Assembly: GCF_000150955.2 (NCBI RefSeq)
Contig: NC_011669.1
Span: 1,494,993-1,558,992 of the forward strand
DNA: 64,000 bases
Direction of reading: 5' to 3'
Source of the DNA: Phaeodactylum tricornutum CCAP 1055/1
Taxonomy: Eukaryota > Bacillariophyta > Bacillariophyceae > Surirellales > Neidiaceae
The position numbers and the translations under genes were made by a program. Every line of letters begins with the position of its first letter. Positions within the stretch are counted from its first letter, which is position 1. The notes beneath the pieces are model-generated. The model was not told where the DNA came from, did no database searches, and saw only the letters and a list, made by a program, of their open reading frames with translations. Below are positions 1 to 64,000 of this stretch, piece after piece.

Positions 1-295
1 CGACTGTGACCAACGTGCAGTCCGGGCGACGAACTCCACGTTTTGCTAAACGAAGGCCCTCAAAAGCCTGCGGAGACGTAACTTCATGCACCAAATGGCG
101 GTCGACGTAGATTAGAAAAGAGCTACCATCGTCGTCGACCATATGATCATCCCAAATTTTGTCGTAAAGAGTTCGGGGCCCAGCCGCAAATAGACTCGAT
201 GGAACCGGGCGGAATGCCGCATTCCGAGCATTGGGTACAAAGGCCACGGTATTCGCTAAAAGCAGGCAGAACGGTAACGATCCACTAAACCTCAT
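1..295 (-). CDS. leuC: 3-isopropylmalate dehydratase large subunit (LeuC), 5' part, plastid-type leader
   Basis: Only the first 98 codons lie in the window; the frame stays open to the edge. Family role: isopropylmalate isomerase, the second committed step of leucine synthesis, a [4Fe-4S] enzyme of the aconitase superfamily. Seen: ATG at 295, a hydrophobic segment ([11 protein letters not shown]) ending in a VA-FVP site like the diatom ASA-FAP plastid motif, a short transit-like stretch rich in Arg and Pro, then the typical LeuC start [12 protein letters not shown] and [20 protein letters not shown]. That opening is highly diagnostic of LeuC. The cluster ligands and active site lie outside the window. 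Plastid location is inferred from the leader. Confidence 0.88.
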
Positions 296-709
296 TGTGC
301 TTATCTTCTCTTGTATGCTTGCAAATCCTCCGAAGAACAAATGTGTGTGATGTCTCTCTCGTGTTGCGGTTGGTCCTCTGCTTTGGAAGCGCCCGAGATC
401 CAACGACTGGATAAATACCACTGTATACAGAGAAACTGCAACTACCTAATTGGTTGGGATGCGACGGACGGACGATTCAAACTTGTCAACCGCAGCCACG
501 CAATAGACAACATTTGCGTTGGATCTTTCAAATACAAACGAGAGCAACTATGGTCGGTCAACCTACGGACCAAAACTAGGAGCACGCAGACAAGAGAAGC
601 CATGACATCTATTATTGGAACGAGTCGAGCGAAGGTACATAAATTCCAAGGCTTTGCAACAAATACGCTAGCATTGCTGCACTTGTCACTGACAGAGCAA
701 GGCAAAATT
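296..709. other. intergenic, promoter side of leuC
   Basis: About 410 bp between the end of the DUF504 fusion gene and the leuC ATG, both on the minus strand. It should carry the leuC promoter and the 3' UTR of the upstream gene. Open frames on either strand here show no family resemblance. No repeat or RNA gene seen. Confidence 0.5.
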
Positions 710-2185
710 TTAAACATTATCAGCCTCCTCGCGCTTTCGTTGCCGAGCTCTATTTCGTGCCTTGGTTTTGGACTTTTTGGAGGCAGCCTTCTGCTTCTCT
801 AGATTACTTTTGCTTTGATTGCCATTCAAAAATTCGTCTAATTTGGCACGCAGCCGCTTCCTTGCGATCTTGCGGTTTTGTTGGAGAGACCGAGTATCTT
901 GGCATTCCACACGCAGCTGAGTCGGTCCGTGCAGAAGCGCCACCTTGTTGGAAGTTTTGTTAGTCTTCTGGCCACCCGGACCAGATCCACGAACAAATGT
1001 CTCCGTCAAATCATCTTCATTGAGCTCGGGAAGTTCTCTCGCAGTATAAACTTTCTCCTTTTTGCCTTCGGCCGCCGTCAGCTCCATCGCAATCTCAGTC
1101 AAAATCATGGGACGGAGCTCGGAATCTGGAAGAAGCGCAACCAGCTCCGACAACATATCGAGAGCTTTATAGTCACTTGATGGAATAAGAGCAGGGTCTA
1201 AGCTTGTTGATGGCTTGTCCCGGGCGGTCTTGAAAAGATTAAGCGCCTTGTGCACGTATCGTTCCACTTCAATTTTGATCGACACCTTTGGGTCCGCTAT
1301 TTTAATTTGTAAAGAAGAAGAGAGGGCCTTTAGCGCTACAAAGCTTTCGGGTCCCAAGCAGCGTCGAATACGCTCCGAAACTTCGGCTTGTTGTTGTCTA
1401 TTCCATTCCTGTGCATCGTCTCTTTGGCGTTTCCATACTTCGTACTCTTTCATCACCTTCTCAATCCCCCCACTGCCAAATACGAGGTCAAGACGCTTTT
1501 CGCGGTCCCACACGACTTGTTCGCGGAACTTAATGGCAATAATGCGGTGCTCAGGTAGAGCATCTACTAAAGTCGTAGCTGTTCCTGAGATTGAATCGTT
1601 TGGCGCATCCATTCGAGACTCGATAATTGCATCGTCCACGCGATCGAAATGCAATATATAGAAGTCTGATGGCGACAGTAGATGGTCGTACTGCACTCGT
1701 CGGAGCACCTCAGATGCAGGTATCTTGGCTTGGGAATCCTCAAGTAGACAAGTTTTGTGCTTTTTACATTTGTCGGCAAAGAGACGTTCATACGCCGGAC
1801 TCCGGACGTCCTTCAGCTTTGACAGCCGCGCTTCTACTCCCCGCAATCCTCTTCCCAATAGGGAAGCTATTGAAGCAGTAGACTCTTGCCGATTTTCCCA
1901 CAATAGCTGATCCTGTTCCAGTGACCATTCTCGATAAAGGTTGGCCATTGGCTCCAAGGATCCAGGCGATCCATCTCTCCTTCGATCTGCATCTCCAACC
2001 CGCATCGTCAAGTAGCGCCGCGCACGCCGGTTGGTGCCTCCGTGTAGCCATAAATTGCCTGGAAAAGAATGAATTCCTGGATGTCTATCGAATGTTGTCC
2101 ATGCCTGAACCATATATGGTTTCCATGACCGTGCCAAAAACATTGTCCACGGTATAACCGATAGTCGATATCGAACCTGCCTCAT
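710..2185 (-). CDS. SANT-like / DUF504 / GGQ release-factor-domain fusion protein (MTRFR-like C-terminus)
   Basis: 491 aa from ATG at 2185. The N-terminus is Arg-rich without acids (mitochondrial presequence-like). Residues about 84-130 resemble a Myb/SANT-like helix set (WSLEQDQLLWEN, then LLGRGLRGVEARLSKLK). Residues about 155-236 match DUF504 (UPF0248): LRRVQYDHLLSPSDF, PEHRIIAIKF, VVWDREKRLDLVFGS. Residues about 390-460 are a class I release factor catalytic domain with GSGPGGQKTNKTSNKV, the GGQ at 404-406, then TRSLQQNRKIARKRL, closest in memory to human MTRFR (C12orf65), which rescues stalled mitoribosomes. There is no codon-recognition domain. The tail is Lys/Arg-rich. Inferred role: peptidyl-tRNA release on organelle ribosomes; what DUF504 adds is unknown. 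The domain order is unusual. Confidence 0.82.
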   Translation of the reverse strand: MRQVRYRLSVIPWTMFLARSWKPYMVQAWTTFDRHPGIHSFPGNLWLHGGTNRRARRYLTMRVGDADRRRDGSPGSLEPMANLYREWSLEQDQLLWENRQESTASIASLLGRGLRGVEARLSKLKDVRSPAYERLFADKCKKHKTCLLEDSQAKIPASEVLRRVQYDHLLSPSDFYILHFDRVDDAIIESRMDAPNDSISGTATTLVDALPEHRIIAIKFREQVVWDREKRLDLVFGSGGIEKVMKEYEVWKRQRDDAQEWNRQQQAEVSERIRRCLGPESFVALKALSSSLQIKIADPKVSIKIEVERYVHKALNLFKTARDKPSTSLDPALIPSSDYKALDMLSELVALLPDSELRPMILTEIAMELTAAEGKKEKVYTARELPELNEDDLTETFVRGSGPGGQKTNKTSNKVALLHGPTQLRVECQDTRSLQQNRKIARKRLRAKLDEFLNGNQSKSNLEKQKAASKKSKTKARNRARQRKREEADNV

Positions 2186-2796
2186 TTCCGCATCTAAACA
2201 ACCGCAGAATATGCGGCGTGTTCCTTCAATAAAGTCGATACTGTGATTGCAGCCGAGATAGCCTGTGAGGTCTCGACGACTGCAGCCCGAAAATTAAATG
2301 ACTCGACCGGTGGGGGGGAGCGAATATAAACTCCTTCTCTGGTCTCTTTCCAAATTGTTTGGAAGCTCAATGGTAAGAAAATATTCCTGTCTCGAGGACT
2401 TCCACCTAGGTCGGTTAACAATGTATAGAAGCTTGTCAGATTTTGGGTGTTGGAAAAAGCGGGCTCTCTAGTAGAGACGGCGTGACCGAAAAAGTTCACT
2501 GTGATGGCATCCGAGTTTTCTGTTGACTCTCGGTTACTAGGCACATCCGCTCTATTTAGCTATGGAGCGATTGACGTCCTATGTACTGCTAGTCAATATC
2601 TCTTTCTAGCAGGCCGTGCGCTTTTGAAAGCTACGGCGTAGACCGTCTTGGAAGATACTTGTAATCTAGCTAGGACCTATTCTTTCATTGTTGGCACTCA
2701 CAGTTAACATATATAAGCGGGTAAAGGATTTGTTCCATCGCTGTCTTTCACCGTAGCGAGATGCTGCAGGAAGATAAAAACCAGCTCTGCTTTTCA
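2186..2796. other. intergenic between two minus-strand genes
   Basis: Promoter side of the DUF504 fusion and 3' flank of the repeat-protein gene. A minus-strand frame at 2194-2544 is open but has no ATG and no recognisable family. A strong TATA-like string, catatataagc, lies near 2709; since no gene starts close to it on either strand, its use is uncertain. Confidence 0.4.
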
Positions 2797-3978
2797 TTAA
2801 ACAATGACACAGCAACAATCAGTGGAAGCTTGGGCCTTGGAATCGTCTTCGACGCATTCAGGTGCCCTATTATCCTTGTCCCTTAAAGCATTGGCCTCAT
2901 TTCCCTCTTTTCCTTGCGCCACTTCATCCACACCTGTCTCGGAAGGAGGGGCCTTCCCACATTCCTGTTCCTCCTGTGATGAAACTGCTTTAGTAGTAGC
3001 TCCTGATTGCTGAGAAACACGAGAGCCACCCGAAAAGGCGGCGGGAATAACGAGCTTATTCGCAGGACTTTTGAGAGCGGAAGAGGGTGATTTTGGAGTC
3101 ACCGGTGTTGACGTATTCGAAAAAGCAGCTGGAATAATTATCTTCCCTTTCGACGCGGCACGAGGTGTAGTATACGACGGAGAAACTTCCTCCGCGGCTA
3201 CTTTCGCAGCTTCCTCTGCCGCTATCTTGGCTTCTTCCTCCGCCTTTCGAAGCGCCTCTGCTTCAGCTGCCTTTTTCGCCTCCTCCGCGGCTACTTTCGC
3301 AGCTTCCTCTGCCGCTATCTTGGCTTCTTCCTCCGCCTTTCGAAGCGCCTCTGCTTCAGCTGCCTTTTTCGCCTCCTCCGCGGCTACTTTCGCAGCTTCC
3401 TCTGCCGCTATCTTGGCTTCTTCCTCCGCCTTTCGAAGCGCCTCTGCCTCGGCTGCCTTTTTCGCCTCCTCCGCGGCTACTTTCGCAGCTTCCTCTGCCG
3501 CTATCTTGGCTTCTTCCTCCGCCTTTCGAAGCGCCTCTGCCTCGGCTGCCTTTTTCGCCTCCTCCGCGGCTACTTTCGCAGCTTCCTCTGCCGCTATCTT
3601 GGCTTCTTCCTCCGCCTTTCGAAGCGCCTCTGCCTCGGCTGCCTTTTTCGCCTCCTCCGCGGCTACTTTCGCAGCTTCCTCTGCCGCTATCTTGGCTTCT
3701 TCCTCCGCCTTTCGAAGCGCCTCTGCCTCGGCTGCCTTTTTCGCCTCCTCCGCGGCTACTTTCGCCGCGTTGGCAGCAGCCGCTTCCTCTACAGTTTCTT
3801 CAACAGCTACCCTGGTCTGTTCTTCCGTCTTCAATGGCTCTTCCTCTTCGTTTACATTGGAGCTTTCGGTAGATTTAGAGTCTACATCGGTCATAGCATC
3901 ATTGGAAGTAGCAGCATTTTCAGATAGTTCGTTCTGTACCTCGGAGGTGACATCGGAGGTGGGCGTTTCGTCTGACAT
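2797..3978 (-). CDS. Ala/Glu/Lys-rich tandem-repeat protein with C-terminal CaaX box
   Basis: 393 aa, ATG at 3978. Residues 1-68 are acidic and Ser/Thr-rich. Residues about 69-263 are a 31-residue repeat (93 bp), six full copies plus a partial one, of the type KVAAEEAKKAAEAEALRKAE, which should form one long charged helix or coiled coil. The C-terminal third is low complexity and holds two copies of a short motif (GKIIIPAAFS and NKLVIPAAFS). The last six residues are CCCVIV, so the final four, CVIV, fit a prenylation CaaX box with two extra Cys that could be palmitoylated. This suggests a membrane-anchored rod. The opposite strand is also open across the repeat, but the minus frame has the ATG, the coherent charge pattern and the CaaX end. 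Function unknown. Confidence 0.75.
   Translation of the reverse strand: MSDETPTSDVTSEVQNELSENAATSNDAMTDVDSKSTESSNVNEEEEPLKTEEQTRVAVEETVEEAAAANAAKVAAEEAKKAAEAEALRKAEEEAKIAAEEAAKVAAEEAKKAAEAEALRKAEEEAKIAAEEAAKVAAEEAKKAAEAEALRKAEEEAKIAAEEAAKVAAEEAKKAAEAEALRKAEEEAKIAAEEAAKVAAEEAKKAAEAEALRKAEEEAKIAAEEAAKVAAEEAKKAAEAEALRKAEEEAKIAAEEAAKVAAEEVSPSYTTPRAASKGKIIIPAAFSNTSTPVTPKSPSSALKSPANKLVIPAAFSGGSRVSQQSGATTKAVSSQEEQECGKAPPSETGVDEVAQGKEGNEANALRDKDNRAPECVEDDSKAQASTDCCCVIV
3191..3773. repeat. 93-bp tandem repeat array, six full copies plus a partial copy
   Basis: The unit start tccgcggcta recurs at 3191, 3284, 3377, 3470, 3563, 3656 and 3749, exactly 93 bp apart. Copies are near identical. Two variants exist: the first two (plus-strand order) read gcttcagctgcc where the next four read gcctcggctgcc. 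The array stays in frame within the CaaX protein gene. Confidence 0.97.
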
Positions 3979-4686
3979 GTGAGAAAGGCTGGATTCCGCA
4001 AATGGAAAGGAATCGATTGACTGTGAACGATTTTTGCTGTTATTCCGTGTGAAATGTTGGTGGACTGTCCGATTACCTTTACCTTACGAATACTGAAACG
4101 CACGAGAATTTAGCCGTTGTACAGCTGAAAAAGGGCGGCCCGTAACGACACCACGGTTCTCTTTTTGGAGTACTATGACCATAGAGCGAGACTACAAAGG
4201 AGCGAAATTGTGGCTCGCGACTGTTTGAACCTTAGCGAATCGCCGTTTCACGCCGACCAGCTCTGCTACATTTCCATCCAATGAAAATGCGACAATGCAT
4301 TTGGAGCACCGATTGCCTGTGAAGGCAATCACATTTTAAAATTCTCTTTGCACGACTTATAAATCAAAAACCGCTCGTTCGTCAGCACAAAACGGAGACC
4401 GATATGAATTTGTCGCAGTTCGAATGTTGTCCAGTGAAGAAGTAGTTTTCTTTGTCGGGCGAGTCACAAATCGGCCTTGGCTATGTCTTCTAGTAGACTA
4501 CACCTAGATCGTTGCACTAACAGTCATTCCAAAACTACCCGATGGTATTGCACTTTGCAAACAACATCCTCCTTCCGTTGCGCAACTTATTCCAGTATTC
4601 ACGAGTTGTCATACCAATCAATCATCGCCGCGCCAGAAGCAAGTTTTCGCAGTATATGAAATGTAATGATTGTGTATATGATTCTT
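3979..4686. other. intergenic, promoter side of the repeat-protein gene
   Basis: About 700 bp. It should hold the promoter of the 2797-3978 gene and the 3' UTR of the next minus-strand gene. Small plus-strand frames near 4477-4739 look random. The only clear structure is the inverted repeat at 4311-4330. Confidence 0.45.
4311..4330. repeat. perfect 8-bp inverted repeat, 4-base loop
   Basis: gattgcct, loop gtga, aggcaatc. It lies in non-coding DNA between two minus-strand genes. It could be a protein-binding palindrome or an RNA hairpin; 8-bp arms also arise by chance. Confidence 0.6.
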
Positions 4687-5415
4687 TTAACCTCTGCTTG
4701 TATTGGCTTGTCTTTGCAAATTCTTCTTATGCATGGTAATCTGTTTACGTTTTGCTTCATCTGGTCGTAGTTTTAATCCATTGGACCGCCCTTTGGCTCC
4801 CAAAGCCTTGCGATGATAAAAGTCCATGGCATCCGTTGCGCCCAAGACTTCGTCCTCGTCGTCGTCTTCCTGAATTTGTGACAGGGACCGTAAGTCTACC
4901 ATCGATTTTGCACAACGGTGAATAGGCTTGACGACAATTTTTGATTTCATACGCTGGGGAGACAAGGACTTTCGCGGAAGACCTCCTTCCACTGGTATTT
5001 CGGTTTGCTCCGAATCTCCGTTGATGGAAGCAGCGGGCGACAGAATTGCGTCTTTGAAGGAAAATCCCGTCGTAGTCATGGACAAGACGGATCCCGGTTG
5101 TGAAACTAACGAGAAATCGTCTTCAATATTTTCTTCGTCGATTGTTTGCGTCAACCCTCGTCGTCGGAGGTCCGGTGAAGATGCACAGTGGCTGAGTCGT
5201 TTGGGATTCTTCGCCGCGGGTTCCATGGCTTCGTCACTCATGACAAACACGGCTTCTTGATCTAAACTAGTGTCCAAAAGTTCCCAATCTTCGTTGGCGT
5301 CTTCCACAATAGATACTGATTTCTTACCGTTGCTTTCGGATAACGCTTCCATTCCGAGCGCTGGCCATTCGTGATGGCTTTCCGAAAGAATCGTATCACG
5401 GACTGCTTCTACCAT
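4687..5415 (-). CDS. conserved-looking protein of unknown function, Ser-rich with basic C-terminus
   Basis: 242 aa from the first in-frame ATG at 5415 (the frame is open 12 codons further but only from GTG). I do not recognise a family. Seen: an acidic N-terminal half (DANEDWELLDTSLDQEAV), Ser-rich basophilic-kinase-like sites (PKRLSHCASSPDLRRR, LPRKSLSPQRMKSK), a short hydrophobic patch (GFSFKDAILSP), an acidic run QEDDDEDEV, and a basic end (DAMDFYHRKALGAKG, then Lys/Arg-rich). No signal peptide or membrane segment. This reads like a soluble, phosphorylated regulatory protein. The coherent composition supports it as a real gene, but the 5' end may be incomplete. Confidence 0.6.
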   Translation of the reverse strand: MVEAVRDTILSESHHEWPALGMEALSESNGKKSVSIVEDANEDWELLDTSLDQEAVFVMSDEAMEPAAKNPKRLSHCASSPDLRRRGLTQTIDEENIEDDFSLVSQPGSVLSMTTTGFSFKDAILSPAASINGDSEQTEIPVEGGLPRKSLSPQRMKSKIVVKPIHRCAKSMVDLRSLSQIQEDDDEDEVLGATDAMDFYHRKALGAKGRSNGLKLRPDEAKRKQITMHKKNLQRQANTSRG

Positions 5416-6142
5416 AGCGAATCGGATCCCTTCTACCTCCTTTCCGCGCACGCCAGGAGAGTGTTCTTTTCGGTTGGACGAGATGCGCCACCAACAAATT
5501 GCTCAAAATCAGCAAACGAATGTTGGGGAGTCGTGACGCTTGTATACGCGTTCTTGAAGCCAATCGATCTTCGAAAATTGCGTAGGCTGTGTCTCTTTTT
5601 GGGATGTCAAAGGTGGGAAACGTGACGAGAGGCAAGACCACGAAACCACATGCGCGATCCTCGTTGGTTCGGGTTCGGGGTGAGGGCGACGGATAGGGTC
5701 GCGTCTGCGTCGTCCGTCCACTCGTACACGTGACTGGAGTTTCCGTTTGCGGAAAGCTTTTGCAATCGGAACGGCTTTCTTTTTAAACAGGATGAATTTT
5801 GCGTACACTATACGCCATAAAACTCGTTTGAAAGGCATTCGCGCCCCTTCTAACGTGTTTGTCTGTCCGTTGCAAACGTCCCCAATAAGAATAAATAGAA
5901 AATTACTAGTTTTGACAGTCTCCTCTCCGTTTTAGGCCCTTACGCAACGTGCACTTGTGTGATCGTACACGCACCAACACTGCCTCCGACCTCTGACATG
6001 AATGAGAGGACGAAACCGAGGACTCGTGCTTTTTAACCCTCTCTGCTACTGTCACGGTGATTTGTGACTTTTTGGGTGGCCGAAAATAGATTGGAATCTC
6101 TGTGATAGGAAGAACTGTTACTTGGTGGAACCTATTCTCTTG
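5416..6142. other. divergent promoter region
   Basis: About 730 bp between a minus-strand gene and the plus-strand surface-protein gene, so it should carry both promoters. Overlapping small frames on both strands have no family resemblance. No RNA gene seen. Confidence 0.45.
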
Positions 6143-8041
6143 ATGACTATGCATCCAATGTTGACACGGTTGGTGCTGTTGTTGATGTGCGCTGCATTGG
6201 CAGCGTCCAACGTCTCGAGCGTCAAAGGAATACCGCGCAGCAGTCGCCTTGCGACCGTCAACGTGGAACGCTACGACTCTAGTTCACCCTTCGTCCATTC
6301 CCTCAAACGTGGCTTGCAGAAGAGCAAGAAAAGCATGAAATCCGAAAATGACGACGATGATGGTAAGGAACTGAACGTAGAGGAGGTGCTGTTCGCGGCG
6401 GTTGCCCCGCTCTCTTCCACGACAGCACCTTTCTCTCCAACGCCGGCACCCCTCTCTCCCACTCGCAGTCCCATTTCTTCGACTGCTTCCCCCGTTTCTC
6501 CTACCGTGGCACCCGTTTTTCCAACTCATGCTCCCTTTTCTCCGACTGGAACACCCATAAATCCAACTCGTTCTCCCGTTTCTCCAACTGCCGCTCCAAT
6601 ATCTCTCACTGCGGCTCCCATTTCTCCCACTACAGAACCTGCACCCCCCGTTGCTTCTCCACTCACTCCTCCAGTGGCTCCCGCGACGCCTGCTCCTGTC
6701 GTTCCAGCGACTCCTGCTCCCGCGGTTCCAGCGACGCCTGCTCCCGCGGTTCCGGCGACGCCTGCTCCCGTGATTCCGGCGACTGCTACAGTCGTGCCCG
6801 CGACTCCTGCTCCTGTGGTCCCTGCAACTCCTGCTCCTGTGGTCCCTGCGACTCCCGCTCCAGTTGTCCCCGCGACTCCTGCTCCTGCGGTCCCTGCGAC
6901 TCTGGCTCCAGTCGTCCCCGCGACTCCGGCTCCAGTCGTCCCCGCGACCACTGCTCCCGTGTCAGTGACGGCTGCTCCGGTAGCTTCTCCTTTTGCGACC
7001 ATTGCACCGGTAGTGGAAGGAGAACAAGTTGTTGAGGTCTTTCCGGAAACTCCGGCTCCCACTGGTTCAGCGATTTTGGAAGCAGCTTGCGAGGCTGCTA
7101 AGGAAGGGCGGGTGTTTGAGACTGCAAGAGTACAGGACGTGGCATTTGTTTACGAAATGGTCACGATTGCATCGGCCGACCCCAATGTGGTTGGCGACGA
7201 AATTGAATCCTCCATGCAGTCATTTTTGATTCGTGACTTGGCTGTAAGTACCTGTGCAACCGACTCTCGTCGACATCTAATAGTCACCGACGTTTTGGGA
7301 CTCGCAATTGTGGATGGCACCGTTCTAGAAGGGGAATTGTGTACAGGCGTTGCGCCGGATACGGATGTTGTTACTTGCTCTCGTCGTGAAGCTGCGGTGC
7401 GTCTCTTTTTCGACGAAGAGGCCGAAATCGATGCCGCGCAAGTTGAAAGAGACACGCTAGCGGAAGTAGAAAGCAGCATAGCTTCCGTTGCCGCTGGCTC
7501 GGACGCGGTAGTGAGCGTTTCTTACGCCGCAACCACGTCCGATACAGGCAGCGATACAGGCTCGGACTCATCCCGTGCGACGGTAGACGAAAGCAGCGAT
7601 AAAGTCAAGCCGCTTGGATTTGTTTTCGTTGGTCTAGTCGCTGCTATTGCTGTTGCCAGCACGGTTCTTTTTGTTACTTGGTACCGAACAAAGCAACGCG
7701 AGAGTGACCGGCTCAAAAGCCACCAAATCTTAAGTCTTCAGTCGACCGGCATCACCGAGGAGCACTCGGGGGAAGAACGGTCCTTGAGAAATGTGCACAA
7801 ACCATCACAAGAACTTTTTGCAGTGCAAGAGGGCCTGGAGTCGGAAATTGACCACGAGGACGATTTTGACAATTCATCCATTCCACGCGAGATTTTTCGC
7901 GGCGATATCGACAACGTAGCTTTCGATGAAGCGTTAGCTGATATTCAAACAGACGCGGATCAAATCCGAATTATGGGTGACAGTACATCTGTATGCACGG
8001 AGGGATCGTCCCACCGTTTCTTTACACAAAACATGGCTTAA
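6143..8041 (+). CDS. mucin-like type I membrane protein, Pro/Thr-rich repeat stalk (paralog 1)
   Basis: 632 aa. The start is the first ATG (6143); ATGs at 6152 and 6161 are alternatives. Order: signal peptide (LVLLLMCAALAAS); a charged linker with KSKKSMKSENDDDD; heptad repeats of the SPTxAPx type from about residue 88; octad repeats of the PATPAPVV type from about 175 to 275; a roughly 160-residue ectodomain (about 310-470) with four Cys; a membrane helix (GFVFVGLVAAIAVASTVLFV, about 490-513); and a cytoplasmic acidic tail. The Pro/Thr stalk suggests heavy O-glycosylation and a role at the cell surface or wall, or in a silica-vesicle membrane. That is inference: no catalytic motif is visible. 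The next gene downstream is a clear paralog in the same orientation. Confidence 0.8.
   Translation: MTMHPMLTRLVLLLMCAALAASNVSSVKGIPRSSRLATVNVERYDSSSPFVHSLKRGLQKSKKSMKSENDDDDGKELNVEEVLFAAVAPLSSTTAPFSPTPAPLSPTRSPISSTASPVSPTVAPVFPTHAPFSPTGTPINPTRSPVSPTAAPISLTAAPISPTTEPAPPVASPLTPPVAPATPAPVVPATPAPAVPATPAPAVPATPAPVIPATATVVPATPAPVVPATPAPVVPATPAPVVPATPAPAVPATLAPVVPATPAPVVPATTAPVSVTAAPVASPFATIAPVVEGEQVVEVFPETPAPTGSAILEAACEAAKEGRVFETARVQDVAFVYEMVTIASADPNVVGDEIESSMQSFLIRDLAVSTCATDSRRHLIVTDVLGLAIVDGTVLEGELCTGVAPDTDVVTCSRREAAVRLFFDEEAEIDAAQVERDTLAEVESSIASVAAGSDAVVSVSYAATTSDTGSDTGSDSSRATVDESSDKVKPLGFVFVGLVAAIAVASTVLFVTWYRTKQRESDRLKSHQILSLQSTGITEEHSGEERSLRNVHKPSQELFAVQEGLESEIDHEDDFDNSSIPREIFRGDIDNVAFDEALADIQTDADQIRIMGDSTSVCTEGSSHRFFTQNMA
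6404..6960 (+). repeat. coding minisatellite: 21-bp then 24-bp units
   Basis: The Pro-rich stalk first has about eleven 7-residue units (APFSPTP, SPVSPTV, APVFPTH and similar), then about twelve 8-residue units (PATPAPVV, PATPAPAV). The second block is far more uniform in DNA, which suggests recent expansion. Confidence 0.85.
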
Positions 8042-9060
8042 TTCGTTTTACAGGCTACTTATAAAGGACTGTCAATCGGTGGTTTGCTGCTTCCACGAGA
8101 GCCCCAGGGGCTTCTACATTTAATCTTACAAAGTGGAAACCCATTCTTGAATTAGCTCAATTTCGACTTGACGACTGACGCTAATTTTAGACAGTACAGG
8201 ACAGCAAACCGCTGTCGCCTAGGAACAGAGGAGAGCGCATCCTTGACTCAAGCACCATCTCTTTGTAGGTCTCCTCCTGTGCCAATTCTGTCGTTTGGCG
8301 CCCTTAGCTTTGCTGCCAAAGCCAATGTAGCAATACGTGCACCCTTAAAGGGACCGTTGTTTACAGGTGTCATAGTTGGTGAAAAATAAAAGCAACTTGA
8401 CTTGACTGGTAATGTTATGATTCTTGTGAGATTCGTCGATGTTGATCATCCTTGATGACGACAGAAAGAATTAACGGTATAGCTGCCGGGATGGTTGAGA
8501 GTGAGGAATCTCCATGGAATTTCTCTAAATGTGATCATATTAATTCCATAACCAACTGTAAATTTCGATTTGACTAAACAAAATCAATATTTTATTGAAA
8601 ATGCAAAATTCTTCAATACGTGGTCTGGTTATATTGCATATGAATAAGATATCAGGTATCCAAAGAAGTTTCCTAAGACTATCAAACTGAAAAATAAACG
8701 AAAAGTTTGAATATGTTCTTAAATGGAAAGATCCAAAATATGCAAAAATGCGTAAATAACCTTTTTACCTGTTTATTTTGCTATTAGTGCAAGCTGTTCA
8801 ATAGAATTCTGATTCCCAGAGACTCTAAGTCCCCCTAAATCAAACCAAAAACCATCACCTCCCGCGCCGGAATGCCTTTGCTAAGCGTTTGAATTTCATC
8901 CTTTTGCACGACTTCGACGCTCACACTTTCGACTTACTATGGCCGACTCCGGCACACAAAAAACTGTTCTTCGTGACACACAAGAGGTGTCCTCGGTTCC
9001 TTTGATGACAGGTACTGCTCTATTTCCTGTGCTCCACTTTTTCTGCTGTTACATTCAACT
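8042..9060. other. 1-kb intergenic between the tandem surface-protein genes
   Basis: Holds the 3' UTR of paralog 1 and the promoter of paralog 2. An aataaa-type signal lies near 8384. The stretch from about 8400 to 8800 is AT-rich and frame-poor. A 41-codon upstream frame starts at 8939 and ends across the next ATG. The small plus frame 8168-8389 looks random. Confidence 0.45.
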
Positions 9061-10842
9061 ATGATTCTATTGTCGAAAATGACAATTCTTTGGTGTTGCT
9101 TGTTGACTCTGCCATTGACGATTTCTGCTTACGTTAAAGGCGGCTCAAGAAAGGTGTCTGCAGTAGGTGATCCCTTCCAGAGCAGTTCGTTGTATTCATC
9201 GCGGCGATTTTTGAAAGGAACTAAGAAAAGCGAAAGTAGTGATGACAACATAATTGCTGGTGGAGATAACGTTGCAATTCCTGTAACAGAGGCACCCTTT
9301 GTTTCTGAAGTGGACATGGTTTTTACAGACTCACCCGTAGCGAGTCCGGTGGCCCCTTCCCCGGTGAATGTGATGCCACCACCCGTGACCAGTCTGGTGA
9401 CACCTTTTCCTTCCCCGGTGAATACGCTCGCTACAGCCGCGCCCGTACTCAGTTTCGTGGCACCATCCCCTTCCCCCGTGGTCGTGATTTTTACACCCCC
9501 ACCGCTAACCGATCCAGTAGCTGAAGATGTAAATACAGCGCAACCTACTTTGGCTCCCTCCTCTTCTCCAGTGAATCCGGCTGCTATAGACTTACCGGTA
9601 ACTAGTCCTATAGCAACGCAAGCTACCCTGGTGCCTTCCTCGCCTGAGCTGAAACCGGTTGCTACTGGCGCTCCCGTAGCCAACCCTGTGGCCGAAACAA
9701 TAAAACCGGACGGGGGCGTCGAAACAGTATTGAATGAGACTGACCACAACGTAGATACCGATGACACTGGAGATAGTACTATCGCTCCAACAAAAGTGGC
9801 CGATCCATCTCCTTCTTCTGCTCTAGACGATGCATGTGCTGCAGCTGCGGATGGTAAATCCTACACGACAGACAACCATCAAAATATTATTTTTATACAT
9901 GAGATGACTGTGCCGGCAAAAGTCGACCCATTCCAAGCAGGCTCTGAACTCGATGCTTCAGCTCAGGCTGTTCTTCTCCGCGATCTCATACTCTCGAATT
10001 GCCCCCTTGGCGATTTGAGAAAGCGACGTCTGAGCATGTCTGAGACTCTTCTAGGCATTTCTATCGTAGACAGCGAAATACTGGATGACGAACCGTGTAC
10101 AGAAGTTGAATTAGAGGATGAGTTGGTTTGCTACCGCCGTCACGCCACCGCTCGTCTCTCTTTTGAAGAAGATGTCGAAGTTGATGCGCTTCAAGTTCGA
10201 GACGAAATTCAAGTGATTTTGACTCAGACGTTATCGTCTCTTGTCGTCGAGTCAAGCGAAACAGTACGTGCTAAATATGTGGCACTGGAAGCTGGCTCTT
10301 TACAATCCCAACAGAGCAATGAAGGCGAAGGTGACACAAACATAGCTCCGGCAGGAATCACCTTTTTGACTTTGTTTGTACTCGCTGCAGTGGCTGGTAT
10401 GGCCCTATTCGTAGTTTGGTATCATCGGAAGAGTCCGACTACCTCCCATGGCTACGTGTTCGGAAGCAAGATTCCTCCTCTGCATGGAGTTGGATCTTCC
10501 GACGATACAGACATTGGTTCGGGCGGAGACATCTCCTCCGAAGAGAACTGGAATACTCAATTGCCGTATGCTGTAAACGAAGTGACCAATGATTTTGCTT
10601 CGGAGCTCATCCTCGTGAGTGATTTCAGGGTAGCCGTTTCTCCAGTAGGAGACTATTGTCGCTCAGATGGAAGTGCCCACACTGACGATATTATGACGGT
10701 CGTCGAAACAGCTAGAATCGCACCTATTTATTCGGAGGATCATTTCCCGACTCTGGATGTCAACAAGCCCTTATACAGAAAGTCTTTGTTCGCTGCCTCG
10801 GTCAGAAACGATCCACGTTCTCCGGACAGCATTGATCTCTAA
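9061..10842 (+). CDS. mucin-like type I membrane protein (paralog 2)
   Basis: 593 aa, ATG at 9061. Signal peptide (ILWCCLLTLPLTISAY); an RRFLKGTKKSESS stretch like the start of paralog 1; a Pro/Val/Thr-rich stalk to about residue 240 with degenerate repeats (SPVNPAAIDLPVTSP); an ectodomain about 253-415 aligned with paralog 1; a membrane helix (FLTLFVLAAVAGMALFVVWY, about 433-453); and a Ser/Asp-rich tail. Matched ectodomain landmarks: ACAAAADGK / ACEAAKEGR, FIHEMT / FVYEMV, AVLLRDL / SFLIRDL, LGISIVD / LGLAIVD, CYRRHATARLSFEEDVE / CSRREAAVRLFFDEEAE. Four Cys are conserved. The stalk has diverged much more than the ectodomain. Function unknown; extracellular adhesion or wall organisation is inference. 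Confidence 0.8.
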   Translation: MILLSKMTILWCCLLTLPLTISAYVKGGSRKVSAVGDPFQSSSLYSSRRFLKGTKKSESSDDNIIAGGDNVAIPVTEAPFVSEVDMVFTDSPVASPVAPSPVNVMPPPVTSLVTPFPSPVNTLATAAPVLSFVAPSPSPVVVIFTPPPLTDPVAEDVNTAQPTLAPSSSPVNPAAIDLPVTSPIATQATLVPSSPELKPVATGAPVANPVAETIKPDGGVETVLNETDHNVDTDDTGDSTIAPTKVADPSPSSALDDACAAAADGKSYTTDNHQNIIFIHEMTVPAKVDPFQAGSELDASAQAVLLRDLILSNCPLGDLRKRRLSMSETLLGISIVDSEILDDEPCTEVELEDELVCYRRHATARLSFEEDVEVDALQVRDEIQVILTQTLSSLVVESSETVRAKYVALEAGSLQSQQSNEGEGDTNIAPAGITFLTLFVLAAVAGMALFVVWYHRKSPTTSHGYVFGSKIPPLHGVGSSDDTDIGSGGDISSEENWNTQLPYAVNEVTNDFASELILVSDFRVAVSPVGDYCRSDGSAHTDDIMTVVETARIAPIYSEDHFPTLDVNKPLYRKSLFAASVRNDPRSPDSIDL

Positions 10843-11284
10843 GGTTAACACTATACGCTTTCCTAGGTGCGTGCTGTTGCGTCTGGGAGAAAGTTTACAG
10901 TTTCTCTCTGTTTTGACCGGCATTACCACCCGCAGGAAAAGTAAATCGAAAAATAATCTAGAGGTGTCATAGTTTAAAGTACCAGCGTAAGAACGAAAGA
11001 GATTGATTCGCGGTATTATAAAACAAAACCCTACACTGGGGTTTTAGGGGACCCGGAGTTTTGACACGTTAATCGACTGCGACACGGACGAATACGTGAA
11101 CGAGTCCTATTAGCCAGAATATGAGAACGCTGGACAGATAGGTAAGTTGCCGGCTCTCGTCGATGTATTGCCAAAACAAGGCGCACGCCGAGCACCCAAG
11201 TTATTCAAATACATGCCGTTGTGTTTCGGTTGGTCGGTGGTTGTGGCCTGCGTTTCGTCTACTTTCCTGAACTGAATGTGAATT
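10843..11284. other. intergenic
   Basis: Holds the 3' UTR of paralog 2 and the promoter of the MGDG synthase gene. No convincing frame, repeat or RNA gene seen. Confidence 0.4.
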
Positions 11285-11401
11285 ATGGCTACAGGTTTCT
11301 CAACCCAGATAGAGGAAGATAGTAGGATTGAAGGGGACTCGATAGAAGTTGTCTCCTCCGTTGAAGTCAATGCAGCCACGGTCGTCTTGGAACAACCGCA
11401 G
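11285..11401 (+). CDS. candidate first exon of the MGDG synthase gene
   Basis: ATG at 11285 opens 39 codons (MATGFSTQIEEDSRIEGDSI and on, acidic) and ends at CAG before GTGCGTGTG, a usable donor at 11402. A good acceptor (tgacacctttag) ends at 11643, directly before the MGDG synthase ATG at 11644. Both sites are phase 0, so splicing out 242 nt joins the frames. If true, the protein gains 39 residues; otherwise the intron may lie in the 5' UTR. Confidence 0.45.
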
Positions 11402-11643
11402 GTGCGTGTGTGTAAGAACGGACGACATCGGACAGATTGGGTCACGCATTTGAAATATTCCACTTTAACGGTCTCGTATACAGTATATACGTTCTAAAAA
11501 TAGAAGTCGGAGCGAAAGGAATCTCCTTCCTCCGGGTTTTATTTGTTTCGTTCGCATCTGGTTTTTATTTTCCTACACAAAAATGCGTTGCTTTCGTAAA
11601 CTCTCCCGTCTCTGACATCGATTTTTGCTCTTGACACCTTTAG

Positions 11644-13383
11644 ATGAAAGTGGGCGCAGCAGCTACCGCTCCTACAATGTCTTCCAATACGATGGATGAG
11701 CCTAATGTATCGGCTGGTTTAGAAATGGCGGCATCAAGTATACCGAAATCTCGCAAAGAGAAAGGTCTCCACGTCCTTTTCCTCTCGTCCGACACCGGTG
11801 GAGGCCACCGCGCCAGCGCCGAGTCGCTCGCCAATCAGTTCCAGCTTTTATTTCCTGGGACAACGTACGATTTACTCGATATTGTGGAAAAAGACGGCGT
11901 TGCGCCGTATAATTCCTTGGTTTCTACATACAAGCACCTTTCGGCACATCCTTCCCAGTGGAAGCTGGTGTACACGGTCTCGAATTCCCGGGCGTTTGAA
12001 ATGCTCGCCGATGCTCACCTGAAACTCATGTGCGAACGTGCAGTACGGAAACGAATTCAGTCTTACAATCCGGATGTCGTTATCAGTGTGCATCCCCTTA
12101 TGACCAACGTGCCGGTTTTGAGTTGTTCGAAGATATCACACATCACTGGCAAACACTTGCCTATTTTTACCGTGGTAACGGATTTAGGCTCGGCGCATTG
12201 CCTGTGGTTCGCTAATGGTGTGGAAAAAATGTTTGTTGGATCCGATCAGATTAAGAAGCTCGCCATGGCACGTGGTAAGGTTCCAGTGGAAAAAATAATA
12301 CTGGCTGGTTTGCCCATTCGCCACGATTTCGCCATTCAAGCCGACCTTCTCGGAGTCCGACACTCGGAAGCAGGACGCGCTTATCAACAGCGAGTCCGCC
12401 GAGAGTTGAAACTACCGTGTACAGATCGTAAAACCGTTTTGGTAATGGGAGGTGGCGAAGGTGTTGGTTCATTATCAAATATTGTCGATGCGCTGTACGT
12501 GGAGCTTGCCTTGCAAGGAATTGATGCTCTGGTATTGGTGGTCTGCGGTCGTAATGAAAAACTGAGACACAAACTAGCAACGCGAGATTGGCAGGTGGTC
12601 TTTGATCGATGGAACGGTGCCCTGGAACGGAACGGAATTTCTAGCAGTCTCATGTCCATGTCTTTCTCTGATGCCTGTGGAAACGGGTTGGTAACGAGTG
12701 GCTGTATTGAAAGCCGTGCCGGTACCGTCACCAGTTCCATCAGGCGCATGTTGAGTTCCAAGAACCTGCAAAATGCCGTATCCACACCGTTACCCGACTC
12801 GGACCACAAACGAACTGCGGATTCCGTTGGTGAAGAAAAGAAATCTGAAGTAGACCTCAACCAGTCTATTCCTTCAGATACCACCATCCAATCTCCTGTA
12901 CATGATGGCTACGAAAGCAAGTCACTCGGTAAAGTAATTGTGACAGGACTCGGTTTCGTCACACGCATGGCAGAATACATGGTTGCCGCGGATGTACTAG
13001 TTTCGAAGGCTGGTCCGGGCACCATCTCGGAAGCAGCTGCGGTGTCTCTTCCCGTCATGCTTACATCTTTTTTGCCCGGTCAAGAGGAAGGAAATGTAGA
13101 TTATGTCATCGATGGCGGGTTTGGAGCGTATTGCGCCGATACCGATCCGATTGGCATTGGCGAGGAAGTTTGCATGTGGTTGCACGACCCAGCCAAGTTG
13201 GAAATGCTGTCCAACGCGGCCAAAGCCAAGGGCGTCCCGAATGCGGCCCGGGATATTGCCCAGCAAATCGGCGACAGCACGATGAAATGGAAGGAATTGA
13301 ATGATGCGACTCACGATCAATCGACAACGGAGCTGACTGGACATACGAAGATAGTTGTGTCCGCCGAAGAACCAAGTCGGTAA
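11644..13383 (+). CDS. MGD: monogalactosyldiacylglycerol (MGDG) synthase
   Basis: 579 aa from ATG 11644. Family role: transfers galactose from UDP-galactose to diacylglycerol, making the main thylakoid lipid (GT28 family). Seen: N-domain SSDTGGGHRASAESLA (about 48-63), YDLLDIVEKDG, VSVHPLMTN, FTVVTDLGSAHCLWF, IILAGLPIRHDF, the C-domain start VLVMGGGEGVG, then KAGPGTISEAAA and FLPGQEEGNV, the UDP-sugar site region. An insert of roughly 110 residues, Ser-rich and poorly conserved in type, separates the two halves of the C-domain. No clear signal peptide or transit peptide is visible at this start, which is odd for a plastid envelope enzyme. See the candidate upstream exon. Convergent with the R3H gene. 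Confidence 0.9.
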   Translation: MKVGAAATAPTMSSNTMDEPNVSAGLEMAASSIPKSRKEKGLHVLFLSSDTGGGHRASAESLANQFQLLFPGTTYDLLDIVEKDGVAPYNSLVSTYKHLSAHPSQWKLVYTVSNSRAFEMLADAHLKLMCERAVRKRIQSYNPDVVISVHPLMTNVPVLSCSKISHITGKHLPIFTVVTDLGSAHCLWFANGVEKMFVGSDQIKKLAMARGKVPVEKIILAGLPIRHDFAIQADLLGVRHSEAGRAYQQRVRRELKLPCTDRKTVLVMGGGEGVGSLSNIVDALYVELALQGIDALVLVVCGRNEKLRHKLATRDWQVVFDRWNGALERNGISSSLMSMSFSDACGNGLVTSGCIESRAGTVTSSIRRMLSSKNLQNAVSTPLPDSDHKRTADSVGEEKKSEVDLNQSIPSDTTIQSPVHDGYESKSLGKVIVTGLGFVTRMAEYMVAADVLVSKAGPGTISEAAAVSLPVMLTSFLPGQEEGNVDYVIDGGFGAYCADTDPIGIGEEVCMWLHDPAKLEMLSNAAKAKGVPNAARDIAQQIGDSTMKWKELNDATHDQSTTELTGHTKIVVSAEEPSR

Positions 13384-13553
13384 TGATCTATTTCAGAGCC
13401 CGGCAGGATCTCTTTTATTTTTGTAAGGACAGTGCACTACTTCCGCGAAAGAGAATATAGGAATATCATAAGTCGTTTGAAAGAATGCTAATAATAGTAA
13501 CCAAAACATATTTGCTCAAGAGAAAGTCGGTTTGCAAATGCACTGTCGATAAT

Positions 13554-14999
13554 TCAATTCTCTGAAACGGTCACAACGCCAAGTTTTGGCCGTGCGGGTT
13601 CCAAGCCTTCCGACGACACATGATCAATCGTTTTGATGGTGTCCTCCCGTATAAGATGTTGCAACATCCGGTGCGGAGCATCCGTAAGTCGCCCCGATAC
13701 GATCAAGGCGCGCGCTTGTTTTGAGTCACCCACGTCCACCATATTCGAGATGGCCGAGAGCCCGTGGAACTGACAAATGGCGTGCAGCAAGAGACGGTGA
13801 AATCCACCAGTGGAGGAAAAGGGGTCAAAATAAAACTGCAGTACCATGAAGGATGCCGGGGTGTTTTCTGGTTTGCGTCGCACTGTCGGGACTTGCAGCA
13901 ACAAATCGTGCCACCAGGACTCTTCGAGGAGTCTTGTCGTGTGTGCGGAACCGAGAAAGGTCGCTATTACAAACGTTTCGAAGCGGTCAACTACGGTAGC
14001 CGCGGGTCCCGAATTACGGCAGGCCCGAACGGCAACCTTGTGGAGTCGATTGTCGATACGGTTCATCTGGTCGGCAGCCGTAGTCGGGTTGGAACGATGC
14101 GGACGGAGTGGGACAACCGGCGTTACGGACGCAAACTCGCCTTCGAAGAATTGTTCCCGAATGTTTCGCAACTTGACGTCGGTCATGAATCTATTGGAGA
14201 ACCGATTTAGTGAGTGATACGACCAACAAGGGGCTGTCCGCAACACCCGTATGTATGTATGTATGTCCGTCACGTACCGTTCCATTGATTTGGACTTGGT
14301 CTCGTTGGGATCGTAAACGTCTCGATACAAGTGGGCATCTTGTTGCGAGGACAGGAGTGCTTCCGCTGCGCGATGAGACGAAGATTTAATTTCCGCCGCC
14401 AAGCTCCCGAAATGATCATTGTTCCAGCGGCGCACCGTGCGATGCGAGCGTCCCTGCTTGCTGGATTTTGGCGTCGCGCGGCGTTCCTCCACGACCTGTG
14501 TAGTAAAACATTGATCAAGTATTGGAACCGAGTGAGAAAAACTGCAGGTTATTGCGGTATGGGGAAGGTATTGAGGGGAACAGGGTACACTGTGCCCGTC
14601 TCGACTTACCCGCGCTGGTAAGGTACCCACGTGACTCCCGGCCAAGGGTCGGATGGTCAGCCGTCGACTTTCGTGCACGGATTCCACGGGATCGGGTGTT
14701 AGACTCTCGCGGCGCAATGCGGACGGATCGAGGGGTGATTCGTAACGCAGTGGTGTCCGGGTTCGAGGGTTCGATCGTGGTCGTTGGGTGAGCAGCCGTT
14801 CCAAGCGTAGGGCCGGGGATGTGGTACGAGAAGCACGTTCCTGTTCCGTCACACGCAGTGTCCGCGATGGATCGTGGGGTGACGAACGGCGCAAAGCTGC
14901 CAACGACAAGGATGGGACGGTTGGTCGTTCCGCAGGGTCCGGACTGGGAGGTAAAAGCGTGTCCGGGTCGAACGACGTCCGTCGGGAAGGCGAGGTCAT
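13554..14999 (-). CDS. R3H-domain protein (R3HDM4-like), three exons
   Basis: The frame is open without stops, but two canonical introns with in-frame lengths sit inside: 14496-14609 (114 nt, GTAAGT to TACTACACAG) and 14191-14277 (87 nt, GTACGT to CTCCAATAG). Join: 14999-14610, 14495-14278, 14190-13554, giving 414 aa from the first ATG. The first 130 residues are Arg/Ser/Pro-rich and disordered. Then comes an R3H-associated region (VRRWNNDHFGSLAAEI, YRDVYDPNETKSKSMERF) and a C-terminal R3H domain (FHRLLLHAICQFHGLSAIS) with the R-x3-H pair. R3H domains bind single-stranded nucleic acid; the family's job is not well known, nuclear RNA binding being likely. Shares a divergent promoter with the CSB gene. 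Confidence 0.72.
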   Translation of the reverse strand: MTSPSRRTSFDPDTLLPPSPDPAERPTVPSLSLAALRRSSPHDPSRTLRVTEQERASRTTSPALRLERLLTQRPRSNPRTRTPLRYESPLDPSALRRESLTPDPVESVHESRRLTIRPLAGSHVGTLPARVSRDGHSVPCSPQYLPHTAITCSFSHSVPILDQCFTTQVVEERRATPKSSKQGRSHRTVRRWNNDHFGSLAAEIKSSSHRAAEALLSSQQDAHLYRDVYDPNETKSKSMERYVTDIHTYIRVLRTAPCWSYHSLNRFSNRFMTDVKLRNIREQFFEGEFASVTPVVPLRPHRSNPTTAADQMNRIDNRLHKVAVRACRNSGPAATVVDRFETFVIATFLGSAHTTRLLEESWWHDLLLQVPTVRRKPENTPASFMVLQFYFDPFSSTGGFHRLLLHAICQFHGLSAISNMVDVGDSKQARALIVSGRLTDAPHRMLQHLIREDTIKTIDHVSSEGLEPARPKLGVVTVSEN

Positions 15000-15748
15000 G
15001 AGTAGGACGACTATCGGAACCGTTCGTGGTGGATGTTCGTTTTTTTTTCGTACAATGGGCCGCAAGCGCAATTAGGAGTACAGCGAAAGGTGGCACAATT
15101 GACTACGTGTAACAAACGTTCCGGTAGACGGGGACGAACGCGTCGTCGGAAAAGAAAGTGGAGAGGTGTTGCTGGAAACGTACTGCAAGAAAGCAAGCAA
15201 TTCTTAGTCTCACATCCATCACTTATCGTGCCGTCTCGACTCGGAATATCGCATCCAAGGTAGGGTAGGGGAGAAGAACGTGTCACACCGGTACAGCAAT
15301 GGGTCGCCAAGTTACACAGTCCGCCGCCGGACGTTTCCTCTGTGCCAACGCAAACCCTGATTTCCCCAAGTGCTCACTCAATTCTTCGGAAGGGTTTCCC
15401 GTGGGTTTCGACCTTTCTCGCGGATGTACATCGGTTTTACAGTTAGTTTTCGGCCCACGATGGAACGGAGGAGCGAGGAACACACGAGAACGGAACTCTG
15501 ATATTGTAATGTACCGGTAATAAATGGATCGGAACGCGTCTACGAACCCCCGAGATTCGACGAACGTCTTTGACGAATAGATCCTTGCCGGGGTAGTTTT
15601 AGAGAGAGAGCAATAGGCAGTGGGAACGATCCACCTTTGGATTTTCCGTGTTCGATCCGTTCCTGGACGTGGAAGAGAACAAAAAAAACAAACCACCGAC
15701 GCACACCTGTCTCTCTCTACCGAAGGGATCCTCCCAACACTCACGAGA
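15000..15748. other. divergent promoter region (R3H gene / CSB gene)
   Basis: About 750 bp between opposed starts. It contains a short Ct/ag-rich tract near 15600. Open frames here (for example minus 15283-15783) show no family resemblance and look like chance frames in GC-balanced DNA. Confidence 0.45.
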
Positions 15749-18700
15749 ATGGCGAAATCAGAATCATCCTCCGTTCCTTTCAAAGAAGAAGAAGACGACG
15801 AACAAGCGGTACTAGCGTCGTTAGATGCTGCTTTGCACGACCAAGATGTCTACGAAGACCGTGTGATACGGGATGCGACCCATCGGTTGGCACCCCGTCT
15901 TTCCGGGCTGGGCTTTCCCGCGTTGCACGACTTGGCACCCGGTGTCTCGATAGCCTCCTCAAACGCCGATCACTATAATCCCTCCGATCTCCCGCACGTG
16001 CACGCCGTATTGGGAAAAACACGACAAGCCTTGCTCGACGGTCACACTCATCGTACCGCACACGAACGTCACGTCCTCTTACTCCAGGAACAAATGCTCC
16101 TGGCCTTTCTCCAGAACGTCGCGCGGGTGTCACCGGAAGAATTGCCCACGCACAGGTTGTCGTCCGTACGCACTGCGGCGCCACAAACACCCACGGACGA
16201 GCGTCGACGCGAAACTGCAGCGATGGACGCTGCCGTCCCGATGTCGATTTCGCCCACGGCCAAACGACCACGTATTCCCATGATGCAACGCAAACGCCGA
16301 GAACAAGGACTATTGGACGAGGAAGAGTTTGTGCAACGCCGGGAACATTTGAAAAAAATGCGTCTAGAGAGGAAACGACGGAAGGAGCATCGTCGCAAAC
16401 TGCTGTTGAGGGAAGACGATGTTAGTGGCGATCAAGAGACGGACACAGAAATGGAATTTGATAATGACGATAATGGGGCAATCAAGGTTAACAATCCAAC
16501 TGCGGATGACTCCAATCTTGTGGTAGAGAAACAAAACGGCCAGGATTCGGCACCGGCTCTAACTTGTCCCTTGTGTGGGGATGCCTTGCTGGTGGACGAC
16601 CCTTCGAAACTGGACTCTACCCTCTCTAGACACATGGATCAGTGTCAGCACCGAAGACGAAGCCGTCGGTCGACGCGTAGCCAATCAACCGCGGTCGACA
16701 CGGTTGAAATCGGGGCAGACGATCGCCCGGTACCGCGGACGCTACCCCCGAGGGCTGCGATGGTCCGAAGCAAAGGTGCTCGAAAAGGAGACACACCAGT
16801 ATTTCGAATGGCTCCATCCATCGATGATTTAGAGGAGGCGTCATACGAAGACCGAGTGGATGACTGGATTGAAAATGGGCTAACTCGCATGAAGGAAATG
16901 AAAGAGCGCGATTCAGCAGCTGTACTACCGGGGGACGAGGAATTGCATGGTGGCCTGCACATACCTGCCTGGCTCAACGATCGTCTATTCGAATACCAAA
17001 GGATAGGACTCAAATGGATGTGGAAGTTACATCAGGAAGAAGCTGGAGGTATCATTGGCGACGAAATGGGGCTCGGAAAAACGGTACAAGCGAGCTCGTT
17101 CATTGGAGTCTTGGCGGCTTCACGCAAGCTAAAATCTGTTTTGATTATATCGCCGGCGACCATGCTTCAGCATTGGCTCAACGAGTTGGCTGTTTGGGCT
17201 CCTGGCCTACGGCGCATTTTAATTCATCAATCTGGGGAAGGTGACGGATCGTCACGAAATATAACCGCGAGTCTTTTGAAATCTTTAGCAAAGTGGCTGA
17301 AAGGAGTCAGAGCTGATCGATTGTATGAACCTATAGACGTAGAAGACCTGGAGACGTTACCTTCCCACTCCTTCTGTGGGACGGGTTATGTCGTGCTTAC
17401 AACCTATGAAAACGTACGCCGCAATACCGATATTTACACGGAACACGCATGGTCGTACGTTGTGTTGGACGAGGCGCAAAAGATTCGAAATCCAGACGCA
17501 GACATAACGTTAGCTTGCAAGCGAATACGGACTCCTCACCGGTTGGCTATGAGTGGCACGCCAATTCAGAATGATCTAAAAGAATTGTGGTCGCTCTTCG
17601 ATTTTGTTTTTCCAGGACGACTCGGCACTCTCCCTGCTTTTGAACAAGAGTTCGCCGATACCATCAAACGAGGAGGATATTCCAACGCGTCTCCCATGCA
17701 AGTACAGCTTGCCTACCGCTGCGCCATGGTCTTAAGAGATCTGATCAATCCCTATCTCCTTCGGCGTCAGAAAAAGGACGTTATTGAGGTAAGTCGAATG
17801 CCTGGTAAAACCGAGCATGTGCTTTTTTGCCGGCTAAGTCAACGACAGCGGGCTCTCTATGAGGCATTCTTGCTGTCGGACGAAGTTACAAAAGTTGTGA
17901 AGGGCTCCAAGCAACTCTTTGCTGCAGTCACAATGCTACGAAAGATATGCAATCATCCAGATCTGGCTTGTGATCCAGACGAGGCTTCTTTTGAGTCTTT
18001 TGTTCGGAACGGTTACGTGAATCAAGGCGACCTCGACGAAGACTTGTCAGACCTTGACAGTGACATTGGAGAGGAGAAATCGCTTGTGGAGCGGTCTGGA
18101 AAACTCGAGGTCCTGTCCAAAATCCTTCCGCTGTGGAAAAAACAGGGACATCGTGTATTGATATTTTGTCAATGGCGCAAAATGCTAGACATCATTGAAC
18201 GCTTGATTATGTTGAAAGAATGGAAATTTGGACGACTCGATGGCAATACCAACGTCGCTTCACGACAACGATTGGTGGATCAGTTCAATTCAGATGAGTC
18301 CTATTTTGGAATGCTATGCACAACCCGAACTGGAGGTGTTGGGCTCAACTTGACTGGTGCCAATCGAATCATTCTATATGATCCAGATTGGAATCCGCAG
18401 ACTGATGCTCAAGCCAGGGAACGCGCTTGGAGATTTGGACAAGAGCGTGAAGTGACAGTTTATCGTTTGATCACTGCTGGGACTATCGAGGAAAAAATCT
18501 ACCAACGCCAAATATTTAAAACTGCGCTTTCTAACAAAGTGTTGCAGGATCCGAGGCAGCGTCGCCTGTTTTCTCAGAAAGATTTACGGGATCTTTTCAC
18601 TTTGAAAGCTGATGCTGGGAGTGTTCGATCTGGAGGGGAAGGCCTCACAGAAACTGGAGCAATAACTCGCCATGGTGGAGTCGTTAATATCGACGAAGAT

Positions 18701-19258
18701 CCGACTGATGAACCATCGCTTGACAACGACGAAGCTTTAAAAACAGTTATGAGGAGTAGAGGGCTCGCGGGAGTATTCGATCACAATTTTGTCGAAATCG
18801 ACTCGACGAAAAAGTCAAGAACGCTACGGGAAATGGAAGAGGAAGCAAAAAGGGTTGCAAAAGAAGCTATCGACGCTTTACAGCAAAGTGTCGCAACTAA
18901 GCAGCGGTTCGTCCCAACTTGGACGGGCTCCGAAGAAACGCAACAGAGACGCTTTGGAACTCCCAAAATGCACATGGTCGACTCGAAAGACAGCCTTAGT
19001 TCGCGAACGTTGTTAGCATCTATCCGCCAAAGAGACAACGCTGTTCATTCCGGCGGAAACCATTTGCCTCCATCCGACGAAAGTCAAGAGTACGCCAAGC
19101 TTTTGGCCAAAATAAAAGATTACGTGTACCGTTATCGACCGACAACAGATGATTTGCTGAAGGAATTTGAAAGCGTCTCAAACACTGATGTCGCGATTTT
19201 TCGCAGGCTACTAAAGTCAGTGGCGAATGTGGATTCTGGAAGGTGGTTATTAAAATAG
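15749..19258 (+). CDS. ERCC6: CSB/ERCC6/Rad26-type SNF2 DNA-dependent ATPase
   Basis: 1169 aa from the first ATG (the frame is open upstream only from GTG). Family role: transcription-coupled repair, remodelling stalled RNA polymerase II in the nucleus. Seen: acidic/basic N-terminus; a C2HC zinc finger about residues 271-300 (CPLCGDALL, then SRHMDQC); ATPase motif [10 protein letters not shown] (about 440); motif II in the variant form DEAQ; [20 protein letters not shown]; the CSB-typical [15 protein letters not shown] and [24 protein letters not shown]; then helicase C ([58 protein letters not shown]). The C-terminus runs on with basic stretches. The N-terminal finger is not one I associate with animal CSB. 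Convergent with the next gene, 78 bp apart. Confidence 0.9.
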   Translation: [1169 protein letters not shown]

Positions 19259-19336
19259 GAAACAGTTCACCGTCATTCTGTATTGTAAACAGTTTCAAAC
19301 TTAGAGCTTTGATGGTTTCTTACAGTCAACGTGTCC

Positions 19337-20866
19337 CTATAGATTGACTTTTTGCATGAACACCAAGGTTCGCTCATGAATCTCTTTCGCCGTCGACAAG
19401 GGACTCCTTGGCCCTGTTATATTGGTAAGACGTGCCAGCCATAACGGCAACATCATGGAAGTGTCTGAAAACTCTGTATGGTGTGCATCATCTATAAAAG
19501 CAAAGGAAGAGTAGCCTCCTTCCCGACCCAACCGAGCTTCCTGATGCATCTCTTCTAGAACATGGTTCCAACCCCATTTCTTCGATCGCCATTCGCCCGA
19601 GAAAAGTATAAGCAGGTCCACATCGTGAATAGATGATTCTGAGTCTGAAGATTCGACAAGAAAACCTCCGGTCCCTCCCGTGAAGTTAGTTGAAAGTCCT
19701 TCTAATCGTTTTAGATCGAACAACGAGCGACGAGCATCATCAGGCATCCAGTCAACGGCTGGCTCGTGTGCAATCACGGACTTTACAAGATCAGGTCGCC
19801 GCTTTGCCACTGACAGCGCCGTTGCTCCTCCAAAGGAATGCCCCATAAAAAATGTTTGATCTATCTGGATGCGATCACGGAAGGAGAGACCGAACAGTAG
19901 GAGTTCGGCCAGGTCACTCTCATTCAATCTATGCATACCTTCCGCAGCTGCCACCAACTCGTCCACACGAAGATCAGTTCGTGCACGACGTTCACGAACA
20001 TACTCGACATGGTTGCCTCCAGCCCAGAGTTTCGGAAGTTCGTGATCGTACAGCTTAATGTTCCCGTCTCTTTGCCTTATGACTGGAGCACTTCCATCTT
20101 GGTGGTTCACAGCCAACACAATGTGACCGTGCGCCACAAGAGACATGGTTTGGTAACTGTAAATTTCTGCTGTGCCTCCAAGACCGTGAGAGAATAAAAC
20201 TAGAGGGAAGGCGTCAGGATGATCTGAAAGCGAAGCGTGGGGTTTGGCTTGCATTCGTGCTAGACGCCACGTGTGTAGCAGCCAACCAAACGTTTTCAAA
20301 GGCGGAGGGGCTCCAAAGCTCATAAATTGTTGACAGTAATCAGCTGCAATGTCAGGTCTTAAAAATGGTATCCGTACGGGTTTTTCGTTGGTAGGATAAA
20401 GTAATCGCACCGAAACGTGAGAAGATGAAGCACAGGTCTCTCTTGAAACACTCCCTGCGATATTGGACGATTCTATTGGCATAAAAAAATCTACCACGCC
20501 TACATTGTAGGGACCTTTGATTGCAGGAAGCTCTACAGCTGGAAAGAGTATCGATAAAGTAGCGGCTGACACGATCAGTAATAGACTCAACCCATCGACA
20601 ATTCGGTGAAACCAGCATCCGCCTTTCTTGGAGAGAGATAATCGTCTCGTTAGCTGTAAAAACAGAAATGGTACCATTGGTAGTGTCAAAGTCCAACGAT
20701 TTGTGGGCCCGGCCGAAACAAAAGTTCCAATGTATGTCAGTCCCAGAACGACGGTGTTTTTTCGTGTACACTCCGAAGTTCCTGCCGATACGCTTAGGCC
20801 AAACAGGGCGGCCGAGTCAAGTAGAACGCGAGAGAGAATTGGCCGGAGCCCTCCCCAAAGCACCAT
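19337..20866 (-). CDS. platelet-activating factor acetylhydrolase-like lipase (PAF-AH II family), membrane-anchored
   Basis: 509 aa from the first ATG at 20866; an upstream GTG in the same frame is preceded by a stop. Family role: hydrolyses the sn-2 acetyl or short oxidised acyl chain of phospholipids. Seen: several hydrophobic segments in the first 140 residues (LGLTYIGTFVSAG, LPMVPFLFLQL, LSLLLIVSAATLSILF), so membrane anchored; then an alpha/beta-hydrolase with oxyanion loop LVLFSHGLGGTAE, nucleophile elbow GHSFGGATAL (Ser), an acid candidate in EPAVDWMPDD, and a His in IDDAHHTEFSD, at the place of the family's VHQNFADF. All catalytic elements appear present. The true substrate in a diatom is unknown; lipid turnover is inference. 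Confidence 0.82.
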   Translation of the reverse strand: MVLWGGLRPILSRVLLDSAALFGLSVSAGTSECTRKNTVVLGLTYIGTFVSAGPTNRWTLTLPMVPFLFLQLTRRLSLSKKGGCWFHRIVDGLSLLLIVSAATLSILFPAVELPAIKGPYNVGVVDFFMPIESSNIAGSVSRETCASSSHVSVRLLYPTNEKPVRIPFLRPDIAADYCQQFMSFGAPPPLKTFGWLLHTWRLARMQAKPHASLSDHPDAFPLVLFSHGLGGTAEIYSYQTMSLVAHGHIVLAVNHQDGSAPVIRQRDGNIKLYDHELPKLWAGGNHVEYVRERRARTDLRVDELVAAAEGMHRLNESDLAELLLFGLSFRDRIQIDQTFFMGHSFGGATALSVAKRRPDLVKSVIAHEPAVDWMPDDARRSLFDLKRLEGLSTNFTGGTGGFLVESSDSESSIHDVDLLILFSGEWRSKKWGWNHVLEEMHQEARLGREGGYSSFAFIDDAHHTEFSDTSMMLPLWLARLTNITGPRSPLSTAKEIHERTLVFMQKVNL

Positions 20867-21096
20867 TACACAAGCAAAGGTAGATAGCAGTCGCACGGAA
20901 GCCACGTTATCTTAGAACAGCTCCCAAATTTTGGGTGTGTAGAATGCCAGGGCTGCTTATCTTATAAGCTAACGTGGGCGCTGGACCGATCAGTGCCAGG
21001 ACTAGTATGGTGTTCCGCACATATCAAGTCGACGAAAGGAGAAGCAACGAAGTCAAAGTAAATGGAGTCGCTTTTATTTCGACGAGAGATTTTGAT

Positions 21097-21110
21097 TATA
21101 TATTTTTTTA
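21097..21110 (+). promoter_or_regulatory. TATA-like element upstream of tRNA-Lys
   Basis: Sequence tatatatttttt about 30 bp before the tRNA 5' end. Upstream TATA elements are known for RNA polymerase III tRNA genes in plants and yeasts; use here is inference. Confidence 0.4.
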
Positions 21111-21129
21111 ACTGGCACCTCCAGGAAAA

Positions 21130-21202
21130 GCCCGGTTAGCTCAGTCGGTAGAGCGCACGACTCTTAATCGTGTGGTCGTGGGTTCGATCCCCACATCGGG
21201 TG
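21130..21202 (+). tRNA. tRNA-Lys (anticodon CTT)
   Basis: 73 nt, no intron. It folds as a complete cloverleaf: acceptor GCCCGGT with ATCGGGT (two G-U pairs), D stem GCTC/GAGC, anticodon stem CACGA/TCGTG around loop CTCTTAA (anticodon CTT, positions 34-36), T stem GTGGG/CCCAC around TTCGATC, discriminator G. A box TAGCTCAGTCGG and B box GGTTCGATCC are intact. The CCA end is not encoded, as expected in a eukaryote. It decodes AAG. Confidence 0.97.
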
Positions 21203-21548
21203 CGACAGCTTCCTTTTTGAAAGTTTGATACTTGAATACATGAACTATCAATGTAAGCTGTGGTAGCCGGAAAGCTCATGAGTTGGTCCTACTGATTCCT
21301 CAGAGGTACCAGACCTCATATCTTCACAGCTGTCCTTCCTGAAAACACTGGAGATCATATTCCTTGTTTACAATGTATCTTCATGCTGAAGGAAAACTTT
21401 TCTGCTAGCGCTTTTTCATCCATTACTGCTTTTACATTTGTGATGTTCCTTCGCGACGTTTACATTAAGTTCATGGCTCCTCACCTTATAAATCATAATA
21501 ATAGATATAATTTTAAATGAAGGATTGCAAAGAAATACTTACGAGCAA
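21203..21548. other. intergenic with Pol III terminator
   Basis: A T5 run at 21214-21218, just after the tRNA, should end RNA polymerase III transcription. The rest is AT-rich 3' flank of the SET-domain gene; nothing else seen. Confidence 0.5.
21214..21218 (+). terminator. RNA polymerase III T5 terminator
   Basis: Five T residues 11 bases downstream of the tRNA 3' end, the standard Pol III stop signal. Confidence 0.7.
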
Positions 21549-23093
21549 TCACAGCTCTGTGTCTTTTATGCTCTTCAAGATCTCAGGTCCATGCTTGTCC
21601 CAGAGGTCAGACGTTGGGCTTGACTCTTTTGCAAAAGGTCCATCCTGCCTAACGCGAGGAAAAGCAGGTTCGATCTTCTCCCACGGCGACCAACGTTCCG
21701 GAGGTACAAAGCCAAGAGAGACAAACCAATCTAATGGGGAATAATCTGGTACATTGTAGTTGGCCAAAAGTTCTTGGCCTTTTTTTAAAGGCTTTCTTCG
21801 TCCATGCCGAAGACTACGAACGACGAACGCACCGGTATCGTCCTCTGTTGCATCGATGAAGTGGTGGTCTTTCACGCGTTCTGTTCCTTTCAGTTCAATG
21901 AACTCTCCTGCATTCTCATCGTGGTTAATCAAGTCAAGCATGGGAACGAGTCGCAGACCTCCGTACTTTTCTTTCGCTGCCGTAGCCCGCGAAGCAACTT
22001 GACAGAGAGCCCATTGAATGTTCTGCAATGACGATACAGCCATGGGCGACTGTATATGAGGGCCATAAAGGAGATTCAATGCTTCAGCAATTCGATACGC
22101 GTACTTGCTAGCTCTGTCAAGCTCAGTAGGCCATCCTTGTACATCAACGCCAATTTCTTCCCTCAGTGCATAAATAGCGTCTAGCATGTACGGTCGCATT
22201 GCTTCTGAGTAGCCGCACGATGGGTTTGACGGAAGAGAAGCAATGTATGGAGTCCAGCGAGAATATCTACCTACGCCGCGTTCGTGTGCAAGAAAAAGCG
22301 CCAAAAGGACTGCGTCATCCAATTCATGTAGGCTATCTCTTTCTTGTATTGTTGCGGGCATCAGTCCTGATAAAAGGTTCATTGCAGATCTACGAGTCAT
22401 TTGGAAGTTGAGAGGAATCTTTAGAAGAATCTCTTCTTGGCGGTATTGAAAATTGTCGGGTAACGGATAGGTCTCGCTACTGGACTGTGCAACACGTCTT
22501 TCTTCCTTCTCCCGTGCCTTTTCTTCGGCCGTCCCTGGAAGACACCGACTTTGACACTTTTGGTAACTGTCTCGAACCATACCGAGTCCTCGAGCCGCAC
22601 CTGACGGCGCTGGTACTAAAAAACCGAGGTCGGGATGAACGTAGCCGCCCTTCTCTCGAACAACCGCTTCGCGGAGGACAGCGAAAATGCGAGGATGCGA
22701 AGGGTTTCTAGCATATTCCGCAGCTTCTAAATCCCGTTCCGTTTCTATAGCCCAAACTACAAAACGATCGAGCCAATCATCCCAGACACTTTTGAATGTC
22801 ATGAGTTGGAAAAGCGAATTTGAACGGATCCGATCGCCCAGGTTCTGTTGTCGTAGATTAGGCTCTACAGGGGCAGCCGAAAAGCCCGTAGATCCAGTGC
22901 CAGCAATAAATCCGACGACACTTCCTAGTACGGCACAAGCCGCTATCCAGAGAAATACATATCGATCTCGCAATAGCCATTCTCCAAGCTTTTTTGCTGC
23001 ATGTTGTTCAGCGGGTGGAACGTTATCAGCAGGCCCAGTTCGCGCTGTCGTTGGAGAGTCGCCTTTTCCTGATGTCTTTTTTTGCTTCCCCAT
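21549..23093 (-). CDS. SET-domain lysine methyltransferase, Rubisco LSMT/SETD3-4 class, membrane-anchored
   Basis: 514 aa, ATG at 23093. Family role: S-adenosylmethionine-dependent methylation of a non-histone Lys or His. Seen: basic N-terminus, one hydrophobic helix (FLWIAACAVLGSVVGFIAG, about residues 47-66), a split SET domain with the I-SET region (LALFLAHERGVGRYSRW, PYIASLPSNPSCGY), then WALCQVASRA, LVPMLDLINHDENA (the NHD signature), FVVRSLRHGRRKPLKKGQEL, LANYNVPDYSPLDWFVSLGF (the catalytic Tyr region). The start of the SET domain is spread over about 100 residues with charged inserts. The membrane anchor is unusual for the class. Substrate unknown. Ends 346 bp from the tRNA. Confidence 0.82.
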   Translation of the reverse strand: MGKQKKTSGKGDSPTTARTGPADNVPPAEQHAAKKLGEWLLRDRYVFLWIAACAVLGSVVGFIAGTGSTGFSAAPVEPNLRQQNLGDRIRSNSLFQLMTFKSVWDDWLDRFVVWAIETERDLEAAEYARNPSHPRIFAVLREAVVREKGGYVHPDLGFLVPAPSGAARGLGMVRDSYQKCQSRCLPGTAEEKAREKEERRVAQSSSETYPLPDNFQYRQEEILLKIPLNFQMTRRSAMNLLSGLMPATIQERDSLHELDDAVLLALFLAHERGVGRYSRWTPYIASLPSNPSCGYSEAMRPYMLDAIYALREEIGVDVQGWPTELDRASKYAYRIAEALNLLYGPHIQSPMAVSSLQNIQWALCQVASRATAAKEKYGGLRLVPMLDLINHDENAGEFIELKGTERVKDHHFIDATEDDTGAFVVRSLRHGRRKPLKKGQELLANYNVPDYSPLDWFVSLGFVPPERWSPWEKIEPAFPRVRQDGPFAKESSPTSDLWDKHGPEILKSIKDTEL

Positions 23094-23474
23094 GGCACCC
23101 AGCTTCTCTTTCCCTTTTTTCGTCTTGCAGTGCTTGTTTGCTGAGCACTAATAAAGCAATGTTTCTACCGTCGTTATATGACTCCAAATATTTTGAGAAT
23201 GGTTTCTTTGTGAGCGCCAACACTATGGATAGTCAGTCCTTCACTGTCAAGTTTCTTCTTTGTCTTTGGCCCCGGCAAATTACTTAATAGCTTTTCGCAG
23301 GCAGTCAAGGACAATTTCGAAAGTATGGCGCGCGTGCTTCGGAAAAATCCACTCGGTATTGCAATACGAGAGTAGTAAGGATTGCCTCGACATTGCTGAT
23401 CCATATCGACGTGAGCTGCTTGGATGGATCGGACTTTGACATAAAATTCACAAGACAAGCTACGATTGTCGATA
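23094..23474. other. intergenic between two minus-strand genes
   Basis: A minus-strand frame 23174-23404 starts at ATG 23404 and could code 76 residues (from MDQQCRGNPYYSRIAIPSGF), but it has no family resemblance and lies in the expected promoter of the SET gene. I do not call it a gene. Confidence 0.4.
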
Positions 23475-24303
23475 TTAATTGTAATTATCAAATGGCTTAT
23501 CCGCATACTTGCCAACTCCGGCTTTGGCGTCTTCCATATTCTTCAGTTCTGCCGCGTCCAGCATAGCTGTCCATCCTACCAGAGTTGGAATCGAAGACCG
23601 CATAATTTCCGTCATCACGATATGTTCCCCAAGGTGCACTGTTACTTCCAAGGGACCCGCAACGTTGTTAGAACCAGAAAATGGTATCTGACCTCCCACA
23701 CCGTCCGTTTCGTGGTCGATACAATACGTTGTGGTGCCGCCTTCACCGGGAGTGATTCGCAAAACTTTCGCAGGAGCAGACGATAACGACGCACTTGCCG
23801 ACAGACCTAGCTCTCCGTTTGGCGGAGGGGAGCGACGCGATAACTCAACTTCATGACTGGGAAGCTGGTCAAGGAGCAAACCCACTTCTTCTGCCGAAAG
23901 ACCGAATCGAATATGCTGGTCCCGGGCAGTTGTTCCTGTACGTCGGGAATAAATTTATAAGAAAAAGAGTGATCCCGTACAAAAGGTAGCTTTATTGCTG
24001 CAACATACCATCCGCCAGCCGAGGCACAAACTCCAGCAAAATGCGCCCTTTTTTGCTGTTGTCTAAGGAGAGGACATTGTTTCGCGAAATACGAAAGGAT
24101 GGCAGGAGTATCTTTAAGGAGAGTAGGCAATTTTCGCCAAAAACCGTGTACTGCGGGTACGAACGGACGCTCTCTCCGTAATTTTTGCCATCGCCACCTG
24201 CGTAACTATTACCATACGACGAAAAACATCTCGAAGACTGTGGGCCCGTACAAGTGGAGACAAATTGCCTAATCCTCGGAATTTGCGCTTTACACATAAA
24301 CAT
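23475..24303 (-). CDS. Whirly-family single-stranded DNA-binding protein, two exons
   Basis: Join 24303-24009 and 23935-23475, 251 aa; the 73-nt intron (GTATGT to GACGTACAG, phase 1) restores one frame. Family role: plastid or mitochondrial ssDNA binding, genome stability, transcription and repair. Seen: leader with Arg and Phe, no acids (mitochondrial-like); YTVFGENCLLSLKILLPSF; GRILLEFVPRLADG; then across the junction DQHIRFGLSAEEVGLLLDQL, KVLRITPGEGGTTTYC, and PLEVTVHLGEHIVMTEIMRS with IPTLVGWTAML. These align in order with plant Whirly landmarks (LQFAP, SVTEIGSLI, VLKVEPLPDG, VTKAEFAVL, PYLLGWH). The plant DNA-binding motif KGKAAL is replaced here by GENCLL. The tail is acidic. Confidence 0.82.
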
Positions 24304-24643
24304 TTTATCGACTGAGTGCGTTCTACTCTATCGACGAACTGTATCCTCGGAGCAGGCGTAAAGGGCGAGAACTGACTGTGATGTGCCTATTGGAGTAAAC
24401 GGGGAGCGAAAGAAAGGGCACGGTACTCGGGTTGTGCGATGAGCTTGGAATGTGAACCTAAAAAGCACGAACGCCACTATAGAATATTGACCTCATTTTT
24501 TCGCAGTCAATTACATTGGTCAGGATCGTCGAAAGGTCGCGGTCGCAATGCAACGAAGAGCTCTTGTAGCAAAGATGTATACTGTGCCTGCTAACTATAA
24601 ATACAAATATGCTTACAGTTAATGCGAATCTCACCTATCAATT
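24304..24643. promoter_or_regulatory. divergent promoter region (Whirly / YidD-like)
   Basis: 340 bp between opposed ATGs. A TATA-box-like tataaata at 24596-24603 lies 40 bp before the YidD-like ATG on the plus strand. No other signal recognised. Confidence 0.45.
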
Positions 24644-25252
24644 ATGATTACATTGCGAAGCTTTCTTCCAGCTGTAATGGCTATTGTAACGCTCGGTTAC
24701 CTCCTGCTTCCCCTTTTCGAAGTAGATGCCGCTTGTGGAGTATGCTACTCATCCGTAGCACCCATAGCTCTGATAGCCCGACAGACTTCAAGGCAGCGAG
24801 GTCATTCGAGTTTGCTATTTCCTGTCATCAACGGAATGCTAAGAAAACATCCTGTTACGACTGTGGGAATCTTTTTCGCTCACCGAGCAATGGCTGATGG
24901 ACTCGGTAGACCACTTTGGGTGGCCGAGGACAAGAAAGCTAAAGAGTCAGAAGGCAGTCAGGACGTGGAAAAGGAGTCAGCCGAGAAAGCGGAGTTGGAA
25001 AAAGACAATATGTCTACTGCTATGATTGCGTCTATTGGATTCTACAAACAGGTAATTTCGCCTCTGCTTCCTCCAGCCTGTCGATTCGTGCCCACGTGCT
25101 CCCAATACGGTGTGCAGGCAATCCAGCAGTATGGTTCTGGTAAGGGGGCCATCCTCACCGCATGGCGGTTGCTACGATGCTCGCCCATCGGTGGTAAGGG
25201 CTACGATCCACCGAAATGGCCGCCAGTAACGTTCACCTTTAGCAGTTATTGA
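24644..25252 (+). CDS. yidD: YidD-like membrane protein insertion efficiency factor with signal peptide
   Basis: 202 aa, ATG at 24644. In bacteria YidD is a small protein that helps YidC/Sec insert membrane proteins. Seen: signal peptide or anchor (MAIVTLGYLLLPLFEVDA), a middle region rich in Lys/Glu (about 97-122), then the complete YidD domain at 131-190: IGFYKQVISPLLPPACRFVP, TCSQYGVQAI, GAILTAWRLLRC, IGGKGYDPP. The Cys triad (PACRF, PTCS, LRCSP) is intact. The long N-terminal extension is absent from bacterial YidD (about 80 aa). Plastid function beside Alb3 is the obvious guess, but no Phe follows the predicted cleavage site, so the compartment is open. Convergent with GPDH, 35 bp apart. 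Confidence 0.87.
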   Translation: MITLRSFLPAVMAIVTLGYLLLPLFEVDAACGVCYSSVAPIALIARQTSRQRGHSSLLFPVINGMLRKHPVTTVGIFFAHRAMADGLGRPLWVAEDKKAKESEGSQDVEKESAEKAELEKDNMSTAMIASIGFYKQVISPLLPPACRFVPTCSQYGVQAIQQYGSGKGAILTAWRLLRCSPIGGKGYDPPKWPPVTFTFSSY

Positions 25253-25287
25253 TAAGACGCTATGAAAGTTGCACGAAAAAAGGTTCT

Positions 25288-26565
25288 TTATCGTTCGTCA
25301 AAGTTCTCCATTTGAAAAGGCATGTTCATTATCCCTATCAGACCTTCTCTCGGTGTCAGATTTCCTTCCAAAATAGCAGCTACGCCAAAAAGTATTGGGA
25401 ACTTAAGGTCTAGTCGATATCCCTTGCATTCTGTTTTGATTAGATTCACGAGTGCGATTGCTGTATCTACGCCTTCAGCAACCTCCGTGGATGATGCTTT
25501 GATTTCTTCCATGGTCTCTCCCTTCCCAAGCCTGTATCCGAATTTGCGGTTGCGCGACAGTGGCCCAAAACATGTTCCAAACGTATCACCGACACCTGCG
25601 AAATTGAGTGTGTGAGCAATATAAACCAAAGTTCGCTCTAGCAACGTCCTTGTGTGCATACCAGACAAGCCAGCAATGGTGCTGGGTCGCGCTCCGAAGG
25701 TCAAGCCCAATCGTCGCATTTCGCCACAGCCTCGGGTAACCAGTCCACTCATGGCGTTCGTTCCCAATCCCAAACCTTCACACATTCCGGCCGCCAAAGC
25801 AATGACGTTTTTTACGGCGCCACCAATCTCAACCCCCATAACATCTCGTGAAGTAAAGCAGCGGAAATTGTCGTCGCTAAGGAGGTCCGCTAAATCTCGT
25901 GCCAACATGAGGTCTTCCGAAGCAACAACCACAGCGGTCGCGACTCCCTCGCAAATTTCGCGGGCAAAAGATGGTCCCGACAAAAACGCGTAGGGACGGT
26001 CCCGTCCCAAGGATTCTTTCAGTATATCCGCCATGAAACCAAGGCTAGAAGTTTCGATACCTTTGGAGCCACTCAGAACGGGCGTGTTGGGTGCAATGAA
26101 CTCTTTGACAGAATCCAAAAAGGCCCGACTGTATTGCACAGGGACAGCGTGCACTATGTAAGTAGCATCTGAAAGTGCTTTTTCAGGGTCTGATGTGGCA
26201 CGAATTCGAGCCGGCAGCACAATATCCTTCATGTACCGAGGATGAGTATGATTGGTGTTGATGGACTGTGCAATGTCGTCGGATCGGACTAAAAGTGTAG
26301 TCGGTATTCCTTTCCGAGCGGCGACCGTGGCGAGGGCTAATCCGAAATTGCCACCTCCCATGACTGTTATTCGAACAGGGTAAGGAGGTGGAGAAGATGC
26401 TTTCATGTGTAGCTCACACGATGATATGCGTCCGCGGCGAGAACTGAAGGAAGGAATATGAGATTGCTCGAGGCTGCTTCTAGTCCATGCCGACAAAAAG
26501 GCTGTGGCTCCACCTAGCCTACAGCATGCAAAAGCGGCGAGCAAGCAGCCGGTAAGTCGCTTCAT
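25288..26565 (-). CDS. gpsA: NAD-dependent glycerol-3-phosphate dehydrogenase, plastid-type leader, two exons
   Basis: 403 aa from ATG 26565 (an in-frame ATG at 26628 adds 21 residues but hides the leader). Family role: reduces dihydroxyacetone phosphate to glycerol 3-phosphate for lipid synthesis. Seen: signal peptide (KRLTGCLLAAFACCRLGG) ending ATA-FLS, a plastid import motif; GGGNFGLALA (NAD fold); SGSKGIE; LSGPSFAREI; GGAVKNVIALAAGM with the catalytic Lys; NAMSGLVTRGCGEM; LSRNRKFGYRLGKGETMEEI. The continuous frame carries 22 extra residues between AGLSG and VGDTFGTC; they are a stop-free 66-nt intron, 25596-25661 (GTATGC to TTTCGCAG). Join 26565-25662 and 25595-25288. Removal restores the family's AGLSGxGD motif. 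Confidence 0.9.
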   Translation of the reverse strand: MKRLTGCLLAAFACCRLGGATAFLSAWTRSSLEQSHIPSFSSRRGRISSCELHMKASSPPPYPVRITVMGGGNFGLALATVAARKGIPTTLLVRSDDIAQSINTNHTHPRYMKDIVLPARIRATSDPEKALSDATYIVHAVPVQYSRAFLDSVKEFIAPNTPVLSGSKGIETSSLGFMADILKESLGRDRPYAFLSGPSFAREICEGVATAVVVASEDLMLARDLADLLSDDNFRCFTSRDVMGVEIGGAVKNVIALAAGMCEGLGLGTNAMSGLVTRGCGEMRRLGLTFGARPSTIAGLSGMHTRTLLERTLVYIAHTLNFAGVGDTFGTCFGPLSRNRKFGYRLGKGETMEEIKASSTEVAEGVDTAIALVNLIKTECKGYRLDLKFPILFGVAAILEGNLTPREGLIGIMNMPFQMENFDER

Positions 26566-27007
26566 TGTTCGCTCTACCCCGCCCAATGTTGATGCGGGAC
26601 TTTGATTGCTATTGATACCCACGTCCATCGACCTTGTGTAACGGTTTTGTGGCCCTCCATGGTGATGGCATCTTCTGACGTTTGTAGCTTGCTACGAATA
26701 CTATTCACAGTCAGCCTAAACACAAACCGTGATATGATGAATTTTTACTCGATTGTACAGAAACATCAATGTCGTCCTCTAATGAGATGTATAAATACTG
26801 TGTCGCTGTAAGGGACGTGTAAAATGACAATACAATACACCGTAGAGAGTCCACAGATTGGGAGAAGGAAAGCGGTTCATCGCGTCCTAACCTTTGACCA
26901 TCCGTTGCGCATCCATCCTGTAAAGTGATGCATCCAACATAAAGTAATGTTGTATACATACGGCTTTCAGTAACTAACTCGTGTAAGAAGTGGAAGCTAC
27001 GGGACAG
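26566..27007. other. divergent promoter region
   Basis: 442 bp between the GPDH start and the next plus-strand gene. Small frames only; nothing else recognised. Confidence 0.4.
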
Positions 27008-27793
27008 ATGGCAGCAGCACCGTCCGTCGCGCTTGCGACTCGTCTGATGACTAGATCATTCCAGCCAGCATATCAGCACACATTCACTGTCAATTGCTAC
27101 TTCTCCTCAACGTCTTCCGATACGGACTTCTTTACGTACAATTCAGGTCGGGCCAGGAGAAGACGAAAGCGACAAGAACAAAAGAAACTGTTTTTGCAGC
27201 AAAAGCTTTTGCGCAAAGAAGCTGCAAAGGAAAGTATCGATGAAACGGACACGAGGCGAATAATAGATATCGTGTTCCCGAATCCGTACCGATACGACAA
27301 AAAAGAGGAAAAAGATAAAATGAAATGGCCAAAAGACTTGAAAACAGTCTGGCTCATTATTTCGGATGCTGTGACCCAATACCGGCTGACTTGGGAAGGA
27401 TTCTTCTCGAGTCGTGGCTTGCTCGTGGAAACCCCGGAAGAGAGCAGTACGAATGGATTGACTGCGTCGGCGCTGCAGAGAGACGCTGAGAGCAAGAAAA
27501 ACGAGATTGTACGAAACGCCAAAAAGAATGCATTATTCGTCCAGGATGAAGCCTTGGAACTACGAAAAGAAGTTCGCGAGCGAACTGGCATCAATAGTTC
27601 TGAAGATTTAAAACGATATGCTGCTGAAGCGATGCAACTCATGTCGACATCACTGAAAGAGTTCATGGCTGGTTATCGTAAGGGACGCGATGACGAAGTC
27701 GAAAAGATGCTGACCGAATACTTTCAGGACTTGAAGAAAAAATTCAGCAAACCTAGGAGACGTAAACGAAAGCGAAGAGTGCTTAAACGATAA
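27008..27793 (+). CDS. unknown protein with mitochondrial-type presequence and basic C-terminus
   Basis: 261 aa from the first ATG (27008). I do not recognise a family. Seen: a presequence-like N-terminus without acids (MAAAPSVALATRLMTRSFQP), a strongly basic stretch (GRARRRRKRQEQKKLF), a conserved-looking core (RIIDIVFPNPYRYDKKEEKD, WPKDLKTVWLIISDAVTQYR, LTWEGFFSSRGLLV), long charged helices (DEALELRKEVRERTG, YAAEAMQLMSTSLKEFMAGY, EVEKMLTEYFQDLKKKF) and a Lys/Arg tail (PRRRKRKRRVLKR). Organelle location is likely; an RNA- or ribosome-linked role would fit the charge but is a guess. The stop lies only 13 bp from the stop of the opposite gene. Confidence 0.65.
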   Translation: MAAAPSVALATRLMTRSFQPAYQHTFTVNCYFSSTSSDTDFFTYNSGRARRRRKRQEQKKLFLQQKLLRKEAAKESIDETDTRRIIDIVFPNPYRYDKKEEKDKMKWPKDLKTVWLIISDAVTQYRLTWEGFFSSRGLLVETPEESSTNGLTASALQRDAESKKNEIVRNAKKNALFVQDEALELRKEVRERTGINSSEDLKRYAAEAMQLMSTSLKEFMAGYRKGRDDEVEKMLTEYFQDLKKKFSKPRRRKRKRRVLKR

Positions 27794-27806
27794 CGCGCTC
27801 TGATAA

Positions 27807-28961
27807 TTATCTTCCAGAAAACCCGCCTTGAAATTTGTTTTTGAGACCTTCTACTGCACCTCCCAGTACCATATTCAACGCGTTTTTATCCACTCGTCGT
27901 CCCGAATCCAAATCATTATCCCGGTTCCACTTCCACGACTTGTTGTCGTCGGCGTCGGCCGCCACTTCAGCCTTTCTTTGACGATGTTGCTCCACTAGGG
28001 ATGGACCTCGTGCATCAGAATGGGCTTGCATGATAGAATCCATTTCAGCTTGAATATCTGGATTGACGGGTAAAACTCTCGTGTCAAGTGCAGACTTACT
28101 TTCGCCCCGAAATGTTCGGCTTTTCAGAGCTTGTCCAGACTTGATAGAACTAAGAAAGTCGAATTTACCTGGAACAAGCATCCACTCCTCTCGAATCGAT
28201 GGATCTGTTTCCCGGACAACAGCAATGCCTTTGACTTGCTGCATTTCAACGTCGCGCAATTTTGCCTCCGCTAAGATTGCCTCTGTAGAATAGGCCGATT
28301 CTTTCGACTGTGCTCCTAGCGGAGCTGGTCCTTCGTCGTCGCTCGAGTCCTGCTCACCCTCCTTGTTCTTTCCCATTTGGTCTAATTTCTCATAATCGGT
28401 GGGATTCAGTAACGGACCTTTTAAAGGACGGCGGTCATTCATAGCCCGCGCTGCAAACGAAGTGCATGCATATACAATCAAATTCAGCTGTCGCAAGGCT
28501 TCTTCAGTGCCATCTTCAGGTAGCCCGTATCCGTAGATTGGCTCAGAAATTTCGTTTTCCTCGCTGTCAGAGTCTTCAATTTCTGCCTTTTCCAGTCCAC
28601 ATTGCTGCAAAAGAGACTCCAAAGACTCTTTAAGATTTTTGTCCGGTAATCCATCTAGCGCAACGTTCTCCCCATTCATTATCATTTTGCAGAGAACAAT
28701 CAAGTCGTTTTGCAACCCTTTGTCCTTTGAAGTGCCCAGGATAGATTCTGCTTTACTTGTCAGGACTTTGTCTATTTTTGACTGACGGCTTGACGACTTT
28801 TGGTGCTTTACAATTGCCTTGTCCTCTCTCCTTTCTTCGACTTTCTCAAACTTGACAATGGAATCTATCGTTAGGCCGGTTTGATCCAGTATTGTTCGAA
28901 TTACTTTCACGAGGACTAATTCTGTATTACTGTTGCCCCCGGTGGACCTTTCCAAATCCAT
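27807..28961 (-). CDS. GPALPP1/DUF3752-domain protein (C-terminal part of a probable split gene)
   Basis: 384 aa if begun at ATG 28961. Family: GPALPP motif-containing proteins, poorly known nuclear, splicing-linked proteins. Seen: a helical N-terminal part (VLVKVIRTILDQTGLTIDSI), a patch DSDSEENEISEPIYGYG, a GPALPP-like DDEGPAPLGAQ, and the DUF3752 region (REEWMLVPGKFDFL, ALKSRTFRGE, GPSLVEQHRQRKAE, WNRDNDLDSGRRVDKNALNM, LKNKFQGGFSG). The ATG has a poor context and lies inside the end of the next ORF upstream (28916-29419), 46 bp overlap, frame shifted by one. Both probably belong to one protein of about 550 aa; see the finding. Confidence 0.72.
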   Translation of the reverse strand: MDLERSTGGNSNTELVLVKVIRTILDQTGLTIDSIVKFEKVEERREDKAIVKHQKSSSRQSKIDKVLTSKAESILGTSKDKGLQNDLIVLCKMIMNGENVALDGLPDKNLKESLESLLQQCGLEKAEIEDSDSEENEISEPIYGYGLPEDGTEEALRQLNLIVYACTSFAARAMNDRRPLKGPLLNPTDYEKLDQMGKNKEGEQDSSDDEGPAPLGAQSKESAYSTEAILAEAKLRDVEMQQVKGIAVVRETDPSIREEWMLVPGKFDFLSSIKSGQALKSRTFRGESKSALDTRVLPVNPDIQAEMDSIMQAHSDARGPSLVEQHRQRKAEVAADADDNKSWKWNRDNDLDSGRRVDKNALNMVLGGAVEGLKNKFQGGFSGR

Positions 28962-29419
28962 GCACCAAAAGAGTCCCGATGCATTCCAAAAGCCTCCAAA
29001 TGCTCAAATAGATTCTCAAGAGAGGTCGCGGCACTCCTGTCGGTCATTGAAGTCAAGTCGAATGATGCCCCTCCTCCTAGACGGACCAACATAATAGGAA
29101 GATCAGTAGCCATTAAAGGGTGCAACTCCAACACGTTAAACAGCGCATCGGCAAGTTGAGCATTTCGACGCAAGGGATCCGAGTCTCCAATGCTCCGCTC
29201 CCCGTCTCTGCGTTTCTTTTCTTTCCGACAACCCCTTTTACTTTCTTTTTTATGCCGCTTTCTTTCTTTGGGTCGGTAATCGTCAGATGAGATGTGCGAC
29301 TCTTGCCTGTGGCTTTTCTTTTTGTGTCGGTTTTCATTACGGTATTTGTGTTTTTTTGACGAGCGACGGTCATCTTTCCTTCTGCTTTCCAGCGAGCTGT
29401 CACTCGTTCGTTCATCCAT
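28916..29419 (-). CDS. N-terminal part of the probable split GPALPP1/DUF3752 gene
   Basis: 167 aa from the first ATG (29419). The first half is extremely Lys/Arg/Ser-rich (RRKDDRRSSKKHKYRNENRH, KERKRHKKESKRGCRKEKKR), like splicing-associated proteins. The second half is a folded-looking domain: AQLADALFNVLELHPLMATD, LPIMLVRLGGGASFDLTSMT, SLENLFEHLEAFGMHRDSFG, AWIWKGPPG, where the frame runs into a stop a few codons later while the neighbouring frame continues smoothly. I read it as the start of the same gene as 27807-28961. The domain itself I do not recognise. Confidence 0.6.
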   Translation of the reverse strand: MDERTSDSSLESRRKDDRRSSKKHKYRNENRHKKKSHRQESHISSDDYRPKERKRHKKESKRGCRKEKKRRDGERSIGDSDPLRRNAQLADALFNVLELHPLMATDLPIMLVRLGGGASFDLTSMTDRSAATSLENLFEHLEAFGMHRDSFGAWIWKGPPGATVIQN

Positions 29420-29769
29420 TGTTATAGGCAGGACTTCCACTAAAACATCAAGAACGATTTTTTTTTCTCTTTTGGAAATGGGGTGCTGCTTTTGTTTTAC
29501 ATTACACTCACTGTCGCAGTCAGGCAACTTTTTAGGCTGTGCTACAGTTAGCGTAGACGGAGAGACCAGAACGAAAACCCGGAGATGCCTGGCAAATATA
29601 CTTTTCTGGAGACCTGGCCGGAACTATGTCACTCACAGTCACAGTCAATGTGCGCCTCCAACCCTGGGTCTCTTACTGTTCTCGATTCACTGATGGAAAT
29701 ATTTTCTACCTCAATCATCTGACAATTTCGGCTTATTCATAGTAGATCTGTTCATCTATGTAAACTTGA
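29420..29769. other. intergenic between two minus-strand genes
   Basis: 350 bp holding the promoter of the GPALPP1-like gene and the 3' UTR of the deacetylase gene. Nothing else recognised. Confidence 0.4.
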
Positions 29770-30936
29770 TTATGCTACTTTTTCTAAAAGTGCGGAAACT
29801 GTTTCCAAAACGGCTTGCGGCAAATTTCCACCTCCCGCCATTTCGCTTAATTGATAGCCACCTTCAAGGCCAATGACGATGGAAGGCATTCGATCTGGTC
29901 GAGTGTTGGCCAGATGCTCATACAATCGGCTCGTCATCTTACCAAAGTCTGCTGCTGTCAGGCAAGCACTAGCAAGATCATCGCTATCGAGAGCATCATA
30001 GCCCGCGCATACAATGACAACGTCCGGTTCCCATTTGCCTGGTTCACAAGCAAAATGAATGGCTTTTTCGAACAATTGCTCGTAACCACAAGTCCAACTG
30101 GTTTCTGGTGGCATGGGAATTGTATACACGTTTTCGTGCTTACCTTCTACCGTTAGCTTTTCTCCCATATATGGAAAGGCAGGACTTTGGTGAATTGAAA
30201 CGTATCGAGCTCGAGGACAATTTTCGAGAATATCGGCAACGCCCTGGCCATAGTGTACATCCCAGTCAATGACGCTCACACGTTTGTTGGGGTCCTGGAG
30301 GACGTGCAACGCGGCGGCAGCGCCAAAATTAAAAATACAAAAGCCATTCGAGACACTCTTTGTCGCGTGATGACCCGGTGGTCTCGTCAAAGCCATACTC
30401 GCACTGCCTGAGGAAGCGGCGACCAGGTCAACGGCACGAATCCAGGCGGCCGTGGCGCGCAAGCAAACATCAAACGACTCGGTAGTTAAGAATGTGTCGC
30501 CGTCGATGTACCCCATATGCCCTAGCGCATTTTTACTTTCATCCAGCCGACGCTGCTTGGAACTTCGGCATCGTTCTTCCAACTGAGAGACGAGGTCCTC
30601 GGTGTGTGCTTGGTGTAGCATGGCCTTGGCGTGAGCCAGTTCCTCGTCCGAAAATGGAAAATAAGTGACCTTGACATCATCGATGTGGGTCCAGTCGGAA
30701 GTGGCGACATCGATGAGTTCCAGGCGATCTCCTACTTGGGATTTGTATTTACTCAAAGCCTTCAAGCAAGCGGTGATCCGTTCGGGTTGCTCGGGGTGGT
30801 AGCGGAGATCTCTGTGAAGATGATTGGTAGAATCAAATAAAACAGGGACGTTTGGCTTGGAAAAAGCTAAGGCAGCATAAGGAATCACCCCCAAGACGAC
30901 CCAAACTGACGGCAGCGCATTAAAGAACACCATCAT
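29770..30936 (-). CDS. HDAC-family deacetylase (class II / HDA14-like), plastid-type leader
   Basis: 388 aa from ATG 30936; ATG 31020 would add 28 residues ahead. Family role: zinc-dependent removal of acetyl (or related) groups from lysines or polyamines. Seen: signal peptide (ALPSVWVVLGVIPYAA) then LA-FSKP, a plastid import-like site; VLFDSTNHLHRDLRYHPEQP, ALTRPPGHHATKSVSNGFCI (active-site His pair), VIDWDVHYGQGVADIL (Zn ligands Asp and His), CAGYDALDSDDLA (third Zn ligand), IGLEGGYQLSEMA (catalytic Tyr). All catalytic residues are present. In plants HDA14 is a plastid deacetylase; an equivalent role here is inference. Divergent from NOC2. Confidence 0.87.
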   Translation of the reverse strand: MMVFFNALPSVWVVLGVIPYAALAFSKPNVPVLFDSTNHLHRDLRYHPEQPERITACLKALSKYKSQVGDRLELIDVATSDWTHIDDVKVTYFPFSDEELAHAKAMLHQAHTEDLVSQLEERCRSSKQRRLDESKNALGHMGYIDGDTFLTTESFDVCLRATAAWIRAVDLVAASSGSASMALTRPPGHHATKSVSNGFCIFNFGAAAALHVLQDPNKRVSVIDWDVHYGQGVADILENCPRARYVSIHQSPAFPYMGEKLTVEGKHENVYTIPMPPETSWTCGYEQLFEKAIHFACEPGKWEPDVVIVCAGYDALDSDDLASACLTAADFGKMTSRLYEHLANTRPDRMPSIVIGLEGGYQLSEMAGGGNLPQAVLETVSALLEKVA

Positions 30937-31281
30937 GGTGAGATACTTTCGGCGCCAAAAGGTGGCGCCGGCTGTGGCCAGAATTATGTGCCGGGAAGCA
31001 TGAGAATACGACGCGGTCATGGTGGGAAAGGGAGTGAGACGCGCACAACTTGATACTGCGAGGGAAACTGGAACATCCCGCGAGGGACTCGTATGTCCGT
31101 CGTCCAACAATATCGGAATCCGTATTTTGATTCAGTCGTAAAGTCTGCCAACCAGCCGTTCCCTTAACTGCCAGTGATACACCCCCGCCAACCAACTGGC
31201 TTCCTTACATTTGCTTTGCATGATTCCTCCCCGGTGCCGCCCATTGATTCTGACATTCAACTTCTAATAAAGCAAGCTAAT

Positions 31282-33735
31282 ATGGGAAAATCTACAAAAC
31301 GAGAGCGCAAATTCAACGCCAAGGGCGGGATGAAAACTGCTTTGGACAAAGGAACTGTCACGAAAAAAGGAAAGCTTCGCAAGCGCAAAAAGCAGACGGT
31401 GCCCAGCAATCTTTCGAGCAACAGCAAAAGGCCAGCGGAGACTACAGAGAATTTAACTAGTCACCCTGATGACTTTACTAGTAGAGAAAACCTAGGGGAC
31501 CTGGATCTGGACGATTTCTTTGCCACTGTGGCCGAATCGATTGAAAAGGAGGAAGAAGAAAATTCAGTGTCTTCAGTCGAGGGCGAAGCTGACTTGGAGT
31601 CCGATGACGAGCAAGCAGTTGGAGCAAGCAAGAAACCCAAACAGGAGGACTCCGTATCTGACAGCGACAGAAGTAACAGCGATGACGAAGACGTCGATAA
31701 CGCCGAAGCCCGAATGAAGGAAGAGATGGCAAAAATGGAAAAAGCGGACCCGGACTTTCACAAATTTTTGAAAGAAAATGAGGAATCACTTCTCGAGTTC
31801 GGTGATGCTCACGGGGAAAATGGTGAAGACAACGTAGATACGGAAACGTTGGACGACGAGGTGATTGAGAATGAAAAAGAAGGGGAACACCGCAAAGGAC
31901 AACCGGCTGTGGTTTTGACGCCTGTAGTCCTAAAGGCGCTCTATCAGGGTACTTTTGTTTCCCACGGTGTCACAAGCTTAAAAAAGCTGGTCAGCGCGTA
32001 CAGGGCAGCTTGTCATTTAGCCGATAGTACGTCCGAGGACGACAAAAAGGCACCACGAGAAGACGGAAAGGACTATATCATTGAATCGTCGAAAGTATTT
32101 GATCAACTGATGCTTCTTTGTTTGAACAGATGCCACGAAGAGTTTCGCTTTCATCTTCTCGGTGAAGAAAAAGCAGAGAACGAAGAGGAGATTACAATAG
32201 AAACAACAAGGCAAGAGTCGGATGAGAACAAGCCAATCAATCCTTCAAAGCTGTCTAAATCTGGAAAATGGGACAATATTCGCCCGATTATTCTCTCTTT
32301 CTTCCGATCAACGCTTCACGTATTGGATGAAGCCAAGGAGCCGGAACTCGTCACTGTGATTGTGAAGGCCTTGTCAAAGTACATCCCATTCCTGTCAGCT
32401 TTCGAGCGCATAGCAGAAGGGATGTTGAAAGCGTTAACCGCTCTGTGGAGCGCTCCTTTGGATTCTTCGGAAGACTATCAGGTTGTGCGACTCAACGCAT
32501 TTTTTCGTATACGGCAACTCGCACTAACTCAACCATTTCCGTTCGTTGAAACTTGTCTGAAAAAGATTTACTTGGCGTATGCGCGTCGCGCGAAACTCGG
32601 AGTCTCCTCTTCGGCTACGACTGCAATGCCCACATTGACTTTCATGGGCAACTGCCTTGTTGAGCTTTACAGCCTGGACTATCATTCGTCGTATCAGCAC
32701 GCGTTTGTTTACATTCGGCAGTTGGCGTTGCTTCTTCGTGCCGCAATGCAAAAGAAAACAAAAGAATCGTTTCAACAAGTCTTTTGTTGGCAGTACGTAC
32801 ACTGCTTGAAACTTTGGGTCGCCGTATTATCGCAGGCCGCACCCACTGATGACGGCGCCATGATGCGTTCGCTCATCTTTCCGTTGACCGAAATTATCCA
32901 GGGCACTTGTCGTCTCGTTCCTGCACCAGTTCGCCACGTACCAATGCGATTCCACTGCATTCGACTGTTACAGCAGCTTGCGGCGGCTTCCGAATCCTTC
33001 ATTCCAACAACGTCGTTTTTGCTCGAATGCTTGGACTGGAAAGAATGGTATTTATCGCCGAAGAAAGTAAAAGGTGGAGGAGGTGCGACGCGGGGTCTGC
33101 AAATGCAGTATCTGCTGAAACTTGGCAAAGACGATGCTTTACGGACGCAGGAACAGTTGGAGCCAGCTATTAGTGAATGGTTTGTTTTGATGCAACGCGA
33201 AATTGAGCTATACCGCTACTCAGCGGGTTTCCCCGAGTTTAGTATTCGCATCGTACAGCGCCTCAAGCTATTTTGTAAAGAAACACGCAACGCTCGTTGG
33301 CGTACGTATGCTCGGGGCTGTATCGACACATGTGATCGCTATCGAGTGGAAGCTGTGGCTGGAAGAGCCAAGCTGCAAGAAGCTCCAAAAGATGTGAACC
33401 GCCTCGAGTGCTTGCGCCCTCATGGAGTCCCAGCTATGGGAAACCGTCTCCAGGCGGATATAGACAAGGAGGCCAAGGCCCTACAAGCAAGCCAATCTGC
33501 TGTACCTTCCGTTAAAAATTGCAATAAACGCAAGAGCGATGACGGGCCTGAACAAGACGCGGCGGGAAACGAAGAAGACAAAACAGAGAGCAAGTCAACT
33601 AAGCGAAGACGAAAGAAGAAGGAAGCGGCGGCTAAGAAGAACCAAAACCAGGAATATGAGATTGTTGGCGAGGAAGTTCTCGAGCAAAAGGATCAAGTGA
33701 AGGAGGGGATCGACTGGTCTGACGACGAAGATTAG
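31282..33735 (+). CDS. NOC2: NOC2-family nucleolar complex protein
   Basis: 817 aa from the first ATG (31282; the frame is open upstream only from GTG). Family role: with NOC1 and NOC3 escorts pre-60S ribosomes from nucleolus to nucleoplasm. Seen: a basic N-terminus (MGKSTKRERKFNAKGG, GKLRKRKKQ), a long acidic region (about 75-200), then the NOC2 helical domain: VVLTPVVLKALYQGTFVSHG, FMGNCLVELYSLDYHSSYQH, AFVYIRQLALLLRAAMQKKT, FCWQYVHCLKLWVAVLSQAA, MRSLIFPLTEIIQGTCRLVP, PMRFHCIRLLQQLAAASESF, FLLECLDW, ISEWFVLMQREIELYRYSAG, FPEFSIRIVQRLKLFCK. The tail has Lys-rich nuclear signals (TKRRRKKKEAAAKK). Length agrees with the family. Confidence 0.9.
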   Translation: MGKSTKRERKFNAKGGMKTALDKGTVTKKGKLRKRKKQTVPSNLSSNSKRPAETTENLTSHPDDFTSRENLGDLDLDDFFATVAESIEKEEEENSVSSVEGEADLESDDEQAVGASKKPKQEDSVSDSDRSNSDDEDVDNAEARMKEEMAKMEKADPDFHKFLKENEESLLEFGDAHGENGEDNVDTETLDDEVIENEKEGEHRKGQPAVVLTPVVLKALYQGTFVSHGVTSLKKLVSAYRAACHLADSTSEDDKKAPREDGKDYIIESSKVFDQLMLLCLNRCHEEFRFHLLGEEKAENEEEITIETTRQESDENKPINPSKLSKSGKWDNIRPIILSFFRSTLHVLDEAKEPELVTVIVKALSKYIPFLSAFERIAEGMLKALTALWSAPLDSSEDYQVVRLNAFFRIRQLALTQPFPFVETCLKKIYLAYARRAKLGVSSSATTAMPTLTFMGNCLVELYSLDYHSSYQHAFVYIRQLALLLRAAMQKKTKESFQQVFCWQYVHCLKLWVAVLSQAAPTDDGAMMRSLIFPLTEIIQGTCRLVPAPVRHVPMRFHCIRLLQQLAAASESFIPTTSFLLECLDWKEWYLSPKKVKGGGGATRGLQMQYLLKLGKDDALRTQEQLEPAISEWFVLMQREIELYRYSAGFPEFSIRIVQRLKLFCKETRNARWRTYARGCIDTCDRYRVEAVAGRAKLQEAPKDVNRLECLRPHGVPAMGNRLQADIDKEAKALQASQSAVPSVKNCNKRKSDDGPEQDAAGNEEDKTESKSTKRRRKKKEAAAKKNQNQEYEIVGEEVLEQKDQVKEGIDWSDDED

Positions 33736-33861
33736 ATCGATTGCATATCAAAAGAAAGCTTTCTTATTACTCGTTACCGTTTAGCAAAACGTAGCCTGTT
33801 TAGGAGGCTGCAAAGCGCAAGAATTACACACTTGCAAAATACCTTATCTTTATAATTGTAT

Positions 33862-34302
33862 TTATCGAGCGGTCCCCCCGTGTTCTGCGGTAATGGCCCT
33901 TACAGCATCCGCAGTCGTTTGCTGCAAGTTGGATTGCATTTTCTGAATTTTCAGGGCGAGCTCGTTGCCCTCCTTTTCCGTGGCTTGTATCTTGCCTTCG
34001 AGTCCTTTTTTTTCACTGGCGATAAACTCTAGACGTTTCCGTACCGTTTCCTGGGCTTCTTCCAGATTCTGCTTGATCAAAACGGGTCCCACTTGTTTGT
34101 ACACGGCTGAGTCGCTCTGCTGCAGATTAAGCTCTTGTAGAACCATTTCGTTTTCCGTTTCCTGACCCACGACAATCTGCAGATCGGATGCAAGTCTGCC
34201 CATTTTTTCCTGTAAGCCACGAAATTTGTTGATTTCAGTGTCCACCGCAGACGCCAAAACGTTGCCTGGATTGTTCGGATCGGCAGCACTAGCTGTTGCC
34301 AT
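33862..34302 (-). CDS. PFDN6: prefoldin subunit 6
   Basis: 146 aa, ATG at 34302. Prefoldin is the hexameric cytosolic co-chaperone that hands actin and tubulin to CCT. Seen: beta-type prefoldin layout, a long N-terminal helix (INKFRGLQEKMGRLASDLQI), the central hairpin region (ENEMVLQELNLQQSDSAVYK, QVGPVLIKQNLEEAQETVRK) and a C-terminal helix (IQATEKEGNELALKIQKMQS). VYKQVGPVLIKQ is the signature of subunit 6. Length is normal. Convergent with NOC2. Confidence 0.93.
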   Translation of the reverse strand: MATASAADPNNPGNVLASAVDTEINKFRGLQEKMGRLASDLQIVVGQETENEMVLQELNLQQSDSAVYKQVGPVLIKQNLEEAQETVRKRLEFIASEKKGLEGKIQATEKEGNELALKIQKMQSNLQQTTADAVRAITAEHGGTAR

Positions 34303-34682
34303 TGTGGAGAAGTGTCGATTTGAGGGAGTCTACGCTTACAGTTAGTTGCACTCGATCGATGAACTTGGAACAATGTAGCGCAGTGCGAAGAGGATATGTA
34401 AAGCCAGCATGAGCGATCGAGAACGAGACAGACGGTTTCGATTCTGCAATATTTGTACTATCCGACGACACTGGCTCGATATCAAATGGTGTCTGATCTC
34501 ACAGCCACTAGATTCTCAATTTTCATCCGGGCGCTTTCGTTGAGACCATGGTGTCTTTGACTATGAGAGGTACTCACCGCTCCCCACAGCTTATGAATGC
34601 TGACAAAAAAACCAAGTATTACCATCGATGTGGGTGAAAGTATTGCCTTATTTTGACTTCATACTTGTACCTATACTGTAAT
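34303..34682. other. divergent promoter region (prefoldin 6 / EngB)
   Basis: 380 bp between opposed ATGs. No coding frame, repeat or RNA gene recognised. Confidence 0.4.
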
Positions 34683-35933
34683 ATGTTTTCCGTGACAAGA
34701 TTTTTCAGAGGATTTTCCTCGCGAACACAACTTGCTTTTTCCTTTCGTTCCCGGCATTCCATGATCACCCATGCACAAACCACTCGTATCTTCTCTAGCA
34801 GTGTTATAGACGCGAAAGTCAGCAATCGTAGAAGTTTCAAAGAACTCGCGGTCCATCCGAGTATTCACAATTATATCCAACTGATTGGGGTCGGTATCCC
34901 GCCCCGGCGGAGCAAGAAGAAATCTCAAAGGATCGCCATCGAACCTGGTCGATTCCGAGATCGACGAGGAGGAAGAGCGATGAATCCAGAAGCTACCGAA
35001 GACCAAAAACGTGAGCGACATTGGAAACCACCGCCTCCGTTTGGACCCAAAGCCTTTCCCGTTAAAGTCGTTGGGAATGTCGCCACTTTGGACGATCACT
35101 ACCCTGCCAACCACAAGAACATTCCGGAAATTGTCCTCGCGGGCCGTTCCAACGTGGGTAAATCCACCCTGCTCAACGCCTTGCTGTATGGAAACAAGCA
35201 CGCCGATGCCGTTGTGAGGCAGCGTGTGCGCGGAAAGACGCCGGAATCGGTCAAGCAACCCAAGGGCATGAAGGCCACAACCAGCGACAAACCAGGAGAA
35301 ACGCGAGCCATTACATTTTATCAACTAGCGGCTCGTTTGGAGCGAGAAAACGGTGTCTTTTATGATCATGCTCTCCGACTGGTCGATTTACCGGGGTATG
35401 GCTTTGCCTACGCGAAAGAAGAAGCAGCTCGCAGATATCGAGCGCTTATGGCCGACTATCTGTTAAAACGTGGAAACAAGTATCTAAAACGGGTGTTACT
35501 ATTAATTGATGCGAGGCATGGTATGAAGAAAGCTGATGTTGACTTTCTGATGGACTTACAAGAACACAGTCGACACTTGCAAGAAAATAGTCGACTGGAT
35601 GGAAAGAGGAAAAAGAATGCTCAATTGCCTCCGATACAGCTGGTTCTGACTAAATGTGATTTGGTGACCCGGGCGGACTTGGCGCGCCGAGTGGCTCAAG
35701 TACGATCACAGTTGTCGGACTGCTTTATACGAGAACCAAGTCAGCTTCCGGTAATGCTAGTGAGCGCCCGCGCCGGTGTAGGATACAATAACGTCGTGGG
35801 GGACAAAGCTCGTGGTGGAGTACTAGAACTGCAGAAGGAAATAGTCGCTTTGGTGACACCCAAGGCACGTGAAGAGAAAGAGCTCGACAAGCAAAAGCCT
35901 GAACGACGTACTGATCACAGACGGCAACGATAA
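34683..35933 (+). CDS. engB: EngB/YihA-family ribosome-biogenesis GTPase, organellar
   Basis: 416 aa from the first ATG (34683). Family role: GTPase needed for large ribosomal subunit assembly in bacteria and organelles. Seen: an Arg/Phe/Ser-rich leader (MFSVTRFFRGFSSRTQLAFS), mitochondrial-like; G1 GRSNVGKSTLLNALLYGN (about 154); G2 TSDKPGETRAITFYQL; G3 DLPGYGFAYAKEE; G4 TKCDLV; G5 SARAGVG. A basic insert of about 25 residues (VVRQRVRGKTPESVKQPKG) lies between G1 and G2, and another before G4 (SRLDGKRKKN). The tail is charged. Convergent with the HMG-box fusion gene, 43 bp apart. Confidence 0.9.
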   Translation: MFSVTRFFRGFSSRTQLAFSFRSRHSMITHAQTTRIFSSSVIDAKVSNRRSFKELAVHPSIHNYIQLIGVGIPPRRSKKKSQRIAIEPGRFRDRRGGRAMNPEATEDQKRERHWKPPPPFGPKAFPVKVVGNVATLDDHYPANHKNIPEIVLAGRSNVGKSTLLNALLYGNKHADAVVRQRVRGKTPESVKQPKGMKATTSDKPGETRAITFYQLAARLERENGVFYDHALRLVDLPGYGFAYAKEEAARRYRALMADYLLKRGNKYLKRVLLLIDARHGMKKADVDFLMDLQEHSRHLQENSRLDGKRKKNAQLPPIQLVLTKCDLVTRADLARRVAQVRSQLSDCFIREPSQLPVMLVSARAGVGYNNVVGDKARGGVLELQKEIVALVTPKAREEKELDKQKPERRTDHRRQR

Positions 35934-35976
35934 CGTATTGAGTAGTCGAGAAAATAAAATTTATAACGATCTCTAG

Positions 35977-38900
35977 CTAGTTTTGCAGTACCGAACGCTT
36001 GGAGCCCGCGCTGTTGACTTGTCGCCGCTTTCGGGGGGAATCCATTCCTAGAAATGAAGGTGAAGCTTCACGTTTGGAACGAGTCGACTGCTTTAGTAAC
36101 GTGTCTGCATCATGCTTCCGCTGACGGCATTTCGGCTCTTTGGCTGGTGCTCGACGTAATGGAAACTTCGGTGCCACTCCCTGAAGCAAGCCGTTGGTTG
36201 ATGGGGCCACAGGAGCTGCTTCAAGAAGGCTCTGGCGAAACTTCCGTAGGCTGGACGGTGATTCGCCCATAAAGGCGGGGGCTGCCTTTCGGCGCGGGCG
36301 GTTACCGGAGACCACGGTAGGTGATTCAAGAGCATCGGTAGGGTTGCCAATGCTCCTTGAACGCCCGTAACCAATTGGAGTTTGCACTACCGAAGCTTCT
36401 CTATCCGACAGGGGACGGTGCGTATCTTCCCTTTGCTCACAACCTTTTCTGGCTACGGACAGATCTGGTTCCGCCGTCGACTTGCTCGGTCCTTCAAGTG
36501 CGCCCAGCACAGACCCCCGCGGTCGCCCCCGCTGGCCCGCGGTGCACTTGATGCGGACCACAACCTTTGCACCCGTCGTGGGCCAGACCGCCACCAGTCG
36601 TTGGGATTGAGATTTGGCACCCAATTTGACGAGCTTACGTTTGCGCTCAACGGCCGAGGGTTTGATAGCGGTGCTGGTTCGCACCGGTACCGGCGCATCC
36701 AGCGAGTTGTAGTCCGAGTCGTACGATATGGATTTCAGCGTGCCGACACTTCGACGGGAAAGGTTCTTCGGTTCCGAACAAGGATCCGAGCCGTCGTCAA
36801 TAATGTCCCATTCCTCCTTATCGGCATCCAGCGTGCGCTTCACAGATTTGCTCTTAATGGGAATACAAAAGCTAGACGAAATATCGACTTCCTTGCCGAG
36901 TGACTCGTCCACCAGCTTGTATTTCGGTCGGCCTTCTACCCGCGGCTTGTCCGATCCAAAGGTCCCGACTTGAATCATGGGAGCCAAGTGGCACCACTTG
37001 AGATCAGGAATAAAGGTCAAGACGTACCAGTAATCGTAGTTGGATCCTTCCGTCATTGCTCCCGCTTTGAGCCGGACAACCTTATTGAAAAGCGAATACT
37101 TGATATCCCGGTCGGAAGGTGTACCTCCCGTCAAAGAGTTCCGTCTTTCGATATCGTCGACAACGGTCGGTTCCGCGATGACCGCAGGCGGGTGTGCTTT
37201 TTCAAAGGACGCCAATTCCTTGTCGTACTGCTCCTTGTCGAGGCGGTACTTGATGCGGGCTTGTTCGGCTACTTTTTCGTACCGCTCCTTGAGACGATCC
37301 GGTACCGCCTTCCAGCGATCGGCCAAGAGTTTGGAGCTTTCTGCCACGGACAATCCTTCTAGTTTGTCTTTCCAAACCACACGTTGTTGATTGGCAAAGA
37401 TCAGGTACGCACTCACCGGTCGCTTGGGTGGTACCGGTTCATCCGGATGAGTGCGCCGACGTTTAGCACTGGGTTTGACGGCGTTCATTTTGCCGTTGGC
37501 TAAAGACACGGATTTGGCGACGGTGGTAGACACGCGTTTGACGGGCGAGGGTGGTAAGAGGAGAGGACTAGCGGAGTAGGGTGAAATGGGAACGGCCAAG
37601 GACTGGAGGAAGGGACGGTGTTTGGAGCCGCGGCGACAATTGAGTTGAAGAGCCATCATGTAACTGGGCTCGCCCTCTTCAAAATCGTCGTCGGGAAACG
37701 CCCAGTGCGCGTACGGCTTCCATGCTTCGTCGACCACGTCTAGGTGCGATACTTTGATGCGGGTGCCGTCCTTGAGACGTGAGTTGCTGAGAAGATCGGG
37801 GAGTCGTATTTGGTTGGCTTGTACCAAGGCCAAACAATCGAGGCCGAATTTGCGAGCGATCGACCGGGGTGTCTCGTTTTCTTTGGCGAGGTACCATTGC
37901 GGTTGGTTGGCGGGGGATGGTGGTGGACAGGATCCGATGTTTTCGTAAACAGGCACGAGGAGGACCGTCCCTTCCAAAAGGCGACTGGAGGGGCTTAGAT
38001 CTGTGTAAACGGTGTGGTTCAAAAAGACCATATCCCAGGCGTCCACTTGGTGCGTCTTGGCAATTTCGCTGACGGTTTCTCCCGCCTTTCGTACGGCGTA
38101 GGTGGTGACTTTGGACGTGACGCGTTCGGGATGCGTGGCGAGGGAATTGTTTTTCTCGGGTGAGTTGGTGGGAACCGGGTCGGCGACGGGTTCCTCATCC
38201 TCACTGGCGTTGCCCACGGTGTGTTGATTGGTGTGATACCTACTGCTGCTGCTGTTATTGGTACCGTCCATGCTGCCACGAAGCTGAGCCTGTCGGTGCA
38301 GCGTGGCTTCGTCCTGCATGACGGCTCCGACGCGCAAAAATCCCATGGATTCGTAAAAGGGGATCGAATTGTCGGTGGCTTGCAGAACCACGTAATCGTA
38401 GTTGCATTTGCCGGTCGCTCGCATACACTCCAATTCTTCAATGACGAGGGAGACTAACGCCTGTAACGAGAAACAAGAAACGATGCGGTCGAAACAGGAG
38501 ACGGGGGTGAGGGAAAATGCTGACATCCAACACACACGACACGGTATATATTGCGTAGACGTGGCTGATCGTGGGGTCCACCGTCACTCGTCGAAGTACT
38601 TACTTTTCCGCATCCCAAAGCTCCCAAGAGGGATATTTCGGCAATTCTTGGCCACACGATTCCTTCATTCCATATATCCCCGCCGTGTACAGAATTCTGC
38701 AACCCCCGTGCCAGCTGATTGTCGCGATCCCAGACCCGTACTCCATCACGCATTTCTCGTTGGCGTTCGTGTCCGTCGTGTTCCCAGGCCGCCGCGTTTT
38801 GGGAATCCCAACGAAAGGTTCGTTGGTAGTTGGTGAAGGTTGTGACGGTGACGAATCCTTGCATTCGTCCCGCTTGATCCCGGATGAGGAATCCCCAGAC

Positions 38901-39212
38901 GGGATCGTCCACGTCCAATCGATCGGCGAGATACTCGAGACTGAGTGGCTTGCTACTGCCACCACTACTGGCAGCAGCAGCAGCGGTGCCATTCAAGGAA
39001 TGACGGCAGGGCGACTGCGGAGTGGCCGCGGGACGTCGGCGGACGGCTTCCTTACACAACAACAACATTTCCGCCATGCAGGTTTGAAAAAACGTCCGGT
39101 CGTTGATACGCTGCAAACTCGCGGTGGATAAGTCACGCGCGGGACGCGACACGTCGCCAAAGTTGTACGCCGGCTGCGGCAACGGCTTTTGCGCAAAACG
39201 AGTCGCGTTCAT
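35977..39212 (-). CDS. GNAT - LysM - LysM - HMG-box fusion protein, two exons
   Basis: Join 39212-38604 and 38460-35977, 1030 aa; the 143-nt intron (GTAAGT to CTCGTTACAG, phase 0) joins two halves of one GNAT fold. Order: GNAT acetyltransferase about 80-253, with the acetyl-CoA loop LGALGCGKALVSLVIEE at the junction, then DYVVLQATDNSIPFYESMGF; LysM 1 about 322-373 (TYAVRKAGETVSEIAKTHQV, LLEGTVLLVP); LysM 2 about 391-441 (WYLAKENETPRSIARKFGLD, LKDGTRIKVS); HMG box about 546-618 (PPKRPVSAYLIFANQQR, LLADRWKAVPDRLKERYEKV); an unrecognised block about 650-745 (YDYWYVLTFIPDLKWCHLAP, TLDADKEEWDI); then basic, disordered sequence with two similar motifs (APAFMGESPSSLRKF, SPSFLGMDSPRKRR). Likely a nuclear protein that binds DNA and acetylates something. 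No signal peptide. Confidence 0.82.
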
Positions 39213-40126
39213 GCTGTGGATACGGGAAAAGACGAGGCTCTGTGTGTACACGACGTTCTCTTTTTCGCTTTGTGTATACTACACAATGAAAAGTCCAGGA
39301 GCGTGGAGATCTATGAGTCACGATGACAACAAGGGAGTGTGAATTCTGCGAGATCGTTCGAAAGCACCGTGGAACTTGTGTTCGGTGGGGATCGTTGGAC
39401 GCGTTCGTTCCTCCCGCGAGAGAGAAAATGAAAGACACCCACAATTGTCTCTCCTCTGGTGACGGCTGTCGGGTTACGATCAAGTTTGGTACCAACAGGA
39501 ACAGTTCCAGAATACACGAATAGGAAATGAACTGTTGGGAAAACAAACCGAAGAGTTCACGGCATTCCCCGTGCGCCCAAGAAAACGAATGCTCGGGCTG
39601 GTGCTGGCGTATCGGTTGGTGGCGACGCCAGTAGTACTACTCGCTGATACAACTAGCTAGTGGTAGTAGTACTACTACTACCACTGAGAGAGGAGTACCA
39701 CTCCAGTAGAGTGAGTACTGGTACCTACTACCACGGGTTCGCTGATCCGGGGGGTTTCGGTTTCCGGGAGGAAGGTGTCTCGTTTTTGGGGTTTGTCGCG
39801 TCCGCGCCGGCTATGCAAGTCGTAGATTCGCTACGACAATCCACGTGGGTTCGAATTTCGGAGGGAACGAGGCGGACGGGCGCGATTCGGTCCCAACACG
39901 ATATACGATCCCACCCAACCGAGGCGGGACGAGACGATCCGACGCCGTATGGACCGTCACGACGAGTCTACCAAACAAAGAACACGATACCCTGGTCTCT
40001 AGCCACAGGTCCTAGAGCGCTTGCCTATGGTATATTGGTACCCTATTTCGTGATCCCGTATATTCCCTAGTCCAAATTGTTGCAAGAAGCATTGATTATC
40101 GTTCATCGTTCGTTACCTCTACTCGT
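39213..40126. other. 0.9-kb intergenic, includes a GTA/TAC-rich inverted repeat
   Basis: Lies between the HMG fusion promoter and the 3' end of PDCD2. Open frames such as plus 39660-40070 have no family resemblance. The stretch 39620-39740 is rich in gta and tac words and contains the inverted repeat at 39659-39685. Confidence 0.4.
39659..39685. repeat. perfect 12-bp inverted repeat with 3-base spacer
   Basis: agtggtagtagt, spacer act, actactaccact. Non-coding DNA, in a region of related gta/tac triplets. Confidence 0.8.
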
Positions 40127-41446
40127 CTACCCACGATTCTGTTCATCATCGTCATCATCGTCCACGCTAAAGCGGGCATCTTCCGGGATTACCACCGCCG
40201 CCGTTGCGTCGTCGTTACGCCGGGGATCCACTCCCTCCGCGGGCCACGCGTCTACGGATTGCTGCACCACCACGAATTCTTCGTCGGCATCGGCACACGC
40301 GGCCGTACAACTGTACACGGCCACGTTGCCGAAATCCAACGCGTCTCCCCAGATCGACTCGTGCTGGGGTTGGTCCACCCGCAAAATGGCCAAGACGGAC
40401 GGGAGTAACTGACATTCGTACACCCGTGGTGCGCCACACACACACGCGGGGATCGGTGGCGTACTCAATACCTTCGATGATAATGCCACGGATACGGGAA
40501 TGGACCACAGGGGTACACCACCCAGTGCGTACCGCAACACTTGGCGGGGGGAACGTTGAAGGCGGTCCGTAAACGTCCATAACGCGCGATCTTCGACACT
40601 CAGTCGCTCGTCCGGTTCCGTGGCGGTCCAAGTACTCCCTCCTCCGGTATTCATTGACGGACGCAGAGCGTTGATTATATCAGTGTCGTCTTCTTCCGCC
40701 AAATACCGGGCGAGCATGGCTTGGATTTTGGCGTTGTCGTCCGTTTTGGAAAGACCCACGTCGTCTTCGTCGTCCAACGGAGCAATGGCACCCGGCTCTT
40801 GGACGTGCGACAATTCGAAACAAGAAAATTTCGAGGATGCACACTGCTGTGGTCGAGTCCGCTTCCACGGCTTGGCCGGTTTTCGGGACGATCCTTCCGC
40901 GGCTTCCAGAGCGGCTAACTGAACTTCCAAATCGCCGAGACTATTGTCTTCGGTAACATCGGCGGGAACCGCCCAATCGTCCGCTGCGATGGTATTGGTA
41001 TGTGGAGACGGCGAATCCGTTCTAGACGGTAGCGTCGTCTCTTGTTGCCGGGAAGCTTGGAACTTCTCTCGACAGTAGTCTAGGCGATCCCTGCAAAGAC
41101 GGCGACAGCGAACCACCCCCTGACCGTCTGATATCTTTCCTTCCGTAAACAATTGGTTCCAACAGCTGGCTCGTCGACAGGCAGAGATTTGCAACGTCTT
41201 GGCGACGGGAGTGGAACCGTGTGCCGTTCGATACTGGGGAACGTAGAGCTGTGCCAACAGCTGTAAGGAGTTTTGGCAGCTGGAACAGGTTGCGGTGGTT
41301 CCGTCCAAGGGAAATTGGTTATCGTCATCGCCGCCAATGTAGGATGCCGTCGGATCCTCTTGGACGGGTTTGCGTCCGTACAGGATCGGCTGGTACAAAC
41401 GAACGCGTTCGCCGTTTTCGTTCAAGTCGTCTCCACCAGACCACAT
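40127..41446 (-). CDS. PDCD2L: PDCD2/PDCD2L-family (Tsr4-like) ribosomal protein chaperone
   Basis: 439 aa from the first ATG (41446). Family role: dedicated chaperones of ribosomal protein uS5 (Rps2) during 40S assembly. Seen: N-terminal part YIGGDDDNQFPLDG then a zinc-binding set CSSCQNSLQLLAQLYVPQYR, ISACRRASCWNQLF, VVRCRRLC; a long acidic middle; and the PDCD2 C-terminal domain RQVLRYALGGVPLWSIPVSV, IPACVCGAPRVYECQLLPSV, LDFGNVAVYSCTAACADADE. The order and spacing of Cys pairs fit PDCD2-like proteins. Subtype (PDCD2 or PDCD2L) is not settled. Confidence 0.85.
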   Translation of the reverse strand: MWSGGDDLNENGERVRLYQPILYGRKPVQEDPTASYIGGDDDNQFPLDGTTATCSSCQNSLQLLAQLYVPQYRTAHGSTPVAKTLQISACRRASCWNQLFTEGKISDGQGVVRCRRLCRDRLDYCREKFQASRQQETTLPSRTDSPSPHTNTIAADDWAVPADVTEDNSLGDLEVQLAALEAAEGSSRKPAKPWKRTRPQQCASSKFSCFELSHVQEPGAIAPLDDEDDVGLSKTDDNAKIQAMLARYLAEEDDTDIINALRPSMNTGGGSTWTATEPDERLSVEDRALWTFTDRLQRSPRQVLRYALGGVPLWSIPVSVALSSKVLSTPPIPACVCGAPRVYECQLLPSVLAILRVDQPQHESIWGDALDFGNVAVYSCTAACADADEEFVVVQQSVDAWPAEGVDPRRNDDATAAVVIPEDARFSVDDDDDDEQNRG

Positions 41447-41975
41447 GACTGGTTGCAAAAATCAGGACGATTGATGTGCGCCTGACTTGGATTTGGAAAG
41501 AGGTGGCAGTAGTGGAAGGGAAAGCAAGGCTACCGGAGAGTCGGTTGACCCCAGAAGGGTTGACCGAACAAACGGGGGAACATCGTACAAATTTTCGATG
41601 GCTGGAAATTGACGCAATCCGCCAAGTTTCCGCACCATAAATAAAGAATATTTGCTTACTTTTTCCTAGGTAAATCGGGAAAGCCTAAGGTCGTCACGGA
41701 AAGCGAGACAAGAGCTAAAATATCACACACAGGCTAACTGATAAAAAACAAGTTAGATAGCAAAACGTTGGAGCGCATACCTGTCAAAGTCGTGTAGAGA
41801 CGAATTCCGTACTCACATTATTCTGTAAATGGCTCGTCTCGATCTCCAATATACCGAGCGAGCTGTCCCTGCCATCTAGGATGGTGACAACGCTCTCCGA
41901 GCACATTCGGTTGACTCCGACTTGGTAGGGAGTATTCGATGGATTCCATAAAAACGGACGCAAGCAACGATAACG
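41447..41975. other. divergent promoter region
   Basis: 529 bp between PDCD2 and the next plus-strand gene. No feature recognised beyond promoter-like AT-rich patches near 41640-41760. Confidence 0.4.
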
Positions 41976-43652
41976 ATGTGGAAGTCACTCTTTACCTTCT
42001 CTCGTAGGAAAGCCAAGCGGGAAATATCCCAGCAGTCGAAGTATGATCAACGAGCACTACCAGAACAGTCGACGAGAAAATCCTCACGAGCTGTAGGTCC
42101 CGGCGCTACGGCGATCCCAACTTTGATTGTGCCGGAGCAACGCGCAGACTCTGACAAAGAGAAAGCGAATGACGTGGAAGAACATGCGGGAGATTGTTGT
42201 CTAAGTAGTGACGATCTTAAGGCGATAGCGGAAACGAAGATCATTTCTCCCTCGTGTACCAAAAAAGACGGTGCGTCGCAGAGCCAAGACTCGAATTCGA
42301 AATCCTCTTCAACGGATGCCAAGGGAAATGGCCATGAGGAGTCCACAGATTTCACTTACTTTGACTTTCTTGGCTTGCTGTGTGGGGCATCCTTGATTTT
42401 AGAACTATTTCTACCCAGGGCTCACCACAAAGCTACCAGCGAGGCAACGAAAGCGCCGGACTGTGGATTCGATCCATCGTCGGAAGAAGGGATCGAACAG
42501 ACCCTGATGATGGATGAGATTGGAGATTGGGCTCAAGTTTGCAATGCTATCGACGGGTCTCGTGACTCGTCGCTATATAATGGCTCCGAAAAGACAAGTC
42601 AGGCCGTGCGAGAAACCGGCATACCGACGCATAGACTTGTTCCGGACAGTACCGACGCATCAACTGACGACGAAGCTTGCCTTAAAACGGACACACGTTC
42701 AATTGAACGGCATGTCTGCAACACCACTTTAGTGGCCCCACACCAAATTCAAAGGGATACTATAGTGGACGTATCTGATGATCAAAAGTTGCCTAGTGAA
42801 GGATCCAATAGAAACACCGAAAAAAATTATGGAATGGCATTAAGTGGTCTGAATCCAAAAGCTCTCGATAATCAACATCAAACAGCTTCGAAAAAAACAA
42901 GGGTGAGATCGTTTAAGTCGTTGTTAGGCTCCCAGCGCCTGCGAACCAACACCCGGTCACAAGGTGTCGGTATTGCGGTCAATGGCAGCAGCACGTCGTT
43001 AAAAACGAAAACAAAAACAGGACTCCGTCGTGGAGGCTACTCGAACGCGTCCAATCAGCGTCGGAAGGAATCAGGTCCTCTTCCTCCAGAACAAAACCGA
43101 AAGCGCCTCGGCTTTTGGAAAAAGAAGTTATTAAACCAGAACCCAGGTCTCGCTTCAAAAAATATGGAGGAGCCTCGTCTGGAGGCCGCGAAAGTATCTG
43201 CCATGAAGGCAGCTGCAGTTCCCTGTCCTGATAGAAACTCCGCAACAAACTTACCGACGGTAAATGCGATGGAGAAAGAATGTGAGCCAAACATGGGAAC
43301 GTGTCACGACTACCATTTCGATAACAACGGTACTCAAAGAAGATATGTTCAGGCACAACCGCTGGTAAAGACACCGTCAGCCGACAGTACGAAGCACAAA
43401 GGGAAGATTGGATCACCTACAATGCCACCCGAGCAGCACGTACTCATGCGCGCCCATGCACCATTTGCTGATAAAAATAAAAAGGGCTCAGACTGCGATA
43501 ATATCAGTACCATGTCAACACATATGAGCATGTTTCAAATGCCCATGCTTAAAATTGAGGGGGATCCTGATTCGATCAAAAAGAAGAAAATGAAAAGGAA
43601 GCGGAGAGTAGGGATACATATGTTTTTGCTTTTTAATGGTCGCTCGCCTTAA
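41976..43652 (+). CDS. unknown protein, basic and Ser/Thr-rich, one hydrophobic segment
   Basis: 558 aa, ATG at 41976. No family recognised. Seen: a basic N-terminus (MWKSLFTFSRRKAKREISQQ), a hydrophobic segment about residues 128-147 (DFLGLLCGASLILELFLP) that could be a membrane or amphipathic helix, a long low-complexity middle, a basic patch (RRKESGPLPPEQNRKRLGFW), and a C-terminus with KKKKMKRKRR followed by VGIHMFLLFNG. Composition and length support a real, fast-evolving gene. The nearest gene, MgtE on the other strand, ends 26 bp away. Confidence 0.55.
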   Translation: MWKSLFTFSRRKAKREISQQSKYDQRALPEQSTRKSSRAVGPGATAIPTLIVPEQRADSDKEKANDVEEHAGDCCLSSDDLKAIAETKIISPSCTKKDGASQSQDSNSKSSSTDAKGNGHEESTDFTYFDFLGLLCGASLILELFLPRAHHKATSEATKAPDCGFDPSSEEGIEQTLMMDEIGDWAQVCNAIDGSRDSSLYNGSEKTSQAVRETGIPTHRLVPDSTDASTDDEACLKTDTRSIERHVCNTTLVAPHQIQRDTIVDVSDDQKLPSEGSNRNTEKNYGMALSGLNPKALDNQHQTASKKTRVRSFKSLLGSQRLRTNTRSQGVGIAVNGSSTSLKTKTKTGLRRGGYSNASNQRRKESGPLPPEQNRKRLGFWKKKLLNQNPGLASKNMEEPRLEAAKVSAMKAAAVPCPDRNSATNLPTVNAMEKECEPNMGTCHDYHFDNNGTQRRYVQAQPLVKTPSADSTKHKGKIGSPTMPPEQHVLMRAHAPFADKNKKGSDCDNISTMSTHMSMFQMPMLKIEGDPDSIKKKKMKRKRRVGIHMFLLFNGRSP

Positions 43653-43678
43653 ATTGTAAATCTCCAATGGTTCAACAA

Positions 43679-44933
43679 TCAGGAACCCCCACCAAGTCTA
43701 GAAATGAGAAGAATCCCTAGCGGACTGTCGAGCAAAATGCTGGAAACAGCTACAGCAATGACGACGCCGAGAATGTCCATGATAACTTGAATAGTCGTGG
43801 AGCTGTGCGCGGGATCGACGCCTAACCTTTTCAGTCCCAGTGGAAGAATTGCCCCTAGACACACACTGGAGAAAACAATCAATGCTAACGCGCTTGTAAC
43901 GGCGATCGCTTCGGAGAAGGGCGTCCGAAACGCAATGGCTCGGACAAACCCAGTTACCGAGAGAATAGCACTAAGTGCGCACGCCATTTTGAGTTCTCGT
44001 GACAAAAACTGGCCCTGTGTCTTTTCGTTCAGTGTACCGAGAGCAAGCCCCCGTATCACTCGGACCGAGGCTTGGTTGCCGGCGTTTCCGCCGGCACCCA
44101 CCAGCATGGTTAAGAAGTATATAACTAAAAAATGAAAACACTCTACTGTTAGGACAGAATAAATGAACAGCTCGCACGACAATGAGGGGTCTGTTGATCA
44201 AATCAGCAGCAAACATAAATTACTCACTGACAGGGTGATTGGCCAGTAGAACCTCATTCCGTGCCAGAATAATGCCGCTGCATGATTGCATGATCAAAAG
44301 CCCCACCAACCAGTAAGCTCGATCTCGTAGTGCCTCTCCAAACGAAATGGTCGGTTCCAGCGGACAGGCATCATCTTCCAATTCATCACACCACTGTGAA
44401 GCTTCTTCCGTGAGCATTTCTTCTCCTGTGAGTGTCATAGGAATGTCCGACATTACTCCGTCATCGGCTCTTCGAAATCTTCCTTCTCCTTCAAAGCTTT
44501 CCAAAATAATACGATTTCCATTATCGTAGTGTCTATGCAGCCGCTCGTTCTCGGCTTCGGCTCGTTGTAGAGCAACCCGCAGCAGGTCATTCTCTTGTCG
44601 TAGTTGTTGCAGAACCACTGCTTCTCTTTCGGATTTTCCATTCTTCGTAAACATGGACATAATTTTTTCCGAACGCAATAGGCGCTTTCCATTATGTATA
44701 TTTGATATGGGATCTTCGATGTCTCGAGCGCTTTGCTGCACCACTACATCGGTTTGGAGAAACCGAGGACTGGTCTTCTGCGGCAACGTCTTGGGGACGA
44801 TCAAGAATTTCCGTGGCCTTTGAATGGAAAATCCTCCTTGCCATCCTTTCGTAGTCGTTATCAGGGAAAAGCTTGATATGCCAAAAAGCATGCAGTGGAC
44901 AACATTTGGTGCTAGTTTCGTGTTCATCACCAT
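43679..44933 (-). CDS. MgtE/SLC41-type divalent cation transporter, two exons
   Basis: Join 44933-44228 and 44124-43679, 383 aa; 103-nt intron (GTGAGT to ATTTTTTAG, phase 1). Family role: Mg2+ channel or transporter. Seen: an N-terminal hydrophobic stretch then basic residues (targeting-like), a coiled coil (EREAVVLQQLRQENDLLRVA, LQRAEAENERLHRHY), then one MgtE membrane domain: LRDRAYWLVGLLIMQSCSGI, ILARNEVLLANHPV joined to IIYFLTMLVGAGGNAGNQAS, VRVIRGLALG, GFVRAIAF, VFSSVCLGAILPLGLKRLG, DPAHSSTTIQVIMDILGVVI. The GNAGNQ and DPAHSS/DILGV motifs are diagnostic. There is no CBS or N-domain gating module, and a single five-helix unit, so dimerisation is expected. Compartment uncertain. Confidence 0.85.
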
Positions 44934-45276
44934 GGTAAGAAAATAAACAGGATCGGAAATTGTTTCATGTTGGCTTCCGTGTGGAGAGTATACAACATCT
45001 TCTAAAAAGCCAATATTTCTGCATTCTCATTGGTGGAGATGTCTGTCCGCAAGGAAGTTTCATTAGCATTACTTATTCGATTTAGACAGCACTGTGACCT
45101 GACCGCGCATGTCTAACCGTTTTCGAAGAACAATCGCGAGCCCAAGACAGCGCTGTACATGTTTTGACTGATTGTGCAAACGACCATGATTGGGCACCAA
45201 CGCAAGATTTGATTGTTACCGTGGTGTTCGACAGCCCTACACGCGTTGTAATAGATATTTAGGCTTCTATTCAGTC
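44934..45276. other. divergent promoter region (MgtE / BDP1)
   Basis: 343 bp between opposed ATGs; nothing else recognised. Confidence 0.4.
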
Positions 45277-46747
45277 ATGTCGTCATCTGCGGTGTCTCTG
45301 ACACCGTTGCACTCGAAGAAACAAGCTCCTGGCAAGAAACGGCGCCCCAATTTCCGTCCGATTGTCCGAAAAGGGAGCAAGGCAACCAAGCCGTCGGCGC
45401 TTGCGACACCAGATGAGACGATCGAGTCCATTGACAATGCAAATGAAGAAGAAACAGGGATGTCCGTTGTCGATTCACCGACTGTTCCCACATCAGTTCT
45501 AACGAAAAGAGCAGAATCTGCTGTCAGGGTTTCCTTGTCAAAGGCTGCTGTTACGCATTCTCCGCCATCAAAACAAGCACCGAAGCGTGGAAAAAAGCGC
45601 AAGACGATCGGGGTCTCCATCGGATCTACGCGTGCGGCTCGGCCCGAAACTTCGACTGAGAAATTAAGTGATGAGAATACTTTGCACGAAGAGCACTTCC
45701 CCGCGTCGGAGCCCCTCCGAAAAAGTACCCCCAAAGCTGCTATTACTAAACAAGGGTCTACCATACCGATCGTAGAAACTGCAATCATTCCGGAAGATAC
45801 CAGCGGTGGTCCCAATTTAAAAAACTACTGCAGTACATTCCGATCCAAACGAGGAAAGGACCAACCTAGAGTAGCTGTGGCGGCTGCACCAGAACCAGAA
45901 TTAGACCAGGCCAATGCACCAACTTTATCAGCCGGCCCGGTCGTCAAAGTTGTCAACGGCGAAATTGTGTTACAAGAAAGTAGTATGGTAGTAAACGCGA
46001 GTTCCAAAGAAGTCGAGGAGTTTCCAGTGGTAGAAGAAGAGGCTCAATTGGCCGTAGTCGGTGCTTCCTACAACTCTTTCACGAATCGCAAAAAGCCACA
46101 GCACTGGAATGTTGTCGAGACTCAACTTTTTTACGAAGCTTTGCGCCAAGTTGGTCTCGACTTTGGTACGATGGAAGCGTACTTCGAGAATAGACGGACG
46201 CGCAAGCAGCTCAAGCGGAAATATCAAAAGGAGTCGAGTAAAAATCCGCATTTAATTGAAGCTGCATTGGATCCTACGGCGCGGAGAGGGATTGGTAAGT
46301 TCAACGCGTCCTCGTTCGCGATCAGCTTTGTGTGTGAAGAGCTTACTCTCAGCTTATTCCTGTTGTTTAGATTTATCGGTGTTTGATGTGACGGCTGAAG
46401 ACATCGCAAAGCAGGTAGAACTGGAGAATACTCAAGAACCCGTTCGAGAGACACGCCTTTTGCCAGTGGACAATGACAGAGAGCTAATCGAAGTTGTGGA
46501 AGAGGACGAGCTCACCGTAACCGAGACCGAGCGAGCTTCACCGAGTTTAGACTCGGCTCTACAGCAGACTTTATTATGGGGAAAGGATGAGGCTGAGCTG
46601 GTTGATACTCGTCCCGCATTGGACGATCACATGTTTGACGATGAAGCTCAAGCAGAGGAGACAGTGAAGGTTACTCTGATTTCTAACGTCAACAAAACCA
46701 ACAAGAAGAAAAAGCCGAAGTTTCGCTCACGGAAAACCAAAAAATAG
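45277..46747 (+). CDS. BDP1: TFIIIB subunit B'' (BDP1), SANT domain, two exons
   Basis: Join 45277-46294 and 46371-46747, 464 aa; 76-nt intron (GTAAGT to TTGTTTAG, phase 1). Family role: part of TFIIIB, opens RNA polymerase III promoters such as tRNA and 5S genes. Seen: a basic N-terminus (KKQAPGKKRRPNFRPIVRKG), which resembles BDP1 starts; disordered middle; and the extended SANT domain WNVVETQLFYEALRQVGLDF, GTMEAYFENRRTRKQLKRKY, QKESSKNPHLIEAALDP, followed across the intron by ID-LSVFDVTAEDI. WxxxETxxFYxALxxxGxDF and RTRKQLKRK are diagnostic of BDP1. The acidic C-terminal part ends in a Lys/Arg cluster. Convergent with the DUF2470 gene, 69 bp apart. Confidence 0.87.
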
Positions 46748-46816
46748 GTTTAAAACGTTACTTGAACTAAATTAATGGCTTTTCATTATTGAAAAGTTCG
46801 TACTATGCCAGTTCGA

Positions 46817-47533
46817 CTACTTCAGCTTAGCCTTTTGAGCTGCCTTGCTCTTGTCGTGAATTTGGATCAGCTGAATCAGATGCCCTAAAACGGGATACCC
46901 CACAAGACAGGTTGTTGCAAACCAAAACATCGATGTTATCCAATCCAACTTCAATGTGGTGCGACATTTGTAGATTGCATAGTCAGCTTCAGCACTGTGA
47001 ATCACAACCGTAAACCAAAAGGCGGCCTTGACCATCTGACTGAAAATGTGCGGTGAACCGAACAACGAACATATCATGGAATTCATAGATTCGTCGTTTT
47101 CAATGGAAGCTTTCAGCTCCGGAATTCCAAGAATGAGCGTTCCGTACGCTAGAAAAATACTAATGCCGATCACACCCAGCGGCAATGGGTCCAGTAGCCA
47201 CTCTAGTTTTGGAGAGCACACTTTTTGGTGAATCTTGACCAATTGTTTCCGAGATTGAGCCGCAGTTTTGAGAGCCGGTCGAAATGGGTAAACAACGGGT
47301 AGCATTTCACAGAGTTCGCCGGAGCATGTTATAGCCTGAATTTCGCATCCATAGGCCGTCACTCTCTTGAGCTTGGCGCCTGTCAATTTCCAATCCCGTT
47401 TATATTCAATCAACTCCTTGGCCATGGCGTAAACGGAAACCATATGATCGTCGTTCATATGGTCGCAGATGCGCTTGGATGCTTCTGGAGAGATGGCTTC
47501 TTCACTACCAATTTCGCCAGACGATTTGGCCAT
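46817..47533 (-). CDS. DUF2470-domain integral membrane protein
   Basis: 238 aa from the first ATG (47533). Seen: a DUF2470 domain at about 15-100 (ASKRICDHMNDDHMVSVYAM, GAKLKRVTAYGCEIQAITCS, YPFRPALKTAAQSRKQLVKI), a fold related to the heme-utilisation and pyridoxamine-phosphate-oxidase-like proteins, then three or four membrane helices (LPLGVIGISIFLAYGTLILG, QMVKAAFWFTVVIHSAEADY, WITSMFWFATTCLVGYPVLG) and a Lys tail (KSKAAQKAKLK). The tail is like an ER-retrieval KxKxx end. The membrane part resembles small TMEM254-type domains. Biochemical role unknown; heme or flavin-linked function would be a guess from the DUF2470 family. Confidence 0.8.
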   Translation of the reverse strand: MAKSSGEIGSEEAISPEASKRICDHMNDDHMVSVYAMAKELIEYKRDWKLTGAKLKRVTAYGCEIQAITCSGELCEMLPVVYPFRPALKTAAQSRKQLVKIHQKVCSPKLEWLLDPLPLGVIGISIFLAYGTLILGIPELKASIENDESMNSMICSLFGSPHIFSQMVKAAFWFTVVIHSAEADYAIYKCRTTLKLDWITSMFWFATTCLVGYPVLGHLIQLIQIHDKSKAAQKAKLK

Positions 47534-50069
47534 AGTGCGGATATAGAAGTTGCTTGATGCTTTATGTGTAGGAAGATCAGTGCTTACAGTTGGTGAAATT
47601 CTCCAACTCACAAGAGCATCAATATCGGAAAATGGAGAAAAGAATGGTGCTGTATCTATTATGACAGACAACAACGGCTGAGAGTGGCGGGTACATTTTT
47701 TGGGATGAGGTCTGTCCTAGTCGACAAACTTTTTGCGTCGTTGTTGCTTTAGCAGTAGTATTGCACCACTTAGTAGGGCGTTTACGACAATCTAACGTTC
47801 GAGTGCATTCAATCGCTAGATTATAGTTTACATTGCGTATATAATCTATACTGTTTCCTGCTTGTTGGAAACCATAATAAATCCGTGGGACTTGACGTAT
47901 GAAAACGAATGTGGTGAGATCCAATGTTAGAATTGGAGTTCTTGCCAATCTCACGTAATTCTGTGTAGAGAGATTTGTTCTATCCCTTTTGAAATGTAAA
48001 TGCTGCTTTCGTGAACCCTTTTTTTTATTCAGGCTCCTTTCACATATTGACCTTGACTAATGTACCGCAACACTTGGGTTTCTTGGTTAGGTTCATCCGT
48101 CGCTTGGGTCATAAGGAAGAGTTGTCCACGTATGACGAAACATGAATTCGTATACATATGAAAAAGTCTCTCCACTTCTGTCACCTAAATTTGTTAATAA
48201 GTAACAGTCGTCAGAACTTGCAAAAACGACTATGCTCTATTTCCTTACTGACTTTTTTTTCGTGACTGTGAATGCGTTTGTTGTCAAAGTCAATTGGTTC
48301 TACATTTTCTGACGAAACACAAAAACTGATTTGTGTAACTCAACACGCCAGGATGAACGCTTTATCCTTTCTGAGTACAATAGCTAGAATACCAAGGTCA
48401 AGATCTATATCCCAACAACAAGTATGAATTGCACTTGATAGAGATTTTTGGCCTTGTTACTCCATGCAATTGTTAATGTAAGCGACAACCCGCGGAATAT
48501 GGGATGCTAGCAGTAAAAAGTTTATAAAAGCAGTCTGCTTCATGGGGATATCGGAATCAGATTACTGACTATCTCGACAGAATAACAGGCGAAATATGTC
48601 CTCGGAGAAGCGGGCATCCAGCTCCCACATCAATGTTGCCGCTCAATCTCGATCCTCGTGTCAAGTGAGTCTTCAAGGCAGCAAATTGGTTTGCATTGAC
48701 AAAAACTTCCGTAAATTGCTCTCCACGTAGAAAAGCACGACCTCGCTGTAAAGACGGAGAAATCACAAAATCTATTGCAACCATCGGAATACCACTCAGA
48801 GCCATAGGCTCCATATACTCCACAGCGATGCAAGAATTGCGATCCACCGAATTGGTGATAATCGTGCCTCCTTTGCCTTCATGCCACGGCATCACCATGC
48901 CAATCAACGTGGAGCATAGCACAGGATCGGTGCCGAGGCGATGACGCCGTCTCGAAAAATTCTGCCAAAGTCTCCATCTCTCTGTTGATGCCATTCTCGT
49001 GTTCCTTGGCCACGTCCTCCAGCTTGTTGAGGATTTTGATATTGCTGCATTCCGTGTGGTCTTGTTTCACTAGATAATCGACCTGTGCGCGTGGGTGATG
49101 AACTTTCTACGCGATTACTCTTTTTCAACGACGGCAGGCAATAGCGTAGACCAACGAAAGTCATCAGCATTCCGAAGACAAGTTCCCAGCCCCACCAGCA
49201 ATTTCCCAAGATCATCATTGAAGAAACTTGGGAACACACCGCACAGAGTAGTAGCAAATGGGTGTTATGGTTTGTGCTGGGCGGCACACGTCTTACCGGG
49301 AACAGAAAAAGGGATAGCGCGACTTGCAAAATTTACTTAAAGCTTACTGTTACTGTTAGCTGTAGTTGATTGACGAGGGACCCGGTTGTCGAGAAGTTCT
49401 ATTTTCCAAGTTTTACATGGAACAGATCAGAGTACAGGAACCAATTATAATAGCAGGGATCCTAGAAAGCAGGACTGAAAGTAACAATCAACCTGAGCTT
49501 ACCTTGCTCGTGATGCGAGTCGTTCTGTGATTGTCTTAGACTTGTGTTTCTAGCACAAGAGACTCTTTGGCATATAACCAGATGTTGCAGATTGTGTGTG
49601 TGTGTGTCATTCGTTGCTATTTTTTAGAGCAACTACGGAAGGTATTCTATGATTCTAGTAACATGCAAATTGATCATAAGCACGTTGACGTGGTCAACAG
49701 AGATCTGCCATAATGACAAAGAAAAAATCAAGTCCAAGTCCACTGAAATGACCTGGTGGCAAGCAATGCTGAATGCTTTGAGATCACGCGATAGCCTGCA
49801 TCGTTGCTAGTAGAGTCTGTTGCAGCTTACTTGACAATGAAGTGTCTATGTTTTTTACCTGTTAATTTTGGTACTTACAATAAGTCTTAAGACATCAACT
49901 GTGGAGAAAAGGTGCAAACAACGAAAGCAGTTTTGCTCGAGGCATCCAAGATGTTCTCGTGTTTCCACTATAACAAAACGAAGGAATCACGAAACAAGCT
50001 CTCAAATCCGCAACGATCCCATTGATCTCATAACAAAGGTACTCCTCTAACCGATAAAACGATATCTTC
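47534..50069. other. 2.5-kb gene-poor region
   Basis: The longest stretch without a clear gene. It is AT-rich with many stops, has a short (TG)n run at 49593-49607, and contains one cluster of overlapping minus-strand frames at 48569-49340 described separately. No RNA gene or transposon features recognised. Confidence 0.5.
48569..49340 (-). other. unresolved coding-like fragments, minus strand
   Basis: Three overlapping minus-strand frames each look partly protein-like: a membrane-segment frame (WWGWELVFGMLMTFVGLRY), a charged helix frame after a possible acceptor at about 49083 (VDYLVKQDHTECSNIKIL, then LEDVAKEHENGINREMETLA), and a third (IPMVAIDFVISPSLQRGRAF). They might be exons of one small gene with short introns, or a decayed gene. 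I could not fix splice sites with confidence, and I recognise no family. Confidence 0.25.
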
Positions 50070-51194
50070 ATGCGAAGAATCCGTGTTTTGGCCACCATTT
50101 ATCTGTTGCTTCCTTCGCTCGCTTTTTCATTCGCGCATTCATCGCCTTCACCGTCCTCTACCGATACGTGCAGCATGAGTAGTACTACTTCTAAGCTGCG
50201 TTCCGTACGCAAAATCATGCCGCGCCCGTCGTCGCATTGGGTTGGCGATGGCTTTAAGGTTTATCCTGTCTTTGCCAATGCCGCATTCACGGAAGAATTA
50301 AGTCCACTTCTTATGTTCGACTATGCGGAACCCAAGAAATTCCCGGCTAGAGTGGGCGCTCCTCTAGGGGTCGGCCAGCACCCGCATCGGGGTTTCGAAA
50401 CCGTTACGGTCGCTTTTCAAGGTGAAGTAGAACACCACGATAGTACCGGAAAATCGGGCACTATCAAGGCGGGAGACGTGCAATGGATGACGGCTGGCCG
50501 TGGTATTATTCATCAAGAATACCACTCCAAAGAATTCACGAAGGCAGGCGGTACTTTTGAAATGTGTCAATTATGGGTCAATCTACCCAAAAAGTAAGTT
50601 GAGCGTGCATGTAAGAAGTGTCTTTGCACGGTTTGCATGCAGCATTGCACTAAATCTTCCTCCGTTTCTGATTTCAGATACAAAATGACCAAACCGGGCT
50701 ATCAGAGTATTCTGAACGACAAGATTCCTGTTGTCAAATTGCCGCTGGGCGTGGCGGATGATGAGAGCGTGCTAGGTACGGCCCGATTGATTGCGGGTGA
50801 ATTTGGAGAAACTAATGGCGCTGCGAAAACCTTTTCACCAGTCCAAATGTGGGATGTGTCTTTGCCGCTCGCGGGAAGTGAGATTGACTTTCCCTTTCCA
50901 TCGAACCAGAATTGCATTGTCTTTGTGCGGCGCGGATCCGTTGAGGTGATGGGTAGTAAAGTGGACGGTAAGATCAAGTCCTCTACGTTGGGACCGCAAG
51001 ACGTGGCGTTGATGCGAATGGACGGCAGTGATACAGTTCGATTGCGTGTAAACGAACCTGACTCGAGTGTGTTGTTCTTGGGCGGCGAGCCGTTGAACGA
51101 ACCAATTGCAGCGCAGGGACCGTTCGTTATGAATACGCAAGAGGAGCTTTACAAGGCCATGACAGATTTTCGAATGGGAAAAATGGGAAATTAA
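50070..51194 (+). CDS. pirin-family cupin, plastid-type leader, two exons
   Basis: Join 50070-50593 and 50678-51194, 346 aa; 84-nt intron (GTAAGT to TGATTTCAG, phase 2). Pirins are Fe-binding bicupins; some are quercetinases or transcription cofactors. Seen: signal peptide (RIRVLATIYLLLPS) then LA-FSFAHS, a plastid-like site; N-cupin HWVGDGFKVYPVFA, LLMFDYAEPKKFPA, GVGQHPHRGFETVT with the two His ligands, AGDVQWMTAGRGIIHQEYHS with His and Glu ligands; across the intron LWVNLPKKYKMTKPGYQ; C-cupin region VRRGSVEVMGS, LFLGGEPLNEPIAAQGPFVM. All four metal ligands of human pirin appear to be matched. Compartment and substrate unknown. Confidence 0.92.
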
Positions 51195-51618
51195 GTACAT
51201 TGATCGACACACATACATGCACTGATTAATTGTTGTTCATGTCTCCAATCTTCAAGTAGCAAGTACATGGCGTAGGATCTAACAGTAAACGAGAACTCCC
51301 AAGAATCGCGCATTCGGTAAAAAAGGCAAAGATTATATTGTCGCCTATCAAATTAGTACTCTTTTAATAATGACGTGTACGGCTACTAACATAAATTACG
51401 TGTTCCTGTAGACGTTGTCTTTGCTGGAGTTTTGTGGGGACACGAGAATGAAGAAATGCTTCTGTCCGTCGCTCGATAGAATTGGATTCCTTGCACTATG
51501 AAACTAGCAATAAGCCAAAATTCACAGTCAAGCTTATGGCCCCACCGACTACGGCAGGTAGTCTCGGATTCTTGAGGTAATTGGACACTATTAGCATACA
51601 TTCCGTCTTTGACTAGTC
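51195..51618. other. intergenic
   Basis: 424 bp between two plus-strand genes, holding the pirin 3' UTR and the next promoter. Nothing else recognised. Confidence 0.4.
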
Positions 51619-53751
51619 ATGGACTCGACTGCTGCAATGGTGACGGGGCCTGATCTATTCTCGTCAATTGCTGAATCGGTTGATCAGGACGACGTAGAAG
51701 CGACGTCTGTGCCGCCTTCTCACATTCTACAAGACGGCCGGTTTGTACATCTCCCTCCTCCAACCAACCGGGAACGAAGCCAATTTTTCGAGAGATCCAT
51801 TGCCCGCCATGGTCTTTTAGAAGCTGATTTGAGTGCTAAAAAGAAGGCGGCCGAAGAGGAAGTACAAGTGGAAAAGGACCAAGACAAGAACGAGCCAAAA
51901 GTTCACCCACTCGCAATGGCGTCGGCAAAATTGCAGTCCAATGGCATAAGTGAGTTGAACCGAGCTATCAATCTGAGTACGCTTGTAATGACCGGAGAAT
52001 ATTTCAGCCTCTCCAATATTGTGGACCCATCGCTCGAAATATCCAGTACGGAACGAGATGCAAATACCGTTTCCGCATCGGCCAACTCCACAGCTGTCTC
52101 GCCGACCGCCACGTCCATTGGTACACCACAGACCGAGGCCTTGCGGGACGAGCAACGGGTCAAGTCGGGGTATGTGTTGAAGCGTAAACGTGCTCATTTT
52201 GAAGCCGCCAGTGTGGTGCTGGAAAGACATCGTCGACGATTGGCGGCGGCGATCGTTGCCCAGGCGCAGCCGGAAGCCCGATTGCGAGCATTACGCCCAA
52301 CATGGCGGCTGGTGGCCCCAGAACACGGAACTAGGGCATTGCCGCACGCAACCCGTTCTACGGAACTGGTTGCATGTGATGTAGACGTGTACTGGAAAGG
52401 TGGAGATACATTGGGGCGGTTAGCTTCTCGGGTACCGCGCTACGCAACGATGGAGTTGAAGGAAGATTTTGACGAAAAGCACGAGTTAGACCGCTGGATG
52501 AAGGATACTGTTTCATCAAGGGTCGATGCCATGGATGTCGACTCGGACAGCAGTGAAAGGAAGACCGAAAAATTAAATGTGCCAAAGCAAAACGATCCAG
52601 TCGATGAAATGGACACTCCCGATGAAGCAAACGAGTACAAAAGTAGTGAAACGCAGAAACCCTACTGGACTCGAGCAGAACCCTTTGCCATTGCTGATCC
52701 CACCTTAGGCAAGCTGGATGCACACTTCGATCCCACAAAGGTAGCAATGCTGAGTTTGCAGTTCGACATAGAGAAAGCTTCGACCAGCTTTTGTAAGAGC
52801 GCCTCCTTGGAACCGATTGCCAAGTCAACTGAAGACGAGGGCACTGTACAAGAAGACGAACAAGTGTTGGCCGCCTTGCAGCATTCTCTCTTTTGTGCCA
52901 AACTTTTCGAGTCGATTCGACGTGAGCTGGCTCCTGATACTGAAGATGTTGGTCAGGTCCGTGCGAGTGCAGCAACCGCATCCTCGGTCGTATGGCTGAA
53001 CACCCAGTCGGAAGAATCTTTTTTGCCAGCACCCTCGCACATGGCCAACGGTGGCGGTGTGTCGGGACTCGCGCCGCTCTGTGTGGTTTATTGTCACGAA
53101 GGGGAAATAAAAGTGCAACTGGACCAAGAATATACACTTTGTGTCAAGCTGGTCGAAGCAGGACAAGCAGCGAAAGGTAACATGACCAGCGATGACTCAG
53201 CCATGCCTCTCGACTCATTAACACTGCCATCTATTAGCGGAAGTCAATCTCCGGCGCAGCTCTCGGCCTTATGTCGGACCTTGTTGTTGCACGCCCAAGA
53301 ATCTTATCATATTCATTCTTTGAAGTTGGCCGCCGCGCACAGCGCACGTGATATTGAAGCCGCGAAGTTGCCAAATGTGCATGTCCGGCAACCACCAAAG
53401 TTATATCCTCGTATTCTACAGCGGTGTGTGAGCCTTGGCGCCAAGTTGTTACTGGAACGAAGAATTCGGCACGGGATACTGCAAGTGAAGGCCTGGCAGC
53501 AGAAGACGTTCATATTGGGCGAGCCGCTGGCTGTGGAGTGGCTATCCCTGTCCGTTTTTGATTTGCATTCTTACTTTTGTGTGACTTACCGTGGAGCGGT
53601 CTTGGATGTGCACCTTTCGAGCGACGAAATTTGTGTTACGAGTTTTGGTGAGGATGGCGACTATCGCAAAGTCCATTTCTACGGCGCACCCGAACTGGAA
53701 TTATTTTTAAAAGGATGGCTGCGCCGTGTACATTCTTCCGCCGGAAACTAA
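51619..53751 (+). CDS. MED17: probable Mediator subunit 17 (MED17/Srb4)
   Basis: 710 aa, ATG at 51619. Family role: scaffold of the Mediator head, coupling activators to RNA polymerase II. Seen: a charged N-terminal part (FFERSIARHGLLEADL), a central helical region followed by a conserved-type segment LKRKRAHFEAASVVLERHRR, ALRPTWRLVAPEHG (cf. LRxxWRL of MED17), a long acidic linker, then helices FCAKLFESIRRELAPD and a C-terminal region (LHAQESYHIHSLKLA, FLKGWLRRVHS). The similarity is by layout and the LRxxWRL-like segment, so this is less sure than its neighbours. It could also be another large nuclear scaffold. Single exon. Confidence 0.6.
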   Translation: MDSTAAMVTGPDLFSSIAESVDQDDVEATSVPPSHILQDGRFVHLPPPTNRERSQFFERSIARHGLLEADLSAKKKAAEEEVQVEKDQDKNEPKVHPLAMASAKLQSNGISELNRAINLSTLVMTGEYFSLSNIVDPSLEISSTERDANTVSASANSTAVSPTATSIGTPQTEALRDEQRVKSGYVLKRKRAHFEAASVVLERHRRRLAAAIVAQAQPEARLRALRPTWRLVAPEHGTRALPHATRSTELVACDVDVYWKGGDTLGRLASRVPRYATMELKEDFDEKHELDRWMKDTVSSRVDAMDVDSDSSERKTEKLNVPKQNDPVDEMDTPDEANEYKSSETQKPYWTRAEPFAIADPTLGKLDAHFDPTKVAMLSLQFDIEKASTSFCKSASLEPIAKSTEDEGTVQEDEQVLAALQHSLFCAKLFESIRRELAPDTEDVGQVRASAATASSVVWLNTQSEESFLPAPSHMANGGGVSGLAPLCVVYCHEGEIKVQLDQEYTLCVKLVEAGQAAKGNMTSDDSAMPLDSLTLPSISGSQSPAQLSALCRTLLLHAQESYHIHSLKLAAAHSARDIEAAKLPNVHVRQPPKLYPRILQRCVSLGAKLLLERRIRHGILQVKAWQQKTFILGEPLAVEWLSLSVFDLHSYFCVTYRGAVLDVHLSSDEICVTSFGEDGDYRKVHFYGAPELELFLKGWLRRVHSSAGN

Positions 53752-53837
53752 TAGTGTGACAAAGGCGAGCTTTTAAAATGTGTAGAAATGACGCCACACC
53801 TATTAGATGAAAAGAGCAAGCACTCCAGCGTATTAAA

Positions 53838-54797
53838 CTACAACGCGTACTGCATGTAGGAGTCCCGTAGTATCTGAACAATGATAAACATGGACACGGT
53901 GTGTCCCCCGCAGCGAATGTAGTAGGGCAAAAATCCATTGTAAAGTGCTAAAAAGCCTTCGTCGGCACTGACTTTGCGGAGTGTTTGCAAAATAGTCTTG
54001 TACGGAAGCTTTCCGGTGATCTTGTCCGCTTTTTGACTCGCCATGCGATTCTTGCAAGCTTCCAAGGGCATGGTGGCGAGCGCATAGATGAGACCGCTAG
54101 TCATGGCGGCAGAAAATACGTTGGTGATCGAGTTTCGGCGTTGATTGAGGTAATGCTCGTACAGATCCTTGAACTGGTCCAACGTGGCAACTTGAAAGAC
54201 ACCCACCATCATTGCCCGTATGACGAACGGATTGGAACCCCGCCAAAACGCCAAGGGCCCCTCTTCTTTGATGACCCGTGACGCGGTGTCGAAGACATTC
54301 TTGTAATTTCGCCGTTCTTCCATGGGTAGGGTCGAATCGTTGGACATTCGGACGACAGCAACTTCCATGGGGCAGGATAGGTATGCGGCGATGCCTCCCG
54401 TTGTGGCGCCTACCACGATACGCGCGCCGAAATCCGTTTTGCCACGATATTCGTGGAGTTTATCCCGGAAGGTTTCAAATAAGCCAAAGCGAGATGTCGC
54501 GTAAAATACTTGTCGTAATACTCCAGCCGAGATTCCATCATACAGTCCCATCCAACCAGATTCTTGAATCATTTTAGGAAAGGAAAATGGCTTTCCGGAC
54601 ATGGAAGCCAGGTTCATGCGGACGGCCAACGTGTTGGCGGGATGGACAAAGGCCCAACCGAGACATCCCCCCAAACCGGACGTTGCAAAAATTATCGGTT
54701 TGCTTAAGTCAGCCGCTTTTGTCGGTGTTGATACACTGTTACCTGCTGTAGGAGAAGTGGCGAGTTGAAAACCGTACGAAGGGAAGGGTATCACCAT
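53838..54797 (-). CDS. mitochondrial carrier, oxoglutarate/malate (DTC/SLC25A11) type
   Basis: 319 aa, ATG at 54797. Family role: exchange of 2-oxoglutarate, malate or other dicarboxylates across the mitochondrial inner membrane. Three repeats, six helices. Seen: repeat 1 GGCLGWAFVHPANTLAVRMN, GLYDGISAGVLRQVFYATSR; repeat 2 GGIAAYLSCPMEVAVVRMSN; repeat 3 LATMPLEACKNRMASQ. SAGVLRQxxYATSRFG and CPMEVAVVRM closely follow the oxoglutarate carrier pattern. Oddity: the first signature lacks its acidic residue (HPANTLAVR in place of PxD/ExxK/R). Substrate is inferred from these motifs only. Convergent with the MED17 gene. Confidence 0.86.
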   Translation of the reverse strand: MVIPFPSYGFQLATSPTAGNSVSTPTKAADLSKPIIFATSGLGGCLGWAFVHPANTLAVRMNLASMSGKPFSFPKMIQESGWMGLYDGISAGVLRQVFYATSRFGLFETFRDKLHEYRGKTDFGARIVVGATTGGIAAYLSCPMEVAVVRMSNDSTLPMEERRNYKNVFDTASRVIKEEGPLAFWRGSNPFVIRAMMVGVFQVATLDQFKDLYEHYLNQRRNSITNVFSAAMTSGLIYALATMPLEACKNRMASQKADKITGKLPYKTILQTLRKVSADEGFLALYNGFLPYYIRCGGHTVSMFIIVQILRDSYMQYAL

Positions 54798-56168
54798 GGT
54801 GGAAGTTGGCCGTCGAACATTTGTCCCTCGACGAAAGATCGCGCTTTGGAATGCAAATTGAAGCGTCGTGCATTTACCGTTACAATTATATGTTTTCGCT
54901 TCCTATTATTGGTACGCTGTCAGTTCATCTTCACTTTCTGGCCTTCTCATTGGCTAGAAAATATGGCTCACAATCAAAAATAGATCACAAAGCACTACCA
55001 GTCATGATTCTGCGTACGACAGCCAGACCAAGTCATTGGCAATCTCTGTCGTTCCGTACTAACAGCCCGGACCAAATAATATTACGCAACTACGCACCTA
55101 TCCTTCGACAGGTGACCGTCCATCTGTCCGTTTATCCTGTACAAACGACCTCATACCACCGAATCATCAGCGGTCGGTGCTTTCGTCCTTGTAGTAAAAA
55201 TAGGTAGTTAGCTGTAAATCCAGTTCTACACAAAACGCAGCAATATTCCAACCGGAAACAAATTTCTGCACCGGCCAGAGAAGTCCACGCAATCGTCCAC
55301 TTTTTCTCCGAACGTCGGATGTCCCGTCAAAGATTCCTTCCCTTCCCATCGCTAGTAGCGTCGCGCATGCTCCACGGACGCGTCCGTCCAAATTGCGCAG
55401 AGGCAGCTTTGTAAAATGCTGCTTCCGTTCATTCCTACGGAGGCTCCGCCGTGGACGATCATATAGCTTTGATCATTACAATTTACGAAGGTACTGCCCT
55501 CACTGGTGGCATTTCCTTTGTGGCGCTAGTCAGACCTTCGGTCAATCCGGTGTATCCATCAAACTCCACTGACACTCGAGTCAAAATCTTCGCCTGTTGT
55601 CGCGAAACAGACCGGGCCACTTTCCAAACACACCACCATGTTCAGGACGCGTGGGCAGCTCCTTGCTGTCGTTTTATAGAAGTAAATCTGAGAGCTCGAG
55701 GACCTTGATTCTGATTTCGAAAGCTGACAGGCCTGCGCCTACTCACCTATCTCTGGTCAAATTACGGTGAAATTACTATGGCGGATCTCACGGTCAGTGC
55801 CAATGAAAAGTCGAGCCTCATAAACCATCTGCAGCCCTCTTCGTCCGACTAGATAAGTGTATAGGCTTTGCCGCAGCGGGAGAAGAGTCCCGGTCAGAAA
55901 TCTGTGGTGCATCCCGGCGACAAACTCATAGCCTCGACCGAACTCTTTTCGACGCTCAGTTGTGAATGGCGCAGAAAAGAGTACGCAGACTGGGCGATGA
56001 GAGCGTTTTGAGTAACAGGTTGTTTCTTGACCAAGATTTCTCCAAAAAGCGTGGCTAATAAAAATGAGACAACATCTTGACAAACTTACTGAACGATCAG
56101 AAAGCTAGGCTAGTAGAGTTGTTTCTTTGTACAGGAACGTTACGAAAGGTATTGTACTTTATACCTTT
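54798..56168. other. 1.4-kb intergenic
   Basis: Between the carrier promoter and the 3' end of COQ8. Several short frames on both strands (for example 54806-55207, 55451-55708, 55757-56083) have no family resemblance. I see no RNA gene, repeat or transposon. Confidence 0.4.
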
Positions 56169-58124
56169 CTAGTGCACTACCGGTGGCGGCAAACCGTCCT
56201 CAAAAATGTGATCTCTTACAATCTCTTCGAGCATGTCACGACACACAATCTTGGCACCCAATTTGATGCACAGCATGTACGCGCCCGCCAATTTTCGATG
56301 CAATGTGTACACTTCTTCCGGTGGCGGCGTGAGTCGGTGTCGTAGAAAGACCGACGTGTGCTCACCCATCCGGGACGAAATCTGCGATCCTTGAAAGTCG
56401 AACGCTTCACTCTTCCAGAACGGCTCGCCAACGGTAAAGCCACTGAGTTTGTGGGCGCGCAACATCGCCTCGTTTTCGTCACCCGTTAAAAAATGCATGC
56501 GATGAGACTGTTCCATTAGAGTGGCCTCGTCTTGATTGGCGGACGCCCAAACGATACGCAAATAGCCGTCCACAAACTCTTTAGAGTACTCGCGCGTAGC
56601 GCCAAAATCAATCAAACTAGTCGTCTTGGATCCAACGTCGTACAGAAAGTTACCCCAATTCGGATCCGTCTGCATAAAGCGCCAAACAAAGAGTTCTTTC
56701 ATGGTCAAGTACATGATGGCTCGTCCAATGCGGTTGCGTTCTTCTTGGCTCAGGTTCGAGACTTTGTCGATGGTTCCACCGGGCCTGTATTCGCTGACCA
56801 AGATCTCGTCCGTCGTCCACTCGTTGTATACATACGGAACGACAAAATTGTTGGCCTGTAGCACGGGATCGGTGTGGACCAAGTCCCGAATTCGCTTTTG
56901 ATTCGTCTTTTCTCGCTGATAGTCGCATTCCACTCGCAATTCTTCTTGTCCGACGCGAATGACGTTCTCCAGGAACAAGCCTTTCGGCGCCAGACCCGAA
57001 ACTTTGACGAGCATGGCCAAATTGCGCAAATCTGATTCGATCGAATTGCCCACTCCGGGATACTGGACCTTAACGACAACATCTTGTACACTGGTGTTGC
57101 CGTTTTCGTCGCTGTCCTGGTTATCGAACTTGATTTGCGCCCGGTGCACTTGTCCAATCGAAGCGGCGGCCAGGGGTGTTTCGTCGAATGACACAACCGA
57201 TTTGTTTTCTCGCCAATTAGCACCCCACTGCGACTCGAGCTGCGCCATGAGCTGGTACCGGGGCATGGCGTCGGCGCCTTGTCGAACGGAATGGAGGGCT
57301 CGGGTCAAAGCCGGTGGCAGGAGGGTTTCGTCCTGTATGCTCAGCATTTGTCCCATTTTGAGTGCGGCTCCGCGCATGCGACACAAGGACGCGGCCAGTC
57401 GATCGGCGTTGTGGTCATTGATGACGAGGGAGCCGTTGCCGTTACCGGCGGTTTTCGACGGGCTACCCCACAAGCGGGAGGCGCCTTCCACGGCTGTACC
57501 GATGGCGAGGCCGACCCCGAGTTGGGCAAAGCCCCAGGCGCGACCCACTCGGGTAGAAGGAACCGCGCGTCCTTCTTTTACGCGCGGAAGAGGGACGTCC
57601 GGTGAAGTCATGGTAGATTCGGCGGTGGGAGGATTACCAACCGTCTCGGTGATTGATTGTGACGTTGTTGGAGTGGATGGTCCAATGTTGGTTGAGTTGT
57701 GGGTTGTCGGTTTCGGGCTAGAAGATATCACTGGGGACGCAGGTATCCTCTCGGGTTGCGCGTGAATGAGCATGCTGGGCACTCTCGTTCGTGACGGTTG
57801 CGTCGGTTGTGTGGATTGTACTTGCTCTGGCTCCGCCTCATTCCTATGAATGGAACCGGATTGTGCCAATGTTGGAGAACGCGACGGTGCCGCATCGGAG
57901 GAAACGACACCGCTCTTGCGCACCACGTCCACGCCGGACGTCAATTCGTCATACAAAGTTGACCGGCTCGCCCTAGTGGCTGTTCTCGTCGACTGTACAA
58001 CTTCCCAACCGTGCTGGGTGGCTTGCGACGCGACCCGGGTCGCATCGGTCGCGGCCTGTCGCGAGGCTTCCCGGGCCACCATGCGCAATCCCGACGCTAC
58101 ACGCCACCATCCACCCGCCGACAT
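56169..58124 (-). CDS. COQ8: COQ8/ADCK3 (UbiB family) atypical kinase-like ATPase
   Basis: 651 aa from the first ATG (58124). Family role: supports ubiquinone synthesis in mitochondria. Seen: N-terminal region with a basic presequence-like stretch (GGWWRVASGLRMVAREASRQ), a long Ser/Thr/Pro-rich linker to about 190, a hydrophobic segment (WGFAQLGVGLAIGTAVEG), the KxGQ extension CRMRGAALKMGQMLSIQDE (about 255), the Ala-rich loop ETPLAAASIGQVHRAQ, VVVKVQYPGV (Lys), ELRVECDYQREKTNQ, MQTDPNWGNFLYD (catalytic region), LIDFGATREYSKEF (DFG) and LRHRLTPPPEEVYTLHRKL. All motifs typical of ADCK3 are present; the linker is longer than in animals. Confidence 0.95.
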   Translation of the reverse strand: MSAGGWWRVASGLRMVAREASRQAATDATRVASQATQHGWEVVQSTRTATRASRSTLYDELTSGVDVVRKSGVVSSDAAPSRSPTLAQSGSIHRNEAEPEQVQSTQPTQPSRTRVPSMLIHAQPERIPASPVISSSPKPTTHNSTNIGPSTPTTSQSITETVGNPPTAESTMTSPDVPLPRVKEGRAVPSTRVGRAWGFAQLGVGLAIGTAVEGASRLWGSPSKTAGNGNGSLVINDHNADRLAASLCRMRGAALKMGQMLSIQDETLLPPALTRALHSVRQGADAMPRYQLMAQLESQWGANWRENKSVVSFDETPLAAASIGQVHRAQIKFDNQDSDENGNTSVQDVVVKVQYPGVGNSIESDLRNLAMLVKVSGLAPKGLFLENVIRVGQEELRVECDYQREKTNQKRIRDLVHTDPVLQANNFVVPYVYNEWTTDEILVSEYRPGGTIDKVSNLSQEERNRIGRAIMYLTMKELFVWRFMQTDPNWGNFLYDVGSKTTSLIDFGATREYSKEFVDGYLRIVWASANQDEATLMEQSHRMHFLTGDENEAMLRAHKLSGFTVGEPFWKSEAFDFQGSQISSRMGEHTSVFLRHRLTPPPEEVYTLHRKLAGAYMLCIKLGAKIVCRDMLEEIVRDHIFEDGLPPPVVH

Positions 58125-58600
58125 GCCACCCACGGGAATTGGTCGTGGAATGAAACAGCAGTTGTTTCGTTGCGTTTATAATACTATATGCTGTACTATG
58201 TCAAACGTTTGTTGCGTTCCTCGCAGTCGGAGGAGGGGACGATTCCGAAGGCGACCCTTCCTTGGCTTTCTCAACCCGTAACTGTAAACGTGCGGTGTTC
58301 TCGTTGTTCTCCTCGGGTCGAGTCCGAGTCACTGCGTCAGTCATGAATGAAAAGGCTTCCACGGGACCGCTTTTCGTTCTGGCGTCATATCCGTGAATTG
58401 GTGTCGAGTACGGGAATGACACGGATCCGTCCAGGCCCCTCCTTTGGGCAATGAGGGACCATGGTGCGATCGGCACGAATTGTCGGGGAATGGTCAGTAC
58501 CAAACGGTCATGCTCGGTTTGTATCCACACGCCACTTACGCCAGACACCGTTTCCCGGGCGCGCACGTAACACCTGGATGCAAGGGTCCGTCAGTGCCTC
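58125..58600. other. divergent promoter region (COQ8 / WDR6)
   Basis: 476 bp between opposed ATGs. A minus frame at 58201-58566 is open, but it has no ATG near its start and no recognised family; it may be part of the COQ8 5' region or chance. Confidence 0.4.
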
Positions 58601-61600
58601 ATGGAATCGTCGCCGACCGAAGCGGAGGGACCGACGCCCCGGGGTGTGTTGCGCAAAACGGGCGTGTACGGGACACCCGTGTCCTGCGTGAGTTTTCCTC
58701 ATCCAGACGTTCTACTCTACAGCCTCGGAGCTTTTTTGGAGCGGACGAGTACGTACCGGGCTTCCGGTGACGGATTAACGGCAACACCGACTCCAATCTC
58801 GAGTCGGCATTTGGTCTTTCCGAACGGCAACACCATTCACGGCATTCGCTATCCGCACAGTGATCCTAATAGATTGCCTACGAACTCTCCTCCTCCCGCG
58901 AATGACGGCTTTGACGCAACAGTGGAGGTGACAGTAACAGGTCCAGAGAAAGCCAAAAAGTACGCTCTCGTGTTCGGGTCGAGGCACCTGGCCTTGGTGC
59001 AGAATGTGTGGGGATCTCCGGATCATCCCGTCATGGAAACGTTATCGATACGTGTAGGAAACGTAGGAAGTGCGCATGCGATACCACCTTCCACCGTTTG
59101 GACCTTGTCGGATTGGATTTGGGATTGTCGTCTGCAATCCACCAGTGATCCACGTACCGACACCGTGGTGGTGGGTCTCGCACACAATAATGTGGAAGTG
59201 TGGACGTTGCGACGCTCGCCGGAGGGCGATACCTCCGTAGGCGGCATATTATCTCGCACCGCACAGTTGCGTGGGGTCACACGCTGTATCACCTACTGTA
59301 TGGATCTGGGACGGGATGGGTACGTCGCCACTGGTACGGTACGGAACGAAATTGTTGTCTGGAACCAACCGACTATCCACGCTCAGAACACCGCCACGGA
59401 CAAGTTTGGTGCGGATGGTCATGTTTCTGGAGAGATAGTGGTAGTACCGGAACAAGCGCGATTGCGTGGTCATCAAGGGGTGATTCACGGAGTTAAGTTT
59501 AATAGCGATTGCAGATACCTTGCCTCTACCTCGGACGATCGGAGTGTGCGCTTGTGGAAACGTCCAGCGGGACCGGAACATGCCGAGAGCGGTAGCTTAA
59601 ATGGTACGAATTCCTGGAGCTTGGTTTGGACAGGGTGGGGACACACGGCTCGGACTTGGAAGGTGGCGTTCGTAGAAGCACATAATCTCGTAATTTCGAC
59701 GGCGGAAGACGGCACGGCCCGAGTTTGGAATCTATGGTCCGGAGACTGCCGAGCGGTACTTCGGGGACACGGAGCTTCGCAGAACGTTTGGGGCATTGAT
59801 GTTTGCGGTGATTGGGCCGTGACGGGTGGAAATGACGGAAGAGTGGCGACCTATCACATACCGAGTAGTTTGGTGGCAATGTGGAAGCACAACGAGAAGG
59901 GAACGGAAGAATGCGTACAATCGTGGCAAGGTACGTTTCCAATCCCGGATGATCGGATCCTATCGACGACCGGGAAAACATCTTTAGCCCAAGAAAAGGG
60001 AGCTCAGATTGTCAAAAAGAAGAAGAAAAAGATCGTTCATCAGATCTTGGTGGGAATGGGGCTAGTTGAATCATCCAGTACGTATATGGAATCTCCGCGA
60101 ATCGTCGTGTCAACTCGAGCCGGTTCGCTCCTGAGCTTAAATTTGTCCACCGGAAGCTGGATTACCCAGGAACCATGGTGGAATTCTAGCTTGCTCGAAT
60201 GCAACAATATCGATGCAATGGATGCCTGCTGTATGGCGATCCATCCATCGACAGGGCTCATCGCTATCGGAACTCATCGGGGAGATGTCGTGGTTCTCTT
60301 GGATTGGGACGTCGATCAGCGGCGTCGAATTGTCTGGGCTGGAAACGAACTCAAGTCAGTACAAAAACTCGAATGGAAAACTTCCAATACCTTGGTCGCG
60401 TTTCATGTCGACGCATTGCGTTGGTGGCAACTACCAGATTCCTGCGATACAGAACAGTTTATGGACGAAAGCTTGATGACATGCAAAGTATTAGTGCCGG
60501 GTACCAAAGCGCTGGTCCTTTGCTGCGCACTCAATCAAAAAGGCAAGCTAGCGGTGGTTGGAGATACACGAGGGAATATTGCACTTTTTGACTTAAATGG
60601 TAGTGTCGGCGTAGATGGGTCCATGGCACCACGCTGTGTTCTTCCTCGGGCTCATCGCAAAGAACACGTAAACGTTTTGCTGTGGATAAGTGAAACGAAA
60701 GTCCTTTCTGGTGGAAACGATGGCTGCTTGCACGAGTGTGAGGTTCTGGATTTATGTAGGCTGAGGTCTCTGTATTCGTTTGCGGTGGCGGCCTACACAG
60801 GGATCGATAGGATTTGGACTATGTCGAGAGTCTGCGGATCTAGCCGTTTTGCCATAGCGGGTTACCGAGGCAATGAATATGTTGCTATTGATACTAAAGG
60901 TGGATACGAATTGTTTCGAGCAGATACTGGTGGTAGACAGCGTGCGGCTCTCTTCTCTCTTGGTGTTCCTGACAGGGATGGGAGCCGCTGTGCGAATCCC
61001 ATTTTGACTGTTGCTACGAGTCGCAAGGACGGCTGCAACGACGTTACTATTAATATGCGGAACGGTCGCTGGCGTGGAGGATCTTACGGTGTTGGTTTGC
61101 ACAATGAGACTATCTTCGATGCAGCTTTCTTTCCCATCGGTACAACAACAAGCGTATTTGGTCTCTTGACGGGTAGCGAGGATTGTACTGCTAGAATATC
61201 GCTATGGGAACGCGGCTCACTGGTGTCTTCCATTAAACTACCTTGTCAAGAAAGTGGTGTACGAGCAGTGTGCAGTAGCACCTTTGACGTGAGGCATGGC
61301 ACTTTTTTAGCTGTTGCGGGTAGTCAAATGGCTCTGCAGTTCTATCATGTGAGAAATGAAGCGAGCGAACCCCCCAAGCCTCAAAATTTGACGATTACTT
61401 CCCTAGGACGTGGATGGCAACGAGAAAAAGCATCGATGGACCACCGCATCAATACTGTCACCTCTGTTCCTTTGCACGCAGCAGGTGATGAACGGCGACA
61501 TCTTGTGTTGACTGGAGATTCGAATGGCGATTGTGTTCTTTACCACGTAGGAGAAGCACTCCAAACCATCCACAGCGGTGTGTTATTTTTTAGGGAAGCA

Positions 61601-62182
61601 AGACCTGTTCTTTCATCAAAAATGTGCGTTCTTGGATCCCATGTGCTTGTATTGGTTGGAACAACGGAGGGCACAATAAGTTTTCATTCGGTACTGTATG
61701 GAACAAACATCGACTGGAGTACCGTCCAGCGGCAAAATCCGGATGAAGTAGTCCAATGCCACACAATGGGAACAAATACAATCGACGTATGTATCATGGA
61801 AAGTGCTGAAAGTGAACACACAATACTCGTTTGTAGCGGAGGAGATGACCAATCTGTCGCATGTTTCAAGCTTCATGCAAAGCTTTGCGGTAGCGACTTG
61901 AATCTCTCAATCCAAAAAATGCAAATTGTGCGGGAGGCCTCGCGCTCTGCCGTGAAGGGGATTGCCTGGTTGGACCAGAGCCACTTTGCTTCGACTGGCT
62001 ACGATCAGAAAATCTGCGTTTGGAAATACACGTTGGGCTCGATCGCTAAAAAATGCTCATTGCATGTCGATATTGGTGATGTTAACTGCCTCGCGCACTT
62101 CCAGCTTCAAAGTACCGAATGCACACTTGGAATCGCCGGAGCGGGAATCGAGCTGATCACGTTTAATCTGTGTGCACTATAG
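58601..62182 (+). CDS. WDR6: WDR6/Trm734-type WD40 repeat protein
   Basis: 1193 aa, ATG at 58601. Family role: WDR6/Trm734 partners FTSJ1/Trm7 in 2'-O-methylation of tRNA anticodon position 34. Seen: many WD40 blades along the whole length, best at LRGHQGVIHGVKFNSDCRYL with SDDRSVRLW, GWGHTARTWKVAFVEAHNLV with AEDGTARVW, NVWGIDVCGDWAVTGGNDGR, later LTGSEDCTARISLW, LTGDSNGDCVLYHV, SGGDDQSVACF, STGYDQKICVWK. The triple run RSVRLW / GHTARTW / AEDGTARVW / GGNDGRV is typical of WDR6. A basic insert QIVKKKKKKIVHQ lies around residue 470. Single exon. Other large WD40 proteins cannot be wholly excluded. Confidence 0.78.
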   Translation: MESSPTEAEGPTPRGVLRKTGVYGTPVSCVSFPHPDVLLYSLGAFLERTSTYRASGDGLTATPTPISSRHLVFPNGNTIHGIRYPHSDPNRLPTNSPPPANDGFDATVEVTVTGPEKAKKYALVFGSRHLALVQNVWGSPDHPVMETLSIRVGNVGSAHAIPPSTVWTLSDWIWDCRLQSTSDPRTDTVVVGLAHNNVEVWTLRRSPEGDTSVGGILSRTAQLRGVTRCITYCMDLGRDGYVATGTVRNEIVVWNQPTIHAQNTATDKFGADGHVSGEIVVVPEQARLRGHQGVIHGVKFNSDCRYLASTSDDRSVRLWKRPAGPEHAESGSLNGTNSWSLVWTGWGHTARTWKVAFVEAHNLVISTAEDGTARVWNLWSGDCRAVLRGHGASQNVWGIDVCGDWAVTGGNDGRVATYHIPSSLVAMWKHNEKGTEECVQSWQGTFPIPDDRILSTTGKTSLAQEKGAQIVKKKKKKIVHQILVGMGLVESSSTYMESPRIVVSTRAGSLLSLNLSTGSWITQEPWWNSSLLECNNIDAMDACCMAIHPSTGLIAIGTHRGDVVVLLDWDVDQRRRIVWAGNELKSVQKLEWKTSNTLVAFHVDALRWWQLPDSCDTEQFMDESLMTCKVLVPGTKALVLCCALNQKGKLAVVGDTRGNIALFDLNGSVGVDGSMAPRCVLPRAHRKEHVNVLLWISETKVLSGGNDGCLHECEVLDLCRLRSLYSFAVAAYTGIDRIWTMSRVCGSSRFAIAGYRGNEYVAIDTKGGYELFRADTGGRQRAALFSLGVPDRDGSRCANPILTVATSRKDGCNDVTINMRNGRWRGGSYGVGLHNETIFDAAFFPIGTTTSVFGLLTGSEDCTARISLWERGSLVSSIKLPCQESGVRAVCSSTFDVRHGTFLAVAGSQMALQFYHVRNEASEPPKPQNLTITSLGRGWQREKASMDHRINTVTSVPLHAAGDERRHLVLTGDSNGDCVLYHVGEALQTIHSGVLFFREARPVLSSKMCVLGSHVLVLVGTTEGTISFHSVLYGTNIDWSTVQRQNPDEVVQCHTMGTNTIDVCIMESAESEHTILVCSGGDDQSVACFKLHAKLCGSDLNLSIQKMQIVREASRSAVKGIAWLDQSHFASTGYDQKICVWKYTLGSIAKKCSLHVDIGDVNCLAHFQLQSTECTLGIAGAGIELITFNLCAL

Positions 62183-62306
62183 GTAGAGCTAGTCCTACTG
62201 TGTATTGCGAATAGTAAGAAGCAGATATTTATAGTACAGTACAATTTATGAACTAGCTGGGGGGCATTATTTTTCAATGTCCAACATGGACCTATCTCAT
62301 GGTATT

Positions 62307-64000
62307 TCAAAACTGCAGCGATGTCCGTTTTCCGTTTTCGCGAGTTGATGGACGACTTCCGTCAGCTGAAACGGAGACTTCTGCACTTCCACCGGTTGGC
62401 CTGGAGGATACCGGCGAGAAAGGCTGAGGTAGCGTGGTAGAAGCTTCGCCCAGTGAACCAATAACAGTAGGTGCCACGCTTCCCCACCAACTTAGCTTGT
62501 TTTTGCCTTCCTCGATGGTCCTGTAATCTGTATCATTGAATTGCAACAAAGTGGCCAGAACAGGAAGTAAACCGGCTCGTTCGCTAGACCCTGGAGGTAA
62601 AGAAAGATACTGCACCACAATACTCTTCAAGTAATCGAGATTGACATCCTCTCGTCGCTTGATTCGACAGAGCTCTTCTAGCTGAGTTTGCACTTCTTGA
62701 AGCTCCTTCTCGTGAGTTGCCAGATCGCCGTCATTATCGAGAAGCTTCGATTTCATGCGTTCAATAATTGCGTCTCGGATTTCAATTTCAGATACTTGCT
62801 GGGATTCGCGATTGCTCTGTTTGGCGGCCAGCTCAAAAATCCGGCGATCGCTGAGAGATCCCTGGTCAACTTCTTGCTGAAGAGTGTGATTCGTCCTTCG
62901 CAGCTCGGCGCACTCAACCTCTCTCTCTTGGAGAAGCCGTTGTGCAGCGGAACTTTTTTTAGCCATTTGCTGTTTTGTTGTCTGTAGTTCTTTTTGCAGA
63001 GATTCGACCATCTTAGTGCTTCTCGAGTCAGAGCCCTTCTGCGCAAGGGCAAGTGATTCGTTTGCCTTTCTAATGGAATCTCTTGCCACTTCGGCCTCCC
63101 TTTCGAGCTTCGTTACATGATCAGATTGTATCTGAATGCTTTCATCTTTTTGGCTCAAGTCATACAAAGCAGCCTCCAGTTTAGCATTTATCTCAGCATT
63201 TTTGTCGTTTATATCTGAAAGCTGCGCTTCGAGCATGCCCACTAGTGCAGTGCGTTGACCGTGGCTCCTGTCCTTAGTATCTTTTTCCGCTTGTAGCCGT
63301 GATACAACATTACTGCTTTTTGTCAGGTCGAGCTTCAAATTTGTAATCAGTTCACGGAGCTCGGAAACTTCGGCTTCGCTAGCTTTCAATCTCGCCTGCT
63401 GTCTACTCGCCTCTTGTAGCTGTTGATCTTGCACTTTTCGCTCTTCAACCATAGCGCTCAGGTTGGAAGAAAGGGCACTCAGCTTCCCAGTGAGTTCTTC
63501 GACCTCATTCACTTTGGAATCTAGATCACTTTTGATGCGCGTGACCTGTTGCTCTAGTATTTTTTTCTCTCCTTCCAGCTGCTCTTGCTGCTGAAGCAAT
63601 TCGGTAGCGGTGTTTGAACCACTCTCTGACGTGTTTCGGAGATCTTCCCTTAGCCTTTTAACGGTTGCGGTCTCGGATGTGAGCTTCGCTTTCATATCCT
63701 CTTTCTCGTCCCGCAAAGATGTAAGACTAGCACTGAGAGACTTGAGCTTCTCTACAAGCTTTGATACTTTTTCGTCTTTCTGCGAATCAGCTTGTTTTAA
63801 CTGCGATATTTCCGAGTCATACCGTTCCTTCGTAACGGCAAGCCTTTCTTTGAAGCGGAGTTCCATGTCATCGACGTGCGCCGCCATTTTCTGACGAAGC
63901 TCTTCCATTTCAACAATATGCTTCTGGGAGAGCTGTGCAGCTTGTGTTTCGAGGTTCTTTTCAGCTTCCGATGTCATTTTGAGCCGCATCTCCTCGTTGT
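62307..64000 (-). CDS. GRIP-domain golgin (coiled coil), 5' part outside window
   Basis: The frame is open to the window edge (at least 564 codons). The protein is almost all coiled coil, with Glu/Lys/Gln/Leu heptads from the first visible residue to about 400, typical of golgins that tether vesicles at the trans-Golgi. Near the end is a GRIP domain: REDVNLDYLKSIVVQYLSLP, then SERAGLLPVLATLLQFNDTD and IEEGKNK. The aromatic Tyr in LDYLKS is the residue used to bind Arl1 in known GRIP domains. A Ser/Thr-rich tail of about 60 residues follows. The true N-terminus lies beyond 64000. Confidence 0.88.
   Translation of the reverse strand, partial: NEEMRLKMTSEAEKNLETQAAQLSQKHIVEMEELRQKMAAHVDDMELRFKERLAVTKERYDSEISQLKQADSQKDEKVSKLVEKLKSLSASLTSLRDEKEDMKAKLTSETATVKRLREDLRNTSESGSNTATELLQQQEQLEGEKKILEQQVTRIKSDLDSKVNEVEELTGKLSALSSNLSAMVEERKVQDQQLQEASRQQARLKASEAEVSELRELITNLKLDLTKSSNVVSRLQAEKDTKDRSHGQRTALVGMLEAQLSDINDKNAEINAKLEAALYDLSQKDESIQIQSDHVTKLEREAEVARDSIRKANESLALAQKGSDSRSTKMVESLQKELQTTKQQMAKKSSAAQRLLQEREVECAELRRTNHTLQQEVDQGSLSDRRIFELAAKQSNRESQQVSEIEIRDAIIERMKSKLLDNDGDLATHEKELQEVQTQLEELCRIKRREDVNLDYLKSIVVQYLSLPPGSSERAGLLPVLATLLQFNDTDYRTIEEGKNKLSWWGSVAPTVIGSLGEASTTLPQPFSPVSSRPTGGSAEVSVSADGSRPSTRENGKRTSLQF

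Follow-up and report, generated by a model that had tools for sequence, protein, structure and literature searches.

The gene studied here lies on the minus strand of the window, a 64,000-nucleotide stretch of the Phaeodactylum tricornutum genome, and is read from two exons. Exon 1 (38604..39212) encodes residues 1-203, comprising a conserved N-terminus and the first part of a GNAT domain, and exon 2 (35977..38460) encodes residues 204-1030 and the stop codon. Between them lies a 143-nt, phase-0 GT...AG intron (38461..38603). This single-intron model, put forward in the original prediction, is borne out: the unspliced frame meets a stop at the end of the intron, and in alignment the splice junction agrees with relatives that are uninterrupted there. 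The spliced product of 1030 amino acids carries a GNAT fold, two LysM domains, an HMG box, a conserved block of ~100 residues and a basic tail. Pfam matched the HMG box at E 1.7e-12, LysM at E 4.6e-7 (in two stretches) and, weakly, GNAT at E 0.023. The predicted union of GNAT, LysM pair, HMG box and basic tail in one product was confirmed, with the Pfam GNAT score below its cut-off. The predicted lack of a signal peptide also holds, since no hydrophobic N-terminus was found in the sequence of the window protein.

A GTPase gene (34653-35933, plus strand; MMR_HSR1, EngB-like by our reading) lies tail to tail with the studied gene, their ends being ~44 bases apart. Genes for a PDCD2_C-domain protein (40127-41458, minus strand) and a prefoldin subunit (33862-34302, minus strand) are also neighbours, and a tRNA gene (21130-21202, plus strand) is the sole Rfam match in the window at the gathering score.

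The GNAT domain, its LysM insert and the nuclear features

All features below are on the minus strand. The GNAT body, strands beta1 to beta6 (residues 32-250), spans 38320..39119 with the intron included; its fold was taken from the predicted structure of P0002, a relative 54% identical to the window protein. By Pfam score the window protein falls below the curated GNAT cut-off (15.1 vs 23.6 bits); the predicted structure of P0002 and the alignment place strands beta1-beta7 in the GNAT superfamily. The beta7 region, PYAHW..EPSYMMALQL (37639..37716; residues 452-477), lies C-terminal of the LysM domains.

LysM is known mainly as a sugar- or wall-glycan-binding module that works outside cells. 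LysM 1 (37951..38106; residues 322-373) and LysM 2 (37738..37899; residues 391-444) together score 30.1 bits in two stretches, above the curated cut-off of 20.9 for PF01476, and the first 14 Foldseek rows for this fold are all LysM proteins. The original prediction had set the domains in a simple row. The parts are present as described, but the row does not stand, because alignment with a LysM-less paralogue (see below) and the P0002 fold match both place beta7 after the LysM pair; in the predicted P0002 structure, residues ~30-440 match complete GNAT structures, and the LysM pair occupies a gap in that match. Nesting of the pair between beta6 and beta7 is therefore well supported by alignment and structural modelling, and the same two lines of evidence rule out an arrangement in which LysM merely follows GNAT. 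When the Pfam LysM model was run against the organism's own genome (27.45 Mb, 88 contigs) in six frames and exon by exon, which makes the count a lower bound, these two domains were the only matches at E 10, and there was no match at E 0.001.

The HMG box (37201..37431; residues 547-623) scores 48 bits against a curated cut-off of 25.4 for PF00505, and its best PDB matches are HMGB1 and NHP6A. An NLS-like AKRRR, recognised by pattern only, lies N-terminal of the box (37453..37467). The basic tail (35980..36798; residues 758-1030) is probably disordered, the P0002 tail being mostly at pLDDT <50, and contains the AT-hook core pattern QRGRPRG (36514..36534).

Diatom relatives and a LysM-less branch

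A search with residues 1-740 found 207 relatives at E <=0.001 among 7991 scored candidates, of which 120 are listed; LysM-bearing proteins are favoured among these because the query contained LysM. Those listed relatives that bear organism names, a minority, are all diatoms, both pennate (Mayamaea, Nitzschia, Seminavis, Pseudo-nitzschia, Cylindrotheca, Epithemia, Amphora) and centric (Skeletonema, Cyclotella), so that the architecture was indeed present in other diatoms, where the original prediction had proposed to look for it. Columns were more than 70% filled in 120/120 listed relatives for each of LysM1, LysM2 and the beta7 region, in 113 for the HMG box, 107 for the GNAT body and 95 for the block. 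Under stricter limits, 75 of the 120 span GNAT to block, and many of the other 45 stop within the block or start within GNAT and look like unspliced or partial gene models. We also checked 11 MMETSP/EukProt entries, nine transcriptome-derived (by their names) and two from genome scaffolds. All 11 fill the columns of GNAT, both LysM domains, beta7, HMG box and block to at least 0.94, and precomputed Pfam annotation gives the HMG box for just five of the nine. With 207 relatives (120 listed) and nine transcriptome-derived entries aligning throughout, the combination is not a chance fusion. When viral contigs were scanned once with family alignment A1, 26 pattern matches came up, and by tblastn none of them was a relative.

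We refer to these LysM-bearing proteins as type I. Pfam was run on 48 of the 49 non-redundant type I representatives, one being omitted for size; at E 0.01, 43 of the 48 matched LysM, 34 matched HMG_box and 30 matched Acetyltransf_10. A family HMG model built from 8 of the 120 listed relatives found the box in 110/120 at E 0.001 (reckoned for 120 sequences). Eight of the 120 had no HMG match at 0.1, and five of these were read. P0048, P0053, P0081 and P0104 have no HMG-like segment between beta7 and the block, and in P0063 we take the segment to be a decayed remnant of the box. Because some type I relatives without the box keep beta7 and the block, the HMG box is best regarded as an accessory part. 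No loss of the LysM insert was seen within type I. The mean frequency of the commonest residue is 0.73 in the GNAT body, 0.69 in the block, 0.68 in LysM2, 0.60 in LysM1 and 0.43 in the HMG box.

Several individual sequences had further features. RGRP occurs in the stretch read of P0048, P0053 and P0104, and not in that of P0081. In its C-terminal half, P0076 (1753 aa) has, by eye, two PHD-like fingers (Pfam PHD is annotated) and several more LysM-like repeats. The C-terminal half of P0008 (1384 aa) has, again by eye, three copies of an unrecognised ~60-residue repeat, W...G...K......W...VR..A..L.

The LysM-less paralogue lies ~63 kb away in the same genome (L003:721-3468; G000:C1 near 1466017) and consists of GNAT and block, with neither LysM nor HMG box. 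Its GNAT domain is 44% identical to P0002 residues 39-233 and has the same beta7 PSYMM motif, and its beta6-beta7 loop is short where type I has the LysM insert. A search started from the paralogue found 252 relatives, of which 120 are listed. From the listed relatives 54 were picked for coverage and aligned with the genome's own paralogue as type II (n=55); none of these 55 matched LysM or the HMG box at E 0.01, and 41 matched Acetyltransf_10. The paralogue profile found nothing among PDB sequences at E 1. Two conserved motifs, QKQY.S.WLAVPP and KQKVKSYPR, lie in the middle of the type II proteins, and 2/55 members matched PF08533 (beta-galactosidase C-terminal domain; best E 7.5e-5).

The block (36799..37095; residues 659-757) had been described as unrecognised. 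It is a real conserved element, but one common to the LysM-less paralogue and probably an SH3-like barrel. HHalign gave 99.1% (E 1.4e-18) for homology between the type I and paralogue blocks, against at most 3.4% in 20 column-shuffled controls. When the block alone was compared with PDB structures, Foldseek returned nothing at E 0.001 and VIA-align gave weak SH3-like matches, with Tudor, KOW and other SH3-like modules as candidates.

In an unrooted GNAT tree of 49 rows, one branch (90/91) sets apart the 25 type I rows and another (99/94) the 21 type II rows. Beside the latter are P0245 from the bolidophyte Triparma laevis, a type II GNAT without LysM in a 450-aa model that by eye has no block, and the similar P0249. 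The long-branched, LysM-bearing P0254 sits beside the 25 type I rows, its placement being unsure. This topology, unrooted as it is, fits a duplication that predates the diatom-bolidophyte split, followed either by a gain of LysM in type I or by its loss from the other branch. A profile search for a free-standing GNAT source among proteins of ~140-450 aa that share exact words gave 22 hits, most of them nameless, with no bacterial name; the three named hits are Fragilariopsis, Triparma and Seminavis.

Alignments and models support the view that the window protein is the type I member of a two-branch GNAT acetyltransferase family found in diatoms. Both branches share GNAT and the C-terminal block; type I adds the LysM pair and, mostly, an HMG box that separates the other two parts. 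The original prediction had counted relatives lacking one of the parts against the combination. Such relatives exist: within type I some lack the HMG box, and the paralogue family lacks it together with LysM. They show how the protein was assembled rather than refute the combination.

Proposed function and comparison with known systems

In the reading we favour, to which we give about even confidence, the window protein would be a nuclear, DNA-associated protein acetyltransferase with the LysM pair beside its active site as a substrate-recognition insert. Its HMG box, together with the AT-hooks and the basic tail, would anchor this nuclear protein to DNA or chromatin, and the block, probably an SH3-like barrel, may dock onto a protein of chromatin or of transcription. 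With acetyl-CoA as donor, the GNAT domain would acetylate a lysine on a protein associated with chromatin, the invariant Glu in the AEI strand serving as the putative base. The LysM pair, which would lie along the edge of the substrate-facing side, would recognise or gate the substrate, a protein or glycosylated protein. We think it likely that the window protein resides in the nucleus and transfers acetyl groups.

The strongest competitor, which we consider possible at perhaps one chance in five, is a nuclear scaffold that descends from an acetyltransferase; its GNAT fold would bind acetyl-CoA or nothing and would serve as a base on which LysM, the HMG box and the block are mounted. The sub-threshold Pfam GNAT score would fit such a scaffold, as would the acetyl-CoA loop, whose pattern is Q/R-x-x-G-x-G/A (not invariant across the GNAT superfamily) and whose Q/R position is Gly in every row examined (117/117 type I, 55/55 type II). 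Against it, the Glu at the position of E192 in the AEI strand (38637..38639), which from GCN5 we take to be the candidate catalytic general base, is invariant in 117/117 type I and 55/55 type II rows. The first Gly of G-x-G is likewise kept in 117/117 and 50/55 rows and the second in 117/117 and 55/55, and 85/203 positions of the GNAT body reach at least 90% identity, compared with 3/73 in the HMG box.

Somewhat less probable is an N-terminal or other protein acetyltransferase that does not act on chromatin, since the HMG box, the AT-hooks and the PHD-bearing relative favour chromatin. An enzyme directed at sugars, whose LysM pair binds GlcNAc chains or O-GlcNAc proteins and whose GNAT acetylates the amino sugar or a neighbouring residue, is a little more doubtful still: the window protein has no hydrophobic N-terminus, and both its HMG box and its AT-hooks suggest a nuclear protein. 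Architectures of an intracellular type can also contain LysM, as in the plant F-box/LysM proteins described in PMC5485960, and so the domain does not imply glycan binding outside the cell. It is improbable that the LysM pair is a sugar-reading gate that recognises O-GlcNAc, or some other amino-sugar mark, carried by nuclear proteins and positions the GNAT active site there; if so, acetylation on diatom chromatin would depend on a glycan mark. We discard a gene-prediction artefact, two adjacent genes read as one, as vanishingly unlikely given the splice model, the relatives, the nine transcriptome-derived entries that align across the whole architecture in one ORF, and a LysM insert that falls inside a single fold.

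The favoured nuclear acetyltransferase would add an uncharacterised candidate chromatin acetyltransferase to an ecologically important group. In the window protein and its relatives from pennate and centric diatoms, a domain class known mainly for binding wall glycans outside the cell has become part of an enzyme fold, alongside nuclear features. Among the open-licence papers listed by literature searches, none appears to describe the window protein, and LysM has 0 occurrences in the passages of PMC4222949 consulted.

Kinship to GCN5/PCAF by sequence was dropped: HHalign gave 0.5%, no better than 30 shuffled controls, in a low-power comparison with a single GCN5 template from the same genome. 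Pfam found no bromodomain in the window protein, and a LysM insert and HMG box are, to our knowledge, not known from GCN5. The tandem LysM proteins that supply the best Foldseek rows (plant CHIP13 and LYR4, fungal Ecp6, bacterial NlpC/P60 proteins) have a similar LysM fold and are extracellular or wall-directed, as partly indicated by their entry titles; the window protein's pair, in contrast, sits within the fold of an enzyme that has nuclear features. HMGB/NHP6 proteins have a similar HMG box, whereas the window protein has one box in a large enzyme-like protein, and the box is diverged or absent in some type I relatives. The OXR1/NCOA7 group, of which NCOA7 itself carries LysM, and the plant F-box/LysM proteins resemble the window protein in having LysM in what would be an intracellular protein; we know of no acetyltransferase, nor of any insertion in an enzyme fold, among them. 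NCOA7 is described in PMC5614904 as a nuclear receptor coregulator. The type II paralogue family shares GNAT, the beta7 PSYMM motif and the homologous block with type I and differs in having neither LysM nor HMG box; its member in the same genome is a natural control that makes the role of LysM inside the cell testable in a transformable alga.
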